Below are positions 1 through 64,000 of a DNA stretch of 64,000 nucleotides, in pieces (positions within the stretch are counted from its first letter, which is position 1; every line of letters begins with the position of its first letter). The stretch is taken from positions 1 through 64,000 of the forward strand of contig BJHF01000007.1 of NCBI GenBank assembly GCA_014191855.1, given 5' to 3'. The translations under genes were made by a program, and so were the position numbers. The DNA comes from Deltaproteobacteria bacterium. Its GTDB lineage: Bacteria; Myxococcota_A; UBA796; SXON01. The notes below the pieces were generated by a model. That model saw only the letters and a program-made list of their open reading frames with translations. It ran no database searches and was not told the origin of the DNA.

Positions 1-1449
1 CGCGTCGGACAGGCTCTTCGCGCCCGCGCACACGGCTAGCACCTCCTCAAGCTGAACGCGGTCGAAGCGGTCGAGCGCCACCTCACCGAGCGCCACGGAG
101 ACTCGCGAGGCCGGCGCCGCCCCGCGCCAGTGCGCCCGTAGCCGCGCGACCTCCTCGTCCACCGTCGCGACGTCGATGCGACCTCCGGGGGCCAGCGTCG
201 CCATCCGGGTGATCGCCGCGTTCAGGTCACGAAAATTCGCCGCCCAGGTAGCCTCCGCCGAGGTAGCGAACGCGACGAAGCGCGCCCGGGCCTCCCGGTT
301 GAACCGCAGCTCGTTCCCTGTGCCTTGTCGCCACTTCTCCAGCTCGAAGTCGAGGTTCGGCTCCACGTCCTCCGGGCGGTCCCGCAGCCCGGGGAGGCGG
401 TACGTCCACAAGTCAATGCGCGCGAGCAGGTCTTCGCGGAACCGCCCCGCCCGCACCTCCTCCGTCAACGCGCGGTTCGTCCCTGCGATGAGCTGGAAGT
501 CGCTGGCCACCTCCTTGTCGCTCCCGACAGGCAGAAACCGCTTCTCCTCCAGCGCGCGCAGGAGCATGGCCTGCTCGTCGCGGCCGAGCTCGCCGATCTC
601 GTCGAGGAACAAACACCCTTTGTCGGCCGACATCAACAGCCCCGGTCGGGCGCGCTCCGCTCCGGTGAACGCCCCCTTCGCGTGGCCGAACAGCGTGCTC
701 ATCGCGGTGTCCCCGCGCAGCGTGGCGCAGTTCACCTCGACCAGCGGCCCGCTTAGCAGTCGCCGCGACCGCTTGAGCGCGTAGATCTGGCGCGCCAACT
801 GGGACTTCCCCGCGCCGGTGGGCCCCTGAAGCAGGATCGGCGCCCGCGTGGTGCCGGCGACCTTCTCGATCTGCTCGATCATCCGGTTGAACGCGGAGTT
901 GCGGGTGGCGATCCCCGACTTCAGCAGCCCCTGACCCTCCGTCTGGTCGGCCTTGAAGCGCGCGGCGAGGCGGTCGTAGCGGGCGAGGTCGAGGTCGATG
1001 ACGACGGGCGCGCTGGGGCGCTTTCGCACCGGCGGCGCGGTCTGGAGCAGCTTTCCGGGGAGGTGTCGCGACTCCGTGAGCAGGAACAAACAGATCTGCG
1101 CGACGTGGGAGCCGGTGGTGATGTGGACCAGATACTCCTCGTCCTCCGGTCGAAAAGCGTAGCTGCGTACGAAGTCGTGGAGCGCGCCGTACACCTCTTC
1201 GAAGTCCCACGGGTCGGTCATCTCCAGGGCGTGCAGCCGCACTTCGGTTTCGGGCGAGACGTGCCGCACATCGGCGGCGACGACCTCCGCCTGCGCCGCG
1301 TAGGACGGCGGATAGATCAGCTCCAAGCGCGTGATTGCGAGGTCTTGTGCCTCGAAGATCGAAACGGTGGGCCGCCAGCGCGTCCACCGGGCGGTACCCC
1401 CGGCCGTGTCGAGGTTCGTGCCGAGCAGCCCGAGGACAACCTTATCCAT
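1..1449 (-). CDS. rtcR: RtcR, sigma-54-dependent activator of the RNA repair operon (C-terminus cut by window edge)
   Basis: The frame is open from an ATG at 1449 to base 1, giving 483 codons; roughly the last 50 residues (the DNA-binding end) lie outside the window. The first ~180 residues match the RtcR N-terminal sensory (CARF-like) region, with an opening MDKVVLGLLGTN. The central AAA+ domain shows Walker A GPTGAGKS, the sigma-54 contact loop GAFTGA in GHAKGAFTGA, and Walker B GCLFLDEIGEL. It is divergent from rtcBA, separated by 119 bp that hold a sigma-54 promoter. In known systems RtcR is activated by RNA fragments and switches on rtcBA. Identity is secure from domain order plus context. 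Confidence 0.95.
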   Translation of the reverse strand, partial: MDKVVLGLLGTNLDTAGGTARWTRWRPTVSIFEAQDLAITRLELIYPPSYAAQAEVVAADVRHVSPETEVRLHALEMTDPWDFEEVYGALHDFVRSYAFRPEDEEYLVHITTGSHVAQICLFLLTESRHLPGKLLQTAPPVRKRPSAPVVIDLDLARYDRLAARFKADQTEGQGLLKSGIATRNSAFNRMIEQIEKVAGTTRAPILLQGPTGAGKSQLARQIYALKRSRRLLSGPLVEVNCATLRGDTAMSTLFGHAKGAFTGAERARPGLLMSADKGCLFLDEIGELGRDEQAMLLRALEEKRFLPVGSDKEVASDFQLIAGTNRALTEEVRAGRFREDLLARIDLWTYRLPGLRDRPEDVEPNLDFELEKWRQGTGNELRFNREARARFVAFATSAEATWAANFRDLNAAITRMATLAPGGRIDVATVDEEVARLRAHWRGAAPASRVSVALGEVALDRFDRVQLEEVLAVCAGAKSLSDA

Positions 1450-1530
1450 TGAGATAGAATACTCGCTGATGATATCGGAATCAACCCTCACCTCGGTTAG
1501 AAACGCCAGGTTCTCCGGTCGTCGCCGCCG

Positions 1531-1546
1531 TGGCACAGCTCGTGCA
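1531..1546 (+). promoter_or_regulatory. sigma-54 (-24/-12) promoter of rtcBA
   Basis: TGGCAC at 1531-1536 is followed, after five bases, by GTGCA at 1542-1546. The invariant GG (1532-1533) and GC (1544-1545) are exactly 12 bp apart, as required for sigma-54. The only departure in the -12 box is G for the first T. It lies 23 bp upstream of the rtcB start and between rtcB and the divergent sigma-54 activator gene, so assignment to rtcBA is strong. Confidence 0.85.
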
Positions 1547-1568
1547 ATAGCCCACCGCGGAGGTGCTC

Positions 1569-2780
<1,212 letters not shown>

Positions 2781-2784
2781 TGTC

Positions 2785-3765
2785 ATGATCCACATCGACG
2801 GGGCGATGGGCGAGGGCGGAGGCCAGGTGCTCCGCACCTCGTTGTCGCTCTCCATGGTCACGGGCCAGCCCGTCACCCTCACCAACATCCGCGCGGGCCG
2901 GGGCAAGCCTGGCCTTCTTCGGCAACATCTCACTTGCGTGAGGGCGGCGGCGGAGGTGTGCGCCGCCGCCCTCGAGGGCGACACCCTCGGCTCCGGCCGG
3001 GTGGTGTTCGCCCCGGGGGCGGTGCGCCCCGGCGCGTACCGCTTCGCCATCGGCTCCGCCGGCAGCACGAGCCTCGTCTTGCAGACGCTGTTACCGGCGT
3101 TGTTGCTGGCGGAGGCGCCGTCCGAGATCACGGTCGAGGGCGGCACCCACAACAGCGCGGCGCCTCCGTTCCCGTTCTTGCGGGGGGTGTTTGCGCCTCA
3201 CGTGGGGCTGGAATTGGCGCTGGAACGCTGGGGCTTCTACCCGGCGGGCGGGGGGGCGATCCGGGCGACCATCACGCCCGGGCGCTACCCCATCGATCGC
3301 GTGGAGCGGGGCCCGATCCTCGAGGTTCACGCACACGCCGCCATCTCCGGCATCTCCCACCGCATCGGCCACGGCGCGTTGGGCGCGTTCAAGCACGCGC
3401 TGGACCTGGATCGGGAGCACATCCACTTCCACCAAGTGCCGGACCCGGTTGGGCCGGGCTTCGTGGCGTGGATCGAGGCGAAGTTCGCGGGGGGCACGGA
3501 GGTGTTCACCGCGTTCGGGGAGCGTCGGCGCGCGGAGGACGTCGCCGAGATCGCCCTGGCGGAATTCGCGGCGTGGAAGGCGCTGGACGTGCCGGTGGGG
3601 GAGCACCTCGCGGACCAGCTCCTGATCCCGCTGGCGTTGTTCGGCGGGCGGTTCCGCACGGGATCGCTTTCGCTGCATGCCCAGACAAACCTTGCGGTGA
3701 TCGAGCGGTTCTTGCCGGGGCGGTTGCGCGTGGGGGAGGGCGGGCTGGTGAGCGGGGAGCGGTGA
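2785..3765 (+). CDS. rtcA: RtcA, RNA 3'-terminal phosphate cyclase
   Basis: A 326-residue ATP-dependent cyclase that converts RNA 3'-phosphates to 2',3'-cyclic phosphates, a substrate form for RtcB. It opens with the family hallmark IDGAMGEGGGQVLRTSLSLS, then carries RAGRGKPGLLRQHL. Near the C-terminus the motif SLHAQTNLAVIERF places the predicted AMP-accepting His at residue 298. EHLADQLLIPLAL precedes it. Four bases separate it from rtcB, so it is co-transcribed and presumably under RtcR/sigma-54 control. Confidence 0.96.
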   Translation: MIHIDGAMGEGGGQVLRTSLSLSMVTGQPVTLTNIRAGRGKPGLLRQHLTCVRAAAEVCAAALEGDTLGSGRVVFAPGAVRPGAYRFAIGSAGSTSLVLQTLLPALLLAEAPSEITVEGGTHNSAAPPFPFLRGVFAPHVGLELALERWGFYPAGGGAIRATITPGRYPIDRVERGPILEVHAHAAISGISHRIGHGALGAFKHALDLDREHIHFHQVPDPVGPGFVAWIEAKFAGGTEVFTAFGERRRAEDVAEIALAEFAAWKALDVPVGEHLADQLLIPLALFGGRFRTGSLSLHAQTNLAVIERFLPGRLRVGEGGLVSGER

Positions 3766-3773
3766 GGGTTGGG

Positions 3774-3793
3774 GCGGGGGCTCCCGCCCCCGC
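3774..3793. terminator. GC hairpin between convergent genes
   Basis: GCGGGGGC at 3774-3781 and GCCCCCGC at 3786-3793 form an 8-bp perfect stem with a TCCC loop, just after the rtcA stop and before the 3' end of the convergent gene at 3847. There is no U-run, so termination activity is uncertain; a structural stop for both converging transcripts is the simplest reading. Confidence 0.4.
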
Positions 3794-3846
3794 AACGCCC
3801 CCGGGTGGGTAGCGGTTCGGGGTGGGCGCCGATCGGCGGCACAATT

Positions 3847-5034
3847 TCAGCCGCTGCCGGGGCCCACGCGCTCGCGCCTACCGCCAACCGTTTGCGCCAG
3901 CCCGAACGCGAGTAGCGCGATTCCCGGCGCGGTCGCGCAGCCGGGGAGATCCTCGGTCTCGGCGTCCCCATCGACGCAGTCCGCGTCCACGCCGTCGCCC
4001 GCCTCGTCGAACCGGCCGGGAAATGCCTGGGCGTCGTCGTCGTCGCAGTCGTCGCCGCCGCAGGTGAGGGCGTCGTGTCCGTCGTGATCGGCGTCGGTGT
4101 TGTCGAGGCCGTCGCAGTCCTGATCGACGCCGTCGCAGAGCTGTTCGGTGGCGTAGGGGTTGATGCCGGGGTTGTCATCGTTGCAGTCGGGACCTCCATC
4201 GTCCAGGCTGGCGTAGCCGTCGTGGTCGTGGTCGGGTGGGCCACAGGGGCCCACAAGCGGGTCGTCAGGGTAGGGGTCGTCTTCGTCCGCGTACAGGTCG
4301 CCGTCGGAATCGGGACCCAGGCGCGCCCAGGTGGTTCCGTCGACCGGAAACGCATCCGGAGCGCCGCCAATCACGGCGACGCTATTCGGGCCGCAAAGCC
4401 CGTACACCGCGACCGCGCCCGCGTCCGTCAAGACCTCGGTTCCCCGATCATCCCATTCGTCGCGGGGCGCGGTTGAGTCGCGGACGGCCCAGGTGCACCC
4501 CTCGCCTTCGCGCTCCAGCTCCATAGTCAAGGTCGAACGTTCATCCAGAACGAAGCTGCCGCTTCCGGAGAAGCGTGCGTCCGTGCCGCCCTCCCAGCGC
4601 AGGAAATGGCTCCGGGTGTCGCTCGCGAGCTCGCAATTGTCGATCTCGAAGTCGATGAACCGGGTGCCCTCGAGCACGGTGACACCCGGCTCCCCGCCTG
4701 GCGCGTTCAGGCGCACCCGCTGGACCTCGATGCCGACGACGGCGTCGCACCCGGCGGCCCCGTCCCATTGGGTATCGCTCTGTTCCCAGGTTTCGAGGTC
4801 GAGTGTGGCGCCGCCGGGCAACGTGCAGGCCTCAACCGTGCATTCGTTCCAGGTTGAGCACCCGCACGTCTCGGCCGCGTAGAAGTCCTCGATCACGGCA
4901 AGCCAGGCCGCCGCCAGCTCGGGTCCGTCCATAACCGCATACGGTCTCAGCGACTCTGGCTCCAGCTCCGTCGGGCAGGTGAGCGCCGTCGCGACGTCGT
5001 CGGCCCGCGCTGTCATCGTGACCAGCAACAACAT
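3847..5034 (-). CDS. secreted MopE-type metal-binding repeat protein with MYXO-CTERM-like tail
   Basis: A 395-residue protein. The start is the ATG at 5034, giving MLLLVTMTARADD, a short signal peptide preceded by GGAGG; an upstream in-frame ATG at 5124 would add an unlikely Arg/Gly-rich leader. Residues ~40-265 form a Cys-containing ectodomain of no recognised family (CGCSTWNECTVEACTL). From ~270 come Asp-rich MopE units (DSDGDLYADEDD, CDGVDQDCDGLDNTDADHDG). The end, PGCATAPGIALLAFGLA plus an Arg pair, resembles the MYXO-CTERM surface anchor. A -10-like TATGGT lies ~25 bp upstream. Function beyond a likely Ca-binding cell-surface protein is unknown. Confidence 0.75.
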   Translation of the reverse strand: MLLLVTMTARADDVATALTCPTELEPESLRPYAVMDGPELAAAWLAVIEDFYAAETCGCSTWNECTVEACTLPGGATLDLETWEQSDTQWDGAAGCDAVVGIEVQRVRLNAPGGEPGVTVLEGTRFIDFEIDNCELASDTRSHFLRWEGGTDARFSGSGSFVLDERSTLTMELEREGEGCTWAVRDSTAPRDEWDDRGTEVLTDAGAVAVYGLCGPNSVAVIGGAPDAFPVDGTTWARLGPDSDGDLYADEDDPYPDDPLVGPCGPPDHDHDGYASLDDGGPDCNDDNPGINPYATEQLCDGVDQDCDGLDNTDADHDGHDALTCGGDDCDDDDAQAFPGRFDEAGDGVDADCVDGDAETEDLPGCATAPGIALLAFGLAQTVGGRRERVGPGSG

Positions 5035-5063
5035 CCGCCCTCCCCACCGACCATACCCCCGAT

Positions 5064-5140
5064 CGCGCCGCGGTGCGCCGCGACCTGCGCCTGACCACGG
5101 GACCGGGCCGCGCGCACCGCCCATGGTAGGATCGCCGATG
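5064..5140 (+). repeat. 77-bp promoter/start region, copy A (near-duplicate of 5961-6039)
   Basis: The stretch 5064-5140 aligns almost throughout with 5961-6039. The last part, from GGGCCGCGCGCACC through the -10-like TAGGAT (5127-5132) to the start codon region, is nearly identical, while the middle has drifted. In copy B this sequence leads straight into the LRR lipoprotein ATG. Copy A leads into an ATG at 5138 that is immediately followed by a palindromic repeat and a decayed gene. This supports a duplicated promoter plus start region. Confidence 0.7.
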
Positions 5141-5823
5141 AAAGGGGTCAGGGTGTTGCCATTGCGATTCAGTTGAATCGCAATGGCAACACCCTGACCC
5201 CTTCGGGCGAAACCACGACCATCCCCGTGGACCGGCAGCTTGTGGGCGGGTTCGCCTATTGCGCAGGGGTGGGCCTCGACGACGATTGGGAGGCGACGCC
5301 ACGGCGCGGGGAACTGCCGGCGTAGAAGCTGTTGGCGTACTCGGGACCTTGCGCGGGAGAGCTGCTTTCTGGCGAGGAATGGGCGTGTGTCCCTGGGGGC
5401 ACGGACTGGGCCTACCCGATCACGATCGGGCTCGAATACGAAGATGCGGACGCTGACGGCTTCGCTTCATGGGAGGATTGTGACGACGCCGATGCCGAGT
5501 TGGGCAGCGACCGGATGTGGTGGCCCGACGGCGACGGGGACGGCGTTGGCGGGGATTCCGGCTTCCAGTTCAACTGTGCCGACCCCGGCCCCGGGTGGTC
5601 TGAGCGCAGCGACGACTGCAACGATGCCGACTTCTTCGCCGCGGAGCCCGGCTCGCCGCTTTGCCCTTCGGGCGGAAGCGGCGGTGTGCAGGTGACGTGC
5701 TGCGAGGTAAGTGCGGCCTGCGTGGTTGGGCCGGTTTGCTGGGCGTTCCGGCGGCGTCGGCGTGGCGGCCCCGACTCTCGTTGCGCATTGGGTGGCAGTT
5801 CCCCACCCCGGCAACGAGAGTAA
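5138..5823 (+). pseudogene. decayed MopE-type surface protein gene, interrupted by a palindrome and an amber codon
   Basis: The duplicated promoter region leads to an ATG at 5138, but that frame stops after 12 codons inside the palindrome at 5142-5203. From the palindrome on, another frame reads VDRQLVGGFAYCAGVGLDDD, meets TAG at 5323-5325, and continues without shift to 5823. The continuation carries LEYEDADADGFASWEDCDDAD and SDDCNDADFF, typical MopE-like Asp/Cys units, then a Cys/Arg-rich end. The part after the TAG could be expressed from TTG at 5332. Decay by insertion plus nonsense mutation is the preferred reading; assembly error is possible. Confidence 0.6.
5142..5203. repeat. REP-like long palindrome, copy 1
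   Basis: A 29-bp perfect inverted repeat (arms 5142-5170 and 5175-5203) with the 4-base loop AGTT. The arm reads GGGGTCAGGGTGTTGCCATT and continues GCGATTC. A second copy with the same arm sequence, a few mismatches and a 4-base AGTC loop lies at 49921-49976. Perfect arms, dispersal and position at 5' ends of genes fit a REP/RAYT-type or MITE-like element. No transposase is present in the window. Confidence 0.85.
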
Positions 5824-5946
5824 AACCCGCCGCGAAGCTCTCTCTGCGGGGGGGGGTGAGGCCTCACCCCCCCGTCAACGAGAGAAAAACGGCGATTTCA
5901 CTCTCCTTGCTCATGGGGTGGCCGGCCACCCTCCCAGCAACGAGAC
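5775..5946. repeat. intergenic motif array A (GCAACGAGAG word)
   Basis: The word GCAACGAGAG occurs inverted at 5775-5784, direct at 5811-5820, as TCAACGAGAG at 5875-5884 and as GCAACGAGAC at 5937-5946. Direct copies are ~63 bp apart. Two are followed by AAAAC-type A-runs. The first two copies can pair as an 11-bp stem. Spacers are GC-rich and unrelated. The region contains no convincing gene of its own; it overlaps the tail of the decayed gene. Confidence 0.6.
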
Positions 5947-5960
5947 CGGCCCCCCCTGCC

Positions 5961-6039
5961 CGCGCCGCGGTGCGCCGCCACGCCCGCCTGACGAACGCAA
6001 AAGGGCCGCGCGCACCGCCCATGGTAGGATCGCCCCATG
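5961..6039 (+). promoter_or_regulatory. promoter/start region copy B with TAGGAT -10 box, near-leaderless
   Basis: This is the second copy of the 5064-5140 duplication. TAGGAT at 6025-6030 is 6 bp upstream of the ATG at 6037, so initiation 6-8 bp downstream of the -10 would yield an almost leaderless mRNA. No clear -35 or Shine-Dalgarno sequence is visible. Confidence 0.5.
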
Positions 6040-7740
6040 CTTCTCGTGCTCCTTGCAGCCTGCGCCGGCGATCCCAGCGGGTCTGACGTCGTGGCGGATG
6101 CACCCGACACCGCCACGCCCTGCACCGGCGCCGAGCTGCCTTACGACGGCGTCGACAACGACTGCGATCCGGCCACGCCCGACGATGATTTGGACGGGGA
6201 CGGACTGCTCTCGGCCGAAGATTGCGACGACGCCAACGCGGCGATCGGCGCATCGGAAGTGCCCTACGACGGCGTCGACAACGATTGCGACCCGACGACG
6301 CCCGACGACGATCTCGACGGCGACGGGTTCGTGGCCGCCGAGGACTGCGACGACGACAACGCGACCTTCGGCGGCCCAGAAGTGCCTTACGACGGCGTCG
6401 ACAACGACTGCGATCCGTCCACGCCCGACGACGATCTCGACGGCGACGGCTTTGTGGCCGCGGAGGACTGTGACGACGCCGACGGCTCCGCCTGGAAGGA
6501 CGGGGCCTGGCCGGGCAGCGTGGAAACCAAGGATCTCGAAGCCTTCTGCGATGGGTACTGCACGATGGAGGTCGAGGGCCATGTTTGGATCACCCTCAGC
6601 GACGGCACCGACCTCGCGGACTTGCGTTGCGTGACGACGGTCGCTGGCGGTGTAGAGATTTCAGAGAACGCTTGGATCACGTCCGTGGCGGGCCTCGCCT
6701 CGCTCGTGAGCGTCGGCGGGACGCTCCAGATCTCGCGAAACGGGGGTTTGACCTCGCTCGACGGCCTGGAGTCCCTTCGCTCCGTCGATGGCCTCATGAT
6801 CTTCGACCAGCCGACGCTCAGCTCGGTCGCCGCCCTGGCCGGACTCACCGAGATTTCGGACAGCGTGTGGCTCTCCGAGACTGCGATCGTGGACCTCGAC
6901 GGGCTTCAGGGCGTCACTTCGCTGTACAACCTCACGCTTGACGAGAACCCCTCCCTCACCAGCCTCGCCGGCCTGGAGAACCTCACGGAGATCGGCCACG
7001 ACCTCGTGGTGACCAACAACCGCTGGCTTACCTCGATGGAGGCGCTCGGCGCCGTCACCTCGGTCGGCGCCGGCGTGACCTTGTCGGGCAACAGCCGGCT
7101 GACCTCGCTGGCCGGGCTGGGGTCGATCACCCGTGTGCCGTTGCTGTTCGTAAAGCAGCATCCCGCGCTCACGTCGCTGGACGGCTTGGCCGGGCTCGTG
7201 GAAGTGGGCTGGATGGAACTGGAGAACAACGAGAGCGTGACGACGCTGGCCCCCCTGGCCGCCCTGGGCACGATCGCGGAGGACCTGACGATCACCCAGA
7301 TGGCGGGCCTCTCGTCGCTCGACGGGCTCCAGGGCTTGACCACGGTGCCCGGAAACCTGACGCTCCGCCAAAACGGGGGGCTCCGGACGTTGGAGGGGCT
7401 CGACAATCTCACGTCGGTGGGCGGAGACCTCGCCATCGCCGACAACGGGATCCTGGAATCGCTCGTGCACCTCGCTGCGCTGAGCTCTGTGGGCGGCAAC
7501 ATGGAGATCTCGGGGTCCAGCCTGGCAAACCTTGAAGGGCTCGAGGCGTTGGGCAGCATCTGGCTCAACCTCGCCATCGATCGGAACATCTTGCTTCGGG
7601 ACCTCCGCGATCTGTACGGGCTCACCCGCGCCCGCGACGTTGCCATCCGCGACAACACCGGCCTGGGGGACGAGACGGCAGAGGCGCTTGTCGCCGAGAT
7701 CGACTCCGTCACCGGGAGGATCGACATCAGTGGGAACTGA
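6037..7740 (+). CDS. LRR lipoprotein with N-terminal MopE repeats
   Basis: A 567-residue outer-surface lipoprotein. MLLVLLAACAG gives a short signal with lipobox LAAC. Residues ~25-160 hold three near-identical MopE-type units (VPYDGVDNDCDPTTPDDDLD, then DGDGFVAAEDCDDDN), likely Ca-binding. Residues ~180-567 are irregular leucine-rich repeats of the receptor-L-domain/bacterial type, with recurring TSLAGLxxLTxIGxxLxxxxN and SSLDGLQGLTTV. It heads a three-gene operon: the next start codon (7730) overlaps its end by 11 bp. A binding or recognition role at the surface is inferred; no enzymatic motif is seen. Confidence 0.85.
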   Translation: MLLVLLAACAGDPSGSDVVADAPDTATPCTGAELPYDGVDNDCDPATPDDDLDGDGLLSAEDCDDANAAIGASEVPYDGVDNDCDPTTPDDDLDGDGFVAAEDCDDDNATFGGPEVPYDGVDNDCDPSTPDDDLDGDGFVAAEDCDDADGSAWKDGAWPGSVETKDLEAFCDGYCTMEVEGHVWITLSDGTDLADLRCVTTVAGGVEISENAWITSVAGLASLVSVGGTLQISRNGGLTSLDGLESLRSVDGLMIFDQPTLSSVAALAGLTEISDSVWLSETAIVDLDGLQGVTSLYNLTLDENPSLTSLAGLENLTEIGHDLVVTNNRWLTSMEALGAVTSVGAGVTLSGNSRLTSLAGLGSITRVPLLFVKQHPALTSLDGLAGLVEVGWMELENNESVTTLAPLAALGTIAEDLTITQMAGLSSLDGLQGLTTVPGNLTLRQNGGLRTLEGLDNLTSVGGDLAIADNGILESLVHLAALSSVGGNMEISGSSLANLEGLEALGSIWLNLAIDRNILLRDLRDLYGLTRARDVAIRDNTGLGDETAEALVAEIDSVTGRIDISGN

Positions 7741-8416
7741 GCTCGACCCCGTCCGCCACGAATGGTCCCGCCGCGTCGTCGCCGAATACCGCTCGGCGGC
7801 GCACACGCACGAACTGGTGGGCTGGCTCATCGAGATGGGTGCTTCGCCGGATCTGATTCGCGAGGGGCTCCGCATCGTGGACGACGAGCTCGCGCATGCA
7901 GAGGGCAGCGCCGAGGTGCTGGCGCTCGCCGGCGGCGCCATCGCCGAGCCCGTGCCCCGCGACGCGCTGCGCCTCCCGCGAACGGAGCCGATCGAAAGCG
8001 CCGTTCTGCGTTGGAACCTGGAGCTGTTCTGCCTCGGGGAAACCGCTGCGGTCCCACTTTTCCGGCGCATGCTCCGGGGCACCACGCAGCCACACGCGCA
8101 CCGACTCCTCCGGAGGATCGTCGCCGACGAAGCGCGTCATCGCGACTTCGGGTGGGCGCTGCTGGACAGCCTGCTCGCGGGCCCCTGGCGCGGCCCGGCC
8201 CGCATCGAGCTCGCCGCGGCGCTCCCTGGCGCGCTCGCCAGGATCAAGCTGGCGTACGGCGGCGAGTCCTCGTTCATCTCGCCCGAGTGCCGGGCCTGGG
8301 GCTTGCTCGCCCCGGCCGAGTACGGCGAAGAGCTGCGGAAGGTGGAGCGGACGTGGTGGAAGCCGCGCTTCGGCGCGCGGCTCCCCGCCGTTGGGCGTGG
8401 TACCCTCCCCGTGTGA
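7730..8416 (+). CDS. ferritin-like (diiron-type) protein
   Basis: A 228-residue soluble protein. The GTG start at 7730 has GGGAGG 10 bp upstream and overlaps the preceding stop. The sequence is helical with a ferritin-like iron-ligand pattern: an early Glu in VVAEYRSAAH, then E53-L-A-H56 in VDDELAHAEG, a Glu in LFCLGETAAVPLF, and E-A-R-H in VADEARHRDFGW. Two ExxH motifs with intervening Glu residues are the diagnostic feature of ferritin/R2/AurF-type diiron folds. Substrate is unknown; an N- or C-oxygenase or iron-handling role are both possible. It is translationally coupled to both neighbours. Confidence 0.75.
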   Translation: MGTELDPVRHEWSRRVVAEYRSAAHTHELVGWLIEMGASPDLIREGLRIVDDELAHAEGSAEVLALAGGAIAEPVPRDALRLPRTEPIESAVLRWNLELFCLGETAAVPLFRRMLRGTTQPHAHRLLRRIVADEARHRDFGWALLDSLLAGPWRGPARIELAAALPGALARIKLAYGGESSFISPECRAWGLLAPAEYGEELRKVERTWWKPRFGARLPAVGRGTLPV

Positions 8417-8952
8417 AACGCACCCATCGCCCCGGCATCCTCCTCACCGTGAGCGCCATGGCGGGTAGCCTTGGATGTACGGGCATGATCGAGCGCGTCA
8501 CCGGACCGCGCACCACGAGCAACCCGCCCCCGTACGAGGCCACCTTCCCCAAGCCGCCGTTCTTCGAGCACCAGCCGCTGGAGGCGAGGGACGGCGCGAG
8601 CCGCCAGATCAACCACGGCGGCGGGAAGTGCTGGGTTGACCTGCCATTTGAGACGACCCCGACGTCGTGGCAGCCGCCACCGACCGAAGAAGTGCCGTGC
8701 CCCGCGGAGATCTCGACGGACCCGGCGTACACCCAGTGCGAATACGGCGAAGTGCACCTCAAGGCGCTGGGTCCGCCTGCCGAGTGCGAGTGCTACTTCA
8801 TGGGCAATCCGCCGCCACCTTCGAAGGACATCGCGTGCCCGACGGTGGCGTTCCCGAGCCTCGCGGACGTGCCCCAAACGGTGCCCGAGGTGCCGAGGGC
8901 TCCGGAGTCGATCCAGCCGCCGGGGCGGAACCCGCCGGCGCATCCGGACTGA
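8413..8952 (+). CDS. small Cys/Pro-rich lipoprotein
   Basis: 179 residues starting at GTG 8413, which overlaps the previous stop as GTGA. The N-terminus (KRTHRPGILLTVSAMAGSLGC) is a lipoprotein signal with lipobox SLGC at about residue 21. The mature part has scattered Cys pairs (GGKCWVDLP, EEVPCPAEI, TQCEYGEV, PAECECYFMG) and a Pro-rich C-terminus. No family is recognised. Tight coupling to the ferritin-like protein and the LRR lipoprotein suggests the three act together at the cell envelope. Confidence 0.75.
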   Translation: MKRTHRPGILLTVSAMAGSLGCTGMIERVTGPRTTSNPPPYEATFPKPPFFEHQPLEARDGASRQINHGGGKCWVDLPFETTPTSWQPPPTEEVPCPAEISTDPAYTQCEYGEVHLKALGPPAECECYFMGNPPPPSKDIACPTVAFPSLADVPQTVPEVPRAPESIQPPGRNPPAHPD

Positions 8953-8962
8953 GGCTACCCGC

Positions 8963-9301
8963 TCAGTACATCATCCCGGTCCGCATCATCCGCACACCAT
9001 CTACATACACCGGCATGTTCTGGGCCAATTCGTCGCGAAACCACGCCTGCGCGATCGGCGACGACGCGGGGACGGCGCCCGGAACCAGGAAGGCGGTGTC
9101 GGCCACGCCGTGCGGGCTCGACAGGTCGAAGAGCAGGGTGGAGGTGCCGGCGACGACGCGCGGCGCGTCCTTCGGTAGATCCCACGCGCAGCCACGAGGG
9201 CCGGCGATCGCGATGGTGGTGCCATCGGGCTTGGTGCTCACGACGACGTGGCTCGGGGGTTCACAGGCGAACGCGGCGGAAACGAGGAGGAGCGTGATCA
9301 T
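8963..9301 (-). CDS. small secreted protein of unknown function
   Basis: 112 residues, with a very short hydrophobic leader MITLLLVSAAFACEPP that could be cleaved as Sec or, at AFAC, as a lipoprotein signal. The body is beta-rich in appearance (HVVVSTKPDGTTIAIAGPRG, TSTLLFDLSS) and ends PVYVDGVRMMRTGMMY. GGGCGG directly precedes the ATG. The gene is convergent with the operon ending at 8952 (10-bp gap). No recognised family. Confidence 0.65.
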   Translation of the reverse strand: MITLLLVSAAFACEPPSHVVVSTKPDGTTIAIAGPRGCAWDLPKDAPRVVAGTSTLLFDLSSPHGVADTAFLVPGAVPASSPIAQAWFRDELAQNMPVYVDGVRMMRTGMMY

Positions 9302-9334
9302 CCGCCCACGATACCGGAAGAACGCCCAAACGCC

Positions 9335-9368
9335 AAACGCCCGGACCTCTTTTGAGATCCGGGCGTTT
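9335..9368 (-). terminator. intrinsic terminator of tRNA-Met
   Basis: Arms AAACGCCCGGA (9335-9345) and TCCGGGCGTTT (9358-9368) pair perfectly over 11 bp, with a further CTC/GAG pairing in the loop. On the minus strand it begins 5 bp after the CCA end of the tRNA. The 3' arm ends in GTTT followed by GGCGTTTGGG, a weak U-tract. Confidence 0.65.
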
Positions 9369-9372
9369 GAGG

Positions 9373-9449
9373 TGGTGGCTTCGGTGGGACTTGAACCTAC
9401 GACACCGCGGTTATGAACCGCGTGCTCTAACCAACTGAGCTACGAAGCC
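9373..9449 (-). tRNA. tRNA-Met (CAT), elongator type
   Basis: A 77-nt cloverleaf including an encoded CCA end (9373-9375). Acceptor GGCTTCG pairs with CGAAGCC; the D arm is GTAGCTCAGTTGGTTAGAGC; the anticodon stem CGCGG/CCGCG encloses loop TTCATAA with anticodon CAT; the T arm has GGTTCAAGTCC. Overall sequence resembles the E. coli elongator tRNA-Met. A lysidine-modified tRNA-Ile2 also has CAT, so an isoleucine identity is the alternative, but less likely. Confidence 0.95.
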
Positions 9450-9491
9450 GCGCGGCGCGTTCTATTCGCCGAGCGGCTCGGCGGCAAGGGG

Positions 9492-9665
9492 CTACAAGTA
9501 CCCGAGCGAGGCGAGCGCCGCCGGGAGGGTGCACCGAGTGCGCGCGCACTCGACCAACGCTTCGAAGAGCTGGGGCCGCGTCACGATGCCGAGGTCCACG
9601 TAGAGCATGCCGATCGACATGCGGCGGGAGGTGGAGCAGGCTTCGGTGGAGGCGGCGGTGGACAT
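9492..9665 (-). CDS. 57-residue protein resembling a lone MshEN/GspE-N module
   Basis: A short frame with ATG at 9665 and TAG at 9492. Its core, IGMLYVDLGIVTRPQLFEAL followed by VECARTR and LPAALASLGYL, follows the pattern of the GspE/PilB N-terminal (MshEN) domain: iGelLvxxGlitxxqLxeAL, then rLgxxLvxLGyl. That domain binds c-di-GMP in MshE, but here it stands alone and the N-terminal part is Ser/Thr-rich. No strong ribosome-binding site is visible. It sits between tRNA-Met and phoU. Coding status is plausible, not certain. Confidence 0.5.
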   Translation of the reverse strand: MSTAASTEACSTSRRMSIGMLYVDLGIVTRPQLFEALVECARTRCTLPAALASLGYL

Positions 9666-9743
9666 GGAGAACTCGGGGTTGTCTTGAGGATCGGACCGAC
9701 CCTGCCGCCGGTTTAGGGGCGCCCGCGCGATTCTCCGAATCCG

Positions 9744-10424
9744 TCAGGTTGCGCCCAGCCCGCCGTGCCGGAGCATCCGACCTTCGGCAAGAAATACCAC
9801 CATTTCCGCGATGTTGCAGGCGTGATCGGAGATGCGCTCCAGGTGGCGGGAGGCGGCGGCCCACGCGAGGGTGCGCTCAAGCTGGTCGGGGTGGTCCTTG
9901 GCGAGCTGGATGAGGTGGCGGAGGTGATCGTTGTGCAGGTCGTCGAGCTGGCGGTCGGCGCTGATCACGGCGCGGGCTTCGTCGCCGTTTTTCTCGGCGA
10001 GCGAGCGCATCGCGCGTTCGACGTTCGAAACGGCACCGGCGGCGAGCTGCAGCAGCTCGGGCTGCGCTTCGATGCCGGTTCCGGCGGCCAGCTCGATCGC
10101 GCGGGCGGCCACATGGCCGGCAAGATCTCCGATACGCTCCATGTCCACATCGGCCTTCAACGCCGTCATCACGAGCCGGAGGTCTTCACCGACCGGGGAG
10201 CGCCGCGCGAGCAGCGTGACGCACTCATAGTCGAGCTCCACCTCCAGGCGATTCAGCTCACGGTCCACGGCCATCACCTGGCGGGCAAGCGCGGGGTCCC
10301 GTTCGACAAGGGCTCGAACGGTGTCGCGCACCATCTGCTCCGCGCGGGCGGCCGTCCGGGCGAGTCGCGTGCGGATCGACTGGATTTCTTGTTCGTAGAT
10401 GGCGTCGAGGTGGGGCGTTTGCAT
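9744..10424 (-). CDS. phoU: PhoU, phosphate signalling/transport regulator
   Basis: A 226-residue, all-helical protein of standard PhoU length with two three-helix repeats. Metal-binding acidic motifs are visible in each half: DVDMERIGDLAGHVA near residue 90 and SRHLERISDHACNIAEMV near residue 200. It is the last gene of the pst operon, 12 bp after pstC. PhoU normally restrains the Pho two-component response through the Pst transporter. No phoB or phoR gene lies in this window. Confidence 0.95.
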   Translation of the reverse strand: MQTPHLDAIYEQEIQSIRTRLARTAARAEQMVRDTVRALVERDPALARQVMAVDRELNRLEVELDYECVTLLARRSPVGEDLRLVMTALKADVDMERIGDLAGHVAARAIELAAGTGIEAQPELLQLAAGAVSNVERAMRSLAEKNGDEARAVISADRQLDDLHNDHLRHLIQLAKDHPDQLERTLAWAAASRHLERISDHACNIAEMVVFLAEGRMLRHGGLGAT

Positions 10425-10436
10425 GAGGAGTCCAGT

Positions 10437-11336
10437 CTACTGGGTCTTTCGGGCCCGCACCGCTGCATCTGCGATGAGGTTGACGACGAAGGTGACGAAG
10501 AACAGCAGGATCCCGAGCGCGAAGAGCGCCTGATAGTGCTCCCCGCCGCGCACAGCCTCGCCGAGCTCCGCGGCGATCGTGGCGGTGAGCGTTCTGACGG
10601 GATCGTAGATTGAATGTGGGATTCGGGCGGCATGCCCCGTCACCATGAGCACCGCCATGGTCTCGCCGACGCACCGCCCCACGCCGAGGAGCACGGCCAC
10701 CAAAAGGCCCCGTCGCGCCGCCGGCAACAGCACGCGCCACACCATCTCCCACTTTGTTGCGCCCATCGCGATCGCGGCCTGGCGATAGCTCTCGGGCACG
10801 GCGCGCAGCGCGTCTTCCCCGAGGGAAACGAGCAGGGGCAGGGTCATCAACGCCAACACAATGGCGCCGTTGAGGCCGTTGAGGCCCACCGGCGCGCCTG
10901 CTTTCTGAAGGAGCGGGTTCAGGATCATCACGCCGATGAACCCCCACACCACGCTCGGGATCGCTGCGAGCAGCTCGACGACAATTTTCAAGCCTTCCCG
11001 CCGCGAATCGCCGGCGAACTCCGACAGGTACACCGCCGAGGCGAGGCCCACCGGCACCGAGATCAGGAGCGAGAGGCCGACGCACCAGAACGTGCCCACC
11101 AACAACGCGATGAGCCCGAAGGCGGGCGGCGTGCTGGTCGGGTTCCAGTCTGTGGAGCTGAGCATCCCGACGATGTGGGTGCCGAGGAAGCCGATCCCCT
11201 CCTTCCCGATGAACACGAAGATCGCCAGGATGAACACGATGGCGGAGAGCCCGCACACGCGGATCAGGCCTTCGATGACCCATTCTACGTAGCGGGTGTA
11301 GCGGGGCGGCCGCCTTCTCGCGATCGGGTCGGCCAT
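10437..11336 (-). CDS. pstC: PstC, phosphate ABC transporter permease
   Basis: 299 residues with about six transmembrane helices; the first is at ~25-45 (VCGLSAIVFILAIFVFIGKE). The permease EAA-type loop is seen in YRQAAIAMGATKWEMVWRVLLP, and VYLSEFAG is typical of PstC/PstA. It starts 3 bp after the pstS stop. It is unusual that pstA is encoded at the far (5') end of the operon, separated from pstC by pstB1, pstB2 and pstS. Confidence 0.93.
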   Translation of the reverse strand: MADPIARRRPPRYTRYVEWVIEGLIRVCGLSAIVFILAIFVFIGKEGIGFLGTHIVGMLSSTDWNPTSTPPAFGLIALLVGTFWCVGLSLLISVPVGLASAVYLSEFAGDSRREGLKIVVELLAAIPSVVWGFIGVMILNPLLQKAGAPVGLNGLNGAIVLALMTLPLLVSLGEDALRAVPESYRQAAIAMGATKWEMVWRVLLPAARRGLLVAVLLGVGRCVGETMAVLMVTGHAARIPHSIYDPVRTLTATIAAELGEAVRGGEHYQALFALGILLFFVTFVVNLIADAAVRARKTQ

Positions 11337-11339
11337 CGC

Positions 11340-12308
11340 TCAGCCCGCCGGCGTGGGGGCGGGCGGGGCGGCCTCGGGCGCCATTTCTACGGCTGCCGGC
11401 GCCGCCGGGCTCAGCCCGTTCGCTTCCGGCGTCGGCACGAAGCCGGACTCGATGACGAACGCCTTCGCCGCTGGGCCTTTCGCCCAGTCGATGAACGCTT
11501 TGGTTGCGCCGGTGGTTGCGCCGTCGGTGTACACGTACAGCGGCCGGCTGAAGGGGTAGGTGCCGTTGAGCACGTTCGCTTCGTTGGGCTCGATGCAGGC
11601 GTCAGCCGGGGATTTTCCAAGGCAGACGTGGCGCGAGGTCGGCGACGTGTAGCCCATTCCGCCGTACCCGATCGCACACTTCGTCGTGCCGACCACGTCC
11701 ACCACCTGCTGGGTGCCCGACTGGTCCATCGTGGTCGTGAACTTGCCCTCCTTGCCGAGCACGTGCTCCTTGAAGTACTCGTAGGTACCGGAGTTGTTCT
11801 GGCGGCCCACCTTCACGATGGTGTCGTCGCCCTTGCCGTCGCAGTCGAGCGTGACGCCCACGTCTTTCCAGTGCATGCAAGTGCCTTCCGACCCGAAGAT
11901 GCACTTCAGCCCGTCGAAGTCGATCTTCTCGATGGGGTTGTCCTTGTTCACGTAGATGCTCAGGCCGTCGAAGGCCACGGTGGTCTCCACCGGATCTACG
12001 CCGTTCTTCTTCGCCATCTCGATCTCGTCCGGCTTCATCGAGCGGCTCGCGGTGGCGATGTCGGTCGTCTTGTCGATGAGCGCCTTCACGCCGGTGCCGG
12101 AGCCGCCGCCGGTAACCGCGACGATGATCGCGGGGTTGGTCTTGGAGTATTCCTCCGAGAGTCGCTGGATGAGGTTCACCATGGTATCGCTGCCCTTGGC
12201 CTGGATGACCGTGGGTTTTCCGGCGACCGGCGCGTCTCCCTCTTTCGGGGCTTCAGGGCGAGCGCACGCGGAGGCGACGAGCAGGGAGGCGAGTACGAAG
12301 CGATTCAT
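11340..12308 (-). CDS. pstS: PstS, phosphate-binding lipoprotein
   Basis: 322 residues from ATG 12308, preceded by CTGGAG; an upstream in-frame start would add a charged leader before the signal. The signal peptide MNRFVLASLLVASAC ends in lipobox ASAC. Phosphate-binding motifs of the PBP-like family: IQAKGSDTMVNLIQRL, GGGSGTGVKAL, ATASRSM and GRQNNSGTYEYF. A C-terminal Ala/Pro tail (~30 residues) is extra. It delivers periplasmic phosphate to PstCA. The 79-bp gap to pstB2 is the only sizeable gap in the operon. Confidence 0.94.
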   Translation of the reverse strand: MNRFVLASLLVASACARPEAPKEGDAPVAGKPTVIQAKGSDTMVNLIQRLSEEYSKTNPAIIVAVTGGGSGTGVKALIDKTTDIATASRSMKPDEIEMAKKNGVDPVETTVAFDGLSIYVNKDNPIEKIDFDGLKCIFGSEGTCMHWKDVGVTLDCDGKGDDTIVKVGRQNNSGTYEYFKEHVLGKEGKFTTTMDQSGTQQVVDVVGTTKCAIGYGGMGYTSPTSRHVCLGKSPADACIEPNEANVLNGTYPFSRPLYVYTDGATTGATKAFIDWAKGPAAKAFVIESGFVPTPEANGLSPAAPAAVEMAPEAAPPAPTPAG

Positions 12309-12387
12309 GAAAACTCCAGAGGTTCGATCTTCTTTAGGTCGGTTTTGGTGCCGCCCAGGCTTCCGCCGCGTGCCGATTGGGTGACGC

Positions 12388-13158
12388 TCAGCCATACCGG
12401 CCCTCGATGTACCGAGCGGTGCGCTCGTCGGTGGGGTGGGTGAAGAGCTCGGCGGTCTCCCCGACCTCCACCAGCTCCCCCATGAGCATGAACACGCAGC
12501 GGTCGGAAACCCGGCGTGCTTGCTGCATGTTGTGGGTCACGCACACCTGGGTGTAGGCTTCGCGGAGGCCGCCCATGAGCTCCTCGACGGCGCGCGTGCC
12601 CTCGGGGTCGAGGGCGGAGCAGGGCTCGTCGAGGAGCAGCACCTTCGGCTTCAGCGGCAACAGGCGCGCGATGCAAAGCTTCTGGCGGGCCTCGAGGGAC
12701 AGGCTTTCGGCGTCGCGGGTGAGCTTGTCCTTGACCTCTTCCCAGAGCCGCACTTGCCGCAGCGCGGACTCCATGAGCGCCTCCTGCTGGTCGTTCGGCG
12801 TCTTGGGCGCGTGCAGGCGTAGCCCGAACAGCACGTTGTCCCGGATGGAGATTGGCAGCGGATTCGGGCGTTGAAACACCATTCCAACGTCTCGTCGCAG
12901 CGCGAGCGTATCGGTGGCCTTCCCCATGCAGTCGTAGCCCGCCACCTCCAGGTCCCCCTCGATGCGCACGTAGGGGAGGTCGTTCATCCGGTTGAAACAG
13001 CGCAACAACGTGCTTTTGCCGCAGCCTGAGGGGCCGATGAGCCCGAGGATCTCGCCGGGCTTCACGTCGAGGGTCACCCGGTCGAGGGCCCGGAAGTTGC
13101 CGTACCAGAGCGAGAGGCCGCGGGCGCGGATGGTGACATCAAGGGGTTGGGCGCTCAT
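12388..13158 (-). CDS. pstB: PstB2, phosphate ABC ATPase with degenerate signature motif
   Basis: 256 residues from ATG 13158, which overlaps the pstB1 stop (ATGA). Walker A GPSGCGKST (K49), Q-loop GMVFQRPNP (Q96), Walker B LLLDEPCSALDP (E178) and H-loop VTHNMQQA (H209) are all canonical. The ABC signature, normally LSGGQ, reads LSLEA at 153-157. It cannot therefore supply a normal signature to the opposite nucleotide site. Adjacent PstB1 has the reverse pattern, so the two probably form an asymmetric heterodimer with one consensus ATP site built from the PstB2 core and the PstB1 signature. Confidence 0.9.
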   Translation of the reverse strand: MSAQPLDVTIRARGLSLWYGNFRALDRVTLDVKPGEILGLIGPSGCGKSTLLRCFNRMNDLPYVRIEGDLEVAGYDCMGKATDTLALRRDVGMVFQRPNPLPISIRDNVLFGLRLHAPKTPNDQQEALMESALRQVRLWEEVKDKLTRDAESLSLEARQKLCIARLLPLKPKVLLLDEPCSALDPEGTRAVEELMGGLREAYTQVCVTHNMQQARRVSDRCVFMLMGELVEVGETAELFTHPTDERTARYIEGRYG

Positions 13159-13910
13159 CCGAACTTCCCCGCGAGGTAGTCGTTGGTGCGCTTGTCCCGG
13201 GCAAACACGAACAAGTCCCCAGTGGGCCCCGCTTCGATGAGCTCCCCGTTCAGCATGAACGCCGTTACGTCGGCGATGCGGCGCGCCTGCATCAACAGGT
13301 TGGTCACGAGCACGATCGTCATGCGTTCTTTCAGCTCGGTGAGCACGGCTTCGATGCGCATCGTCGTTACCGGGTCGATGGCGATGCTGAACTCGTCGAG
13401 GCAGAGCACCTCCGGGTCGGTGGAGAGCGCCCGCGCCAAGGTGAGGCGCTGCTGTTGTCCGCCGCTGAGCCGGGTTCCCAGCATGTCGAGGCGGTCCTTC
13501 ACCTCGTCCCAGAGCGCCGCCTGGGTGATGCACCGCTCCACGATCTCGTCCAGCTCTGTTTTCCGCCGCACGCCGGCGAGCCGGGGCGCGAACGCGACGT
13601 TGTCGTACACCGACATGGGCAGGCCCACCGGCAGCGGCAACACCATCGCCACGCGCCGTCGTAGGTCGCTCGCTTCAAGCGAACGGACATCCTGCCCATC
13701 CAGCCGAACGGTCCCCGTGTACGAAGCGCCCGGCGTCAGCTCGATGGTGCGGTTCAGGCACGTCAGCATCGAGCTCTTCCCCGATCCCGCAGGGCCGACG
13801 ATCCCGAGAATACCGTTTCGGGGAGCCGACAACGTCACGTTCTTCACGACTGCCCGGGGGCCGTAGCTGAGCGTGAGCCCCTCGATCTGCACGTGCGGCT
13901 CGGCTACCAT
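13155..13910 (-). CDS. pstB: PstB1, phosphate ABC ATPase with degenerate Q- and H-loops
   Basis: 251 residues from ATG 13910, overlapping the pstA stop. Walker A GPAGSGKSS (K45) and signature LSGGQQQRL (148-156) are intact, and Walker B LCLDEF keeps its Glu (E173). The Q-loop, normally VFQxPNPFP, reads VLPLPVGLP, so the Gln is Pro92. The switch His of VTHNMQQA is Asn204 (VTNLLMQA). The D-loop is SIAID. It keeps what PstB2 lacks and lacks what PstB2 keeps. A recent redundant copy is unlikely, since losses are complementary and the proteins are well diverged. Confidence 0.9.
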   Translation of the reverse strand: MVAEPHVQIEGLTLSYGPRAVVKNVTLSAPRNGILGIVGPAGSGKSSMLTCLNRTIELTPGASYTGTVRLDGQDVRSLEASDLRRRVAMVLPLPVGLPMSVYDNVAFAPRLAGVRRKTELDEIVERCITQAALWDEVKDRLDMLGTRLSGGQQQRLTLARALSTDPEVLCLDEFSIAIDPVTTMRIEAVLTELKERMTIVLVTNLLMQARRIADVTAFMLNGELIEAGPTGDLFVFARDKRTNDYLAGKFG

Positions 13911-14785
13911 CGCCGGTTCCGGCGCAAGTAGAGGCGCAACACGATGGCGAAGCTGTTGAAGCAGAGGACGACGCCCAGCAAGACGAGGGCCGTGCCGTAC
14001 TTCAGCTCCTCGCTCACATTCGGCACCTGGGTAACGAGCGCGAACACGTGCATGGAGAGCGCCATCGTCTGGTCCCACACGGTCGTGGGCAGGATCGGCA
14101 GGTAGAAGGCGGCTCCCGTGAACAGGACCGGCGCCGTTTCCCCCGCGGCCCGGCTCACCTGGAGGATCACGCCGGTGAGGATGCCCGGCAGCGCGTTCGG
14201 CAGCACCACATGCCAGATGGTTTGCCACCGCGAGGCGCCGAGGTTCCAACAGGCCACGCGGAAGTTGTGAGGCACAGACTGCATCGCCGCCTTGGTGGAG
14301 GTGATGATCACCGGCAGGGTCATCACCCCGAGCGTGAGGCCGCCGCTGAGAATGCTGGTGCCGAAGTCGAGAAACAGCACGAATGCGCCGAGGCCGAACA
14401 GCGCGTGAACAATCGAGGGCACGCCCGCGAGGTTCACGATGGCGAGATCGACAATGCGGGAGAGGCGGCTCTCCCCGGCGTACTCCGACAGGTACATCCC
14501 CGCGAGGATGCCGACGGGCACAGAGAACAGGAGCGACACGCCCACCAGCCACAGGGTGCCGACGATGGCGGGCTGGATGCCGCCTTTGGTCATGCCGGAG
14601 ACGGGCATCTCGGTCAGGAACGCCCAGGAGATCGCAGGGGCCCCTTTATAGACGATGAACGCCACGATCGCGAGCGCAGGGATCGCAGCGAGGGCGGTCG
14701 CAGCCGCCAAGGCAAGCTCGACAACCGACTGGCGGCGGTGGCGAGCCTCCAGCGGCTCGATCGGAAGGGCGGCGTCCGTTGGCAT
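13904..14785 (-). CDS. pstA: PstA, phosphate ABC transporter permease
   Basis: 293 residues from ATG 14785 (MPTDAALPIEP); a longer frame exists but the Pho box and -10 lie just upstream of this ATG. About six transmembrane helices; motifs GMYLSEYAGESRLSRIVDLA and WNLGASRWQTIWHVVLPNAL (EAA loop) are typical. It is the first gene of the pst operon, which is the reverse of the common pstS-first order. Its stop overlaps the pstB1 start. Confidence 0.93.
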   Translation of the reverse strand: MPTDAALPIEPLEARHRRQSVVELALAAATALAAIPALAIVAFIVYKGAPAISWAFLTEMPVSGMTKGGIQPAIVGTLWLVGVSLLFSVPVGILAGMYLSEYAGESRLSRIVDLAIVNLAGVPSIVHALFGLGAFVLFLDFGTSILSGGLTLGVMTLPVIITSTKAAMQSVPHNFRVACWNLGASRWQTIWHVVLPNALPGILTGVILQVSRAAGETAPVLFTGAAFYLPILPTTVWDQTMALSMHVFALVTQVPNVSEELKYGTALVLLGVVLCFNSFAIVLRLYLRRNRRW

Positions 14786-14795
14786 CGGTACCGCC

Positions 14796-14851
14796 CATGT
14801 AGGCGCGTTGTGTGACGGTCGGGTGACAGTGCAGGCAGCGTTTGGTGACGG
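14796..14851 (-). promoter_or_regulatory. Pho-box array and -10 of the pst operon
   Basis: On the minus strand three PhoB-like heptamers fall on one 11-bp phase: CCGTCAC (14851-14845), CTGTCAC (14829-14823) and CCGTCAC (14818-14812). The position between the first two, CGCTGCC, is degenerate. The last pair is separated by 4 bp, as in the standard Pho box. TACATG (14801-14796) lies 10 bp downstream as a -10 candidate, and the pstA ATG follows at 14785, leaving a very short leader. This predicts phosphate-starvation induction. Confidence 0.75.
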
Positions 14852-14891
14852 GCCCCGGTGGGAGCCCGCCACAACGCGGCTGGAGGCGGCC

Positions 14892-15242
14892 CTACCCTCC
14901 CAACCGTCGCAACCCCAGCGCGACGAGCAAGCTCTGCGCAATCAGCAATCCGCTGGCCAGAACGATCGGCGTGAGCGACTCTCCGACGCCTTGGAGCACG
15001 ATCATTCCTAGGCCGTTCTCGGCCACCCACTCGGGGTGCTCCGGCACGTGTACGGACACCGCGATCAGGTCGACCGCCATTCCCCCGACGCCCGCGAGGG
15101 CCACGGCTACGCCCAGCGCCGCGAGGTAGCCCACCCGACCGGGGCCCGGCGCCCAGGCGAAACGCGCCGCGTTCACGATGCCCACCAGCCCGAACACGAC
15201 GATGACGATCATCGGAAATCCACCCATTGCGAACCATTCCAT
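14892..15242 (-). CDS. small polytopic membrane protein, possibly MotA/TolQ/ExbB-like
   Basis: 116 residues from ATG 15242, with GGAGG 6 bp upstream; a longer in-frame start lacks such a site. About three hydrophobic segments: FPMIVIVVFGLVGIVNAARFAW, YLAALGVAVALAGVGGM and IVLASGLLIAQSLLVALGL. The start MEWFAMGGFPMI and segment layout recall myxobacterial MotA/TolQ/ExbB-type small proteins, but no diagnostic proton-channel residues are certain. It lies upstream of the pst operon on the same strand and is divergent from the ECF sigma gene. Confidence 0.7.
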   Translation of the reverse strand: MEWFAMGGFPMIVIVVFGLVGIVNAARFAWAPGPGRVGYLAALGVAVALAGVGGMAVDLIAVSVHVPEHPEWVAENGLGMIVLQGVGESLTPIVLASGLLIAQSLLVALGLRRLGG

Positions 15243-15278
15243 CCAACACCTCCGACCCTTCCAACGCGGCACCTCCCC

Positions 15279-15331
15279 GAGCGTGACGCAGCTTCTGCAA
15301 AAACAATTTCTCCCCTTGCCGCGTCACGCTC
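15279..15331. promoter_or_regulatory. 11-bp inverted repeat in the divergent sigma-factor intergenic region
   Basis: GAGCGTGACGC (15279-15289) and GCGTCACGCTC (15321-15331) are perfect inverted copies, 31 bp apart. They lie between the divergent membrane-protein gene (start 15242) and the ECF sigma gene (start 15357). The AT-rich loop includes AAAAACAATTT. Operator sites for a dimeric regulator, or a promoter pair read in both directions, are possible; no regulator is identified. Confidence 0.45.
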
Positions 15332-15356
15332 GCTCGCCCCGTGCGTTGATCGCGGC

Positions 15357-15908
15357 GTGAGCGCCCCCGCCCGAAACCCCGACGCCGCCGTGGACCTCGT
15401 GGCCCTGCGCCGCCTGGACTCCGTGGCCGTGGATGCGGCCTTCGACGGCTACGCCCATCGCCTCCACGCCTTCTTGCGCCGGCTCGGGGCCAGCTCAGAG
15501 GTCGCTGAGGAGCTGGTGCAGGAGTGCTTCCTGCGCCTCGTGCGGCATGCCCCCACACTCCGCGAGGACACGAGGTTGGCCGCATGGTTGTTCACTGTCG
15601 CGCGCAACCTCTACCGCTCACATCGGCGCTGGGCCTGGGTGGATGGCACGCGGTTGTTGGAGCTTGCGTGGGGGCCTGGCTCCAGGGTGGTTACGCCGGG
15701 CGAGGCGTTGGAGGCTACGCGGGCGCAGGCCCGGCTGGAGGTTGCGGTCGCCGCGCTTCCCGAGGCGCAACGCGAAGTTTTTCTGTTGGTCGTGGGCGAG
15801 GGGCTCGATCCCACGGAGGCGGCGGGTGTCCTGGGCCTCACCCCGGAGGCCACCCGGCAACGGCTCGCCCGAGCGCGGCGAACACTCGAAGAGGTGCTTT
15901 GTGACTGA
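15357..15908 (+). CDS. ECF-family RNA polymerase sigma factor
   Basis: 183 residues from GTG 15357. Region 2 runs from ~28 to 90 (RRLGASSEVAEELVQECFLRLVRH, LAAWLFTVARNLYRSHRR). Region 4 runs from ~120 to 178 (AALPEAQREVFLLVVGEGL, then EAAGVLGLTPEATRQRLARA). Region 3 is absent, as in ECF sigma factors. The stop overlaps the next start by 8 bp, indicating coupling with a membrane peptide that may be its anti-sigma partner. Confidence 0.92.
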   Translation: MSAPARNPDAAVDLVALRRLDSVAVDAAFDGYAHRLHAFLRRLGASSEVAEELVQECFLRLVRHAPTLREDTRLAAWLFTVARNLYRSHRRWAWVDGTRLLELAWGPGSRVVTPGEALEATRAQARLEVAVAALPEAQREVFLLVVGEGLDPTEAAGVLGLTPEATRQRLARARRTLEEVLCD

Positions 15909-16092
15909 CGAACCCGAAGGACCTGCCGTGGAGCTGGCATCGCGGCCGATGTCGCCCGAGTCCACGCTTCGCATCCGGCAGCGGGTGCGAAACGAGGCGC
16001 GCCGGCTGCGCGTGAGCCTCGCTGAGGCGGCGTTGCATGGAGGTTTTGCGGTTGGTGCCGTCGTGTGGGCGGTGGCGGCGGCGCTCGGTTAG
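15901..16092 (+). CDS. 63-residue membrane peptide coupled to the ECF sigma factor
   Basis: It starts at GTG 15901 inside the end of the sigma gene. The N-terminal ~40 residues are hydrophilic and Arg/Glu-rich (RIRQRVRNEARRLRVSLAEA). The C-terminal ~20 form a hydrophobic helix (GGFAVGAVVWAVAAALG) ending at the stop. Size, topology and coupling fit a minimal anti-sigma or membrane tether, though no zinc-finger anti-sigma motif is present. The frame directly downstream encodes a CxxCH motif, so the gene may be frameshifted. Confidence 0.7.
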   Translation: MTDEPEGPAVELASRPMSPESTLRIRQRVRNEARRLRVSLAEAALHGGFAVGAVVWAVAAALG

Positions 16093-16294
16093 GGCGATTC
16101 GCGCAGCCGCGTTGCCTTCCCCAGGCGCACGTCGCGGCGAATCGCGGCGATGGCCGCGAATCGGTAGCGCCCCCGTTTCCCTCGCCCACGCGAAGCTGGC
16201 CGCCATTGAGCGGGTCTCTCGCGGGCAAGCGTACGGGGAGGTGGTCGGCGCGTGCGGAAGCTGCCACGCCGAAGTGGGCGCGATCACCAAGTAG
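16093..16294 (+). other. reading frame ending in a CGSCH haem-binding-like motif; coding status uncertain
   Basis: One frame stays open across the stop of the 63-residue peptide to a TAG at 16294. Its end reads KLAAIERVSRGQAYGEVVG then ACGSCHAEVGAITK, with a c-type cytochrome CxxCH. No good start codon or ribosome-binding site lies in it. It could be a periplasmic haem-binding tail of the upstream membrane peptide after a +/-1 frameshift, a cytochrome remnant, or chance. Confidence 0.3.
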
Positions 16295-16420
16295 GGTGGG
16301 CGCCACGCTGGGGAAGCGTTCTCATCGTGAGAGCGATCCCTGCGGCCTGACAGGGAGCTGACCGGGGGCCTCCGACGGGGCGTGCTAGTGGCGGGGCCTT
16401 GAACAGGCGGTTCGCAAGGG

Positions 16421-18154
16421 ATGCGCACCTGGGAGTTGGTATGCGTGATCGCAGGGTTGGCGGCGGGGTTGTTCTGGTGGCGGGCACGAGGGAGCCCGCG
16501 GCTGGCGAAGCTGCTGCTGCGGATACCTGAGCGGTCGCGACGCTGGGCTGGAGGCTGGCGGGGAGACCTGGTGATGGTGGTGCTGGCGCTCGCGGTGCAC
16601 GTGCCCGCCCTGCTCCACACCTGGCAGCGGCTGGGCGCCGGAAGCTCACCCATCGGCCCGGACAGCGACGAGAACTACCTCGGAGCGGTGTCATTCCTCA
16701 CGGACAACCCCGCGCTGTACCCAAGCAATCGTTTCCCAGGTTTTCCCTGGCTGATGGCGGCCGTGGCCGGAGACCGCACGGAACTCGCTGCCTCGGGCGC
16801 GCAGATCAGCATGGTAGCGGCGGTGGCGTCCGGCGTGGGGGCCTACCTCGTCGGGCGTCAGCTGGTGGGGCGCGCCGCTGGTCTTGCGGCGCTGGTGATC
16901 GTCCTGCGCCTGCCCGTCGTCTCCGACCTGGGAAGGCAGGCCACGCCGTACATGCTGGCGGCAACCCTCGATCTGTTCACGGTGGCTGGCGTGATCGGGC
17001 TGATGCGCGGGAGGGCTTGGTGTGCGCTCCCGGTGGCCGTTTGCACAGGCGTCGCGCTCACGTTGGACCCCAAGCAGGCCCCGTTCATCGTCGCCGAGGT
17101 GGCCCTGGCGGCGCTCGCCGTTGGGTTTTTTGCCGCTCGTACCCCCGGGTACCTGCGAGTCTCCTGGCTTGGCTGCCTCGCCGTTGTCCTGGCGGCGATG
17201 CCCGTCGCCAACGCCCTCGGCGCCGCATGCGGCCGGAAGGTGCTGTCCGTCGAAGAGATCGTGTGGCGGGCGCCGGTGGGGATGGAGGTCGGCGAGATGA
17301 CCGCGGGCTGGGGGCTGGGCGCCCCCCTCTCGGCGATGCCCGAGACATTCCTCGAGATCTCGCGGGAGGTGAGTCCCGGCAGCAGCCAGGGTTGGTTTGC
17401 GCAATGGGCGCGAGAGAGCGTGCCGTTGGAGTTTCCGGATACGTCGTTGGGCTGGCTGCTGGCCGCGGTCTCCCTTCCGGTCGCCCTGGCCGTGCGATCG
17501 CGCTGGCGTGCGCTGCCGGTCGTCGCGATACTGCCTTGGGTGGCGATCGCTGAGCCATCGTTACACCTATATTTTCAGCATCGTTACTTCGTGCCGGTGG
17601 CGGTGGTCCTGCCGATGGTTGTCGCGAGTGGCATCGGTGCGGCCGCCGGTCCCGCGGCGGTGCTCGGCGTGCTGGCTGCGGCGGTTCTCCTGCCGGGTTC
17701 GCCATGGGCGGTGGCCGGACCGGGGCTGTATCGCCGGTGGAGCCCGGAGGCCGAAGCGTGGACGCCGGCCGATCCCGGCCAGTGGGCCCGACTAACCGAG
17801 GAGGCGGGCCGGGTTTTGCCGCCCGACGCGAGGGTGTACGACTACGCGGGATCCCGGCCTTGGGTGGCGTTGGCGGGGCAGTTCCCCTACCTCTTGTGCA
17901 CAAAGATCCCCGACTCCTGCGAGGCCGCCCTGACGGCGAGCCGGGAGCCCATCGTCGCGGTCCTCTACCTCAACGAGCCGCCTTCCCACCTGCTGCCCCA
18001 AACCGACGAGCTGGTCGGCACCGCCTATCCCGAGCAGCTTGGCCGCTGCTGGGAGCGCCGCTTGCGCCTCGGGCACGCCGGGGCTGCGTACCTCTGGACG
18101 TGTGAATCGCCGCCGGTGATCGCGCATCAACCGCCGATGGCGCCGCCGCGCTGA
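16421..18154 (+). CDS. polytopic membrane glycosyltransferase-like protein
   Basis: 577 residues with about ten to twelve hydrophobic segments and a ~130-residue soluble C-terminus. An acidic loop after the second helix (SSPIGPDSDENYLGAVSFL) resembles the conserved Asp/Glu of GT-C polyprenyl-phosphate glycosyltransferases (PMT/ArnT-like), and SNRFPGFPW follows. The C-terminal part (DYAGSRPWVALAGQFPYLLC) probably lies outside. Identity as a GT-C enzyme is inferred from topology and acidic loop only; a general membrane protein is the alternative. It stands alone, ~330 bp after the sigma-factor pair. Confidence 0.6.
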   Translation: MRTWELVCVIAGLAAGLFWWRARGSPRLAKLLLRIPERSRRWAGGWRGDLVMVVLALAVHVPALLHTWQRLGAGSSPIGPDSDENYLGAVSFLTDNPALYPSNRFPGFPWLMAAVAGDRTELAASGAQISMVAAVASGVGAYLVGRQLVGRAAGLAALVIVLRLPVVSDLGRQATPYMLAATLDLFTVAGVIGLMRGRAWCALPVAVCTGVALTLDPKQAPFIVAEVALAALAVGFFAARTPGYLRVSWLGCLAVVLAAMPVANALGAACGRKVLSVEEIVWRAPVGMEVGEMTAGWGLGAPLSAMPETFLEISREVSPGSSQGWFAQWARESVPLEFPDTSLGWLLAAVSLPVALAVRSRWRALPVVAILPWVAIAEPSLHLYFQHRYFVPVAVVLPMVVASGIGAAAGPAAVLGVLAAAVLLPGSPWAVAGPGLYRRWSPEAEAWTPADPGQWARLTEEAGRVLPPDARVYDYAGSRPWVALAGQFPYLLCTKIPDSCEAALTASREPIVAVLYLNEPPSHLLPQTDELVGTAYPEQLGRCWERRLRLGHAGAAYLWTCESPPVIAHQPPMAPPR

Positions 18155-18162
18155 GTAGCCGC

Positions 18163-18211
18163 GAGGCAGGGCGAGCCGCGCCCGGCAACGGGACGTGGCC
18201 TGCTGCCTCGC
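18163..18211. terminator. inverted repeat after the glycosyltransferase-like gene
   Basis: GCGAGGCAG near 18168 and CTGCCTCGC near 18208 form a 9-bp perfect inverted repeat with a ~30-base GC-rich loop, just downstream of the stop at 18154. There is no U-run. A transcript-end structure is possible. Confidence 0.3.
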
Positions 18212-18312
18212 CCCCACCGTGACTTTTCCGACGCGCCCGCGGCGAACGCGCTCCGACCGCGCTGGGCTGAAGGGCATGGATGAACGCTCCTTCTTCTCGG
18301 CTGCGACGCCGT

Positions 18313-18328
18313 TGGCACGCCAGTTGCA
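18313..18328 (+). promoter_or_regulatory. consensus sigma-54 promoter, leaderless configuration
   Basis: TGGCACG at 18313-18319, four bases (CCAG), then TTGCA at 18324-18328: a full match to the -24/-12 consensus with GG and GC 12 bp apart. Transcription should start about 12 bp after the -12 GC, near 18339, which is right at the ATG at 18341. The message would be leaderless. The target is the amber-interrupted lipoprotein gene. Confidence 0.85.
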
Positions 18329-18340
18329 AGGATCCTGGAC

Positions 18341-19384
18341 ATGATCACCCTCGCGCTCCTCTCCTTCGTCGCCTGCTCCCCCGTTCGTATCGCGGACTCC
18401 ACCTCGTTCAACCTCGCCGGGTTGGGAGGCGAGGAGGATCAGCTCAACGGCCCCTAGGTGGCCGGCGCGGACCTCTCGTTCACCGTCTGGTCCGAGGGGA
18501 CGACCCCCGACGGCTGGAGCCTCGTCTCCGACGACACGTCGGTGGTGGACGTCGAGGTGGGCGACATCAACACCGACGGCGACGTCGACTTTGTCCAGTT
18601 CGGCGGCCGCGCGATCGGCGCCGGCTCTGCTACCCTCACCGTCCTCGATGCCTTCGGCGCGGAGGTTGCCACGGCGGACGTCACCGTCGCGATGCCGACG
18701 CGCGTCGAGCTGCGGTCGGCGACCGACCTGGAGGTCGATGAGGAGGCTGCGGCGCTCGGCACGCCCAAGGTGGTGGTGGGCGGCGAAACGACCTTCCAAG
18801 TCAAGTATTTTGACGGAGACACGCTGCTCCACGGTGCAGGCGCGGCGAGGGTGGACGGCGACGACGCGCGCTGGGACGTCGAATCCAACTTCCTTGGCGA
18901 CGAGCTGGACTGGATCGTGGTTCGCCCCGACGAAGCTGGCGTGATGTCCACGGCGCTCTCGGTTGCCGGAACCACCGTCGCAACCGTGAGCATCGAAGGC
19001 GTCGACGCCGAGGCGATCGCTGCGGTCGTGCTCAAGCCGGAGTCCGAAGAAGGCGCGGAGAAAGGGGACGCGCGCCAGGTCATCGCGTGGGCCGAGGACG
19101 CGGCGGGCGAGAAGCTGTATGGGGCGCCCTTCGCGTGGACGGAGCGCGGCGATGCCCTCGATGGCGTCGGCGACCAGTACGGCTACGAGTTTCTCCCCGG
19201 CGTCAGCTCCGAGCTGGTTGCGGAGGTCAACGGGGTATCCGCCACCACCACCGTTCACGGCCGCGGATCGGTCGATCGCGTGAACTGCGCCTGCGCCGTG
19301 GCCAACGTGGGTCCCATTGGAGGCGCCATCGCCCTCGCGCTGCTCGGGATCGTGCGGCGCCGCGGGCGCGGCAACCGCGGCTAG
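18341..19384 (+). pseudogene. MYXO-CTERM-type lipoprotein gene interrupted by one in-frame TAG
   Basis: ATG 18341 encodes a lipoprotein signal, MITLALLSFVAC, then 26 residues to NGP and a TAG at 18455-18457. The same frame continues from GTG 18458 for 308 more residues. These hold beta-rich repeats (VVDVEVGDINTDGDVDFVQF, AGSATLTVLDAFGAEVATAD) suggestive of Ig-like folds, and a tail CACAVANVGPIGGAIALALL with RRR, a convincing MYXO-CTERM anchor. The two parts clearly belong to one protein. A point nonsense mutation or assembly error is favoured, since TAG is a normal stop elsewhere here. The convergent IDH gene overlaps its end by 4 bp. Confidence 0.75.
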
Positions 19385-20334
19385 ATCGCCGCCAGGATCG
19401 CCTCGCGCACCGCGGAACACCCGCTCGAACCACCCATGTCGGGGGTGTGATGCCCAGCCAGCAACGCGGCTTCACACGCTCGTCGTAACCGCGCCGCTGC
19501 CTCGATCTGCCCGGCGTCCCCCAAAAGGTCAGCCATGAGCAGGATCATCGGGTACGGGTTGCCGCCGTCTGCCCCAACCGCCTCCATCGAGGCCGCATGC
19601 GGACTCTCGTACACCTTCACGCCTGGGCCGTGGCCCACGCCTACCGCCACCGTCACGCCGCCCGCCATCCCAGCCGCGCAGTCGCTCACGATGTCACCGA
19701 ACAGGTTGCCGGCCACGAGTACATCAAACGCGTGGGGCTTCCGAACGATCTGCATACACAACGCATCGACGATCACGTCGTCGTGGCTCAGGTCCGGGAA
19801 ATCCGTCGCAACTTCGCGCCCCACCGCGAGGAACATCCCATCGGCTTTCTTGAGGATGTTCGCCTTGTGTACGGTGGTCACGCGCTTGCGCCGGTTGGCC
19901 CGTGCCCATTCGAACGCGGTGCGGTGGATTCGCTCGCACGCCGCGCGCGTCGTCACCTTTACGGTTTCGTACACGCCTTCCGCGCTCTGGTGCTCGAACC
20001 CCGAGTAGATGTCCTCGCTCGCTTCGCGAAAGATCACCATGTCGATGTTCTGGCCGCGCGCCGGAAGGCCGGGAACGTTCTTCACGCGGCGTACGAGCGT
20101 GGAGATGCCGAGGGCCTTGCGGTACGCGACCGTCGGCGGCAGCTTCCCTGCTTCAATCGGCGCGATCCAACGGCCCTTCAACGCCAGACCGGTGCGCCGC
20201 ACGGACTCGATCGCAGCGCTGATCTCCTCCTGTTCGTCCCACTGCACGTCGGCTCCCAACCTCGCAACCACATCGCGGACGACACCGGCGATCTGGGGGC
20301 CAACGCCGCTTCCAGGGATCAACGTAACGAGCAT
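19381..20334 (-). CDS. isocitrate/isopropylmalate dehydrogenase paralogue, degenerate (regulatory-like) subunit
   Basis: 317 residues of the beta-decarboxylating dehydrogenase family. Catalytic Tyr (FREASEDIYSGFEH), Lys (VHKANILKKADGMF) and metal-binding Asp residues (NLFGDIVSDCAAGMAGG) remain. The substrate-binding segment, normally SxNxxLRxxLDLYANVRP, reads LPPTVAYRKALGISTLVRR. The NAD-adenosine motif, normally HGxAPDIAGxxxANP, reads PHAASMEAVGADGGNP. It is 18 bp downstream of an intact paralogue. By analogy with mitochondrial IDH3 it may be a non-catalytic partner; divergence to another substrate is the alternative. Confidence 0.8.
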   Translation of the reverse strand: MLVTLIPGSGVGPQIAGVVRDVVARLGADVQWDEQEEISAAIESVRRTGLALKGRWIAPIEAGKLPPTVAYRKALGISTLVRRVKNVPGLPARGQNIDMVIFREASEDIYSGFEHQSAEGVYETVKVTTRAACERIHRTAFEWARANRRKRVTTVHKANILKKADGMFLAVGREVATDFPDLSHDDVIVDALCMQIVRKPHAFDVLVAGNLFGDIVSDCAAGMAGGVTVAVGVGHGPGVKVYESPHAASMEAVGADGGNPYPMILLMADLLGDAGQIEAAARLRRACEAALLAGHHTPDMGGSSGCSAVREAILAAI

Positions 20335-20352
20335 GGCGACTCCTCCCGTTCC

Positions 20353-21351
20353 TTACAGAGCATCGAGGATAGCGGCGGTGAATTCTTCGGTGCCGGCGCG
20401 CCCGCCGACATCGCCCGTGAGGTGTTTGCCATCCGCAAGCACCTCCCACACCGCGCGCTCGATCTTCGCGGCGATCTTCCACTCGCCGACGTGCTCCAGC
20501 AGCATGTTGGCGCTGAGTAACAGGGCGAGCGGATTGGCTTTTCCCTGACCTGCGATGTCTGGAGCGGTGCCGTGAACCGCCTCGAACACCGCCGCCTTGG
20601 AGCCGATGTTCGCGCCCGGCACCACGCCAAGGCCGCCCGCCAGGCCAGCACACAGGTCGGAGAGGATGTCCCCGTAGAGGTTCTGGAGCAGCAGCACGTC
20701 GAACTTGGATGGATCGACGGGCAACATCAGCGCGAGGGTGTCCACGCCCATGTCGAGCTGCTCGATGTAGGGATACTCGGCGCCGATGCCGCGGAAAGCG
20801 GCAAGGAACGCGCCATCTGCGCGCGGGTTGATCGCCGCTTTGTGGCAACAGTGGATGCGCCGCCGGCCGCGGTAGCGCATGTACTCCATCGCCCACCGCG
20901 CGATGCGCTCGCCGGCCGCCCGCGTGCTGGTCTTCATCGACACCACGGTGCCCGGCGTGACCTCGTGTTCGATGCCCGCGTAGAGATCCTCGGTGTTCTC
21001 CCGGAACAACACCAGATCCAGGCCGGGCCAGGCGCCAGGGACGTTGGGCAAGGAACGCACGGGGCGCAGGCCCACATAGAGATCCAGCTCCTGGCGAAGC
21101 GCGACGTTCGCCGAGCGGAATCCGGTGCCCTTCGGCGTCATCAGCGGCCCCTTCAGGCCGAGGCGGTTGTTGCGGATGCTCTGGAGGGTGACTTCCGGCA
21201 TCGGAACGCCGAATTGCTCCATCGCAACGCCGCCTGCGGGTGCGGGCTCCCAGTCGATGGGCGCGCCCGCGGCGGCCAGGATGCGGCAGGTGGCGCCCGT
21301 CACCTCGGGGCCGATGCCGTCGCCTTCGATGAGCGTGACTCGGTATCGCAT
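20353..21351 (-). CDS. NAD-dependent isocitrate dehydrogenase-type enzyme
   Basis: 332 residues with an intact active site: isocitrate-binding TGFRSANVALRQELDLYVGLRP, catalytic Tyr in FRENTEDLYAGIEHE, Lys in CHKAAINPRADGAF, metal Asp in NLYGDILSDLCAGLAGGLG, and NAD motif HGTAPDIAGQGKANP. The TxxSxNxxLR pattern and length fit short NAD-IDH (IDH3-alpha-like); homoisocitrate or tartrate-type activity cannot be excluded. It is the first gene of a two-gene operon with the degenerate paralogue. Confidence 0.85.
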   Translation of the reverse strand: MRYRVTLIEGDGIGPEVTGATCRILAAAGAPIDWEPAPAGGVAMEQFGVPMPEVTLQSIRNNRLGLKGPLMTPKGTGFRSANVALRQELDLYVGLRPVRSLPNVPGAWPGLDLVLFRENTEDLYAGIEHEVTPGTVVSMKTSTRAAGERIARWAMEYMRYRGRRRIHCCHKAAINPRADGAFLAAFRGIGAEYPYIEQLDMGVDTLALMLPVDPSKFDVLLLQNLYGDILSDLCAGLAGGLGVVPGANIGSKAAVFEAVHGTAPDIAGQGKANPLALLLSANMLLEHVGEWKIAAKIERAVWEVLADGKHLTGDVGGRAGTEEFTAAILDAL

Positions 21352-21390
21352 GGGGGCGGCGCCTAACCTGCGGGGCTCGGCCTTGGGGCG

Positions 21391-22044
21391 CTACCGCACC
21401 GCGATGAGCGTGTACCCGTCGCCCTGCACCACGCCGGTGCCGCTCGCAATCCATTCGTTCCGGGTGGTCTCTACGCCGCCCGCATCGCTGGAGATCGTCA
21501 CCCGAAACGCCCGGAAGTCGCCGGCATCCACGCTTACCTGGGAGGGTGAGTTGACGGTGTAGGTGTCGGTGTAGTCGAAGGGGGTGCGAACCTCGTTCGA
21601 CTCGGTGGAGCCGACGTAGTGGACGGTCCAGGTGTCGCCGGCCGAGACATCCTTCGGCCACGTGCGGGCTGGCTCCGTGTACGTCGTCGTGCTCGCGCCG
21701 TTGTAGCTGGTCCCGGCGTTGATCCCCGCCCATTGGCGTTCGCTTGAGGTCAGAACCAGGCCGTCGTCACAGGAGAAGGTGGTGCGGGTCGTCGCGTCTT
21801 CCGTGATCGCGCCGGCTTTGCTGTTGCTCGCCGTTTCGAGCGTCCCGGTTCCGTCGCGGAAGTGCAGCACGGTCGTGGCCCAGTCCCCGGTCACGTTGTT
21901 GTCGGCGTCGAAGGCGTAGTCCCAGCGGCGGTCGGCCTGGATCGCGGCCCACGGACCGCAGCCGTTCGGCGGGGAGGCCGCTTCGGCGGCAGAGTCTTCC
22001 GGGGTGGGCGCGCAGCTCAGACCGAGGGAGAAGAGAGCAAACAC
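21391..22044 (-). CDS. beta-rich lipoprotein of unknown function
   Basis: 217 residues from GTG 22044, with GAGG 5 bp upstream. The frame extends further up but with Arg-rich, non-signal sequence. The signal MFALFSLGLSC ends in lipobox LGLSC. The mature protein has alternating beta-type sequence rich in Thr/Ser (GDWATTVLHFRDGTGTLET, TTYTEPARTWPKDVSAGDTW, DTYTVNSPSQVSVDAG). No catalytic motif is seen. It is divergent from rnpB. Confidence 0.75.
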   Translation of the reverse strand: MFALFSLGLSCAPTPEDSAAEAASPPNGCGPWAAIQADRRWDYAFDADNNVTGDWATTVLHFRDGTGTLETASNSKAGAITEDATTRTTFSCDDGLVLTSSERQWAGINAGTSYNGASTTTYTEPARTWPKDVSAGDTWTVHYVGSTESNEVRTPFDYTDTYTVNSPSQVSVDAGDFRAFRVTISSDAGGVETTRNEWIASGTGVVQGDGYTLIAVR

Positions 22045-22146
22045 ACGAGCCTCTGCACGGAGAGTGAGGGGGGTTCCGGGCCGGGCGCCAGTGTAGCGCC
22101 GGTCGGGGCTTCCCGCGCGGGCGCCGCGCGTTCCGGTTAGCTGGGC

Positions 22147-22592
22147 GGTGGGAGAGAGGCGTCGAGGAAACCGCCGGTGCGAAAGCACGGGAGGAAAGTC
22201 GGGGCTCCGTAGAGCACGAGGCCAGGTAACGCCTGGTCAGCGCGAGCTGGAGGACAGTGCAACAGAGAGAAGAACGCCCGCACGCACCTCGGTGCGACGC
22301 CGAACTTGCCGCGCTCATCCTTCGGGTCGAGGCGCGGCGAGGCAGGGGGCCGGAAACGGTCAGGTGAGCTTGAAAGGGTGCGGTAAGAGCGCACCAGTGG
22401 CCCGGGCAATCGGGTCAGCTTGGCAAACCCCCTCGGGAGCAACGCCGAACAGGACCAGGGCTGCTCGTCCTGAGGTCCGGGTTGGCGGCTTGAGCCGGCC
22501 GGTGACGGTCGGCCTAGAGGAATGGTTTCCACCCGGCGAACGGCAACGGACGTCGGGCACAGAACTCCGCTTACCGATGCCTCTCTCCCACC
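22147..22592 (+). ncRNA. rnpB: RNase P RNA, bacterial type A
   Basis: About 446 nt with all main landmarks: GAGGAAAGTCGGGGCTCC (CR-I), a J-region with AGGCCAGGTAACGCCTGG, ACAGTGCAACAGAGAGAAG, GGTGCGGTAAGAGCGCACC, GGAGCAACGCCGAACAGG, AGAGGAATGGTTTCCACC, and ACAGAACTCCGCTTA near the 3' end. The ends are set by P1: GGTGGGAGAGAGGCGTCG (22147-22164) pairs with CGATGCCTCTCTCCCACC (22575-22592). It is the catalytic RNA for tRNA 5' maturation. Its last ~22 nt overlap the 3' end of the convergent Uma2 gene. Confidence 0.97.
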
Positions 22593-23188
22593 TCAGGCTC
22601 GCCCGGCTCGTCGCGCTCGATCCCGAAGAGCTGTCCGACGAACAGCGCGACGTACGGGAACGGCTCGGCCCGAACGGTCTGCTCCGGCGTGGCGGTCAAG
22701 GCGAGCTCGTACGCGCGCTCCGACCAGCGGAACACCATCAGCACCTTGTTGGCGCGATCGACGACCCAGTAGTGGCTCACCTTCGCCCGGTGAAAGATGT
22801 CTTTCTTCACCCCGAGGTCGCGACCTGCGGTGGACACCGAGAGCACCTCGCACACCCAGTCCGGGGCGTCGGGCACCGGGAAGGCCTGCGACATCACCGG
22901 CACGCGGTCACGACGCCAGCCGGAGATGTCGGGGCGGAGGACGTCGCCTCCAAAGGAGACGTCCACTTCGGGGAGGATCCACCAGCCGCCTGGGGGGCCG
23001 GAGCCTCCGGGCCGCCGGTCATAGGGGGGCCGCACCTCCGTTACAACGCCGGCTTGGGCAACCGCGTGGCCCACGTCTGGCAATGCCTTCTCGACGAGAT
23101 CCCCATCGATGATCTCGCAGGCATGCCCCTGATCCTCAGCAGCGAGCAGGTCAGCAATCGTGGCGCGGCGAAGGGCAGGAAAGGCCAT
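22571..23188 (-). CDS. Uma2 (DUF820) family putative restriction-like endonuclease
   Basis: 205 residues from ATG 23188 ([16 protein letters not shown]). PD-(D/E)xK-fold hallmarks of the family: [10 protein letters not shown] near residue 25, [20 protein letters not shown] near 85, [12 protein letters not shown] near 110 (catalytic E-V-L-S), then [17 protein letters not shown]. The usual partner for this family is unknown; single genes are common in Myxococcota and cyanobacteria. The TAA stop (22571-22573) lies inside the 3' P1 strand of rnpB, so the two genes overlap tail to tail. Confidence 0.85.
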
Positions 23189-23270
23189 CGCCGTAGTGTA
23201 CCCCAGGACTGCGGAGCACGGACACCGCTCGCCGCGCCCCCGGATACGTTGCCGCCCCTCAGGAGGCCCC

Positions 23271-24908
<1,638 letters not shown>

Positions 24909-25031
24909 GTAGGGGGCGCCAGGGGGGGGCGCGCTACCGCGTTCAGCAGCGGTTCTCCGCATTCTCCCGGCGCGCGTCCCCAGAAGCCCCGCTCATTCGT
25001 ACCGTGGGGAGCCCTTCGTCGGAGCCGCCCC

Positions 25032-28808
<3,777 letters not shown>

Positions 28809-28905
28809 CGAAGCGGCCTACCTCGCCGCGCCGTTTCGTGCGCAGGGTGGGCACGGGGTCGGGATGGGCCGCGGCCCGCTTGGCCTCCCAGCGCAGGTGA
28901 GATGC

Positions 28906-28911
28906 TATACT
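28906..28911 (+). promoter_or_regulatory. -10 box TATACT upstream of the second giant MopE gene
   Basis: TATACT matches the sigma-70 -10 consensus closely in an otherwise GC-rich spacer. It is 22 bp upstream of the ATG at 28934, with GGAG between. A -35 element is not evident at 16-18 bp; TTGGCC lies 20 bp upstream. Confidence 0.5.
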
Positions 28912-28933
28912 CCCGGCGCCCTTGGAGCCCGCG

Positions 28934-31900
28934 ATGATCCGCCTCTCTTTGTTGTTACTCGCGCTCGCCGCGTGCGCTCCGGACGACACGGGCGCGAAGA
29001 CCACGGCCAATGGCGGCGGAGAGGAGGAAGACGCCGACCAAGATGGCTGGACGGTGGCGGACGGCGACTGCGCCGACGAGGACGCCGCTCAAAACCCAGA
29101 TGCGGTGGAGCTTTGCGACGGGATCGACAACGACTGCAACGGCGCCGTAGACGACGGGGCGGGCACGGTGACCTGGTACGAGGACACCGACGGCGACGGC
29201 TTCGGCGACCCCGCCGCGCCCGTGAGCGGCTGCGAGCAACCGGTAGGCAGCTCGGTGAATTCGACGGATTGCGACGACACGAACGCGGCCATCAACCCCG
29301 CCGCGGCGGAGGTGGACTGCGACGATCAAACCGACCTGAACTGCGACGGGGTGGTGACGTTCCCCGATGCCGACGCGGATGGCTGGGACCAGTGCGCGGA
29401 CTGCGCCGATGACGACGCCGCCGTGTTCCCCGGGGCACCTGAGCTGTGCAACGAGCTCGATGACGATTGCGACGGTGTCGTCGATCCCGATAGCGCGTTG
29501 GACGCGGCGATCTGGAGCCTGGACGCGGATGGGGACGGGTATGGGGATGCGAGCGCGATCCTCGTGCAGTGTGATCAGCCCGCCGGCTACGTGGAGGATG
29601 CGAGCGACTGTGACGATGCCTCGACCGTCGTGAACCCGGCCGCAACCGAGGTTTGCGACGACCTTGACGTGGACGAGAATTGCGACGGCCTCGTGGACGA
29701 CGACGACCCGGGAGTGGACGCTTCCAGCCTGTATGAGTGGTGGATCGATGCCGACGGCGATGGCTACGGCGACGACGCGACCCTCGTCCAGGCGTGTGCC
29801 GCGCCCGCGTCGTACGTCGGCGTGGACGGCGACTGCGACGATGCGGACCTCGACGTGCACCCGGGAGCCCCAGAGGCCGATTGTGCCGATCGGAAGGACT
29901 ACAACTGCGATGGCAGCGTGAGCTACGCCGACGCCGACGCCGATGGCGCCATCGCCTGCGACGACTGCGATGACGCGGACGCGGCCGTGTTTCCCGGGGC
30001 GACAGAGGTGTGCAACGGTCTGGATGACGACTGCGACGGGGTGGTGGATCCCAGCACGGCGAGCGGCGCGTTGGAGTGGTACGCCGACACGGATGCCGAC
30101 GGGTACGGGGACGCAGCGAGCCCCACCGACGGGTGCTCAGCCCCTGCCGGCTATGTGGGAGACGCCACGGACTGCGATGACGCCTCGCCCAGCGTGTACC
30201 CGGGTGCTCCAGAGTATTGCAACGCCATCGACGACGATTGCGACGGCGGGATTGATCCGGTCACCTCCGTCGATGCCTCGACGTGGTACGCAGACGCCGA
30301 CGGCGACACGTTCGGCGACCTCACGAGCACGACGGCGGCGTGCAGCGAGCCCGCTGGGTTCCTCGCCGATAACGCCGACTGTGACGATGCGGACGCCGAC
30401 GTGCACCCGGGCGCCACCGAATATTGCAACGGGCTCGACGACGACTGCGACTCGGTGGTGGACCCGGACAGCGCCTTCGACGCGTTGACCTGGTATGCGG
30501 ACGCGGACGCCGACACGTACGGCGATGTCGCGACCACCACCGCTGCGTGCGCGGAGCCCGCGGGCTTCGTGGCGGACGACACCGACTGCAACGACGCCGA
30601 TGCCACCATCAATCCGGCGGCCAGTGAGGTGTGCGATGCGGCGGACGTTGACGAGGATTGTGACACCTTCTCCGACGACGCGGATCCCTCCACCGACACG
30701 ACCTCGATGACCGCCTGGTACGTGGACAACGATGGCGACGGCTACGGCGATCCGGCCACGGCGGTGACGCAGTGCGAGGCTCCGACCGATGCAATTTCGG
30801 ATGGGACCGACTGCGATGACACTCGCTCTGGTGTTCACCCCGGCGGCACGGAGATTTGCGACGCGCTGCACGCCGACGAGGATTGTGACGGCCTGGCCGA
30901 CGACGACGACCCGAGCGTGAACCCCACGACACTCGCGACCTGGTACACCGACGCAGACGGCGACGGCTATGGCGACGGCGGCGTGAGCTATGCCTGCGAT
31001 ATCCCCGCGGGATACGCCGCGAGCGACACCGATTGCAACGACGCGGACGCAGCGATCAACCCCGCCGCGAGCGAGGTGTGTGACACCGCGGACACCGACG
31101 AAGACTGCGATGGGAACGCCGACGATGACGACTCGAGCGTCGCCAGCTCGGGGTTCTCCACCTGGTATGCCGACGCCGACGGGGACGGCTTCGGCGATGC
31201 GACGCTCAGTGACGACGCCTGCGACGAACCCACGGGCTATGTGGCCGACAACACCGACTGTGACGACACGGATGCGCTGCTCACGACGAGTTGCTCGACC
31301 ACGTTCTCTGGCGCCGTCGGTACCACATGGTACACGATGCGCAACGGCACCGAAGCGCTGTACTCGATGATGACGCACCACACGTCGGATATCCCCTACA
31401 TTTACAACATGTACGATGCGACGGGACAATATTACGACACGGCGGCGAACACGTGGACCACGCTCACGACGGCCGCGCCCTACTCCTCGCCTTGGACCTC
31501 CATGGCCCCGTGGGATGGCTACCTGTGGATGATCCGAAACCAGCGCGTGTACAAGTACGATCCGGCTACAGACGTGTGGACCAGCGTGACCTCGATCAGC
31601 GGCGGCGACGATTACAACATGACGGAGTCGGACGAGTACGGCGTGATCTACGGGCACACCAACAACGGTCGCATCGTTGAATACGACACCACCACCGGCA
31701 CGCTGAGCTACGTAACGACCGGGAAAGGGGGCCAATACGAAACCCGAATGGCCTACGACGCGACCACACGCGCCATCTTCTTCGGTGCCTATTCAGCGCG
31801 AAACCTGTACAAGATGGACATCGCCACGGGCACGGTAACCACGATGACGCCCATTCCGGAGTCCCAACTCAACGACATCTTCTGCAGCGACCGCTCTGGG

Positions 31901-32092
31901 CACATCTACGCCGCGGGCGGCAGCAGCGGCACCACGATGTACCAGTACGACATCGCCACGAACGCGTGGGCGGCGATCGCGGCGCTCCCGAGCGATCACG
32001 GGAACAACGGTTCATGCACCGTTTCTTACGAGGGTTGGCTCTACGTCGGGACGGGAAGCAACTACAAGCTGCACCGGATCGAGCTGTACTGA
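28934..32092 (+). CDS. giant MopE-repeat lipoprotein with C-terminal beta-propeller-like domain
   Basis: 1052 residues from ATG 28934 (MIRLSLLLLALAAC, lipobox LAAC). Residues ~30-780 hold about 11 MopE-type units, with a distinct variant containing DVDEDCDG or DADEDCDG. Residues ~790-1052 change character: repeated blades of the form YDATGQYYDTAANTWTTL, VYKYDPATDVWTSVTSI, IVEYDTTTGTLSYVTTG, LYKMDIATGTVTTMTPI and YQYDIATNAWAAIAAL. These resemble Kelch-type beta-propeller blades (about six). Architecture parallels the preceding lectin-ended gene, so the repeat stalk probably presents different C-terminal binding heads. Confidence 0.85.
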   Translation: MIRLSLLLLALAACAPDDTGAKTTANGGGEEEDADQDGWTVADGDCADEDAAQNPDAVELCDGIDNDCNGAVDDGAGTVTWYEDTDGDGFGDPAAPVSGCEQPVGSSVNSTDCDDTNAAINPAAAEVDCDDQTDLNCDGVVTFPDADADGWDQCADCADDDAAVFPGAPELCNELDDDCDGVVDPDSALDAAIWSLDADGDGYGDASAILVQCDQPAGYVEDASDCDDASTVVNPAATEVCDDLDVDENCDGLVDDDDPGVDASSLYEWWIDADGDGYGDDATLVQACAAPASYVGVDGDCDDADLDVHPGAPEADCADRKDYNCDGSVSYADADADGAIACDDCDDADAAVFPGATEVCNGLDDDCDGVVDPSTASGALEWYADTDADGYGDAASPTDGCSAPAGYVGDATDCDDASPSVYPGAPEYCNAIDDDCDGGIDPVTSVDASTWYADADGDTFGDLTSTTAACSEPAGFLADNADCDDADADVHPGATEYCNGLDDDCDSVVDPDSAFDALTWYADADADTYGDVATTTAACAEPAGFVADDTDCNDADATINPAASEVCDAADVDEDCDTFSDDADPSTDTTSMTAWYVDNDGDGYGDPATAVTQCEAPTDAISDGTDCDDTRSGVHPGGTEICDALHADEDCDGLADDDDPSVNPTTLATWYTDADGDGYGDGGVSYACDIPAGYAASDTDCNDADAAINPAASEVCDTADTDEDCDGNADDDDSSVASSGFSTWYADADGDGFGDATLSDDACDEPTGYVADNTDCDDTDALLTTSCSTTFSGAVGTTWYTMRNGTEALYSMMTHHTSDIPYIYNMYDATGQYYDTAANTWTTLTTAAPYSSPWTSMAPWDGYLWMIRNQRVYKYDPATDVWTSVTSISGGDDYNMTESDEYGVIYGHTNNGRIVEYDTTTGTLSYVTTGKGGQYETRMAYDATTRAIFFGAYSARNLYKMDIATGTVTTMTPIPESQLNDIFCSDRSGHIYAAGGSSGTTMYQYDIATNAWAAIAALPSDHGNNGSCTVSYEGWLYVGTGSNYKLHRIELY

Positions 32093-32098
32093 CGTCGG

Positions 32099-32830
32099 CT
32101 ATTTCCGGTTCGGTTCCCAATTGTAGAACTGGAATGTCACCTTGTACCCGTTCGCGATCGCCGCCTTGAGCGCGGCGGCCTTGGTTGTGTCCGTCACGGA
32201 TCGGGTGAGGAACGCCTCAATGGTTCCGGTGTTGGCTTTGAAGTCGTCGGCGTACCACTCCATCAGCCGCGTCACCTGGAGCTCCTTCTTCGCGTCGTCG
32301 ATCTTCAGCCCGGAGCCGTTGAAGAAGCTCGTGGTGGCGGCGGTGAGGGCGCTGTCGAGCGCGGCCGCATCTTCCGGCCACGCGCTGGCGCGGAGCGAAG
32401 GACAGGAACGAGCCCCGCAGTTGAACGCGAAGTGCACCCGGGCATCCTTGGTGGAGGTGCGCACCATGCCCTCAAGCTCGTTGAGCGTGAGCTCCTTGCC
32501 CGCTACGCGGTGCTTTGTCTTGTCGAAGAAGCCCGCGAGGTCGGTGACCTTTGCGGGGAGGGCGCTGCCGCTGTCGATCAGCGCATCGAGCACGATCGCG
32601 TTGTAGGCGTTGATGTAGAAGCCGGTGGGCTGGGTGCCGGACGCCGAGCCGACGCTCGCGAGGTAGGCATCGAGCTCCGGCTCCTTCGCGCGGACGGCTT
32701 CGTAGTCTACTTTGCCGCCTGAGACATGCGCTTTGAGCAGCGCGTCGAGCTTGCCATGGTCGAAGGCCAGGGCCGAGCCAAGCGGGAGCAGGCTGCCGAG
32801 AACGACAGCGACGAAGCGGGTAAGGCGCAT
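32099..32830 (-). CDS. DUF547 secreted protein
   Basis: 243 residues from ATG 32830, preceded by GAGG. The signal peptide is MRLTRFVAVVLGSLLPLGSALA. The DUF547 core is visible: QPTGFYINAYNAIVLDALI, LTLNELEGMVR, DARVHFAFNCGARSCPSLRASAW, and LMEWYADDFK near the end. The conserved FNCGARSCP with two Cys suggests a catalytic or metal site, but no biochemical function is established for the family. Its 3' end is 6 bp from the convergent giant lipoprotein gene. Confidence 0.9.
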   Translation of the reverse strand: MRLTRFVAVVLGSLLPLGSALAFDHGKLDALLKAHVSGGKVDYEAVRAKEPELDAYLASVGSASGTQPTGFYINAYNAIVLDALIDSGSALPAKVTDLAGFFDKTKHRVAGKELTLNELEGMVRTSTKDARVHFAFNCGARSCPSLRASAWPEDAAALDSALTAATTSFFNGSGLKIDDAKKELQVTRLMEWYADDFKANTGTIEAFLTRSVTDTTKAAALKAAIANGYKVTFQFYNWEPNRK

Positions 32831-32902
32831 GGGGATCCTCACTCGAAAGGTATGGCGCCGCGATGCGGTGCGCCAAAGCTCGCGAGAGAATGGCGAGCGC
32901 CG

Positions 32903-33643
32903 CTACCGTGGCAGGGGTAGCGCGGGAAGGAGGGCGATGGCCGTCTGGCCCACCGACATCACCCACCCGAGGATCACGACCCAGCCGCTCCGCGACAACA
33001 GGATCGCCAGCACGGTGTACGACGCAAGCGACATCGCGGGGATCATCGCTGCGGAGAGCAGGTACCCCGATTGGGCGATGTCGCCGTGTGTCGCGTTTCC
33101 CTCAGCGTCGGGGAACAGGCGCGGAGAGGCGTTCCCCCGCAGCTCATGCAAGTTGGTGTAGAGGTGGTAGCCGGCGAGGAAGCCGACGCCCGCCGCGAAC
33201 GCGGCGGGGTGCGCCCACGCCCCGGCAAGATCGCCGCCCACGCACGCCACCAGCGCGAAGAGCGGGATCGAGTAGGGCGCCAGGCGCATGATGTGCCCGC
33301 CGACGAGCGGGATCGGCAACAGGAACAGGGGCAGGGGCGGGGTGAACATCTTCACGAGCCCGCCGCGGTTGGGCGTAACGATGAAGCGGTACGGGATGAG
33401 CAAGAACGGCAAGCCCACGACGGCATGGGTGAGCTCGTGCTCGAACGTGCACCACCACGCCGCATGACGGGAAACCCATCGCCCCACGACCACTCCGGGA
33501 ACGGCGCCGAGCGCCGCGGGCCAGAATTGCGGGGTTCGGAACAGCTCCCGGCCGTGCTCCAGAAAGCCGGCGTAGAGCCCCGGGAGCGCGAGCGCCGCGA
33601 TCGGGAGGAGCAGGAAACCGGTGAGACGTGGGAGCCAGGGCAA
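32903..33643 (-). CDS. integral membrane zinc metalloprotease-like protein (HExxH)
   Basis: 246 residues with about six hydrophobic segments. The motif FEHELTHAVVG (HELTH, near residue 68) lies just after a helix, as in site-2-protease/M50-like or DUF3267-type membrane proteases. A second metal-ligand motif is uncertain: candidates are the Asp in FPDAEGN or GGDLAGAW. No PDZ domain is present. The neighbouring VF530 gene starts upstream with a 3-bp gap, so they are likely co-transcribed. Proteolytic activity is inferred from the motif. Confidence 0.7.
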   Translation of the reverse strand: MPWLPRLTGFLLLPIAALALPGLYAGFLEHGRELFRTPQFWPAALGAVPGVVVGRWVSRHAAWWCTFEHELTHAVVGLPFLLIPYRFIVTPNRGGLVKMFTPPLPLFLLPIPLVGGHIMRLAPYSIPLFALVACVGGDLAGAWAHPAAFAAGVGFLAGYHLYTNLHELRGNASPRLFPDAEGNATHGDIAQSGYLLSAAMIPAMSLASYTVLAILLSRSGWVVILGWVMSVGQTAIALLPALPLPR

Positions 33644-33646
33644 CGG

Positions 33647-33907
33647 TCAGGTCTCCGCCTTGGCTTTGCGCTTCAGCTCCCGCAGATGCCACAGGTAGTA
33701 GCTCTCCAGTTTCTCCCGCGCCCACGGGGTGCGGCGCAGGAACTTGAGGCTGGAGGCGACGCTCGGGTTGGCGAAGAAACACTGGATGCGGATCTGTTGG
33801 TACAGCTCCTCCCACCCGTAGGTCGCCACGAGTTCCTCAAGGATTGCCGCGAGGGTGAGCCCGTGGAGCGGGTTCTTCGGCTGCTCGGGCTTGGCGGGGT
33901 CGTCCAC
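33647..33907 (-). CDS. VF530 (DUF2132) family small DNA-binding-like protein
   Basis: 86 residues, the typical VF530 length. The family signature is clear: LHGLTLAAILEELVATYGWE, then IRIQCFFANPSVASSLKFLR followed by RTPWAREKLESYYL. VF530-type proteins are described as small helical proteins with DNA-binding-like fold; physiological role is unknown. It is first in a two-gene operon with the membrane metalloprotease gene and divergent from dbpA (22-bp gap between start codons). Confidence 0.9.
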   Translation of the reverse strand: MDDPAKPEQPKNPLHGLTLAAILEELVATYGWEELYQQIRIQCFFANPSVASSLKFLRRTPWAREKLESYYLWHLRELKRKAKAET

Positions 33908-33929
33908 GCCGCTGGGTTATCCCGCGCGC

Positions 33930-35348
33930 ATGTCTGAACCTGCGCTCACCTTCGCCGATCTTCCGCTCAACGCCGCGCTCAAGGCGGCCGTGGGGGCGAT
34001 GGGGCTGGTGACACCGACGCCGATCCAGGCCCAGTGCATCCCGATCCTGGTGGAAGGCCGTGATCTCCTCGGTCAGTCGCAGACGGGGAGCGGCAAGACG
34101 TTCGCGTACGGCCTCCCGTTGCTCCAGAGCTTGAACCCCGATCTTCGGGACAGGAGTTTGCAGGCGCTCGTGCTGTGTCCCACCCGCGAGCTGGCTTCGC
34201 AGGTAACGGGCGAGCTTCGCAAGGCGGCCAAGGGGATGGCGGGGGTGCGAATCCTGGAGGTTTGTGGCGGACAGCAGGGGTGGTCGCAGCGGCAGTCACT
34301 GGAGCAGGGCGTGCACATCGTCGTCGGCACTCCGGGGCGCTGCCTGGACATGTTCGAGCGCGGCCTGATGCGGCCGGATCAGCTTCGGATGGTGGTGCTC
34401 GACGAGGCCGATCGCATGTTGGACCTCGGTTTTCAGGAGCAGGTGGAGTCGATCCTCGAAGGGTTGCCCGACGCGCGGCAAACCGTGTTCTTCTCCGCTA
34501 CGTTCCCGACTTCGATGGCGGCCATGAGCGCGGAGTGGCAACGCGACCCCGAGCGCGTGATCGTGGAGGGGGAGGCCCTTGAGATCCGGCACGTCGCGCA
34601 CCTCGCGGAGGCGGCGGTGCGGCTGGAGGCGCTGCTGTCGGTGCTGACGGCCCACCAGCCGGCTTCGGCGATCGTCTTCGGGAACTTCAAGGAGTCGGTA
34701 AAGCAGGTGACAGCCTCGCTGACCGCCGCCGGTTTCAGCGCCGGCGAGCTGCACGGAGACCTGGAGCAGATCGACCGCGATCGCGTGATGGCGCGGCTCC
34801 GGAACGGTAGCGTGCGAGTATTGGTCGCGACGGATGTCGCCGCGCGCGGCATCGACGTGGCGGGCCTCGATCTGGTGGTGAACTACGAGCTTCCGCAGAA
34901 GGCGGATGCGTATGTACATCGCACCGGTCGCACCGGTCGTGCGGGGAAACCCGGGCTCGCGATCTCGTTGGTATCCAGCCGAGAGTTGGAGCGGGTGCAG
35001 CGGATCGCGGCCGAGCTTGGGCTCAGGATCGCGACGGCACCATTGCCGCCGCCCCCCGCGCCGACCTGGGAGAAGCCCGAGGTTGCGGCGCCACAGCTGG
35101 CGAGCATGAAGACGATCTTCATCGGGGGCGGCCGGAAGGACAAGCTGCGGCCGGGCGACATCCTCGGGGCGCTCACCGGCCCGGTCGCGACGGGTGGTGC
35201 GGGGTTGTCGGGTACGGACATCGGGAAGATCGAGATCCACGACCGCTTCGCCTACGTGGCGGTGGCCGATAAGATCGCGAAGGTAGCGCTCGCGGCCCTG
35301 CAGACGTGCAAGATCAAGGGGCAACGGTTCAAGGTGGAGCCCGTATGA
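33930..35348 (+). CDS. dbpA: DbpA-type DEAD-box RNA helicase
   Basis: 472 residues from ATG 33930. Helicase motifs: Q-motif FADLPLNAALKAAVGAMGL with PTPIQ, motif I SQTGSGKT, Ia PTRELASQ, Ib TPGR, II VLDEADRMLDLGF, III SAT, IV region AIVFGNFKESV, V ATDVAARGIDV, VI HRTGRTGRAG. The C-terminal ~75 residues (GGGRKDKLRPGDILGALTG, IGKIEIHDRFAYVAV) form the DbpA RNA-binding domain that recognises 23S rRNA hairpin 92 in E. coli. Role: late 50S ribosome assembly. The stop overlaps the next start (ATGA). Confidence 0.95.
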   Translation: MSEPALTFADLPLNAALKAAVGAMGLVTPTPIQAQCIPILVEGRDLLGQSQTGSGKTFAYGLPLLQSLNPDLRDRSLQALVLCPTRELASQVTGELRKAAKGMAGVRILEVCGGQQGWSQRQSLEQGVHIVVGTPGRCLDMFERGLMRPDQLRMVVLDEADRMLDLGFQEQVESILEGLPDARQTVFFSATFPTSMAAMSAEWQRDPERVIVEGEALEIRHVAHLAEAAVRLEALLSVLTAHQPASAIVFGNFKESVKQVTASLTAAGFSAGELHGDLEQIDRDRVMARLRNGSVRVLVATDVAARGIDVAGLDLVVNYELPQKADAYVHRTGRTGRAGKPGLAISLVSSRELERVQRIAAELGLRIATAPLPPPPAPTWEKPEVAAPQLASMKTIFIGGGRKDKLRPGDILGALTGPVATGGAGLSGTDIGKIEIHDRFAYVAVADKIAKVALAALQTCKIKGQRFKVEPV

Positions 35349-36277
35349 GCGCCGAGCTCGCGCTGGGGTGCATGAACTTCGGGAAGCGGACGGACCGACC
35401 GACGTCCTTGCGGATCATCGCGGCGGCGTTGGAGGCCGGCGTGACCCACCTGGACACGGCAAACATGTACGCGGACGGTGAGTCCGAGCGCATCGTGGGC
35501 GAGGCCCTCCGCGGGTGTCGCGACACGGTTACGGTGGCGAGCAAGGTTGGTTTCGGGCGCGTGCGCGGGCGCGCGGAGGGGTTGGCGCGGGAAGCCGTGC
35601 TCGCGGCCTGCGACCAAAGTCTCGCCCGGCTCGGAATCGACTCGATCGACCTGTATTATCTCCATGTTCCCGACGCCGCGACGCCCCTGGAATCTACCCT
35701 TGATGGCCTGGGGGTCCTGCTCGCTGCGGGCAAGATCAAGGCCTGGGGCGTCTCGAACTTCGCGTCGTGGCAGATCCTGGAGTTGATGGGACTGGCGGAT
35801 CGGGCGGGCCTTCCCCGGCCGGCGGTGGCGCAGCAGCTCTACAACGTGCTGGTTCGCCAGTTGGACATCGAATACTTCGCCTTTGCGGCCCGGCATCCGA
35901 TCCGTACGACGGTGTTCAACGCGCTGGCGGGGGGCGTGCTTTCGGGAGCGCACCGGCTCGATGTCTTGCCGAAGTCGGGCACGCGATTTGATCGGAACCC
36001 CCTGTACCAGCGCCGCTACTGGCAGGCGCCGCTGTTCGCTGCGGTGGACTCGCTCACGGCCGTGGCGGCCGAGCAGGGGCTGAGCATGATCGAGCTTGCG
36101 TACGCGTTCTTGTTTGGCCGCCCGGGGGTGGATTCGGTGCTGGTTGGCCCGGCGACGGAGGCGCACCTCAACGCGGCGTTGGCGGCGCGGAGCGTCGTGT
36201 TGTCGGAGGGTACGCTCCGCGCGATCGACGAGGTCGGGCGCTCGCTCGCCGGAACCGACGCACGCTACGCCAGGTGA
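35345..36277 (+). CDS. aldo/keto reductase
   Basis: 310 residues from ATG 35345, overlapping the dbpA stop. The AKR (beta/alpha)8 signature is present: ELALGCMNFG, HLDTANMYADGESERIVGEAL (Asp, Tyr), catalytic Lys in VTVASKVGFG, His in DLYYLHVPDAATPLE, KIKAWGVSNF, and the NADPH-binding C-terminal VDSVLVGPATEAHLNAAL. Substrate cannot be read from sequence. It is coupled by overlaps to dbpA upstream and the PhyH gene downstream. Confidence 0.92.
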   Translation: MSAELALGCMNFGKRTDRPTSLRIIAAALEAGVTHLDTANMYADGESERIVGEALRGCRDTVTVASKVGFGRVRGRAEGLAREAVLAACDQSLARLGIDSIDLYYLHVPDAATPLESTLDGLGVLLAAGKIKAWGVSNFASWQILELMGLADRAGLPRPAVAQQLYNVLVRQLDIEYFAFAARHPIRTTVFNALAGGVLSGAHRLDVLPKSGTRFDRNPLYQRRYWQAPLFAAVDSLTAVAAEQGLSMIELAYAFLFGRPGVDSVLVGPATEAHLNAALAARSVVLSEGTLRAIDEVGRSLAGTDARYAR

Positions 36278-37107
36278 TCGAGGTGGGCGCGGGCCAGCAG
36301 CCTTGGCAGCCGACGATGCGGGAGATTTCGGACGCCGAGATCGACGCTGCGATCGAGCAGTTTCGCGCGGAGGGATATTCTCGCTTGGCTGCGGTTGCGA
36401 CGGAGGAAAGCCTTCAGGGGCTGCGCGAGCGCGCCGAGGCGATCCTCTCGGGGAAGGTGCAGTACCCGGGCCTCTTCTTCCAACCCGACGCCCCCTCCGG
36501 CCGCTACAACGACCTCCAGTTCGGGCAAGGCTGGACCGGCCCGGACACCAACTACCGCAAAGTCGAGAAGCTGGAGTTGGACGCGCGCTTCCGCGCGTGG
36601 CTCGAGAACGCCGTCTTCGAGCGCATCGTGCGCCGCGTCGTCGTGGGGCCGGTTGTCATCTACCGGGCGGTAATCTTCTCCAAGGCCGCGCGTGTCGGTA
36701 GCGATCTCCCCTGGCACCAGGATGGCGGCCGCTTCTGGGGGCTGGATCGCGACGCGGAGCTCCAGCTCTGGACGGGCCTCGACGACGCGCCGCCCGCTGC
36801 CGGCGGGATCGAGGTCCTCCCGCGCAGCCATCACAGCGGCCTTGCCACGCCGCTCGGCGGTGTGGTGCCGCGCGTCAACGCGGAGGCCGCGGATGCGGAG
36901 GCGCGCGCGCTCCCCGTGCCGACCCGCGCCGGCGACGTGCTGCTCCTCCACAACTACCTCTGGCACCGCTCCGGTCCAAACATCACAGACGCGCCGCGCC
37001 GGGGGTTCACCGTCTGCTACATGCCGGCTTCCACGAGGTGTTTGCGGAAGAAGCGGGCGCCGAGGGAATTTGTGGGGGTGTTTGGCGGAGCAAACGGGAC
37101 ACGATAA
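36274..37107 (+). CDS. phytanoyl-CoA dioxygenase (PhyH)-family Fe(II)/2-oxoglutarate oxygenase
   Basis: 277 residues from GTG 36274 (GTGA overlap with the previous stop); ATG at about residue 15 is an alternative. The metal triad of the PhyH family is seen as HxD in LPWHQDGGRFWG (near residue 148) and a distal His in LLLHNYLWHRSGPN (near 230), followed by Arg in RRGFTVCYMP for 2-oxoglutarate. Length is typical. Substrate is unknown. Operon position with an aldo/keto reductase suggests a small oxidative/reductive pathway, though dbpA at its head makes this weak. Confidence 0.88.
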   Translation: MIEVGAGQQPWQPTMREISDAEIDAAIEQFRAEGYSRLAAVATEESLQGLRERAEAILSGKVQYPGLFFQPDAPSGRYNDLQFGQGWTGPDTNYRKVEKLELDARFRAWLENAVFERIVRRVVVGPVVIYRAVIFSKAARVGSDLPWHQDGGRFWGLDRDAELQLWTGLDDAPPAAGGIEVLPRSHHSGLATPLGGVVPRVNAEAADAEARALPVPTRAGDVLLLHNYLWHRSGPNITDAPRRGFTVCYMPASTRCLRKKRAPREFVGVFGGANGTR

Positions 37108-37158
37108 ACGGCGAAAAGCGACCCTTCGTCCGTGGCCGCGACGTCAGCCAGACCGTCG

Positions 37159-37176
37159 TCGCCCCTGACGGGGCTT
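37159..37176. terminator. short GC hairpin after the PhyH gene
   Basis: GCCCC-TGAC-GGGGC, near 37161-37174, forms a 5-bp stem 50 bp after the PhyH stop. It is followed by TTGC rather than a U-run. The rest of the 269-bp spacer to the nuclease gene holds nothing recognisable. Confidence 0.3.
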
Positions 37177-37376
37177 GCTCGCGAAACGGTGACTCATGTC
37201 CGGCTCTCCGACCTTCCGGTGCTCGCCCCCCACGGCCGGAGGGCTTGCCCGACGACAGCCTCGACGCGAGGCGCCCTCGGCTCATCCTGCTCCTGTAGTG
37301 GTTCTGCTCCCTGTTCTTGGACCGTTCGGAGTGGAAGGCTCATCGCGTGTGCTCCGACGCCGGGATAGGACCAGCC

Positions 37377-38582
37377 ATGGATTTCGCCTCTCTCGTCGCC
37401 GACATCCGGGGCCTGTACGCCGCTGCGGCCAGCACAACCGCGCACACGGTAGACCGTCTACTGACGCTGCGGAGCTGGCTCACCGGAGCGTGGATCGTCG
37501 AGTACGAACAACGGGGCGAGGATCGGGCGGCCTACGGGGAGCGGCTTGTCGACCGACTCGCCGAAGCGCTCACGCTCGCGGGTGTCGAGGGCGCGGGGCG
37601 GAGCAACCTGCGCAACTTCCGGCAGCTCGCTCTCGTTTGGCCTGACCTCGACGCCCAGCGGGCGCTCCTTACGATCGCGCCGGCCATTCACCAGACAGCG
37701 TCTGGCGAATTGACCCTGGCGATTCGCCAGACAGCGTCTGGCGAATCTGTCCCCGCCCTCGGGCTGTCGCTGGACTTCCCAGGACTCCGGCTGCGGATCG
37801 CCTCCGCCGAGCGCCTGCCGTGGCAGGATGCCGCGTGGACCGAGCGGCTGTTCAGGACCGTTAGCTTCTCGCACCTCTTGGAGCTCAGCCGCGTGGGCAT
37901 CCCCATGAAACGGGCGTTCTACGAGCTTCATGTCGTCAAAGAAGGCTGGGCGGTCCGTGAGCTTCGGCGACAGGTCAACTCGATGCTCTACGAACGGGTC
38001 GGGCTTTCGAAGGACAAGGGCGCGGTGATGACGCTTTCTCGGGATGGAGCGCTGAGCGAGTCGCCGGCGACGATCCTTCGCGACCCATACGTTCTCGAAT
38101 TCCTTGGCCTACCCGAGCCGCCCGCCTTCACGGAGGCTGAACTGGAGGCGGCCCTGCTCGATCACCTCCAGGAGTTCCTGCGCGAGCTCGGTCGCGACTT
38201 CTGCTTCGTCGATCGCCAGGTTCGCATCACGGTTGGAGGCGAGCACCACCACCTCGATCTGCTCTTCTTCCACCGAGGGCTCCGGTGCCTGGTCGCCATC
38301 GATTTGAAGATTGGGCGCTTCGATCACGCCGACGCGGGCCAGATGCACTTCTACCTGAACTACATCGCGGAGAACCTCTCTCGACCCGACGAGAACGCTC
38401 CTGTCGGGCTCCTGCTCTGTGCGGACAAGGACGAGGACAAGGTGCACTACGCCACCGCCGGGCTACCACACGCGGTATTTGTCTCGCGCTACCTGACCGC
38501 TCTCCCTTCTGAGGCCCAGCTCGCCCGCTGGCTGCACGACGAGCGGGACAGGCTCGGCCGTGGGCGGTTACCGGACACGTAA
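37377..38582 (+). CDS. YhcG/DUF1016-type PD-(D/E)xK nuclease
   Basis: 401 residues from ATG 37377. The N-terminal domain (residues ~1-120) fits DUF1016_N: WLTGAWIVEYEQRGEDRAAY, YGERLVDRLAEAL, GRSNLRNFRQLALVWP. The C-terminal nuclease domain has DFCFVDRQVRI, HHHLDLLFFHRGLRCLVAID followed by LKIG, and MHFYLNYIAENL; the catalytic ExK is DLK here. Residues ~103-126 between the domains are a 12-residue tandem repeat (HQTASGELTLAI / RQTASGESVPAL) encoded by palindromic DNA. Such nucleases occur beside restriction systems, but none is adjacent. Confidence 0.88.
   Translation: MDFASLVADIRGLYAAAASTTAHTVDRLLTLRSWLTGAWIVEYEQRGEDRAAYGERLVDRLAEALTLAGVEGAGRSNLRNFRQLALVWPDLDAQRALLTIAPAIHQTASGELTLAIRQTASGESVPALGLSLDFPGLRLRIASAERLPWQDAAWTERLFRTVSFSHLLELSRVGIPMKRAFYELHVVKEGWAVRELRRQVNSMLYERVGLSKDKGAVMTLSRDGALSESPATILRDPYVLEFLGLPEPPAFTEAELEAALLDHLQEFLRELGRDFCFVDRQVRITVGGEHHHLDLLFFHRGLRCLVAIDLKIGRFDHADAGQMHFYLNYIAENLSRPDENAPVGLLLCADKDEDKVHYATAGLPHAVFVSRYLTALPSEAQLARWLHDERDRLGRGRLPDT
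37686..37746. repeat. two tandem palindromes inside the nuclease gene
   Basis: ATTCGCCAGAC-AGC-GTCTGGCGAAT at 37722-37746 is an 11-bp perfect inverted repeat with a 3-base loop. A copy with a single change (CACC for CGCC) lies at 37686-37710. The period is 36 bp, so the reading frame is kept and each copy adds 12 residues containing Gln-Thr-Ala-Ser-Gly. Confidence 0.85.
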
Positions 38583-38892
38583 CGACGGGCGCGCCGTCCC
38601 CGCTCCCGCCGGGGTTCGCGTTCGAGCGCTGGCGGGGCGCCGCGGCCTCAACCGGTCGGTACAGAACGCCGCGCCAGACAACGCGCACCCAGCCTCCCCC
38701 TCGGCCTCCGCACCCGCTCGCACTTCCACCAGCCACAGTTTCGCGGGCAAGCACCCGACGGCGGAGCAAACGGGTCATTGTAGGCCAAACCGCAGGTTGA
38801 ACGCTGGCCGCCCAGCGACCGTTTCGCGATCCATCCCACGTTCGCCCGCAGCGTACGCCAACGGGCCTCCTGCCCGGAGTTACCCCGGAAGA
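38583..38892. other. 310-bp spacer with no supported feature
   Basis: Between the nuclease stop and the next lipoprotein start. A plus-strand frame is open throughout but is Arg/Ser/Pro-rich with no signal or domain. No promoter, hairpin of note, tRNA or repeated word was found. Confidence 0.5.
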
Positions 38893-39669
38893 ATGCTCCT
38901 GCTCCTCTCTTGCTCCAGCCCCCCACCGCCTGCAGCCGTAGCCGTGCCAACCCAACCCGAGGTCCACGTCGCGGCGCTGCCAACGCTCCCCGGCCCCGCT
39001 CCGCGTGTGGGCTTCGCGGCGCGGGCGACAACTGGCGCCAGGATGGAGACACCGATCGACGCCACGGCGGAGGTGGTTCTCCAGGTAAACCCCGGAGACT
39101 GGGCCGATCTCCCGGTCGGCACGGCCGCGCTCGGTCACGGGGAAGGGGGCACGGTCGCGCTCACCTACGTGGGCCTCACGAAGCTGCGACTGGGCTGCGA
39201 TGGCGGCGCGGAGGGAGACTGGGCGCGGTTCGACGCACCGGCGCCGCTGCCTGAAGGACCGGTGCTCATCGAGGATACGATGGCGGGCCAATATGAGCCG
39301 CAAACCGTGCTTCCTGGCACAACGGCCCTCGGTCGGAGCTGGTCGCTCGGGGCGCTGGGCTCCTTCGCGGTAACGACGCCCGAGCCGAACGTCGCGCGTG
39401 CCACGATCACGCCAACGCCCGGCGGCGTCGTGACGCAGGACTTTAGAAAGGCCATCATGGAGGGCTACGACGGCACCGCCGCGTTCAACCTGGCGGATCC
39501 GAGCGAGATTTTCGTCCCCACCCCGCTCGTCGCGCTCCGGGCCGCCGACGGCACCGGGCGGGTGATCGCCTCGTGGGCGAGCTTTGAGGGCGTGCACTAC
39601 GACGTGTACGCGCTCGGCGCCGAGTCGATCCGCGAGGGCGAAACCTACGTGTATTGGTGCGCGTTCTGA
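38893..39669 (+). CDS. lipoprotein of unknown function
   Basis: 258 residues from ATG 38893. The leader MLLLLSCSSPPPPAAV is a minimal lipoprotein signal with lipobox LLSC; the frame upstream of it is not protein-like. The mature chain looks beta-rich (EVVLQVNPGDWADLPVGTAAL, GEGGTVALTYVGLTKLRLGC, GTGRVIASWASFEGVHYDVY) and ends WCAF. No family recognised. It is convergent with the 1000-residue gene downstream. Confidence 0.65.
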   Translation: MLLLLSCSSPPPPAAVAVPTQPEVHVAALPTLPGPAPRVGFAARATTGARMETPIDATAEVVLQVNPGDWADLPVGTAALGHGEGGTVALTYVGLTKLRLGCDGGAEGDWARFDAPAPLPEGPVLIEDTMAGQYEPQTVLPGTTALGRSWSLGALGSFAVTTPEPNVARATITPTPGGVVTQDFRKAIMEGYDGTAAFNLADPSEIFVPTPLVALRAADGTGRVIASWASFEGVHYDVYALGAESIREGETYVYWCAF

Positions 39670-39670
39670 C

Positions 39671-39695
39671 GGTGACTACGCTTTAGTCGCGGTCA
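39671..39695. terminator. weak hairpin between convergent genes
   Basis: GTGACTA and TAGTC...GTCAC within 39671-39695 can pair around a CGCTT loop immediately after the lipoprotein stop. It lacks a U-run, so it is only a candidate terminator. Confidence 0.3.
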
Positions 39696-39748
39696 CGCTG
39701 CGGTAGGGCTGCGCCGCCCTGACCCCCGCCTCCGACCGCCCAACCCCC

Positions 39749-42700
39749 CTATCGACCCGTCAGCGAGTCCGGCACCTTCACCTCGGTGAGGTGGGCGTTG
39801 TCGCCGTTCGGCTTGCTCTCGAGGGCCGACGGGCCTTTTTCTGGGTCGGACAAGCCGGGAGCCGGGGAGGTGGGGTTGTTCTCGATCGAGTTGACCACCA
39901 GCGTTTCGGCTGCCTTGCCGACTACTTCCTCGATCGTGTCGTCGTTTCCGATGAACGTTTGGAGGATGCGGTAGACCTGGGCGCGCTGCGCGGGGCTCGT
40001 GGCGAACGGCATCAGCTTCGCGAAGTTCCGCTGGAAGTTGTTCCAGGTGTTGCTGCTGGGGCCAACGCTCAGGCCGCTGAAGCTGCCGCTCATCCGCTGG
40101 ATGACCGCGCCGAGGCCCGTCGAGATCCCGGCCGCGAACACGCCGACCGCGCCGTTCACGAAGAACTCCGTCCAGTTCCAGCTCTCCCCCAGCAGGAACT
40201 TGTCGGTGACCTGGTCGAAGAAGGAGCCGATGAACGAGATGCCCGAGCCGATGCCGAACTTGGCGAGAACACCGGTTGCGGGCCCGATGAGCCAGCCTGC
40301 GAGGCCGCCGGTGAGCGCACCCAGGAGCGCGGTTTGCAGGTACTCCATCGGCGAGCCGAACTGGTTGGTGCCGGTGAGGAGCGAGAGCGTGCCTTCGTAG
40401 GCGAGCTTGCTGCCGAGCGCGCAGCAGAGGCCGAGCAGGGCGCCGACCAGGATGCCGGCAGTGCCAAGGGTGACGACGAACAGCGCCACGATGGCGACGA
40501 CGGCCACCACGGCGACCACGATCGCGACGAACTTCTTCCAGCCCTCGACGATCTTGCCGGCGGCTTCCTCCGCCTTCTTGGTAATTTCCGCGTCGAGCTT
40601 CGCCATCCCCTCGGCGAAGCTCGACTCTACCTTGGCATGAACGTCTTGCAGTTGGGTCACCATCTGCGCTTTCGCCTCGGCGGCGGTCTGCATCGCGCCG
40701 TCGACGGCTTGTTTGGCACCGTCGAGCAAGGAGGCGGTGAGCTCCTGAAGGCTCGTGCCGACGGTGGCAGCGACCTCCGACATGGTGGCGGCGAAGGAGC
40801 TCGCTGCGTCGCTCAACGCGGTGGCCGCGGCGGCGCCCGCTTCCTCGGCCTTGGCGACAGCCTCGACGGCGGCCTGCTGGAGGCTCGCGATCCCGGCGCT
40901 GAGCTCGCCGTCGAGCTGCTGGAGGCCGGCGGACATCACCCCGTCGAGCTGGCCGAGGATCGACTCGCGATCGGCCTCGATCTGCGCTTCCGCGCTGGCC
41001 GTCACGGCTTCGAGCTCGTCGGCGTTGGGCAGCTCGTCCCCACCGATGAGGGTTTGAACGCTGGTGAGAAGCGCGTCGAACGTGCCGCCGATCTCGGCTT
41101 CAGAGGCGGCGATCTGCGCCTTGAGGGATTCGCCGGCTGAGCGCAGGCCGGCGGTGATCGCCTCGGCCTTGCCGTGAAGGTCCGCGATGCAGGCCTCCTC
41201 CTGAGAGGTGAGCTGGTCTGTCGCCATGGTGCGGGAGCTTTCGGCCGCCGCAGTCGCCGCCGCCTGCTGCTCCGCGACCTGGGCCTTTGCCTGGTCGGCG
41301 GCGGCGCGAAGCTGGCTCTCGGCGTCCGCGCGCTGCGTCACCAACGCATCCCGCGTGGGATCCAGCAGCGCGCCCACCTGATCGCCAAGCGAGGCCTTGC
41401 CGCCCGCGATCTCGTCCGCAACCTTGCTCCCTTGGTCCCGGAACCCTTGCGCGAAGTCGGCGGCGGTTTGCCGCGCTGCCTTCGCGCGGGCCTCGTTGCG
41501 CTCCTGCTCGATCCCTTCGCCACCGCGGCCGGCGTACCCGCTCGCGCGGCTCTCGCCAGCCGTGATCGCCGCCCTGGCTTTGGTTTCCCCAAGCGCGCGG
41601 ATGCCTTCCACTTCCTTGTCGAACGCAGCCTCGAACTCGGCGAGGGTGGTGGTGCGCAGCTCGTCGAGCCGCTGGGTTTCATTGTCGAAGCCAGCCGCCA
41701 ACGCCGCGAGCTGGGCCGTGATCGCGCCGTCGATGGAGGTGATGGCCGTGTTGGCCTGGGCGCCGATCTCCGCGATCGCCGCTGCGGCGGCCGACTCTAC
41801 GGTCGTGCGCGCGCTCCCGAAGCCGGCCTGTACTTGCGCCGCAGCCTGCGCTTCCGCGGCTGCAACCTGGGCTACTCGCTCTTCCACCGCCGCGTCCACC
41901 TGACCGCCCAGCTCCGCCGCGCGCGAACCGGCCGCCGCGCGCGCCGAGTCGACGCCTGCGCCGAGCGTGGCCAGCGAGATCTGTGCGACCGCGGCGTGCT
42001 CCGCGGGATTTCGACCTGTCCAAAGCGCGAACGCTTCGCTCGTGAAGCTGTCGCCAGAGGGGGACGCCACCTTGGCGCTCCCGCCGCCGCCGCCCGCGAG
42101 GGTGTGGCCCGGCGCGAGCCCGCCGCCGCCACCCGCGCCCGCTCCGCCGCCGCCGCCGCGCGTCGTGGTCCCGCTCCCAGCGCCAGCCCCAGCCGCGCCC
42201 GGCCCTTCCTTTGCGGCCGCGCCTCCGCCGGGACCCTCTTTCTCCGCGTCTGCCGCCGTTGCGTCGACGACCGCAGCGGCCCCTGCCGCTGCCTTCTTGG
42301 TTCCGCCCCCGGCGCCCGCCGCCGCACCCGCCGCGCCGCCCGCGGCTGGTGGCGGTGCCGCGGCCACGCCACCGTCTCCCTTCGGATCGACCCGTGCGTC
42401 CGGCGCAGCTTTCTCCTCCGCCGGCTTCTTCTCAGCCTCGGCCAGCGCAACTTCGCCGTCCGGATCTCCCTCGCCCCGCGGGCCTCCGTTCCCCGCCGTC
42501 CCGCCGGCCCCCGGGGGGCCCGAGGTGGTAACGCCGCTGCCGGATTGTTCAGCGCCGGTGCCGCCCTGCTCGATCGTGGTGTCGGCTTCCCCTTGTTTCG
42601 CCCGCAGCATGTCCTGAACCGCGGCGTTGCCCTGTCGCGACTGCGCACCGAGACGACCGGTGGCGGGCTTCTGGGCCTTGACCTCGCTCACCTCCCTCGC

Positions 42701-42751
42701 AGGCGTGGCGATGTCCAAATCCGTGGCTTTGGCGCGGGCGAGTGCGGGCAT
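39749..42751 (-). CDS. 1000-residue coiled-coil and membrane protein, possible contractile-injection-system cargo or polymorphic toxin
   Basis: Start ATG 42751, preceded by CGGAG. Architecture: residues 1-50 with RLGAQSRQGNAAVQDML, like the GNxAVxxL motif near the start of DUF4157 and other eCIS-associated proteins; ~60-235 Gly/Ala/Pro-rich low-complexity linker; ~250-725 an Ala/Glu/Gln-rich coiled coil; ~735-800 strongly hydrophobic (FVAIVVAVVAVVAIVALFVV, GILVGALLGLCCALG); ~810-900 Gly-rich hydrophobic segments (LLGALTGGLAGWLIGPATGV, GAVGVFAAGISTGLGAVI); ~900-1000 a hydrophilic tail. No enzymatic motif is seen in the tail. Tape-measure or pore-forming roles are alternatives. No eCIS structural genes are in the window. 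Confidence 0.6.
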   Translation of the reverse strand: MPALARAKATDLDIATPAREVSEVKAQKPATGRLGAQSRQGNAAVQDMLRAKQGEADTTIEQGGTGAEQSGSGVTTSGPPGAGGTAGNGGPRGEGDPDGEVALAEAEKKPAEEKAAPDARVDPKGDGGVAAAPPPAAGGAAGAAAGAGGGTKKAAAGAAAVVDATAADAEKEGPGGGAAAKEGPGAAGAGAGSGTTTRGGGGGAGAGGGGGLAPGHTLAGGGGGSAKVASPSGDSFTSEAFALWTGRNPAEHAAVAQISLATLGAGVDSARAAAGSRAAELGGQVDAAVEERVAQVAAAEAQAAAQVQAGFGSARTTVESAAAAAIAEIGAQANTAITSIDGAITAQLAALAAGFDNETQRLDELRTTTLAEFEAAFDKEVEGIRALGETKARAAITAGESRASGYAGRGGEGIEQERNEARAKAARQTAADFAQGFRDQGSKVADEIAGGKASLGDQVGALLDPTRDALVTQRADAESQLRAAADQAKAQVAEQQAAATAAAESSRTMATDQLTSQEEACIADLHGKAEAITAGLRSAGESLKAQIAASEAEIGGTFDALLTSVQTLIGGDELPNADELEAVTASAEAQIEADRESILGQLDGVMSAGLQQLDGELSAGIASLQQAAVEAVAKAEEAGAAAATALSDAASSFAATMSEVAATVGTSLQELTASLLDGAKQAVDGAMQTAAEAKAQMVTQLQDVHAKVESSFAEGMAKLDAEITKKAEEAAGKIVEGWKKFVAIVVAVVAVVAIVALFVVTLGTAGILVGALLGLCCALGSKLAYEGTLSLLTGTNQFGSPMEYLQTALLGALTGGLAGWLIGPATGVLAKFGIGSGISFIGSFFDQVTDKFLLGESWNWTEFFVNGAVGVFAAGISTGLGAVIQRMSGSFSGLSVGPSSNTWNNFQRNFAKLMPFATSPAQRAQVYRILQTFIGNDDTIEEVVGKAAETLVVNSIENNPTSPAPGLSDPEKGPSALESKPNGDNAHLTEVKVPDSLTGR

Positions 42752-42808
42752 GGCGCTCCGAGATTACTACGGGGCGGCGCCGTTGGGTCCCGAACGCGGA
42801 GGTTTTTT

Positions 42809-43405
42809 ATGGCGATTCCGAGCTCCCCTCCCGCCGCGCGCCGCATGTTGTTCGCGAAGTACAGCGTGGAGGCGACGCTAGCTTCACTGCTCGGCTACCA
42901 GGGCCTGCAGCAACGTCCTACGTGCAACGCCCAGATCGAGCTGCGCGTGGCGCCTGGAGGTTGGGTGGAGCTGCAGTTTCCGACGGACGCACCGACGTAC
43001 CACTTTCACAACCTTGCCGTGTGGCTCGCGGACACGCCGGATGCCGAGCAGAAGCCATCAGACGTGATTGTGCTCTCGGAAGGGGAGGGGGACTGGGCGT
43101 ATTGGCTGGTTCCCGGCCCAGAGAGCGACCGGCTCACGGGGGCGACCGCGGAGGGGCGTCCGTTCCAGGTGGACGTGCCGATCGGCCGCACCGTCGACAA
43201 CGCCAAGGATCGCCGCGCACCGATGGCCACGGCGCTGATGTATCTCACGCGGGGCGTGCCTCCTGGCGTTCAACGCCGCCTCCCTGGCCCCCCGGTTGCC
43301 ACGTACAACCTCCCGTTGGATGCGGAGAACACCCCCTGGAGGATCCTGCCCGCGGGCGGCGGCTCGGCGCTGGACTGGCTCAAAGGTCTGTTCGGCGGGG
43401 GTTAG
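42809..43405 (+). CDS. 198-residue protein of unknown function, divergent from the coiled-coil protein
   Basis: ATG 42809 with GGAGG 6 bp upstream; the open frame runs much further back only as an antisense shadow. No signal peptide. It opens MAIPSSPPAARRMLFAKYSV, has beta-type central sequence (AQIELRVAPGGWVELQFPTD, YHFHNLAVWLAD, GEGDWAYWLVPGPESDRLTG), a Pro-rich stretch (VPPGVQRRLPGPP), and a C-terminus GGGSALDWLKGLFGGG. The 57-bp shared promoter region with the 1000-residue gene suggests a functional pair such as effector and adaptor or immunity, which is only an inference. Confidence 0.65.
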   Translation: MAIPSSPPAARRMLFAKYSVEATLASLLGYQGLQQRPTCNAQIELRVAPGGWVELQFPTDAPTYHFHNLAVWLADTPDAEQKPSDVIVLSEGEGDWAYWLVPGPESDRLTGATAEGRPFQVDVPIGRTVDNAKDRRAPMATALMYLTRGVPPGVQRRLPGPPVATYNLPLDAENTPWRILPAGGGSALDWLKGLFGGG

Positions 43406-43479
43406 CAGCGGAAGCGCGATGCGACGCTGTGTGCGCCTGATGAAGGGAACGAGGCCGCTCGCATCGCCCTGACGCAGAT

Positions 43480-44967
43480 CTACCGATTGCGGGGAAAACC
43501 AAGGTCGATCACTGAGGTTGACGGGTCGGGCCAACGGCTCGTGACCACCTTGGTGCGGGTGAAGAACCGGATGCCTTCTGGGCCGTACATGTGGTGGTCG
43601 CCAAACAGCGACGAGCGCCAACCGCCAAAGGAATAATACGAGACGGGCACCGGAACCGGTACGTTGATCCCCACCATTCCGACATCCACTTCCCGCTGGA
43701 ACCGGCGAGCGGCGCCGCCATCGCGGGTGAAGATGGCCGTGCCGTTGCCATACTCGTGGGTGTTCACGAGGTTCAAAGCCTCTTCGTAGGTGTCCACGCG
43801 GACCACGGAGAGCACGGGGCCGAAGATCTCGTCCTTGTATACGCGGGTGCCGGGCTTTACGTGGTCGACGAGGGAGAGGCCGAGGAAGAAGCCGTCGTTT
43901 TCGAACTTGTCCTGGCGGCCGTCGCGAACGACGGTGGCGCCCTCGTTCACGGCGATATCGAGGTAGGAAGCTACGCGATCCCGGTGCTCACGGGTGATGA
44001 GCGGCCCCATCTCGTTCGCAGGGTCGGTGCCGGGGCCCACCTTGATGCGCCCGAGTCGCGACGCGATCGCTGCGACCAGGGGATCGGCGACCGCTCCGAC
44101 GGCCACCACCAGCGCGACCGCCATGCAGCGCTCGCCGGCCGAGCCATACGCGGCGGAAACCGCGGCGTCGGCGGCCATCTCTACGTCTGCGTCCGGCAAT
44201 ACCACCATGTGGTTCTTCGCGCCGCCGAGGGCCTGCACCCGCTTCCCGTGCCGCGTGCCATTCTCGTAGATGTACTTGGCGATCGGCGTGGAGCCCACGA
44301 AGGAGAGCGCCGCAACGGCGGGGTGTTCGATCAGGCGATCCACGACGGTCTTGTCGCCGTTGATGACGTTGAGCACGCCATCGGGGAGGCCAGCCTCCTT
44401 GAGCAGGTTCGCCAGGAACAACGAAGCCGACGGATCCTTCTCGCTGGGCTTGAGCACGCAGGCGTTGCCGCAAGCGATCGCGTTCGCGAGCATCCAAATT
44501 GGGACCATCGCCGGGAAGTTGAACGGCGTGATCGCGGCGACGACGCCGAGGGGCTGGCGGAGAGAGTACACGTCCACCCCGTTGGCGGCCTGCTCGGAAT
44601 GCTCGCCCTTGAGCAGGTGCGGAACGCCGCAGGCGAACTCCACATTTTCGAGGCCGCGGGAGATCTCGCCCATCGCATCGGAGAACACCTTGCCATGCTC
44701 GCTGGTGAGGATCCGCGCGAGCTCCGCCTTGCGACCATCCAGCAGCTCGCGGAAGCGGAACAGGATCTCGGCCCGGCGAGAGAGTGAGGATTGACCCCAG
44801 CTTTTCTGGGCGGCGACGGCCGAGGCCACCACCTCGTCTACCTCGCTCACGCTCGCGAAGTCGACCTGCGCCTGCACTCGACCGTCGGCGGGATCGTAGA
44901 CCGGGCCGTGCCGGTTGGAGGTGCCTGCGACTTCTGCGCCGTCGATCCAGTGTCCGATTCGCTTCAT
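43480..44967 (-). CDS. mmsA: methylmalonate-semialdehyde dehydrogenase (CoA-acylating)
   Basis: 495 residues, standard length. Converts (methyl)malonate semialdehyde plus CoA and NAD to propionyl-/acetyl-CoA in valine and inositol catabolism. Diagnostic features: start MKRIGHWIDGAEVAGTSNRH, QPLGVVAAITPFNFPAMVP, NACVLKPSEKDP, catalytic Cys in AAYGSAGERCMA, and the MmsA-specific end FGGWRSSLFGDHHMYGPEG followed by FFTRTKVVTSRW. The usual Lys of GxKxSxFGD is Arg here. No other valine-pathway gene is adjacent. Confidence 0.95.
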   Translation of the reverse strand: MKRIGHWIDGAEVAGTSNRHGPVYDPADGRVQAQVDFASVSEVDEVVASAVAAQKSWGQSSLSRRAEILFRFRELLDGRKAELARILTSEHGKVFSDAMGEISRGLENVEFACGVPHLLKGEHSEQAANGVDVYSLRQPLGVVAAITPFNFPAMVPIWMLANAIACGNACVLKPSEKDPSASLFLANLLKEAGLPDGVLNVINGDKTVVDRLIEHPAVAALSFVGSTPIAKYIYENGTRHGKRVQALGGAKNHMVVLPDADVEMAADAAVSAAYGSAGERCMAVALVVAVGAVADPLVAAIASRLGRIKVGPGTDPANEMGPLITREHRDRVASYLDIAVNEGATVVRDGRQDKFENDGFFLGLSLVDHVKPGTRVYKDEIFGPVLSVVRVDTYEEALNLVNTHEYGNGTAIFTRDGGAARRFQREVDVGMVGINVPVPVPVSYYSFGGWRSSLFGDHHMYGPEGIRFFTRTKVVTSRWPDPSTSVIDLGFPRNR

Positions 44968-45088
44968 GGAGCCTCCGAAACGCCGGCTTAGCCGATGGCG
45001 GCGGGTTCAGACAGGGGAGGGGATCGTGAGATTCTCTACAGGTCGCGCAGGGGCGGCCGATGGAGGGAGGGCACCCTCGGAGACCCCC

Positions 45089-45514
45089 ATGCGCCCTGTC
45101 GCTTCGACCGCCGCCCCCCCTGCGCCGGCCCCTTCCCACAAGGGCGGCCCTGCCGTTCGTGGGCAGGCCCGCGCGGCGGAGGTTCACGCGCTCAAAGCTC
45201 AGGGACTGTCGCCCTCTCGCAGCCACTGCCGCGAGGCGGCGGCCACGCCTGCGGTGGAGGTGAGCTTCTCGGCAGAAGCCACCGCCGCCCTGGCGGCCGA
45301 GGCGGCGGCGCCGGTTGTGGATGCGACCGCGCCCGTGAGCACCGAGCCGGCACCTTCGATCGCCGAAGCGATCCTCGACGCGGCCCCGGCTGGGGCGGCC
45401 CCGACGGAGGCGGCCCCGACGGAGGCGACGCCGGTGGTGGATGCGACGGCTGCGCCCTCGATCACGGAGGCGATCCTCGACGCGGTATCGACGGAAGTCA
45501 GCGTTTCAGGCTGA
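45089..45514 (+). CDS. Ala-rich low-complexity protein
   Basis: 141 residues from ATG 45089 with GGAG ~7 bp upstream. No signal or membrane segment. The C-terminal half repeats the block PVVDATA..APSI(A/T)EAILDA twice, linked by Pro/Thr/Ala. No family recognised. Composition is close to random high-GC sequence, but the ribosome-binding site and internal repeat make it plausible. Confidence 0.5.
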   Translation: MRPVASTAAPPAPAPSHKGGPAVRGQARAAEVHALKAQGLSPSRSHCREAAATPAVEVSFSAEATAALAAEAAAPVVDATAPVSTEPAPSIAEAILDAAPAGAAPTEAAPTEATPVVDATAAPSITEAILDAVSTEVSVSG

Positions 45515-45550
45515 GTTCTGCCGGAAATGCTAACACGGGCCACCTGACCC

Positions 45551-46054
45551 CTACCGCCGCGAGAGCCTCGTTTCGACCGCTCGGGTCTCCTCGCCTGCGG
45601 GTGAGATGTTGGTGGCTTCGACCAGCAGCGTCGTCGGGTCCACCAACCGGATCGTCGTACGCCAGCCCCAGCGCTCGCCGGCCGCGGCGTAGCTGCCGAG
45701 GAAGCTCAGGGCGCCTTCGGGCGTCGGCGCGCCGGGGGCGTACATCAATCCCGTGCCGAGGTGGAAGCTGTCGGCCCAGGCGAGCGCGAAGTGACCCTCC
45801 GCCTCGTCGAACGTGAGCAGGAACATGCCGGCGTGCGGCTTGCCCATCGCGGTTCCGGTGTACGTGGCGCGGGCCATACGCCCCCCCAGGATCGGCTCGA
45901 TCGTGGCCACCGTCGTGGTTTGCTCGGGTTCGGCACCGGGTTCGATCCAGGTGTTCGTGGTGCCAGACCAGCCGCCCGAGAGCGCCAGGAGCGGGCCCTG
46001 GGCCAAGCCGGGTTCGAATGGGGCGGTGGCAGCGTGCGCGAGATCGATGGACAT
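45551..46054 (-). CDS. DUF1579 family protein
   Basis: 167 residues from ATG 46054 with GGAG 7 bp upstream. The DUF1579 pattern is visible: LSGGWSGTTNTWIEPGAEPEQ, ATIEPILGGRMARATYTGTAMG, FLLTFDEAEGHFALAWADSFH, and a beta-barrel-like C-terminal half (ERWGWRTTIRLVDPTTLLVE). The family is a lipocalin-like small barrel of unknown role. Single gene. Confidence 0.8.
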   Translation of the reverse strand: MSIDLAHAATAPFEPGLAQGPLLALSGGWSGTTNTWIEPGAEPEQTTTVATIEPILGGRMARATYTGTAMGKPHAGMFLLTFDEAEGHFALAWADSFHLGTGLMYAPGAPTPEGALSFLGSYAAAGERWGWRTTIRLVDPTTLLVEATNISPAGEETRAVETRLSRR

Positions 46055-46138
46055 GAACGGCTCCGGTAAGCGGGGAGTGAAGGGGACCACGGCTCAACGG
46101 AAACCAACGCGCGTTCCCCTCAGGTCGGGAGCAGCCGG

Positions 46139-47731
46139 CTACTCGGAACCATCCCAGGGGTTCGCGCAGTCGGCGTCGGCGGGCCAGTCGGTGGCGCCGC
46201 TTGCGTCGTTGTCTGCGTAGTCGCTGCAGCGGAAGCCGGAACCGGCGACGTGTATACCGCCGCGGGCATTGAAGAAGGCAAGGTAGCCGCGGCGATATTG
46301 GACGATCTCCGCGTCCATGATGGTGCCGCCGGCGGCGCAGGCGGTGCCGTCGCGGTCCATGACGACCCCGTCCACTCCGTCGGCGGCCACCGCCGAGGCC
46401 CAGCCCCAGTTCACGCCGTTCGACTGGTCGCCGCCATCGCGATGAAGCTGCCAGAGCTGAACTCCCCAGTCGCCATCCGTGCAGGCGTCGTCGCCGCCGG
46501 CGAACATCATCCCGAGCTCCGAGCTGGGGAGCCCGTCGAAGTTGCCATAGAGCACCTCGGGATCGAGGGTGTCGGGGCTACGGGTGTCCGGCGCGGTCAC
46601 GTCGTCGGGCGGCGGGGTGCCGGCCCAGGCGATCTCGGTGCAGGCGGCAGCGTCAAATTGGGTGCCAGTCCAGCAGTCGATCATGGCGCCGGTGCCGCCG
46701 CCGATCCCCCAGGACTGGCCGTTGTCATCGCTCTCGGAGTAGCGGATCGAGGGGCCGCCGGCGTCTTCCGTCACAAACCACATCCGCCAGAGCGCCGTGG
46801 CGGGATCGTACCAGAGGGTGGGCACGCTCACGAAGCTGTGCAGGTTCGCGGCGCCGTCTCCACCGTGCTCCGACGTGTTTTGAACACGCACGTCTGTAGG
46901 CCCCGGCACCGTCGCGCCGCTGGGGAGGTAGCGCGTCCAGGTGCCGTCGAGGTCGCGGGCGTGCGCGGTGAGCAGCGCGCGGTCGTCGACAGTCGCGGGG
47001 TCGGTGTCGCCGTCGGAGATCGCTTCGTACATGAGGAAGAACTGGCACGCGCCGTGCTCGGCGTCGCCGTCGGCCACCGGGTCGGGCGACATCTCGCAGC
47101 GGTAGCCGGTGGTTCCGGCGAAGCTGCACGTGGTAAAATCGTAGGCGGCGGTGAATGTGACACACGCGCCGGGGTTGCTGAGGCCGAAGCCGTCTGTGGT
47201 GTAGGTTGCGCCATTCTCATAGCCCGGCGTGACAGAACGCCCGGTTACCCGCAGACTGCTACACGCGCCACCATTGCCCGACACACGGAGCGTCGACGGC
47301 TGAACGCCGATGTGGCTCGTGCGATACAACGCGCCATCCCAGGTGAGCGGATCGCCGGTGACGTGCTTCGTGGAGCAGCGCGCGAGCTGCGCCGCGTTCA
47401 GCCCGTGCGCTTCCACGCTGCCGGCGGAGGTGTTGGGGGCGAGCACCGTGATCGGGGAGCCCTTCATCGCGCCGGTTGGGCCATCGGTGGGATCGTAGCG
47501 GTCGAGGGTGAGGGTGCCGGGCGTTGCGGGGTCCACGTACAGGAGCCAGGTGTCGGCGCCGAGCGCGAAGGCGTCGAGGAGCACCAGACTCTCCGCGCCG
47601 GAGGGCACGAGCTCGCCGGAGGCGGCCCAGTCGGCGGGGAGGAAATCACGCCCGGGGATGGCGGCGAGGGTGAGGAGGCCGGCGCCTACGGTGGCCGCGA
47701 AGCGAAGTCGGGAGGCTGATTTTCTCGGCAT
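46139..47731 (-). CDS. secreted Asp-box (sialidase/propeller-like) protein
   Basis: 530 residues from ATG 47731 (MPRKSASRLRFAATVGAGLL plus TLAA, signal or anchor). A bladed beta-propeller is suggested by FVSVPTLWYDPATALWRMWF then RYSESDDNGQSWG, an Asp box (SxDxGxxW), and repeated blades such as LVLLDAFALGADTWLLYVDP. Multiple Cys residues and a tail CSDYADNDASGATDWPADAD with a Cys-rich end are in line with myxobacterial secreted proteins. Glycoside hydrolase family 43/33-like folds are candidates; no catalytic residues can be assigned. Confidence 0.65.
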   Translation of the reverse strand: MPRKSASRLRFAATVGAGLLTLAAIPGRDFLPADWAASGELVPSGAESLVLLDAFALGADTWLLYVDPATPGTLTLDRYDPTDGPTGAMKGSPITVLAPNTSAGSVEAHGLNAAQLARCSTKHVTGDPLTWDGALYRTSHIGVQPSTLRVSGNGGACSSLRVTGRSVTPGYENGATYTTDGFGLSNPGACVTFTAAYDFTTCSFAGTTGYRCEMSPDPVADGDAEHGACQFFLMYEAISDGDTDPATVDDRALLTAHARDLDGTWTRYLPSGATVPGPTDVRVQNTSEHGGDGAANLHSFVSVPTLWYDPATALWRMWFVTEDAGGPSIRYSESDDNGQSWGIGGGTGAMIDCWTGTQFDAAACTEIAWAGTPPPDDVTAPDTRSPDTLDPEVLYGNFDGLPSSELGMMFAGGDDACTDGDWGVQLWQLHRDGGDQSNGVNWGWASAVAADGVDGVVMDRDGTACAAGGTIMDAEIVQYRRGYLAFFNARGGIHVAGSGFRCSDYADNDASGATDWPADADCANPWDGSE

Positions 47732-47836
47732 ACCATCGGAGGGGAGGTTTGCAGCGTACACCCTCGCGCTGCCGCTCGCGGTGCGCGTTTGGTGAAGCCC
47801 GAATCGGATACGAGAACGGTGACTATGAGGTACGCC

Positions 47837-48268
47837 ATGCTCAATCACATCCTCCTCGCGATCGACGGCTCCCCTGGCTCCCGAAAGGCGGCGGATCACG
47901 CCAAGATGTTGCTCGCATCCCCGGAGTCACAGCTCACCATCCTCGTCGCGATCGAGCCGCCGGCCGCGGTTACCATCCCCCCGTTCGACGGGTTCGTCAC
48001 GACGTCGCAACACCCCTCCCCGGACGAAGTGATCGCTGCCCAGGCGCTCATCGAGGCGATCAAGGTGGAGATGGGCGAGGCGCGCGTGCACACCCGCGTG
48101 GAGTTTGGACCCGCGGCGGAGACGATCTGTCGAATTGCCGACGAGCTGGCCGTGGATCTCATCGTGATCGGCGCCCGAGGCATGAACCCGGCGGCGCGGT
48201 GGCTACTCGGCTCCGTGAGCGACCGCGTGGTGCACCACGCCACGCAGCCGGTGACCGTGGTGCGGTGA
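47837..48268 (+). CDS. universal stress protein (UspA family)
   Basis: 143 residues from ATG 47837, chosen because GAGG lies 6 bp upstream; ATG 47825 is an alternative. Opens MLNHILLAIDGSPGSRKAAD. The ATP-binding motif G-2x-G-9x-GS is present as GARGMNPAARWLLGS, then VSDRVVHHATQPVTVVR. A typical single-domain ATP-binding Usp. No regulated partner is adjacent. Confidence 0.92.
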   Translation: MLNHILLAIDGSPGSRKAADHAKMLLASPESQLTILVAIEPPAAVTIPPFDGFVTTSQHPSPDEVIAAQALIEAIKVEMGEARVHTRVEFGPAAETICRIADELAVDLIVIGARGMNPAARWLLGSVSDRVVHHATQPVTVVR

Positions 48269-48333
48269 GGGGGGTGGGCGGCGGCGCCCAGAAGCGCGGC
48301 GGCGCCGGGCTCCTGACCGGGCATCCCCACCCA

Positions 48334-48512
48334 GATGAAACGGATCGAAACGCATCCCCGCCTATTTGAAACGTGGGGGCGGCGGAGGCTCCGCTCAAGG
48401 GGCGGGGCCCACGGAAAAACGTCACTTATTCAACCGAGCTTGGCCCCGTGCCGGGGGGCGCGGCCCGGCCTGTTTCATCCAGGGTGGGATGCGAAAACTT
48501 TGGTTTCATCCA
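48334..48512. repeat. intergenic motif array B (GATGAAAC word)
   Basis: In the 387-bp spacer 48269-48655, GATGAAAC occurs at 48334-48341, with related TTGAAAC near 48366 and GATCGAAAC just after the first copy. It is inverted as GTTTCATCC at 48472-48480 and 48503-48511, each flanked by CAG. GATGCGAAAAC lies between the two inverted copies. Spacers are GC-rich and dissimilar. No open frame here has protein-like character. Confidence 0.55.
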
Positions 48513-48655
48513 GCGGGGGATGGTCGGGCGCGGGGGCGACGTACGCCCGGCGCGGGCGGCGAACGCCCCCCGCCGGGAATCGCAACGCGCCGCCGCCCCC
48601 TCCTGACGAAGGGAACGTGGCCGCGCGCGTTGCCCCGGAGGTGCCTGTTCTCGGC

Positions 48656-49876
48656 CTACCAGCTCGCCATCTTCGCCTGCAACCCCTGATCCAGCGCGTC
48701 GAGGAACGCCTCGGTCGTGAGCCACGGCTGCGTGGGGCTGATGAGGATCGCGAGGTCCTTTGTCATCTTTCCGGACTCGACCGTCTCGACGCACACCGCC
48801 TCAAGCGCGTCTGCGAAGCGCACGACGTCGGGAGTGTTATCGAACTGGCCGCGGTACTTCAGCCCCTGGGTCCAGGCGAAGATGCTGGCGATGGGGTTGG
48901 TGGACGTCGGGCGGCCCTTCTGGTGCTCGCGGTAGTGCCGCGTGACCGTGCCGTGCGCCGCCTCCGCCTCGACCGTCTTGCCGTCGGGGGTGAGCAGCAC
49001 CGAAGTCATGAGGCCCAAGCTGCCGAAGCCCTGGGCCACGCTGTCGGACTGCACGTCCCCGTCGTAGTTCTTGCAGGCCCACACAAAGCCACCTTCCCAC
49101 TTCATGGCGGAGGCGACCATGTCGTCGATCAAACGGTGCTCGTACACGATGCCCTTGGCCTTGAACGCCGCTTCGAACTCCTCGACGTACACCTTCTCGA
49201 ACAGGTCCTTGAAGCGCCCGTCGTAGCGCTTGAGGATCGTGTTCTTCGTGGAGAGGTAGAGGGGCCAGCCGCGGTTGAGCGCGTAGGTCATCGACGAGCG
49301 CGCGAAGCCGCGGATCGACTCGTCGAGGTTGTACATGCCCATCGCAACGCCGGATTCGGCGAAGTCGTAGACCTTGTGGGTGATGGTGGGGCCGCCGTCC
49401 TTCGGCACAAAGGTCATCGTGAGCGTGCCGGCGCCCGGGACGAGGAAGTCGGTGGCGCGGTACTGGTCGCCGAACGCGTGGCGGCCGATGACGATGGGGC
49501 GCGTCCAACCTGGCACAAGGCGCGGGACGTTCTTGCAGATGATCGGCTCGCGGAAGATGGTGCCGCCGAGGATGTTGCGGATGGTGCCGTTGGGCGACTT
49601 CCACATCTCCTGGAGGTTGAACTCCTTTACGCGGGCTTCGTCGGGCGTGATCGTCGCGCACTTCACGGCCACGCCGTACTTCTTGGTGGCGTTGGCGGAG
49701 TCGACGGTCACCTGGTCGCGCGTGGCGTCGCGGTGCTCGACGCCGAGGTCGTAGTAGTCGAGCTCGATGTCGAGGTAGGGGAGGATGAGCTTGTCCTTGA
49801 TGAACTGCCAGATGATCCGCGTCATCTCGTCGCCATCCATCTCAACCAGCGGGGTCGTGACCTTGATCTTCGCCAT
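48656..49876 (-). CDS. NADP-dependent isocitrate dehydrogenase, eukaryotic (IDH1/2) type
   Basis: 406 residues from ATG 49876, with GAGG ~8 bp upstream. Oxidative decarboxylation of isocitrate to 2-oxoglutarate. Diagnostic sequence: [80 protein letters not shown] (catalytic Lys region), [21 protein letters not shown], and [17 protein letters not shown]. It is homologous to mammalian IDH1/2 rather than E. coli Icd. The window therefore holds three IDH-superfamily genes. Confidence 0.94.
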
Positions 49877-49920
49877 CGGGGAACCTCAGTAGGGGGCGCG
49901 CCTGCTAACCGACGGCGGAG

Positions 49921-49976
49921 GGGGTCAGGACGGTGCCATTGCGATTAGTCAATCGCAATGGCAACGCCCTGACCCC
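49921..49976. repeat. REP-like long palindrome, copy 2
   Basis: Arms 49921-49946 and 49951-49976 with loop AGTC pair at 24 of 26 positions. The arms match those of 5142-5203: GGGGTCAGG, TGCCATTGCGATT, and GCAATGGCAAC. It lies between divergent idh and the AgmX-like gene and ends one base before the latter's likely GTG start. Confidence 0.85.
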
Positions 49977-49977
49977 G

Positions 49978-51198
49978 GTGCGCGTTTTCGCACTATGCGT
50001 CGTGATCGCCGCCGGCGCGTGGGCGGCGTGGTGTTCGCCGTATGCCGAGCACTGGCGGTGGCGCCGGGCGGTGGAAGCGGAGCATGAGCGGGCGGAAGTT
50101 GTGCTCCGGGCGATCGCGCTGCCTGAGGGGAAAGGGGGTGAGCCGGCGGGTGCGCGGATCATCGTCGCGGTCGGGGAGCGCTTGACGGTGGACGAGACGG
50201 GTTGGGCGTTGGCGCAGGACTGGACCGGCGGGGCGTTCAATTACGGGCCTTGGTTGCTGGACTTTGCGCTGGACGACGACGTTCTGGGTATGACGTTCGA
50301 ACCCCTGGAGATGGAGCTGCGGTCGATCGGGGACCTGCGGGGACTGAACGACGCCGAACGCGTCGTGGAGCTGCACGCCGGTCGCGACGTTCCCTTCGGT
50401 ACGGTGCGGAAGGTGTTGTTCACCCTCTACGATGCGGGTTGGTACGCTTGGCTTCGCGTGGACGGGTCGCGGGGAGTCACCGCGCTTCGGCACTCCTTCC
50501 CCGCGGTTCCGGAGATCGACGGTGCAGAACTGCCCGTCCTGGTCGTGCACCTCCGCGCCGACGGGGCGTACGTTCAGCGTCGGGAGCGCCTGGATGACTG
50601 GCTCGGCCTGGGTGTGGGAGTGAACCTCCCAAAGATCGGCGACAAGCAAGACTTCCCCGCCATCGAGCAGCTCATGACGACGGATCGTGAGCGTTTCCCC
50701 GCCAAAACCATCGCACTCCTCAACACCGACGACGATGTGACTTACGCCGAGATGATCTCGGCGTTCCAGCTCGCCAGCGGAAACAGCTACTTGATCTGGC
50801 TGGCCGGCGGACCCGCGAACCCCGGCGCCGACACGCCTCCCTCCGAGCCGCCCGAACTCAACGTCCTCTTGGCCGGCACCATCCCCGGCACCCCCGCCAT
50901 CATGGGCCACCTTTCCCGCGTCGAGATCGCAGCCGTCGTGAAGCGCAACCTGAATCAGCTTCACTACTGCTACCAGCGCGAGCTGGTCAAGTCCCCCACG
51001 TTGACCGGCAAGATCACCGTGAAGTTCGTCATCACGAAGGACGGTTCGGTCTCCACGGCCTCCACGAAGTCGTCCACCATGCACAGCCCCGCCGTAGAGA
51101 CCTGCATCAACGCCCGCTTCATGCGGTTCACGTTCCCCGAGCCGAAGAGCGGTGGCCTCGTGATCGTGTCCTACCCCTTCACGTTCAGCCCAGGGTAG
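49978..51198 (+). CDS. AgmX/PglI-type protein with ExbD-like region
   Basis: 406 residues from GTG 49978. An in-frame GTG at 49933 would translate the palindrome into the N-terminus, so the later start is preferred. An N-terminal anchor VRVFALCVVIAAGAWAAW opens the protein. The middle (LPVLVVHLRADGAYVQRRER, IEQLMTTDRERFPAKTIALL) resembles periplasmic ExbD/TolR folds. The last ~90 residues are the AgmX/PglI C-terminal domain: IAAVVKRNLNQLHYCYQREL, LTGKITVKFVITKDGSVSTA, and FPEPKSGGLVIVSYPFTF. Members occur in myxobacterial gliding and envelope complexes. Confidence 0.85.
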   Translation: MRVFALCVVIAAGAWAAWCSPYAEHWRWRRAVEAEHERAEVVLRAIALPEGKGGEPAGARIIVAVGERLTVDETGWALAQDWTGGAFNYGPWLLDFALDDDVLGMTFEPLEMELRSIGDLRGLNDAERVVELHAGRDVPFGTVRKVLFTLYDAGWYAWLRVDGSRGVTALRHSFPAVPEIDGAELPVLVVHLRADGAYVQRRERLDDWLGLGVGVNLPKIGDKQDFPAIEQLMTTDRERFPAKTIALLNTDDDVTYAEMISAFQLASGNSYLIWLAGGPANPGADTPPSEPPELNVLLAGTIPGTPAIMGHLSRVEIAAVVKRNLNQLHYCYQRELVKSPTLTGKITVKFVITKDGSVSTASTKSSTMHSPAVETCINARFMRFTFPEPKSGGLVIVSYPFTFSPG

Positions 51199-51279
51199 CC
51201 GCCGGCCTGCACGAGCCTGCCGGCAGACTTTGCGCGTTCACGACAATTCCCACCGCGTCAGGGGCTAAATCGTGGTGCG

Positions 51280-51543
51280 ATGGGTCCGCACTTCACCGCC
51301 GCCCGCTTCGCCCTCCGCCGGCCCGTGCTGCTCGTCGCCGCCACGGTGCCGTTGCCCTCCGGCTGGGTTCCCGAGGCGATCGACGCGTTCCTGGATCGCA
51401 GCCGCGTGAGGTTCACCGAGCCGGCCCCCCTGATGTGGCTTGCGTACGACGACGACGAGCCGACGGTCCTGTTCAGCCTCGTTCCTGGCCCCGCGGTGGA
51501 CGTGCCGGAGCCCCAGCACTTCCGGCGCACGTCGGCCGCGTAG
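51280..51543 (+). CDS. MGPH-family protein 1 (unrecognised family)
   Basis: 87 residues from ATG 51280. It shares with the proteins at 51639 and 54200 the start MGPH, a Pro-rich hydrophobic stretch ending in VPEAI, then AFLDRSR (compare AFLEASRR), and a following DDEPTV block. No signal, membrane segment or known domain. Function unknown. Confidence 0.6.
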   Translation: MGPHFTAARFALRRPVLLVAATVPLPSGWVPEAIDAFLDRSRVRFTEPAPLMWLAYDDDEPTVLFSLVPGPAVDVPEPQHFRRTSAA

Positions 51544-51638
51544 GGGGGCGTTCTCGCGGGTCCCTGACACGGTCTGGACAACCTGTGCCCGGATCTGTTC
51601 TACTGTCGCCGCGTTCCCCCTCCTCTTCGGAGCCTCCG

Positions 51639-52034
51639 ATGGGTCCACACGGCCTCACCGCTACTACGCGTACCCAACGCCTCGCCCGCCCAGCGCTTTG
51701 CCTGGTGCCGCAAGCGCCGCCAGTCGCAGCCGGCCTCGTCCCTGAGGCGATCGTGGCGTTTCAGATCGCGAGCCGGCGTGCAGCCGGGCTGGTCGTCGCC
51801 GCCGGCGAGGCGAGTGTGCAGGTGGAGCAAGCCCCGCTTTTCGCCGGCGAGGAGCCGACGCTGCGGGAGGAGCGGCCCGCTGGCGCTGCGGCGCTGCCGG
51901 AGCCGACTCCGGAGGCGGTGATGGTCGCCGCGCCGCATTCGCACGAGCCGGCGGTGTCGGCGAGGCCCGCGCAAACCGTCGTACCCCGGGTGTCGCTCGA
52001 CGACCTCGAGGACTGGTTCACCGGGGAAATCTAG
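51639..52034 (+). CDS. MGPH-family protein 2 (unrecognised family)
   Basis: 131 residues from ATG 51639 with CGGAG upstream. Family features: MGPHGLTATTRTQRL, PPVAAGLVPEAIVAFQIASR, LFAGEEPTLREERPA. A Pro/Ala-rich linker follows, and the C-terminus is acidic (VSLDDLEDWFTGEI). No signal peptide. Located 95 bp after MGPH-1 and 318 bp before a secreted SdrD_B-like protein. Confidence 0.65.
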   Translation: MGPHGLTATTRTQRLARPALCLVPQAPPVAAGLVPEAIVAFQIASRRAAGLVVAAGEASVQVEQAPLFAGEEPTLREERPAGAAALPEPTPEAVMVAAPHSHEPAVSARPAQTVVPRVSLDDLEDWFTGEI

Positions 52035-52163
52035 CGGCACAACGCGGCCGCCGGCTCAGGGCGAATCGCGGCTCCCGGTCCCCTTCATCGGCCCCCTCGC
52101 TGCGATTCGCGTCGCCGTCCAGCGGACAGCTTGACGTGTCAAGTTGTCTCCGTCGCAGGCGGC

Positions 52164-52245
52164 GAACTGGGCGCGGCGACAAATAATCATAAAAACAAAA
52201 ACAACACGGAATTGCGACGCTTTGTCGCACGTCTTGTGCGACCTC
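52164..52245 (+). promoter_or_regulatory. AT-rich patch and hairpin upstream of the SdrD_B-like gene
   Basis: A ~35-bp A-rich tract (GACAAATAATCATAAAAACA and onward, 52178-52206) is exceptional in this GC-rich DNA. It is followed by GTCGCAC (52224-52230) and GTGCGAC (52236-52242), a 7-bp stem with a 5-base loop, and then CTTGTCACC. An UP-like element or regulator site for the gene at 52353 is likely; a specific promoter cannot be assigned. Confidence 0.45.
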
Positions 52246-52352
52246 TTGTCACCGCTCCGTGACCCCGCCCCAGAGCCCTCCGTACTCCTATCGACGCCGC
52301 ACCGGCCGAGGTCGTAGCGGGTCGTTCCTCCCCCCGAACTCTGGAGTGCTTC

Positions 52353-54188
52353 ATGGCCCACGCTGCTCGTCGTTTCCTGGTTCCTGGTCTGCTCACCGCC
52401 GTCGCTCTCGGCGTGCCACTCGCCGCTTACGCCGCGAACCTCTCGGGTGCGATCTTCACCACGAACTCGACGGGTACCGTCGTCAACGAAAACACCCAGT
52501 ACACCGCGAAGACAGACGTGTACCTCGACGGTGGACCCGGCCCCAACGCGCCAGCGAGCGCGGCGGGGCTCCCGGCAGGCGACTACTACTACCAGGTGAC
52601 CGACCCGAGCGGCAAGGACCTGCTTTCGACCGACAACATCTCCTGCCGCAAGGTGCACGTGAACAGCGCCGGCGTGATCAGCCAGATCTACTCGGGCCTG
52701 AACTACAGCGCGGTGAAAGGCTTGTGGACCGGCACGGCCTGCACCCACACCTCGAACACGGACACCGACCACGCCAGCGCCGGGGCCAAGACCGTGCAGC
52801 TCTACCCCTTCGATGACACGCCGAACCTGGGCGGCGTCTACAAGGTGTGGTTGACCCCCACGAGCAGCTACACGGGCAGCACCGCGGGTTGCTCGGGCAA
52901 GTCCACGAGCGCGTGCAATAACAGCGGCGAGCTCTACAGCTCGGGGAACTACCACGGCTTTGTGAGCTCCCAATCCAAGACCGACAACTTCAAGGTGGTG
53001 TACAAGGGCAAGACGTTCACGGCGCCCTATGTGACCGTGTCGAAGTTCCACGACGCCAACGCGAACGGTGTGCAGGACAGCGGCGAGTCGAGCGTTACGG
53101 GCTGGGCGGTGGACGCGACGGACAACCTCGGCGTCACGAACACCCTGTTCACGGCGGCCACGCTCACGGCCTACACGGCGGGCGCGTACAGCTTCACGGA
53201 GAGCACCCCTGCGGGCACGGCTCAGACCGTGGCGTACAAGGACGGCGCGGTCCAGAGCAGCTACCCGACCGCGTCGGCGACGGTGAGCGTGACGATCGCG
53301 GGCACCTCCGGTGAGACACACAGCGTGGTGTATGGCAACGTCGGTCTCGGCAGCTTCGACGCCTGCAAGGTGTTCGACCGCAACGGGAACGGGGTGCAGG
53401 ATGCCGACGAAGCCCTCGTCGAAGGCTGGCAGTTCACGCTCTCCGGCACGACCGTGCTCGGCGGGGCCGTGGGCAGCACCCAGCTCACCGACGCGAGCGG
53501 CTGTGCCTCCTGGGAGGACCTGCTCCCCGGCACCTACACGGTGACGGAAGGCACGGAGACCTCCGGCGAGTGGACGGCGATCGGCGCGACGAGCTCGACG
53601 CAGGTCATCACGTCCACCCTGTCGGGCTCCAGCATGAGCGGCACGGCGGCGGCGGCGGACTACACGAACCAGCGCTGGTTGGTCGCGGACTTCGGCACCA
53701 AGGGCTACTGGCACAACCAGAACGGTCTTGCCGAGCTGACCCAGGACAACATCGACGCGGTGAACGTGCTGGATCCGTACTCGTCGTCCTCGGACTACTC
53801 AAGCAGCGCGGATGAGCCCTTCGATGGGTACCTGGCGAGCGGGGCGGCGGTATGCACCGAGACCGTGGGCGCCGACTGCGGCACCGGCCAGGCCGAGGTT
53901 TCCGAGTTCCTCACCGAGGACAACGGCACCGGCACGCACGAAGAGCAGCTCGCGCAGCAGCTCCTCGCGTTCATCTTCAACGTGCAGCACCGCCTGGATG
54001 ACGGCGGAGCCTACGTGGTGGTGAACGGCGGGCTGATCTCGGCGGACGACCTGGTGGCCGACGCCATTTACATCTGGAACTACGGTTCGGATGCGGAGGT
54101 GGTGGCGATGCAGGAGCTGCTTGAGAGCTTCAACAGCAGCGACGCCGTGTCGTACGTACCGGTCGACCCTGGCACTCCGGCGTTCTAG
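52353..54188 (+). CDS. secreted SdrD_B-like (prealbumin-like) repeat protein
   Basis: 611 residues from ATG 52353, GGAG upstream. Signal peptide MAHAARRFLVPGLLTAVALG to AAYAA. Residues ~30-220 form a Thr/Ser-rich beta region. At ~225 and ~336 come two SdrD_B-like Ca-binding modules, VSKFHDANANGVQDSGESSV and CKVFDRNGNGVQDADEALVE, with GxYxxTE-type ends (PGTYTVTEGTETSG). Residues ~450-611 begin DFGTKGYWHNQNGLAELTQD and look helical. Likely a surface or matrix protein. It is 11 bp upstream of MGPH-3, so the two form an operon. Confidence 0.8.
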   Translation: MAHAARRFLVPGLLTAVALGVPLAAYAANLSGAIFTTNSTGTVVNENTQYTAKTDVYLDGGPGPNAPASAAGLPAGDYYYQVTDPSGKDLLSTDNISCRKVHVNSAGVISQIYSGLNYSAVKGLWTGTACTHTSNTDTDHASAGAKTVQLYPFDDTPNLGGVYKVWLTPTSSYTGSTAGCSGKSTSACNNSGELYSSGNYHGFVSSQSKTDNFKVVYKGKTFTAPYVTVSKFHDANANGVQDSGESSVTGWAVDATDNLGVTNTLFTAATLTAYTAGAYSFTESTPAGTAQTVAYKDGAVQSSYPTASATVSVTIAGTSGETHSVVYGNVGLGSFDACKVFDRNGNGVQDADEALVEGWQFTLSGTTVLGGAVGSTQLTDASGCASWEDLLPGTYTVTEGTETSGEWTAIGATSSTQVITSTLSGSSMSGTAAAADYTNQRWLVADFGTKGYWHNQNGLAELTQDNIDAVNVLDPYSSSSDYSSSADEPFDGYLASGAAVCTETVGADCGTGQAEVSEFLTEDNGTGTHEEQLAQQLLAFIFNVQHRLDDGGAYVVVNGGLISADDLVADAIYIWNYGSDAEVVAMQELLESFNSSDAVSYVPVDPGTPAF

Positions 54189-54199
54189 GCAAAAAACCC

Positions 54200-55342
54200 A
54201 TGGGCCCCCACGAACTCATTGCCCTCCGCCGCACGAGCCAGCTCGTTCGGCGCAGCCGTGGGCTCGTGGCGGCGCCCCGGGGTGGGATTTTGGTGCCGCC
54301 GGCCCCGCCGGTGGTGTACGGTTTGGTGCCCGAGGCGATCGCGGCGTTTCTGGAGGCGAGCAGGCGGGCTGCGGCCTCCGACGGAGTTGCGATCCCCACC
54401 GATTGGGACACTTCTGAGCTGCCGCCGTCGCGACTCCACGCGAAACCTCGCCGGGTTTGGGTGGAGTCTGCGACGGCGGCTTTCGATCTCGCGCCCTTTC
54501 CTGCATACGAGGAGGAGCCGACGGTTTGCGAGGAGCGTCCCGCGGCGCAAAGCGCCGAGCGTGGGCCGGGACTGCGCGACATGGCGTCCTTCTTTGCGGA
54601 CTCCGACCCGCGGCTGGAGTTCTTCGACGTGGTCGATGGGCCCGTTGCGGAGCCGATGTGCGACATTGAGGCGCTGGAGGCCCCCGAACCGGGGCACGCC
54701 GCGCCTGCGGGTGCAGGGGCGAGGATGCAGCTCGTACGCGCTCTCCCCGCGCCCCGGAAGGTGGCGGCGATCCCGGGCGCGGACCGCCTCGTCCCGGTGG
54801 TGGACCCACGCGCGGGGCTGCCGCCGAGGCGCCACCCGCGCTCCGCGGGGCTCCTGCCGTTCGGCCTGGCGCTTAGCGCGGTGTTGGCGGTCGTGAGTGG
54901 CGGACTCCTCCTGCGCGACATGATGCTCTCGGGGCCGGCTGGCCAGGCGATGCATTCCGGCGTCGGCACGCTCCGCGCGCCCCGGGGTGCCGCTGCGCAA
55001 GATCGCGGGGCGATGAGCGCGCTGTCCGGTCTGTTCAGGAATTTTCTCAGCGCCCCCCGCGAGCCCGTGGAGCTGCAAGAGGTCGGGACCCCCGCCGGCG
55101 AGATGGTCGCGGTTGAGCCGGGCTTCGGCGTTTTGGAAATTGTGGTGGATCGCGACTCGGATGTGTGGATCGATGGCGGACCGCGCGGCGTGGTGCAGGG
55201 CTCGGGCCTGTTCACGCTCCCTTCCGGCGATCACGACGTCGAGGTGCGCGCCGGCGGCGAGCTGGAGAGCCGTCAGATCGACGTGGCCGACGGCGAGGCG
55301 GTGCGTCTGGACTTGGGAGAGGCGTTCGCGGAAGCGGGGTAG
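54200..55342 (+). CDS. MGPH-family protein 3 with transmembrane helix and PEGA-like domain
   Basis: 380 residues from ATG 54200. The N-terminal ~120 residues are the MGPH family module: MGPHELIALRRTSQLVRRSR, PPVVYGLVPEAIAAFLEASR, FPAYEEEPTVCEERPA. A linker to ~205 follows, then a Pro/Arg-rich stretch, one membrane helix (LLPFGLALSAVLAVVSGGLL, ~215-235), and a C-terminal PEGA-like beta domain (LEIVVDRDSDVWIDGGPRGV, TLPSGDHDVEVRAGGELESR). Topology predicts a cytoplasmic MGPH module and external PEGA domain. It is coupled to the secreted SdrD_B-like gene. Confidence 0.75.
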   Translation: MGPHELIALRRTSQLVRRSRGLVAAPRGGILVPPAPPVVYGLVPEAIAAFLEASRRAAASDGVAIPTDWDTSELPPSRLHAKPRRVWVESATAAFDLAPFPAYEEEPTVCEERPAAQSAERGPGLRDMASFFADSDPRLEFFDVVDGPVAEPMCDIEALEAPEPGHAAPAGAGARMQLVRALPAPRKVAAIPGADRLVPVVDPRAGLPPRRHPRSAGLLPFGLALSAVLAVVSGGLLLRDMMLSGPAGQAMHSGVGTLRAPRGAAAQDRGAMSALSGLFRNFLSAPREPVELQEVGTPAGEMVAVEPGFGVLEIVVDRDSDVWIDGGPRGVVQGSGLFTLPSGDHDVEVRAGGELESRQIDVADGEAVRLDLGEAFAEAG

Positions 55343-55392
55343 GCGTCGGCTCCGGGGTCGACGAATTCCTTGGCGGCCTCGTGTCGCGACAC

Positions 55393-55608
55393 ATTCTCAC
55401 AACGCCCGGGGCGGCCGCTCGCCACGCTCGTAATGAGAGTCGCCTTCCGCGATCTGAGAGTCCCCCTCTGGGTTATGAGAAAAAACCATCCCCGTCATTC
55501 TCGCATCGCCCGAGGCGAGGCCCCCGCCTTCGTCGATGTGAGAAATTCCGGCCGGAAACGTTCTCATTACAGGCGGGGGGACGCGCCGCCCCGGCGGATG
55601 TGAGAATC
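55393..55608. repeat. intergenic motif array C (TGAGAA word)
   Basis: Eight copies of a TGAGAA/TGAGAG-type word occur in ~215 bp in both orientations: TTCTCAC near 55395, AATGAGAG near 55432, TCTGAGAG near 55453, TATGAGAA near 55474, TTCTCGC near 55498, TGTGAGAA near 55537, TTCTCATTAC at 55561 and TGTGAGAA near 55600. Intervals are 20-65 bp of unrelated GC-rich DNA. No gene is supported here. Confidence 0.6.
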
Positions 55609-56013
55609 GGGGTTGGGCGCAAACCGTGGGCGCCCGCGCCGCCTCTTTGGGCGGGGAGGCCGCCCCGGCCTCCCGTTTGCGATGGCGCGCACGGATGGGT
55701 CAGGCGCAAGCGCCGCTCCCCGCGGGGCGTCGTCCGGGCCTCCGCCCGGCTGTACTCAAAACGGATCAGGTGGTACGCTCCCGTGTCACCATGCCAAGTA
55801 TCCAAAAATCAACAACGCCGAGCCGGAAAGCTCGCGTTGGAAGGTGACAAGATTTTTGTGGAATAATTTCGAGCGCCTTCGCTTGCGAGCGATGTCGTCG
55901 CGAGTAACATCGGGGGAGAAGTACGTAGGGCCCCGTCCTGGAGGCGAGGCCGCTGGTTGATGGTGAACGTGTCGACAACCCATTCTGGGCCTTGTGTCCA
56001 AACCAGAGGTTCT
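55609..56013. other. spacer before the TSP3-repeat gene
   Basis: No gene is supported in this ~405-bp stretch. An AT-rich segment around 55800-55870 (including AAAAATCAACAAC and GATTTTTGTGGAATAATTTC) may hold the promoter of the gene at 56014. TCGCTTGCGAGCGA near 55876 forms a short palindrome. No clear -35/-10 pair could be fixed. Confidence 0.4.
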
Positions 56014-58215
56014 ATGTCCAAACTTCCCAGTGCTCGCGCCTCCTTCGGGGTCGGTCTCCTCGCCCTCCTGCTCGCCCTCCCGGTGGCCGCCTTTGCTGCG
56101 GCCGGCGGCGGCGGCCCGAAGCCGCCCCCCACGTGTACGAACTCCGATGCGGACAAGATCTGCGACGTGGTCGACAATTGTCCGCTGAACGCGAATCCGC
56201 AGCAGGAGGACCACGATCTGGACGGCGCGGGGGATGCCTGCGATGCGGACGACGACAACGACGGTGTTCCGGACGCCGGAACGTCGCCCGACAATTGCAA
56301 GTTCGTGCCCAACGCCGATCAGACCAATACGGACGGAGACACAGTCGGCGACGCGTGCGACACCGACGACGACAACGACGGGCTCGCCGATGCGGTCGAC
56401 AACTGCTCCCTCAACGCAAACGCGGATCAATCGGACATCGATGCGGATGGGCTCGGGGACGTGTGTGACGCGGACATGGATGATGACGGCGTCGATAACG
56501 ACGACGACGTGTGCCCGACGCTGGCCGACGATCAGGCCGACAACGATCACGACCTGATCGGCGACGCGTGCGACTCGGACGATGACGACGACGGCGTGCT
56601 CGATGCGGATGACAATTGTCCGTTCGACTACGATCCCACCCAGACCGACCTGGATGCCGACGGCTTCGGCAACGTGTGTGACGACGACGACGACGGCGAC
56701 GGGTGGGGAGACGACGACGACAACTGCGCGCTCACCTACAGCCTCGACATCACGAACAGCGATGACGATGAAATGGGCGATGCGTGCGACGATGACGACG
56801 ACAACGACGGAGTCATTGACGACGAAGACAACTGCCCGGTGACCCTGAACGCCGACCAGGCCAACAACGATCTGGACTCGGATGGCGACGAGTGCGACGA
56901 CGACGACGACAACGACGGCGTGGGGGATGCGGGCGACGCCTTCCCCTTCGACGAGAACGAGTCGGCGGACGCCGATAGCGACGGCGTGGGCGACAACGCG
57001 GACGTGTGCGACGGCGACGACGCGGTGGGGGATTTCGACAGCGATGCCACCTGCGATGACCGCGACGCGGACGATGACGACGACGGCGTGGACGACGGCG
57101 ATGACATCTTCCCGTACGACGCAACCGAGTGGGCCGACACCGACAGTGACGGCGTGGGCGACAACACGGACAACTGCACGGGAGATGCGAACGCGGACCA
57201 GGCCGACTACGACGATGACCTTGCCGGTGACGTTTGCGACGTTTGCCCGCTGGACTTCTTCAACGACTCGGATGGGGACGCGCTCTGCGACAGCGACGAC
57301 TACTGCTACCTCGACCCGAACAACGACGCGGACGCGGACGACATCTGCGGCGACGTAGACTTCTGCCCGAACGACTTCGACAACGACGCGGACGGCGACC
57401 AGATCTGCGGTGACGTGGACATCTGCCCGCTCGACGCGGCGAACGACGCCGACAACGACGGAAGCTGCGCCGACTCGGACACCTGCCCCGGCTTCGACGA
57501 CCGCGCGCACTCCGACACCGATGGCGTGCCCGATGGCTGCGACCGGTGCCCGAACGATGCGCTCAACGACGGCGATGGAGATGGTGTGTGTGGGGACGTC
57601 GATCCCTGCCCGATCGACTTCAACGACGACAGCGACAGCGACGGCTCGTGCGATAGCGACGACGACTGCCCGAACGATGCCGACAACGACATCGACTCGG
57701 ACGCGATTTGTGGCGACGTCGACCCCTGCCCGGTTGACTTTGCCAACGACGCCGACGGGGACGGGATCTGCGAGGTTACCGACAACTGCGACACGACGAG
57801 CAACTCGAACCAGGCCAACAAGGATGGCGACGAGTACGGCGACGTGTGCGAGCCGGACAGCGATGGCGACGGCGTGATCAACGACACCGACAACTGCCCG
57901 TCCGCGGTCAACGCGAACCAGGCGGACTTCGATGGCGATGGCGCGGGTGATGCGTGCGATGCCGACGACGATGCCGACGGCGTGGCGGACGCTGGCGATA
58001 CCTGTGCGAACACGCCGAAGGGCGCGATCGTGTCCAACGGGGGCTGCAGCCTCGACCAGACCGCGCCGTGCAGCGCGAGCTGGAAGAACCACGGCGGCTA
58101 CGTGAGCGCCTACACCCAGGCGGCCACGGTGCTCGTTACGCAGGGCAAGATCAGCTCGACGACCAAGGGAGCGCTCACCGCGGCCGCGGCGAAGACGACC
58201 TGCGGCGGGAAGTAG
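56014..58215 (+). CDS. secreted thrombospondin type-3 repeat protein
   Basis: 733 residues from ATG 56014, preceded by AGAGG. Signal peptide MSKLPSARASFGVGLLALLL to AFAAA. Residues ~45-680 are continuous TSP3-type Ca-binding repeats (DVVDNCPLNANPQQEDHDLD, GDACDADDDNDGVPDAG), shifting after ~410 to a compact subtype with CPxDFxNDxDGDxICGDVD. The last ~50 residues (CSASWKNHGGYVSAYTQAAT) are a module often found after such repeats. Possibly OmpA-independent surface protein with heavy Ca load. A strong terminator follows. Confidence 0.88.
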   Translation: MSKLPSARASFGVGLLALLLALPVAAFAAAGGGGPKPPPTCTNSDADKICDVVDNCPLNANPQQEDHDLDGAGDACDADDDNDGVPDAGTSPDNCKFVPNADQTNTDGDTVGDACDTDDDNDGLADAVDNCSLNANADQSDIDADGLGDVCDADMDDDGVDNDDDVCPTLADDQADNDHDLIGDACDSDDDDDGVLDADDNCPFDYDPTQTDLDADGFGNVCDDDDDGDGWGDDDDNCALTYSLDITNSDDDEMGDACDDDDDNDGVIDDEDNCPVTLNADQANNDLDSDGDECDDDDDNDGVGDAGDAFPFDENESADADSDGVGDNADVCDGDDAVGDFDSDATCDDRDADDDDDGVDDGDDIFPYDATEWADTDSDGVGDNTDNCTGDANADQADYDDDLAGDVCDVCPLDFFNDSDGDALCDSDDYCYLDPNNDADADDICGDVDFCPNDFDNDADGDQICGDVDICPLDAANDADNDGSCADSDTCPGFDDRAHSDTDGVPDGCDRCPNDALNDGDGDGVCGDVDPCPIDFNDDSDSDGSCDSDDDCPNDADNDIDSDAICGDVDPCPVDFANDADGDGICEVTDNCDTTSNSNQANKDGDEYGDVCEPDSDGDGVINDTDNCPSAVNANQADFDGDGAGDACDADDDADGVADAGDTCANTPKGAIVSNGGCSLDQTAPCSASWKNHGGYVSAYTQAATVLVTQGKISSTTKGALTAAAAKTTCGGK

Positions 58216-58236
58216 TCAGCCAGACGAGGTTCACGG

Positions 58237-58271
58237 CGGCCCGGGGGAAACCCCGGGCCGTTTGTGTTTTT
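58237..58271 (+). terminator. strong intrinsic terminator
   Basis: CGGCCCGGGG (58237-58246), loop GAAA, CCCCGGGCCG (58251-58260): a 10-bp perfect GC stem with a GNRA-type tetraloop, followed by TTTGTGTTTTT. It lies 22 bp after the TSP3 gene stop. Confidence 0.93.
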
Positions 58272-58292
58272 GGACCCGGTCGCGCCGCTGCC

Positions 58293-58351
58293 GACACGGG
58301 GGTCGGCCGCTACGCGCTGCCTGTAGGGGCGGACCCCCGTGTCCGCCCTAC
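58293..58351. repeat. nested inverted repeats at the 3' end of the oligopeptidase gene
   Basis: GACACGGGGGTC (58293-58304) and GACCCCCGTGTC (58332-58343) are 12-bp perfect inverted copies. The second is nested in GTAGGGGCGGAC...GTCCGCCCTAC (58323-58351), itself a hairpin with a bulged G. The element covers the stop codon of the minus-strand oligopeptidase gene. It looks like a dispersed intergenic repeat, though only one copy is in this window. Confidence 0.6.
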
Positions 58352-60423
58352 TTCAGCTCCTTCCACAAGAAGCTGTAGGTCAACCCCCACATGGTCGCCT
58401 TCTGGTCGCTCGTGGAGGCGCCGCCGTGGCCGCCTTCCATGTCTTCCCAGAGCAGCACCGGCTTGCCTTCGGAGAGCATCTTCGCTGCCATCTTGCGGGC
58501 GTGGCCGGGGTGCACCCGGTCGTCGCGGGTAGACGTGGTGAACAACACAGGCGGCGAAGGGCGATCCGCGCGGTCGAGCTGGTACGGCGAGAAGGTCTGG
58601 ATGTACTCCCACTGCTTGGGGTCGTCGGGATCGCCGTATTCGTCCATCCACGAAGCGCCGGCGAGCAGGTGCGAGTACCGCTTCATGTCGAGCAGGGGAA
58701 CCTGACACACGATCGCGCCGAAGAGCTCGGGGTACTGGGTCATCATGTTGCCCATGAGCAAGCCGCCGTTGCTGCCGCCCATCGTGCCGAGGTGCTCGGC
58801 GCTGGTGAGCTTCCGCGCCACAAGATCCTTGGCCACCGCCGAGAAGTCCTCGTATACCCGCTGCCGGTTCTCCTTCACCACCGAGGTGTGCCAGGCCGGA
58901 CCGAACTCACCGCCGCCGCGGATATTGGCCAACACGTACACGCCGCCCTTCGCGAGCCACCCGTTGCCGATGATCCCGTTGTAGTTGGGCAACATCGAGA
59001 CCTCGAAGCCGCCATAGCCATAGAGCAGCGTCGGGTTCTTGCCGTTGAGCGCCACACCTTTCTTCGCCACCTGGAAGTAGGGGATCTTCGTGCCATCCTT
59101 CGATACCGCCTCGTGCTGGGTAATCTCCAGCCCCTTGGCGTTGTACATCGCCGGCAGCGCCTTGAGCAGCGTGGGCGCGGTGCCGGTGGCCGAGCCGAGC
59201 AGGAGCTGCGTGGGGGTGACAAAATCGGTCGTGGTGATGAACAGCTCCTCGCTCTCATCCGAGTCCACCGCGCTCACGCCGATGGTGCCGAACTCGGGCA
59301 GGCCGGTCATCGGCGCGATCTTCCACGCGCCTGAGGCGTGATCTGCGAGGAACACCCGGCTCTTCACGTTGTCGAGGGTGTTGAGCACCACGTGGGTGGG
59401 CGTGAGCGCGATGCCGTTGAGCGCGGTGGTGGCGCTCGGGGTGAACAGCGCCTCGAACTCTCGCTTGCCGGCCATGAAGTCGTCGAACTTCGTGACGAGC
59501 AGCGAGCCGCCCGGCCAGGTTTTGCCGCCGGTCGTCCATTCGGTGCGCAGCTCCACGAACAGCCACTCGCGGAACACGGAGGGCTGCGCGTCGTCGGGCA
59601 CGGCGATGTGGGTGAACAGGCCGCCCTGTGAAACGTAGGTGCGCCCAGTGAAAAACGTCGGGGACCGAGCGGTGAAGTGGCGGGTGTATCCGGGCTCGTG
59701 GCTGGTCCACGCGCTCACGGAAACGTCGGTTGTCGGCACCGAGAACACCACCGGGGCGTCGGCCAGCTTCGTTCCGCGATCCCACACGCGAGCCTCGCGG
59801 GGGTAACCGGACGTCGTGAGTGACCCCTCGCCCATGTCGGTGGCCACCCACAGCTTATCCGCCGTGATCCAGCCCACCTCGCTCTTGGCCTCGGGCACGG
59901 AGAAGCCGTCGGCGACCCAAGCCTTCTTCCCGAGGTCGTACTCGCGCTTCACATCCGCATCCGACCCGCCGCGGGAGAGCGCGATGAGGCAGTGCGCGTA
60001 TTCGGGCTCCAGGCAGTTGGCGCCGTGCCACACCCAGGAAACGCCCTCGGCTTTGTCGAGCGCGTCGAGATCGATGACCGTTTCCCAGGCCGGCTTGGGC
60101 TTACGGTACTCCTCCAGCGTGGTGCGGCGCCACACGCCGCGCTCGTGGTCCTTGTCCTGCCAGAAATTGTAGTAGTACCCACCCATCTTGCTCACGTACG
60201 GGATGCGCGCATCGGAATCGAGCACCGCCTTGAACGTGGCGTGCAGCTTCTTGTAGGCACCATCCTGAATCTTGCCGGTGCTCTCCTTGTTGCGCTCGCT
60301 CACCCACGCGAGCGACTTCTCGCTCGTTACGTCTTCGAGCCAGGCGTACGGGTCGTCGCTGACGGGGACTGCTGCAGTGTCTTCGGCGAAGGCGGAGAAG
60401 GCGAGAAGAAGCCAGGGGAGCAT
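58348..60423 (-). CDS. prolyl oligopeptidase family serine peptidase (S9), secreted
   Basis: 691 residues, ATG 60423. A short signal peptide MLPWLLLAFSAFAEDTAAVP precedes DDPYAWLEDVTSEKSLAWVS, the S9A N-terminus. The middle is a beta-propeller. The C-terminal hydrolase has nucleophile Ser in LGTMGGSNGGLLMGN, Asp in TSTRDDRVHPGHARKM and His in DMEGGHGGASTSDQ. Also NIRGGGEFGPAWH. Cleaves short peptides after proline; periplasmic or extracellular location is inferred from the signal. Length is normal. Confidence 0.95.
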   Translation of the reverse strand: MLPWLLLAFSAFAEDTAAVPVSDDPYAWLEDVTSEKSLAWVSERNKESTGKIQDGAYKKLHATFKAVLDSDARIPYVSKMGGYYYNFWQDKDHERGVWRRTTLEEYRKPKPAWETVIDLDALDKAEGVSWVWHGANCLEPEYAHCLIALSRGGSDADVKREYDLGKKAWVADGFSVPEAKSEVGWITADKLWVATDMGEGSLTTSGYPREARVWDRGTKLADAPVVFSVPTTDVSVSAWTSHEPGYTRHFTARSPTFFTGRTYVSQGGLFTHIAVPDDAQPSVFREWLFVELRTEWTTGGKTWPGGSLLVTKFDDFMAGKREFEALFTPSATTALNGIALTPTHVVLNTLDNVKSRVFLADHASGAWKIAPMTGLPEFGTIGVSAVDSDESEELFITTTDFVTPTQLLLGSATGTAPTLLKALPAMYNAKGLEITQHEAVSKDGTKIPYFQVAKKGVALNGKNPTLLYGYGGFEVSMLPNYNGIIGNGWLAKGGVYVLANIRGGGEFGPAWHTSVVKENRQRVYEDFSAVAKDLVARKLTSAEHLGTMGGSNGGLLMGNMMTQYPELFGAIVCQVPLLDMKRYSHLLAGASWMDEYGDPDDPKQWEYIQTFSPYQLDRADRPSPPVLFTTSTRDDRVHPGHARKMAAKMLSEGKPVLLWEDMEGGHGGASTSDQKATMWGLTYSFLWKELK

Positions 60424-60490
60424 CGAGGTTCCGGGGAGGTCGGCCGCGTTTTAGCGCGGGGGAGGGGTTGGGGCGAGGTGGTGCCAGCCC

Positions 60491-61336
60491 CTACACCACC
60501 CTCGCCACAAAGCCGGCCTCCCGCGCCCGCTCCGCGATCCACGCCAGCCGCTCGCCCGACAACGCCCCCACCCGAGCCTGCGCCGGCCGCCGCGCCACGG
60601 TGTAGACCTGCACCTCGGTGATGCCGACACCTTCCCGCGCCGCCCCGATCTCGCGTAGGCGCTCCACCCAGGTGCCGATCTCGTCATCGCTCGGGCCCGC
60701 CCCATGGAGTGTCAGAAACATCGCCTGGATGGTGATCGGCCGGATCGCGGCGAGCTCCCTCAGGTTTCGGAGGATGCGCGAGTAGGGGAACGTGGTGCCG
60801 TCCACCACGCGAAAGTACGCCTCCGTGCCCGCGTCGAGCTTGCACCACACGTCGTCGAAGTGCCCGAGCGCGGCCCGCACCCGGGCCCGATGCAACATCG
60901 TGGAATTGGTGAGCAGGCGCACGGGGACCCCGCGGGCCACCTGGTCCCGGATCTGGGAAACCGCCGCGGCGGCGGCGGGGAATTCTGGCGGTGTGGTGGG
61001 CTCGCCGTCGCCGGCGAAGGCGATGTCCACCACGCGCTGGTGCTCGGGCGCGGCGGTGTCGAACGGCGGCGTAGACCACAACGTGCCGGCGGCGACGCGA
61101 CCGAGGATGTCGGCCATCTCGCCCGTTAGCCTCGCGACGTCGATCCGCGCGTCACCCCCGGGAGCCGATCGGTCCACCTGGCAATAGGGACAGTCGAAGT
61201 TGCACACCTTGTCGGGGTTGAGGTTCACGCCGATGCTGAGCCCGCCCGCCCGACGCGAAACCACGGCGTAGACGTAGCGGTTCGTGCCGAGGTCGCGGCG
61301 GTGGTCGGCGAAGTCGAGGCGGCGAGGGGTAGACAC
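60491..61336 (-). CDS. radical SAM protein
   Basis: 281 residues from ATG 61336. The [4Fe-4S] cluster motif is CNFDCPYCQ (CxxxCxxC, near residue 46-53), in LSIGVNLNPDKVCNFDCPYC. SAM-binding features follow: VDIAFAGDGEPTTPPEFPAA (GGE-like) and RLLTNSTML, then KLDAGTEAYFR. No SPASM domain is present. The SxGVNLNPxKxCNFxCxYCQ opening is shared by a group of stand-alone radical SAM proteins related to tRNA-wybutosine-type enzymes; substrate is unknown. Divergent from the GMC pair. Confidence 0.88.
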   Translation of the reverse strand: MSTPRRLDFADHRRDLGTNRYVYAVVSRRAGGLSIGVNLNPDKVCNFDCPYCQVDRSAPGGDARIDVARLTGEMADILGRVAAGTLWSTPPFDTAAPEHQRVVDIAFAGDGEPTTPPEFPAAAAAVSQIRDQVARGVPVRLLTNSTMLHRARVRAALGHFDDVWCKLDAGTEAYFRVVDGTTFPYSRILRNLRELAAIRPITIQAMFLTLHGAGPSDDEIGTWVERLREIGAAREGVGITEVQVYTVARRPAQARVGALSGERLAWIAERAREAGFVARVV

Positions 61337-61383
61337 GGAGCGGTTCTATCGTCCCCGACCGGGTGCCGGGATAGCCGCCCGGG

Positions 61384-61902
61384 GTGAGCCTCACCCGTCG
61401 TCGCCTGCTCTCTGCCGCCGGGGTCGTGGTTACCGCCGCGGTGGTGATGACGGCGGGCGTGGGCGTTGTCGCGGATGCCTGGTGGGACCAGCCCGCCGCG
61501 TCCCCCCTGCTCCACCTCAGCACCGACGAGGTGGCGTTCGTGGATGCGCTAGCCGACGCGATCTTCCCCCCCTCCGCCACCTTCGCGATCCGCGGGCGCG
61601 AGGCCGGCGCCGCGCTGCACGTCGATGAGGTGCTTCAGGGAATGGAACCTTTCCAGCGCAAGATGCTCCGCCTCTCGCTGCATCTGCTCGACCAGATGCC
61701 GCGCTCGGCCTACGGAGCCCCCTTTCGCGAGCTTGGACCTGAAGAGGGCGGAGCTGCGCTGCTGGGTTGGCTCACTCACGATCGCGCCGAGATCCGGGGC
61801 CTCATCGCGAGCGTCTACATCTTCGTGTCTATGGCGTACTCGCTGCATCCGGCGGTTTCCCCCACCTTCGCGGCGCAGTTTCGCTGCGGGTACGGGGCGT
61901 AG
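61384..61902 (+). CDS. gluconate 2-dehydrogenase subunit 3-like protein
   Basis: 172 residues from GTG 61384. N-terminus SLTRRRLLSAAGVVVTAAVV looks like a Tat-type signal or anchor (RRR variant). The core (LSTDEVAFVDALADAIFPPS, AALHVDEVLQG, FQRKMLRLSLHLLD) fits the subunit-3 family that accompanies GMC dehydrogenases. Its TAG stop is immediately followed, in the same frame, by the GTG of the GMC oxidoreductase gene. Confidence 0.82.
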   Translation: MSLTRRRLLSAAGVVVTAAVVMTAGVGVVADAWWDQPAASPLLHLSTDEVAFVDALADAIFPPSATFAIRGREAGAALHVDEVLQGMEPFQRKMLRLSLHLLDQMPRSAYGAPFRELGPEEGGAALLGWLTHDRAEIRGLIASVYIFVSMAYSLHPAVSPTFAAQFRCGYGA

Positions 61903-63435
61903 GTGCGCTGGGCTCCTGGCGAAGGGTACTTCTGGCGGCCGGCCCCCCAGGCCGACGGGTTCTCCCTCAAGGATCGCGACGTTACGGTGGACGTGGTGAT
62001 CATCGGCACCGGCCCGGGCGGCGCGGCGGTTGCGAAGGTGCTGGCCGACTCGGGTGTGTCGGTGCTCCTGCTCGAAGAGGGGCCGCCGGAGGAGCGGTTT
62101 CGAAAGAACCAGGGTGCCGTGATGCGGCACCACATGCAGGAGGGCGGCGCGATGGTCGCCACCGGCTCCACGTTCATGCCCATCGCGGCGGGGCGAGGCG
62201 TGGGGGGCGGCACGCTGATCAACAGCGCGATTGCGTGGCGCTGCCCGGATGCGGTGCTCGATAGTTGGACCGAGAAGCTCGATGATCGCCGGTACGCGGC
62301 CGACAACATGCGCCCGGTGTACGACGAGCTCTGGGAGTACCTGGGGATCTGGGACACGCTGCCCGAGATCGCTGGCGAGAACAGCCACATGCTCGTTCGC
62401 GGCGCGAAGGCGCTCGGCTACGACGGCGGCTACCTGGCGCGGTACACGCCGCGGTGCGTGGGGTGCGGCACGTGCTTCTATGGCTGCGCCACCGGCGGAA
62501 AGGCTAGCACGAATCACAATTTTCTGGTGGAGGCGGCCACCAACGGCGCGCGGATCCAGGCCGACACCAAGGTCAAAGATTTCTTGATGTCGGGGGCTCG
62601 GGTCGTCGGCGTGGTGGGGCAGATGTTCCACCCCGACACGCGCGAGCCGGGGGGCAGGGTGACCGTACGAGCGGGGAAGGTTGTGGTGGCTTGCGGGGGC
62701 ATCGGCACCCCCCGACTGTTGGCCTCCTCGAGCCTCGACCTCGGTCCGGCGGTAGGCCAGGGCCTTCACGTACACCCGGGCAACGCCGTTTTTGGGTACT
62801 GCAAGCAGGAAGTGAACTGGTGGCAGGGGGCCACCCAGGGCGCGTATTTCCACCCGCCGGGGCTCCCGGGCGTGCTGCCACACACCAGCTCACTGCCGCC
62901 CGAGGTCGCGCTGTTGTCGATGGCGCCGCTCGGCATCGGCGCGGCGGATGCGCTCGCGATGATTCCGCACCTCGCTGGCTGCCTCGTGATGATCTCGGAC
63001 CACTCGAACGGATCGGTTGGCGCGTGGCCAGACGGCCGGGCGAACCTCAGCTACACCTTCCTGCCCGAGGACATCGACCGGATCAAGGCCGGCATGGTGC
63101 ACACGGCGCGCGCCATGCTCCTGGGGGGCGCGGAGTGGCTGTTCTGCGCGGTGTCGGGCGTGGGGAAGGTGTCGACCGCCGAGGAGCTCGAAGCGCGGCT
63201 GGCCACGCGCACCATTCAGGACTTCACGCTCTACGCGAGCCACCCGATGTCCTCGTGCCGCATGGGCAAGGATCCCGCCACCAGCGTGATCCGCCCCGAT
63301 GGCCGCGCCCACGCTGTAGAGGGCGTGTACCTCGTTGACTCCAGCATCTTCCCCACCTCCCTGGGCGTGAATCCCAGCATCACCACCATGGCGATGGCGA
63401 CGCTGATCGGGCGTGGGATCGCCCAAGTAGGATAG
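61903..63435 (+). CDS. GMC family FAD-dependent oxidoreductase with Cys-rich insert
   Basis: 510 residues from GTG 61903. The FAD-binding motif is VDVVIIGTGPGGAAVAKVLA with LLLEEG; GRGVGGGTLINSAIAWRCPD follows. The C-terminus has HPMSSCRMGKDP and YLVDSSIFPTSLGVNPSITT (GMC_oxred_C; catalytic His/Asn region). Residues ~185-197 read RCVGCGTCFYGC, a C-x2-C-x2-C-x3-C cluster of the type seen in long-chain alcohol oxidase-like and related GMC enzymes, possibly an iron-sulfur site. Likely a periplasmic alcohol/sugar dehydrogenase with the subunit-3 protein. Confidence 0.92.
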   Translation: MRWAPGEGYFWRPAPQADGFSLKDRDVTVDVVIIGTGPGGAAVAKVLADSGVSVLLLEEGPPEERFRKNQGAVMRHHMQEGGAMVATGSTFMPIAAGRGVGGGTLINSAIAWRCPDAVLDSWTEKLDDRRYAADNMRPVYDELWEYLGIWDTLPEIAGENSHMLVRGAKALGYDGGYLARYTPRCVGCGTCFYGCATGGKASTNHNFLVEAATNGARIQADTKVKDFLMSGARVVGVVGQMFHPDTREPGGRVTVRAGKVVVACGGIGTPRLLASSSLDLGPAVGQGLHVHPGNAVFGYCKQEVNWWQGATQGAYFHPPGLPGVLPHTSSLPPEVALLSMAPLGIGAADALAMIPHLAGCLVMISDHSNGSVGAWPDGRANLSYTFLPEDIDRIKAGMVHTARAMLLGGAEWLFCAVSGVGKVSTAEELEARLATRTIQDFTLYASHPMSSCRMGKDPATSVIRPDGRAHAVEGVYLVDSSIFPTSLGVNPSITTMAMATLIGRGIAQVG

Positions 63436-63442
63436 TTACCCA

Positions 63443-63500
63443 TGCCGCCCGCAGGTCGGCTCCTACGGCCATGAAACGATCGAGGCGGCATGGGGAACTG
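63443..63500. repeat. inverted repeat after the GMC gene
   Basis: CCATGCCGCC near 63442 and GGCGGCATGG near 63484 form a 10-bp perfect inverted repeat with a ~33-base loop. It lies just after the GMC stop. No U-run follows. The remaining spacer to 63687 shows no supported gene. Confidence 0.35.
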
Positions 63501-63687
63501 CCCGCCGCCTTCCTGGTGCACCGCACGCTCCAGGCTCTCGTGGGGGTGCTCAAGCTGGCTGACGCCCGCGGCGTTTGCCAGCTTGGGCCGCGGAGACTGG
63601 AGCGAAGGAAGGCGGCGGGCGATGGGGGTCCGGGGGGCGCGGAGCCCCCCGTTTCTGGTTAGGCTGCGGGCCGCACCCGGAAGCCCG

Positions 63688-64000
63688 ATGATCATTCGCT
63701 CCCTCCTCCTCGCCTTCGCCCTCTTCGCCCCTGCGCTCGCCCTGGCGGAATCGGCTCCGAAGGTGGAGCTTGGCGCCCCTTACCGGGTCGTGGACGCGAA
63801 GGACAAGCAGTACTTCAAGGTCGGCGCCGAGATGGTGTCGGTGAAGATCAATGGCGACGAGTTCACGATCCAGCGCTTCGACGTTACCAAGATGACGCAA
63901 GTGTCCTCGGCGGTGTGGGAGCTGCCCAAGGGGGCCCAGCTCGAAACGATCGAGACCTTCGACGGCACGCTGATCCTGTTCTACTCGGTGTGGGACAAGC
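63688..64000 (+). CDS. secreted protein, cut by the right window edge
   Basis: Starts at ATG 63688 with GGAAG 4 bp upstream; 104 codons are visible and the frame is still open at the edge. Signal peptide MIIRSLLLAFALFAPALALA. The start of the mature part (KVELGAPYRVVDAKDKQYFK, TIETFDGTLILFYSVWDK) looks beta-rich, possibly a propeller, but no family can be named from this fragment. Confidence 0.75.
   Translation, partial: MIIRSLLLAFALFAPALALAESAPKVELGAPYRVVDAKDKQYFKVGAEMVSVKINGDEFTIQRFDVTKMTQVSSAVWELPKGAQLETIETFDGTLILFYSVWDK

Follow-up and report, generated by a model that had tools for sequence, protein, structure and literature searches.

PstB is usually described as a symmetric homodimer, and the solved PstB chains 9k3x, 9k3y, and 9k3s come as two chains per entry. 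How, then, is the ATPase of a Pst system built when two adjacent pstB genes each encode a protein short of part of the catalytic machinery? The question is raised by a pst operon in the window, the whole 64,000-nucleotide stretch of DNA analyzed here, which is part of contig C7 of a draft genome (6.9 Mb, 92.94% complete). The genes lie compactly on the minus strand in the order pstA-B1-B2-pstS-pstC-phoU. PstA (permease; 13904..14941; TIGR00974, 263.5 bits against a cut-off of 193.45), PstS (phosphate-binding protein; 11340..12395; TIGR02136, 217.4 against 206.6), PstC (permease; 10437..11336; TIGR02138, 270.9 against 196.45), and PhoU (9744..10424; TIGR02135, 179.7 against 130.25) are encoded together and all exceed their NCBIfam cut-offs. 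The longest open reading frame of pstA begins at TTG, and an internal ATG near 14785 is the likelier start; the pstS start is probably an internal Met ahead of a lipoprotein signal. The best solved chain for PstS is 4omb, a phosphate-binding protein (E 1.7e-42), and from this resemblance the operon is predicted to encode a Pst-type importer whose substrate is inorganic phosphate. Between pstA and pstS lie pstB1 (13155..13910; 251 aa) and pstB2 (12388..13158; 256 aa), both encoding PstB-type ATPases. The pstA and pstB1 genes overlap by 7 bases at the pstB1 start, and pstB1 and pstB2 overlap by ATGA within one operon, exactly at the coordinates and on the strand given in the preliminary description. 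TIGR00972 is the best model for both ATPases, yet their scores (279.6 bits for PstB1 and 303 bits for PstB2) fall below its equivalog cut-off of 343.2.

Walker A Lys and Walker B Glu are present in both proteins, in PstB1 as GPAGSGKSS (Lys45) and DEFSIAIDP (Glu173) and in PstB2 as GPSGCGKST (Lys48) and DEP (Glu178). PstB1 also retains an intact LSGGQ signature (residues 148-152; 13455-13469, minus strand), but its Q-loop Gln is replaced by Pro92 (13635-13637, minus; context AMVLPLPVGLP) and its switch His by Asn204 (13299-13301, minus; context VTNL). PstB2 shows the converse, with Gln96 (12871-12873, minus; context GMVFQRP) and His209 (12532-12534, minus; context VTHN) kept and the signature altered to LSLEA (residues 153-157; 12688-12702, minus). 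Each protein aligns end to end with solved PstB, and the alignment to chain 9k3x shows the same substitutions, with SLE in PstB2 where PstB has SGG; the residues and numbering reported earlier for both proteins were reproduced exactly. No single chain therefore carries Walker A, the Q-loop Gln, LSGGQ, the Walker B Glu, and the switch His, and the set is complete only in the two proteins jointly. An AlphaFold2 model of PstB1 (50 sequences) has a complete ABC ATPase fold with a mean pLDDT of 93.2, dipping at residues 91-100 (77, Q-loop), residues 171-180 (80, Walker B/D-loop), and the last residue (57). Frameshift or artefact in either gene had been named as a possible undoing of the idea; both genes were checked and neither contains a frameshift or a stop. 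In ABC dimers, each ATP lies between the Walker A/B motifs and Q- and H-loops of one subunit and the signature of the other, as described in PMC7756269. This geometry would make a consensus site from the PstB2 core and the PstB1 signature, leaving the PstB1 core, without its Gln and His, to face an acidic residue.

The distribution of the pair was first considered close to home. The 22 genomes of the family, 11 of them from the genus of the window genome, were searched with PstB1. It was found at 75-100% identity in 8 of the 11 genus genomes, with PstB2 adjoining in each, and the motif losses are common to all eight. The PstB2 of one of them (locus L035, genome G013) also lacks the switch His (VTNN), the sole such PstB2 among the 100 pairs described below. 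The pair provides the only PstB1 matches at E<=1e-30 in five of the eight (G012, G016, G017, G019, and G020), and the other three (G013, G015, and the window genome) encode an additional PstB with intact motifs. That of the window genome (G000:C16:41612-42352) belongs to a second pst operon, on contig C16, with its own PstS, PstC, and PstA. Matches in eight genomes from other genera of the family carry intact motifs. For six of the eight genus genomes, dN was 0.04-0.22 and dS 0.55-1.05 for both genes, so neither gene looks to be decaying. Frameshift or pseudogene formation was ruled out by the open frames, by dN below dS, and by conservation across phyla, and a genus-specific oddity was ruled out by the occurrence of the same pairs in many phyla. 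As a separate observation, the PstB1 Walker A of loci L016 (G019) and L124 (G046) reads GPAGSAKT, with the Gly before the Lys changed to Ala; the degenerate site may be drifting further in these two genomes.

Contigs of species-representative genomes were scanned with a profile of eight PstB1 sequences. Among the best 80 of 587 relatives, a set from which near relatives may be missing, 18 were of the PstB1 type (56-62% identity) and the other 62 showed at most 49% identity. The 18 belong to Acidobacteriota (4), Planctomycetota (4), Verrucomicrobiota (3), Pseudomonadota (2), and Poribacteria, Bdellovibrionota, Binatota, and Nitrospirota (1 each), with one unplaced. These sequences and the window genes are referred to as alpha; a second class, beta, was found in Elusimicrobiota and Aminicenantes (L060, L071, L072, and L074, among the same best 80 of 587). 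Both names were coined in this analysis. In beta pairs, PstB1 has Ala for the Q-loop Gln and VTNN at the switch, and PstB2 has LSLEQ or LTGEQ as its signature. A complete adjacent PstB2 accompanies PstB1 in 16 of the 18 alpha relatives; in the other two, the contig breaks off within PstB2 (L046) or at PstB1 (L040). Such pairs were assigned to nine phyla plus Aminicenantes, with four of the alpha phyla represented by one MAG each and most relatives being MAGs. The beta partners score about 330-395 bits on TIGR00972. None of the alpha PstB1 and PstB2 scored here exceeds 328 bits, and annotation that relies on the 343.2 cut-off would therefore not name them PstB.

Individual clades were searched as well, with counts that include the genome at the centre of each search. 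Alpha scores form a separate group, as in the class of the window genome, where a gap separates 343 from 251 bits and alpha PstB1 occurs in 22 of 71 genomes. In the phylum of the window genome, 23 of 282 genomes have alpha PstB1, and canonical PstB accounts for three further matches (291-299 bits). Alpha PstB1 occurs in 20 of 199 genomes (truncated in one of them) of the phylum of the planctomycete G308, with four beta sequences among the 30 retrieved loci; in 4 of 194 genomes of the phylum of the verrucomicrobial G296, with seven beta above threshold; and in 5 of 274 genomes of the class of the Accumulibacter genome G312. Beta PstB1 was found in at least 32 of 79 genomes of the phylum of G318 (Elusimicrobiota), comprising 30 retrieved loci plus G1020 and G985. 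The PstB pair thus reaches far beyond the window genome and beyond any single group. A different arrangement, tandem PstBs of which both are intact, was also encountered (L080, L091, L095, and L113). Two other variants were seen. In Poribacteria, a third PstB-like gene (L037:7477-8274) lies between the pair and phoU and has all three sites altered (Q-loop Arg, LSIGQ, ATNK). In L137 and L140 (G026 and G025, genomes of the order to which the window belongs), a PstB with a Q-loop Ala, an LTTG or LGPG signature, and a retained His adjoins phoU, with no partner seen within the short stretch examined.

The pattern of losses was tabulated for 320 unique full-length PstB-like sequences taken from the retrieved loci. 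Walker A Lys and Walker B Glu are present in all 320. SGG is present without the Gln and His in 113 of these sequences, and the Gln and His without SGG in 103; 99 are intact and 5 show other combinations, a distribution beyond what chance would give. Retrieval was mostly with PstB1 and PstB2 profiles, so the class sizes are not prevalences. The 113 PstB1-type sequences are made up of 69 alpha (Pro) and 44 beta (Ala), and three of the 103 lacking SGG (L067, L187, and L189) are not of the PstB2 type. A complete PstB2 lies directly downstream on the same strand for 100 of the 113 PstB1 (99 distinct PstB2), with a median of 29 bases (range 2-754) between domain ends. Across these 100 pairs, without exception, PstB1 lacks the Q-loop Gln and has Asn at the switch position, PstB2 retains the Gln and has Glu or Asp in place of the second signature Gly, and both partners carry the catalytic Glu; complementarity of the switch His holds in 99. 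No pair with one intact PstB, which would have spoken against the original idea, was seen among the 100. The specific, fixed nature of these replacements suggests selection rather than decay. PstB1 keeps SGG in 113 of 113 sequences, and nine columns set it apart from the 99 canonical PstB. Seven of these fall in Walker A (Ser41 to Ala, in 102; Cys43), the Q-loop (Gln92 to Pro or Ala, in 113; Asn95; Phe97 to Leu, in 113), and the H-loop (His204 to Asn, in 113; Met206), and the remaining two are columns 36 and 189. PstB2 is separated by four columns: 136, 137, and the signature glycines at 155 and 156.

The two genes are also found together at the level of genomes. A PstB2 profile gave 23 matches above 400 bits in the window's phylum (282 genomes), the next best reaching 347. 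PstB1 was found in 23 genomes, PstB2 in 23, and both in 22, so that 22 of the 24 genomes with either have both. The two single-gene exceptions are at contig ends (G285, where PstB1 is cut, and G027, where PstB2 begins there). Among the 113 PstB1, 13 have no complete adjacent PstB2 (3 with an adjacent PstB2 that is cut off and 10 with none in the retrieved stretch), and these comprise six at or near contig ends (L040, L046, L122, L197, L203, and L223) and seven Elusimicrobiota. The sequence stops at or within about 460 bases of PstB1 in L040, L122 (G028), and L223 (G462). PstB2 of G028 is at the end of another contig, and a PstB2 partner for L223 was looked for in G462 and not found. True unlinking in G028 and an orphan PstB2 in G027 were ruled out, both being contig ends. 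In the seven Elusimicrobiota with non-neighboring genes, PstB2 is encoded elsewhere in every case: G1031 has it on the PstB1 contig at a distance of about 15 kb, G1004 has it about 3 kb away, and G1043, G1037, G1051, G989, and G319 have it on another contig. PstB1 follows pstC-pstA in six of the seven and PstB2 lies beside phoU in six of the seven.

The pair provides the only PstB matches in 14 relatives, 5 alpha and 9 beta. The alpha genomes are 5 of the 18 (G301, G304, G309, G310, and G311, at E<=1e-55), the other 13 having further or ambiguous PstB matches; the beta genomes are G315 and G318 (E<=1e-55) and G1051, G1043, G1037, G1031, G1054, G1020, and G985 (E<=1e-60). These absences are provisional, most relatives being MAGs that may be incomplete. 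If they are real, only a PstB1-PstB2 dimer could provide a complete ATP site in these genomes.

A tree of 113 sequences was made by a quick search with the motif columns removed. The 36 PstB1 sequences fall on one side of a branch with an SH-aLRT of 93, and support was 100 for alpha PstB1, 98 for alpha PstB2, and 90 for beta PstB2. The quick tree left alpha and beta PstB2 apart, with 53 of 110 inner branches weak; a constraint uniting PstB2 raised the likelihood by 55.8 (p-AU 0.96). The Olsenella pair (L091) and one further intact PstB sit near alpha PstB2, on long branches and with moderate support. The distances separating PstB1 sequences correlate with those separating their PstB2 partners (0.73 for 22 alpha pairs and 0.78 for 14 beta pairs), and none of 2000 permutations gave a value as high. 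One ancient split followed by joint inheritance would be the simplest account, and transfer between phyla may also be compatible with this history. Separate origins of alpha and beta were considered and are not needed, given that PstB1 forms one side of a branch and a single PstB2 clade is not rejected, with moderate support. Beside the PstB1 clade in the tree are PstB relatives from Anaerolineae (L056; Q-loop Ala, VIFPHS) and Methanophagales (L067; LSAGQ, GMLAQKP), which are possible intermediates.

The remaining genes were compared in 23 loci (18 alpha, four beta, and L056), several of them cut by contig ends. All 23 contain one pstC and one pstA, and PstB1 follows pstA in each. PstB2, complete or cut, is present in 20 (absent from L040, L056, and L074), PstS in 21, and PhoU in 15; the commonest order in relatives is pstS-(phoU)-pstC-pstA-B1-B2. 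The permeases carry residues particular to the class. His-Ala occupies positions 179-180 of alpha PstA in 62 of 62 sequences, the second of these positions being Gly in 46 of 46 canonical sequences, and position 232, which lies in the coupling-helix region, is Trp in 60 of the 62. In alpha PstC, a Trp (29 of 29) stands where Tyr is found in 21 of 27 canonical sequences, and a His (29 of 29) where Asn is found in 18 of 27. Among the 7 alpha PstA and 54 PstC caught by a pattern search, the coupling-helix region of PstA reads like EASWNLGA, and that of PstC has the usual EAA-A-(L/M)GA. The altered coupling-helix region of PstA, taken with the altered Q-loop of PstB1, suggests that PstB1 docks on PstA. 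The PstA His-Ala and the PstC Trp occupy corresponding PS-(I/V)-V motifs of alpha operons and are perhaps near the phosphate path.

Collectively, the 100 pairs, the correlated trees, the co-occurrence of the genes even where they are separated, and the genomes with no other PstB give strong comparative support to the heterodimer proposed in the preliminary description, and PstB1 and PstB2 very probably form an obligate heterodimer in which one ATP site is consensus and the other degenerate. Such a dimer would sit under one PstC-PstA pore, with PstB1 seated on PstA. The Walker A, Walker B, Gln96, and His209 core of PstB2 and the LSGGQ of PstB1 would make up the consensus, hydrolyzing site. The degenerate site would be formed by the PstB1 Walker A, with Lys and Glu kept and Gln and His lost, and the L-S-x-Glu of PstB2; it probably holds nucleotide without normal turnover and may act as a hinge or in regulation, leaving one hydrolysis per cycle. 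Neither homodimer would hold a complete site. The second site may still have some activity, since both partners retain the catalytic Glu; Glu173 of PstB1 is the main argument against that site being wholly dead.

That residue is the starting point for a neighboring reading, in which the heterodimer forms and both sites hydrolyze, Glu173 being active and the acidic signature tuned rather than dead. The invariance of the catalytic Glu in both partners of the 100 pairs, and of Walker A Lys and Walker B Glu in all 320 sequences, is what such a dimer would predict. The same PstB1 site, however, has lost the Gln and His that contact Mg and the gamma-phosphate, and an acid faces the phosphate there; the comparable LNVEQ site of Pdr5 is classed as degenerate in PMC7756269, though more residues are lost in it. 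Hydrolysis at both sites is accordingly considered unlikely. It is also quite unlikely that a PstB2 homodimer is the motor, with LS-x-E an adequate signature and PstB1 a regulatory or PhoU-signaling paralogue outside the translocation complex. PstB2 does keep every core catalytic residue, and in the E. faecalis tandem, as reported in PMC12096839, one PstB is required and the other is accessory, the two being partly separable. Yet SGG would be needless in a PstB1 of this kind and is kept in every one of the 113; the acidic signature residue is fixed in PstB2 across the 100 pairs; and in six of the seven Elusimicrobiota with separated genes it is PstB1 that stays with pstC-pstA, and PstB2 that lies beside phoU.

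Duplication followed by loss is common, and the genes could in principle be redundant duplicates decaying by drift, a history that the extra changes in the G013 PstB2 and in the PstB1 Walker A of G019 and G046 would fit. Against this stand the identical losses across phyla, a dN well below dS, the absence of the wrong Gln/signature combination from all 100 pairs, and the several genomes with no other PstB match; decay of this kind is extremely improbable.

Relative to the single-PstB PstSCAB-PhoU system, the operon has the same subunits, and PstB1 and PstB2 align end to end; it differs in having two PstB genes with complementary, fixed losses and class-specific fixed residues in PstA and PstC. 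Tandem pstB genes of Firmicutes (E. faecalis and B. subtilis) are likewise adjacent in one pst operon, and PstBA and PstBB of B. subtilis have been modeled in one complex (PMC11466899). In E. faecalis, however, the motifs are intact in both copies (PMC12096839), whereas neither copy of the window pair is complete. According to PMC12096839, no study comparing tandem pstB paralogs had previously been published, and in the open-licence PMC literature on asymmetric, heterodimeric, or tandem PstB and on degenerate importer sites, no account of complementary motif loss in PstB was found.

Exporters with one degenerate site include TAP, MRP1, and CFTR (PMC7756269) and TM287/288 (PMC5216877), and the preliminary description likened the PstB pair to such proteins. 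The likeness extends to the combination of consensus and degenerate composite sites, to the loss of the signature on the partner with the intact core, and to the complementarity of the losses (Gln and signature in 100 of 100 pairs, His in 99 of 100). It does not extend to the catalytic Glu, whose replacement is a frequent but not universal trait of degenerate sites and is absent from both partners in all 100 pairs, nor to the loss of the Q-loop Gln; moreover, the Pst system is an importer, with permeases and ATPases as separate proteins. Pdr5, with its LNVEQ, likewise has an acid for the second Gly of the signature in its degenerate site, but Pdr5 is an exporter and that site has also lost its switch His and the Lys and Glu of Walker A and Walker B (PMC7756269). 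RbsA and NupO are importers with one degenerate ATP site, but they are Type II importers with two ATPase domains per chain, and it is the Walker A Lys that is lost (PMC11466899).

A fuller picture can be sketched from the same sequence comparisons, though it is rather doubtful as a whole: an anciently split Pst class would run on a single hydrolyzing site at one ATP per phosphate, with the PstB1 site serving as a nucleotide-occupied sensor that tunes transport or PhoU signaling, and with PstA and PstC co-specialized so that each ATPase has a fixed seat. The symmetric picture of PstB underlies models of both phosphate uptake and PhoU signaling. A class present in many phyla whose two PstBs are each incomplete offers a natural experiment on one versus two ATP sites, on the ATP cost per substrate, and on the purpose of a degenerate site, and because its subunits are small and separate, the motifs can be tested one by one. 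For annotation, "two PstB genes" can mean one split motor and not redundancy.
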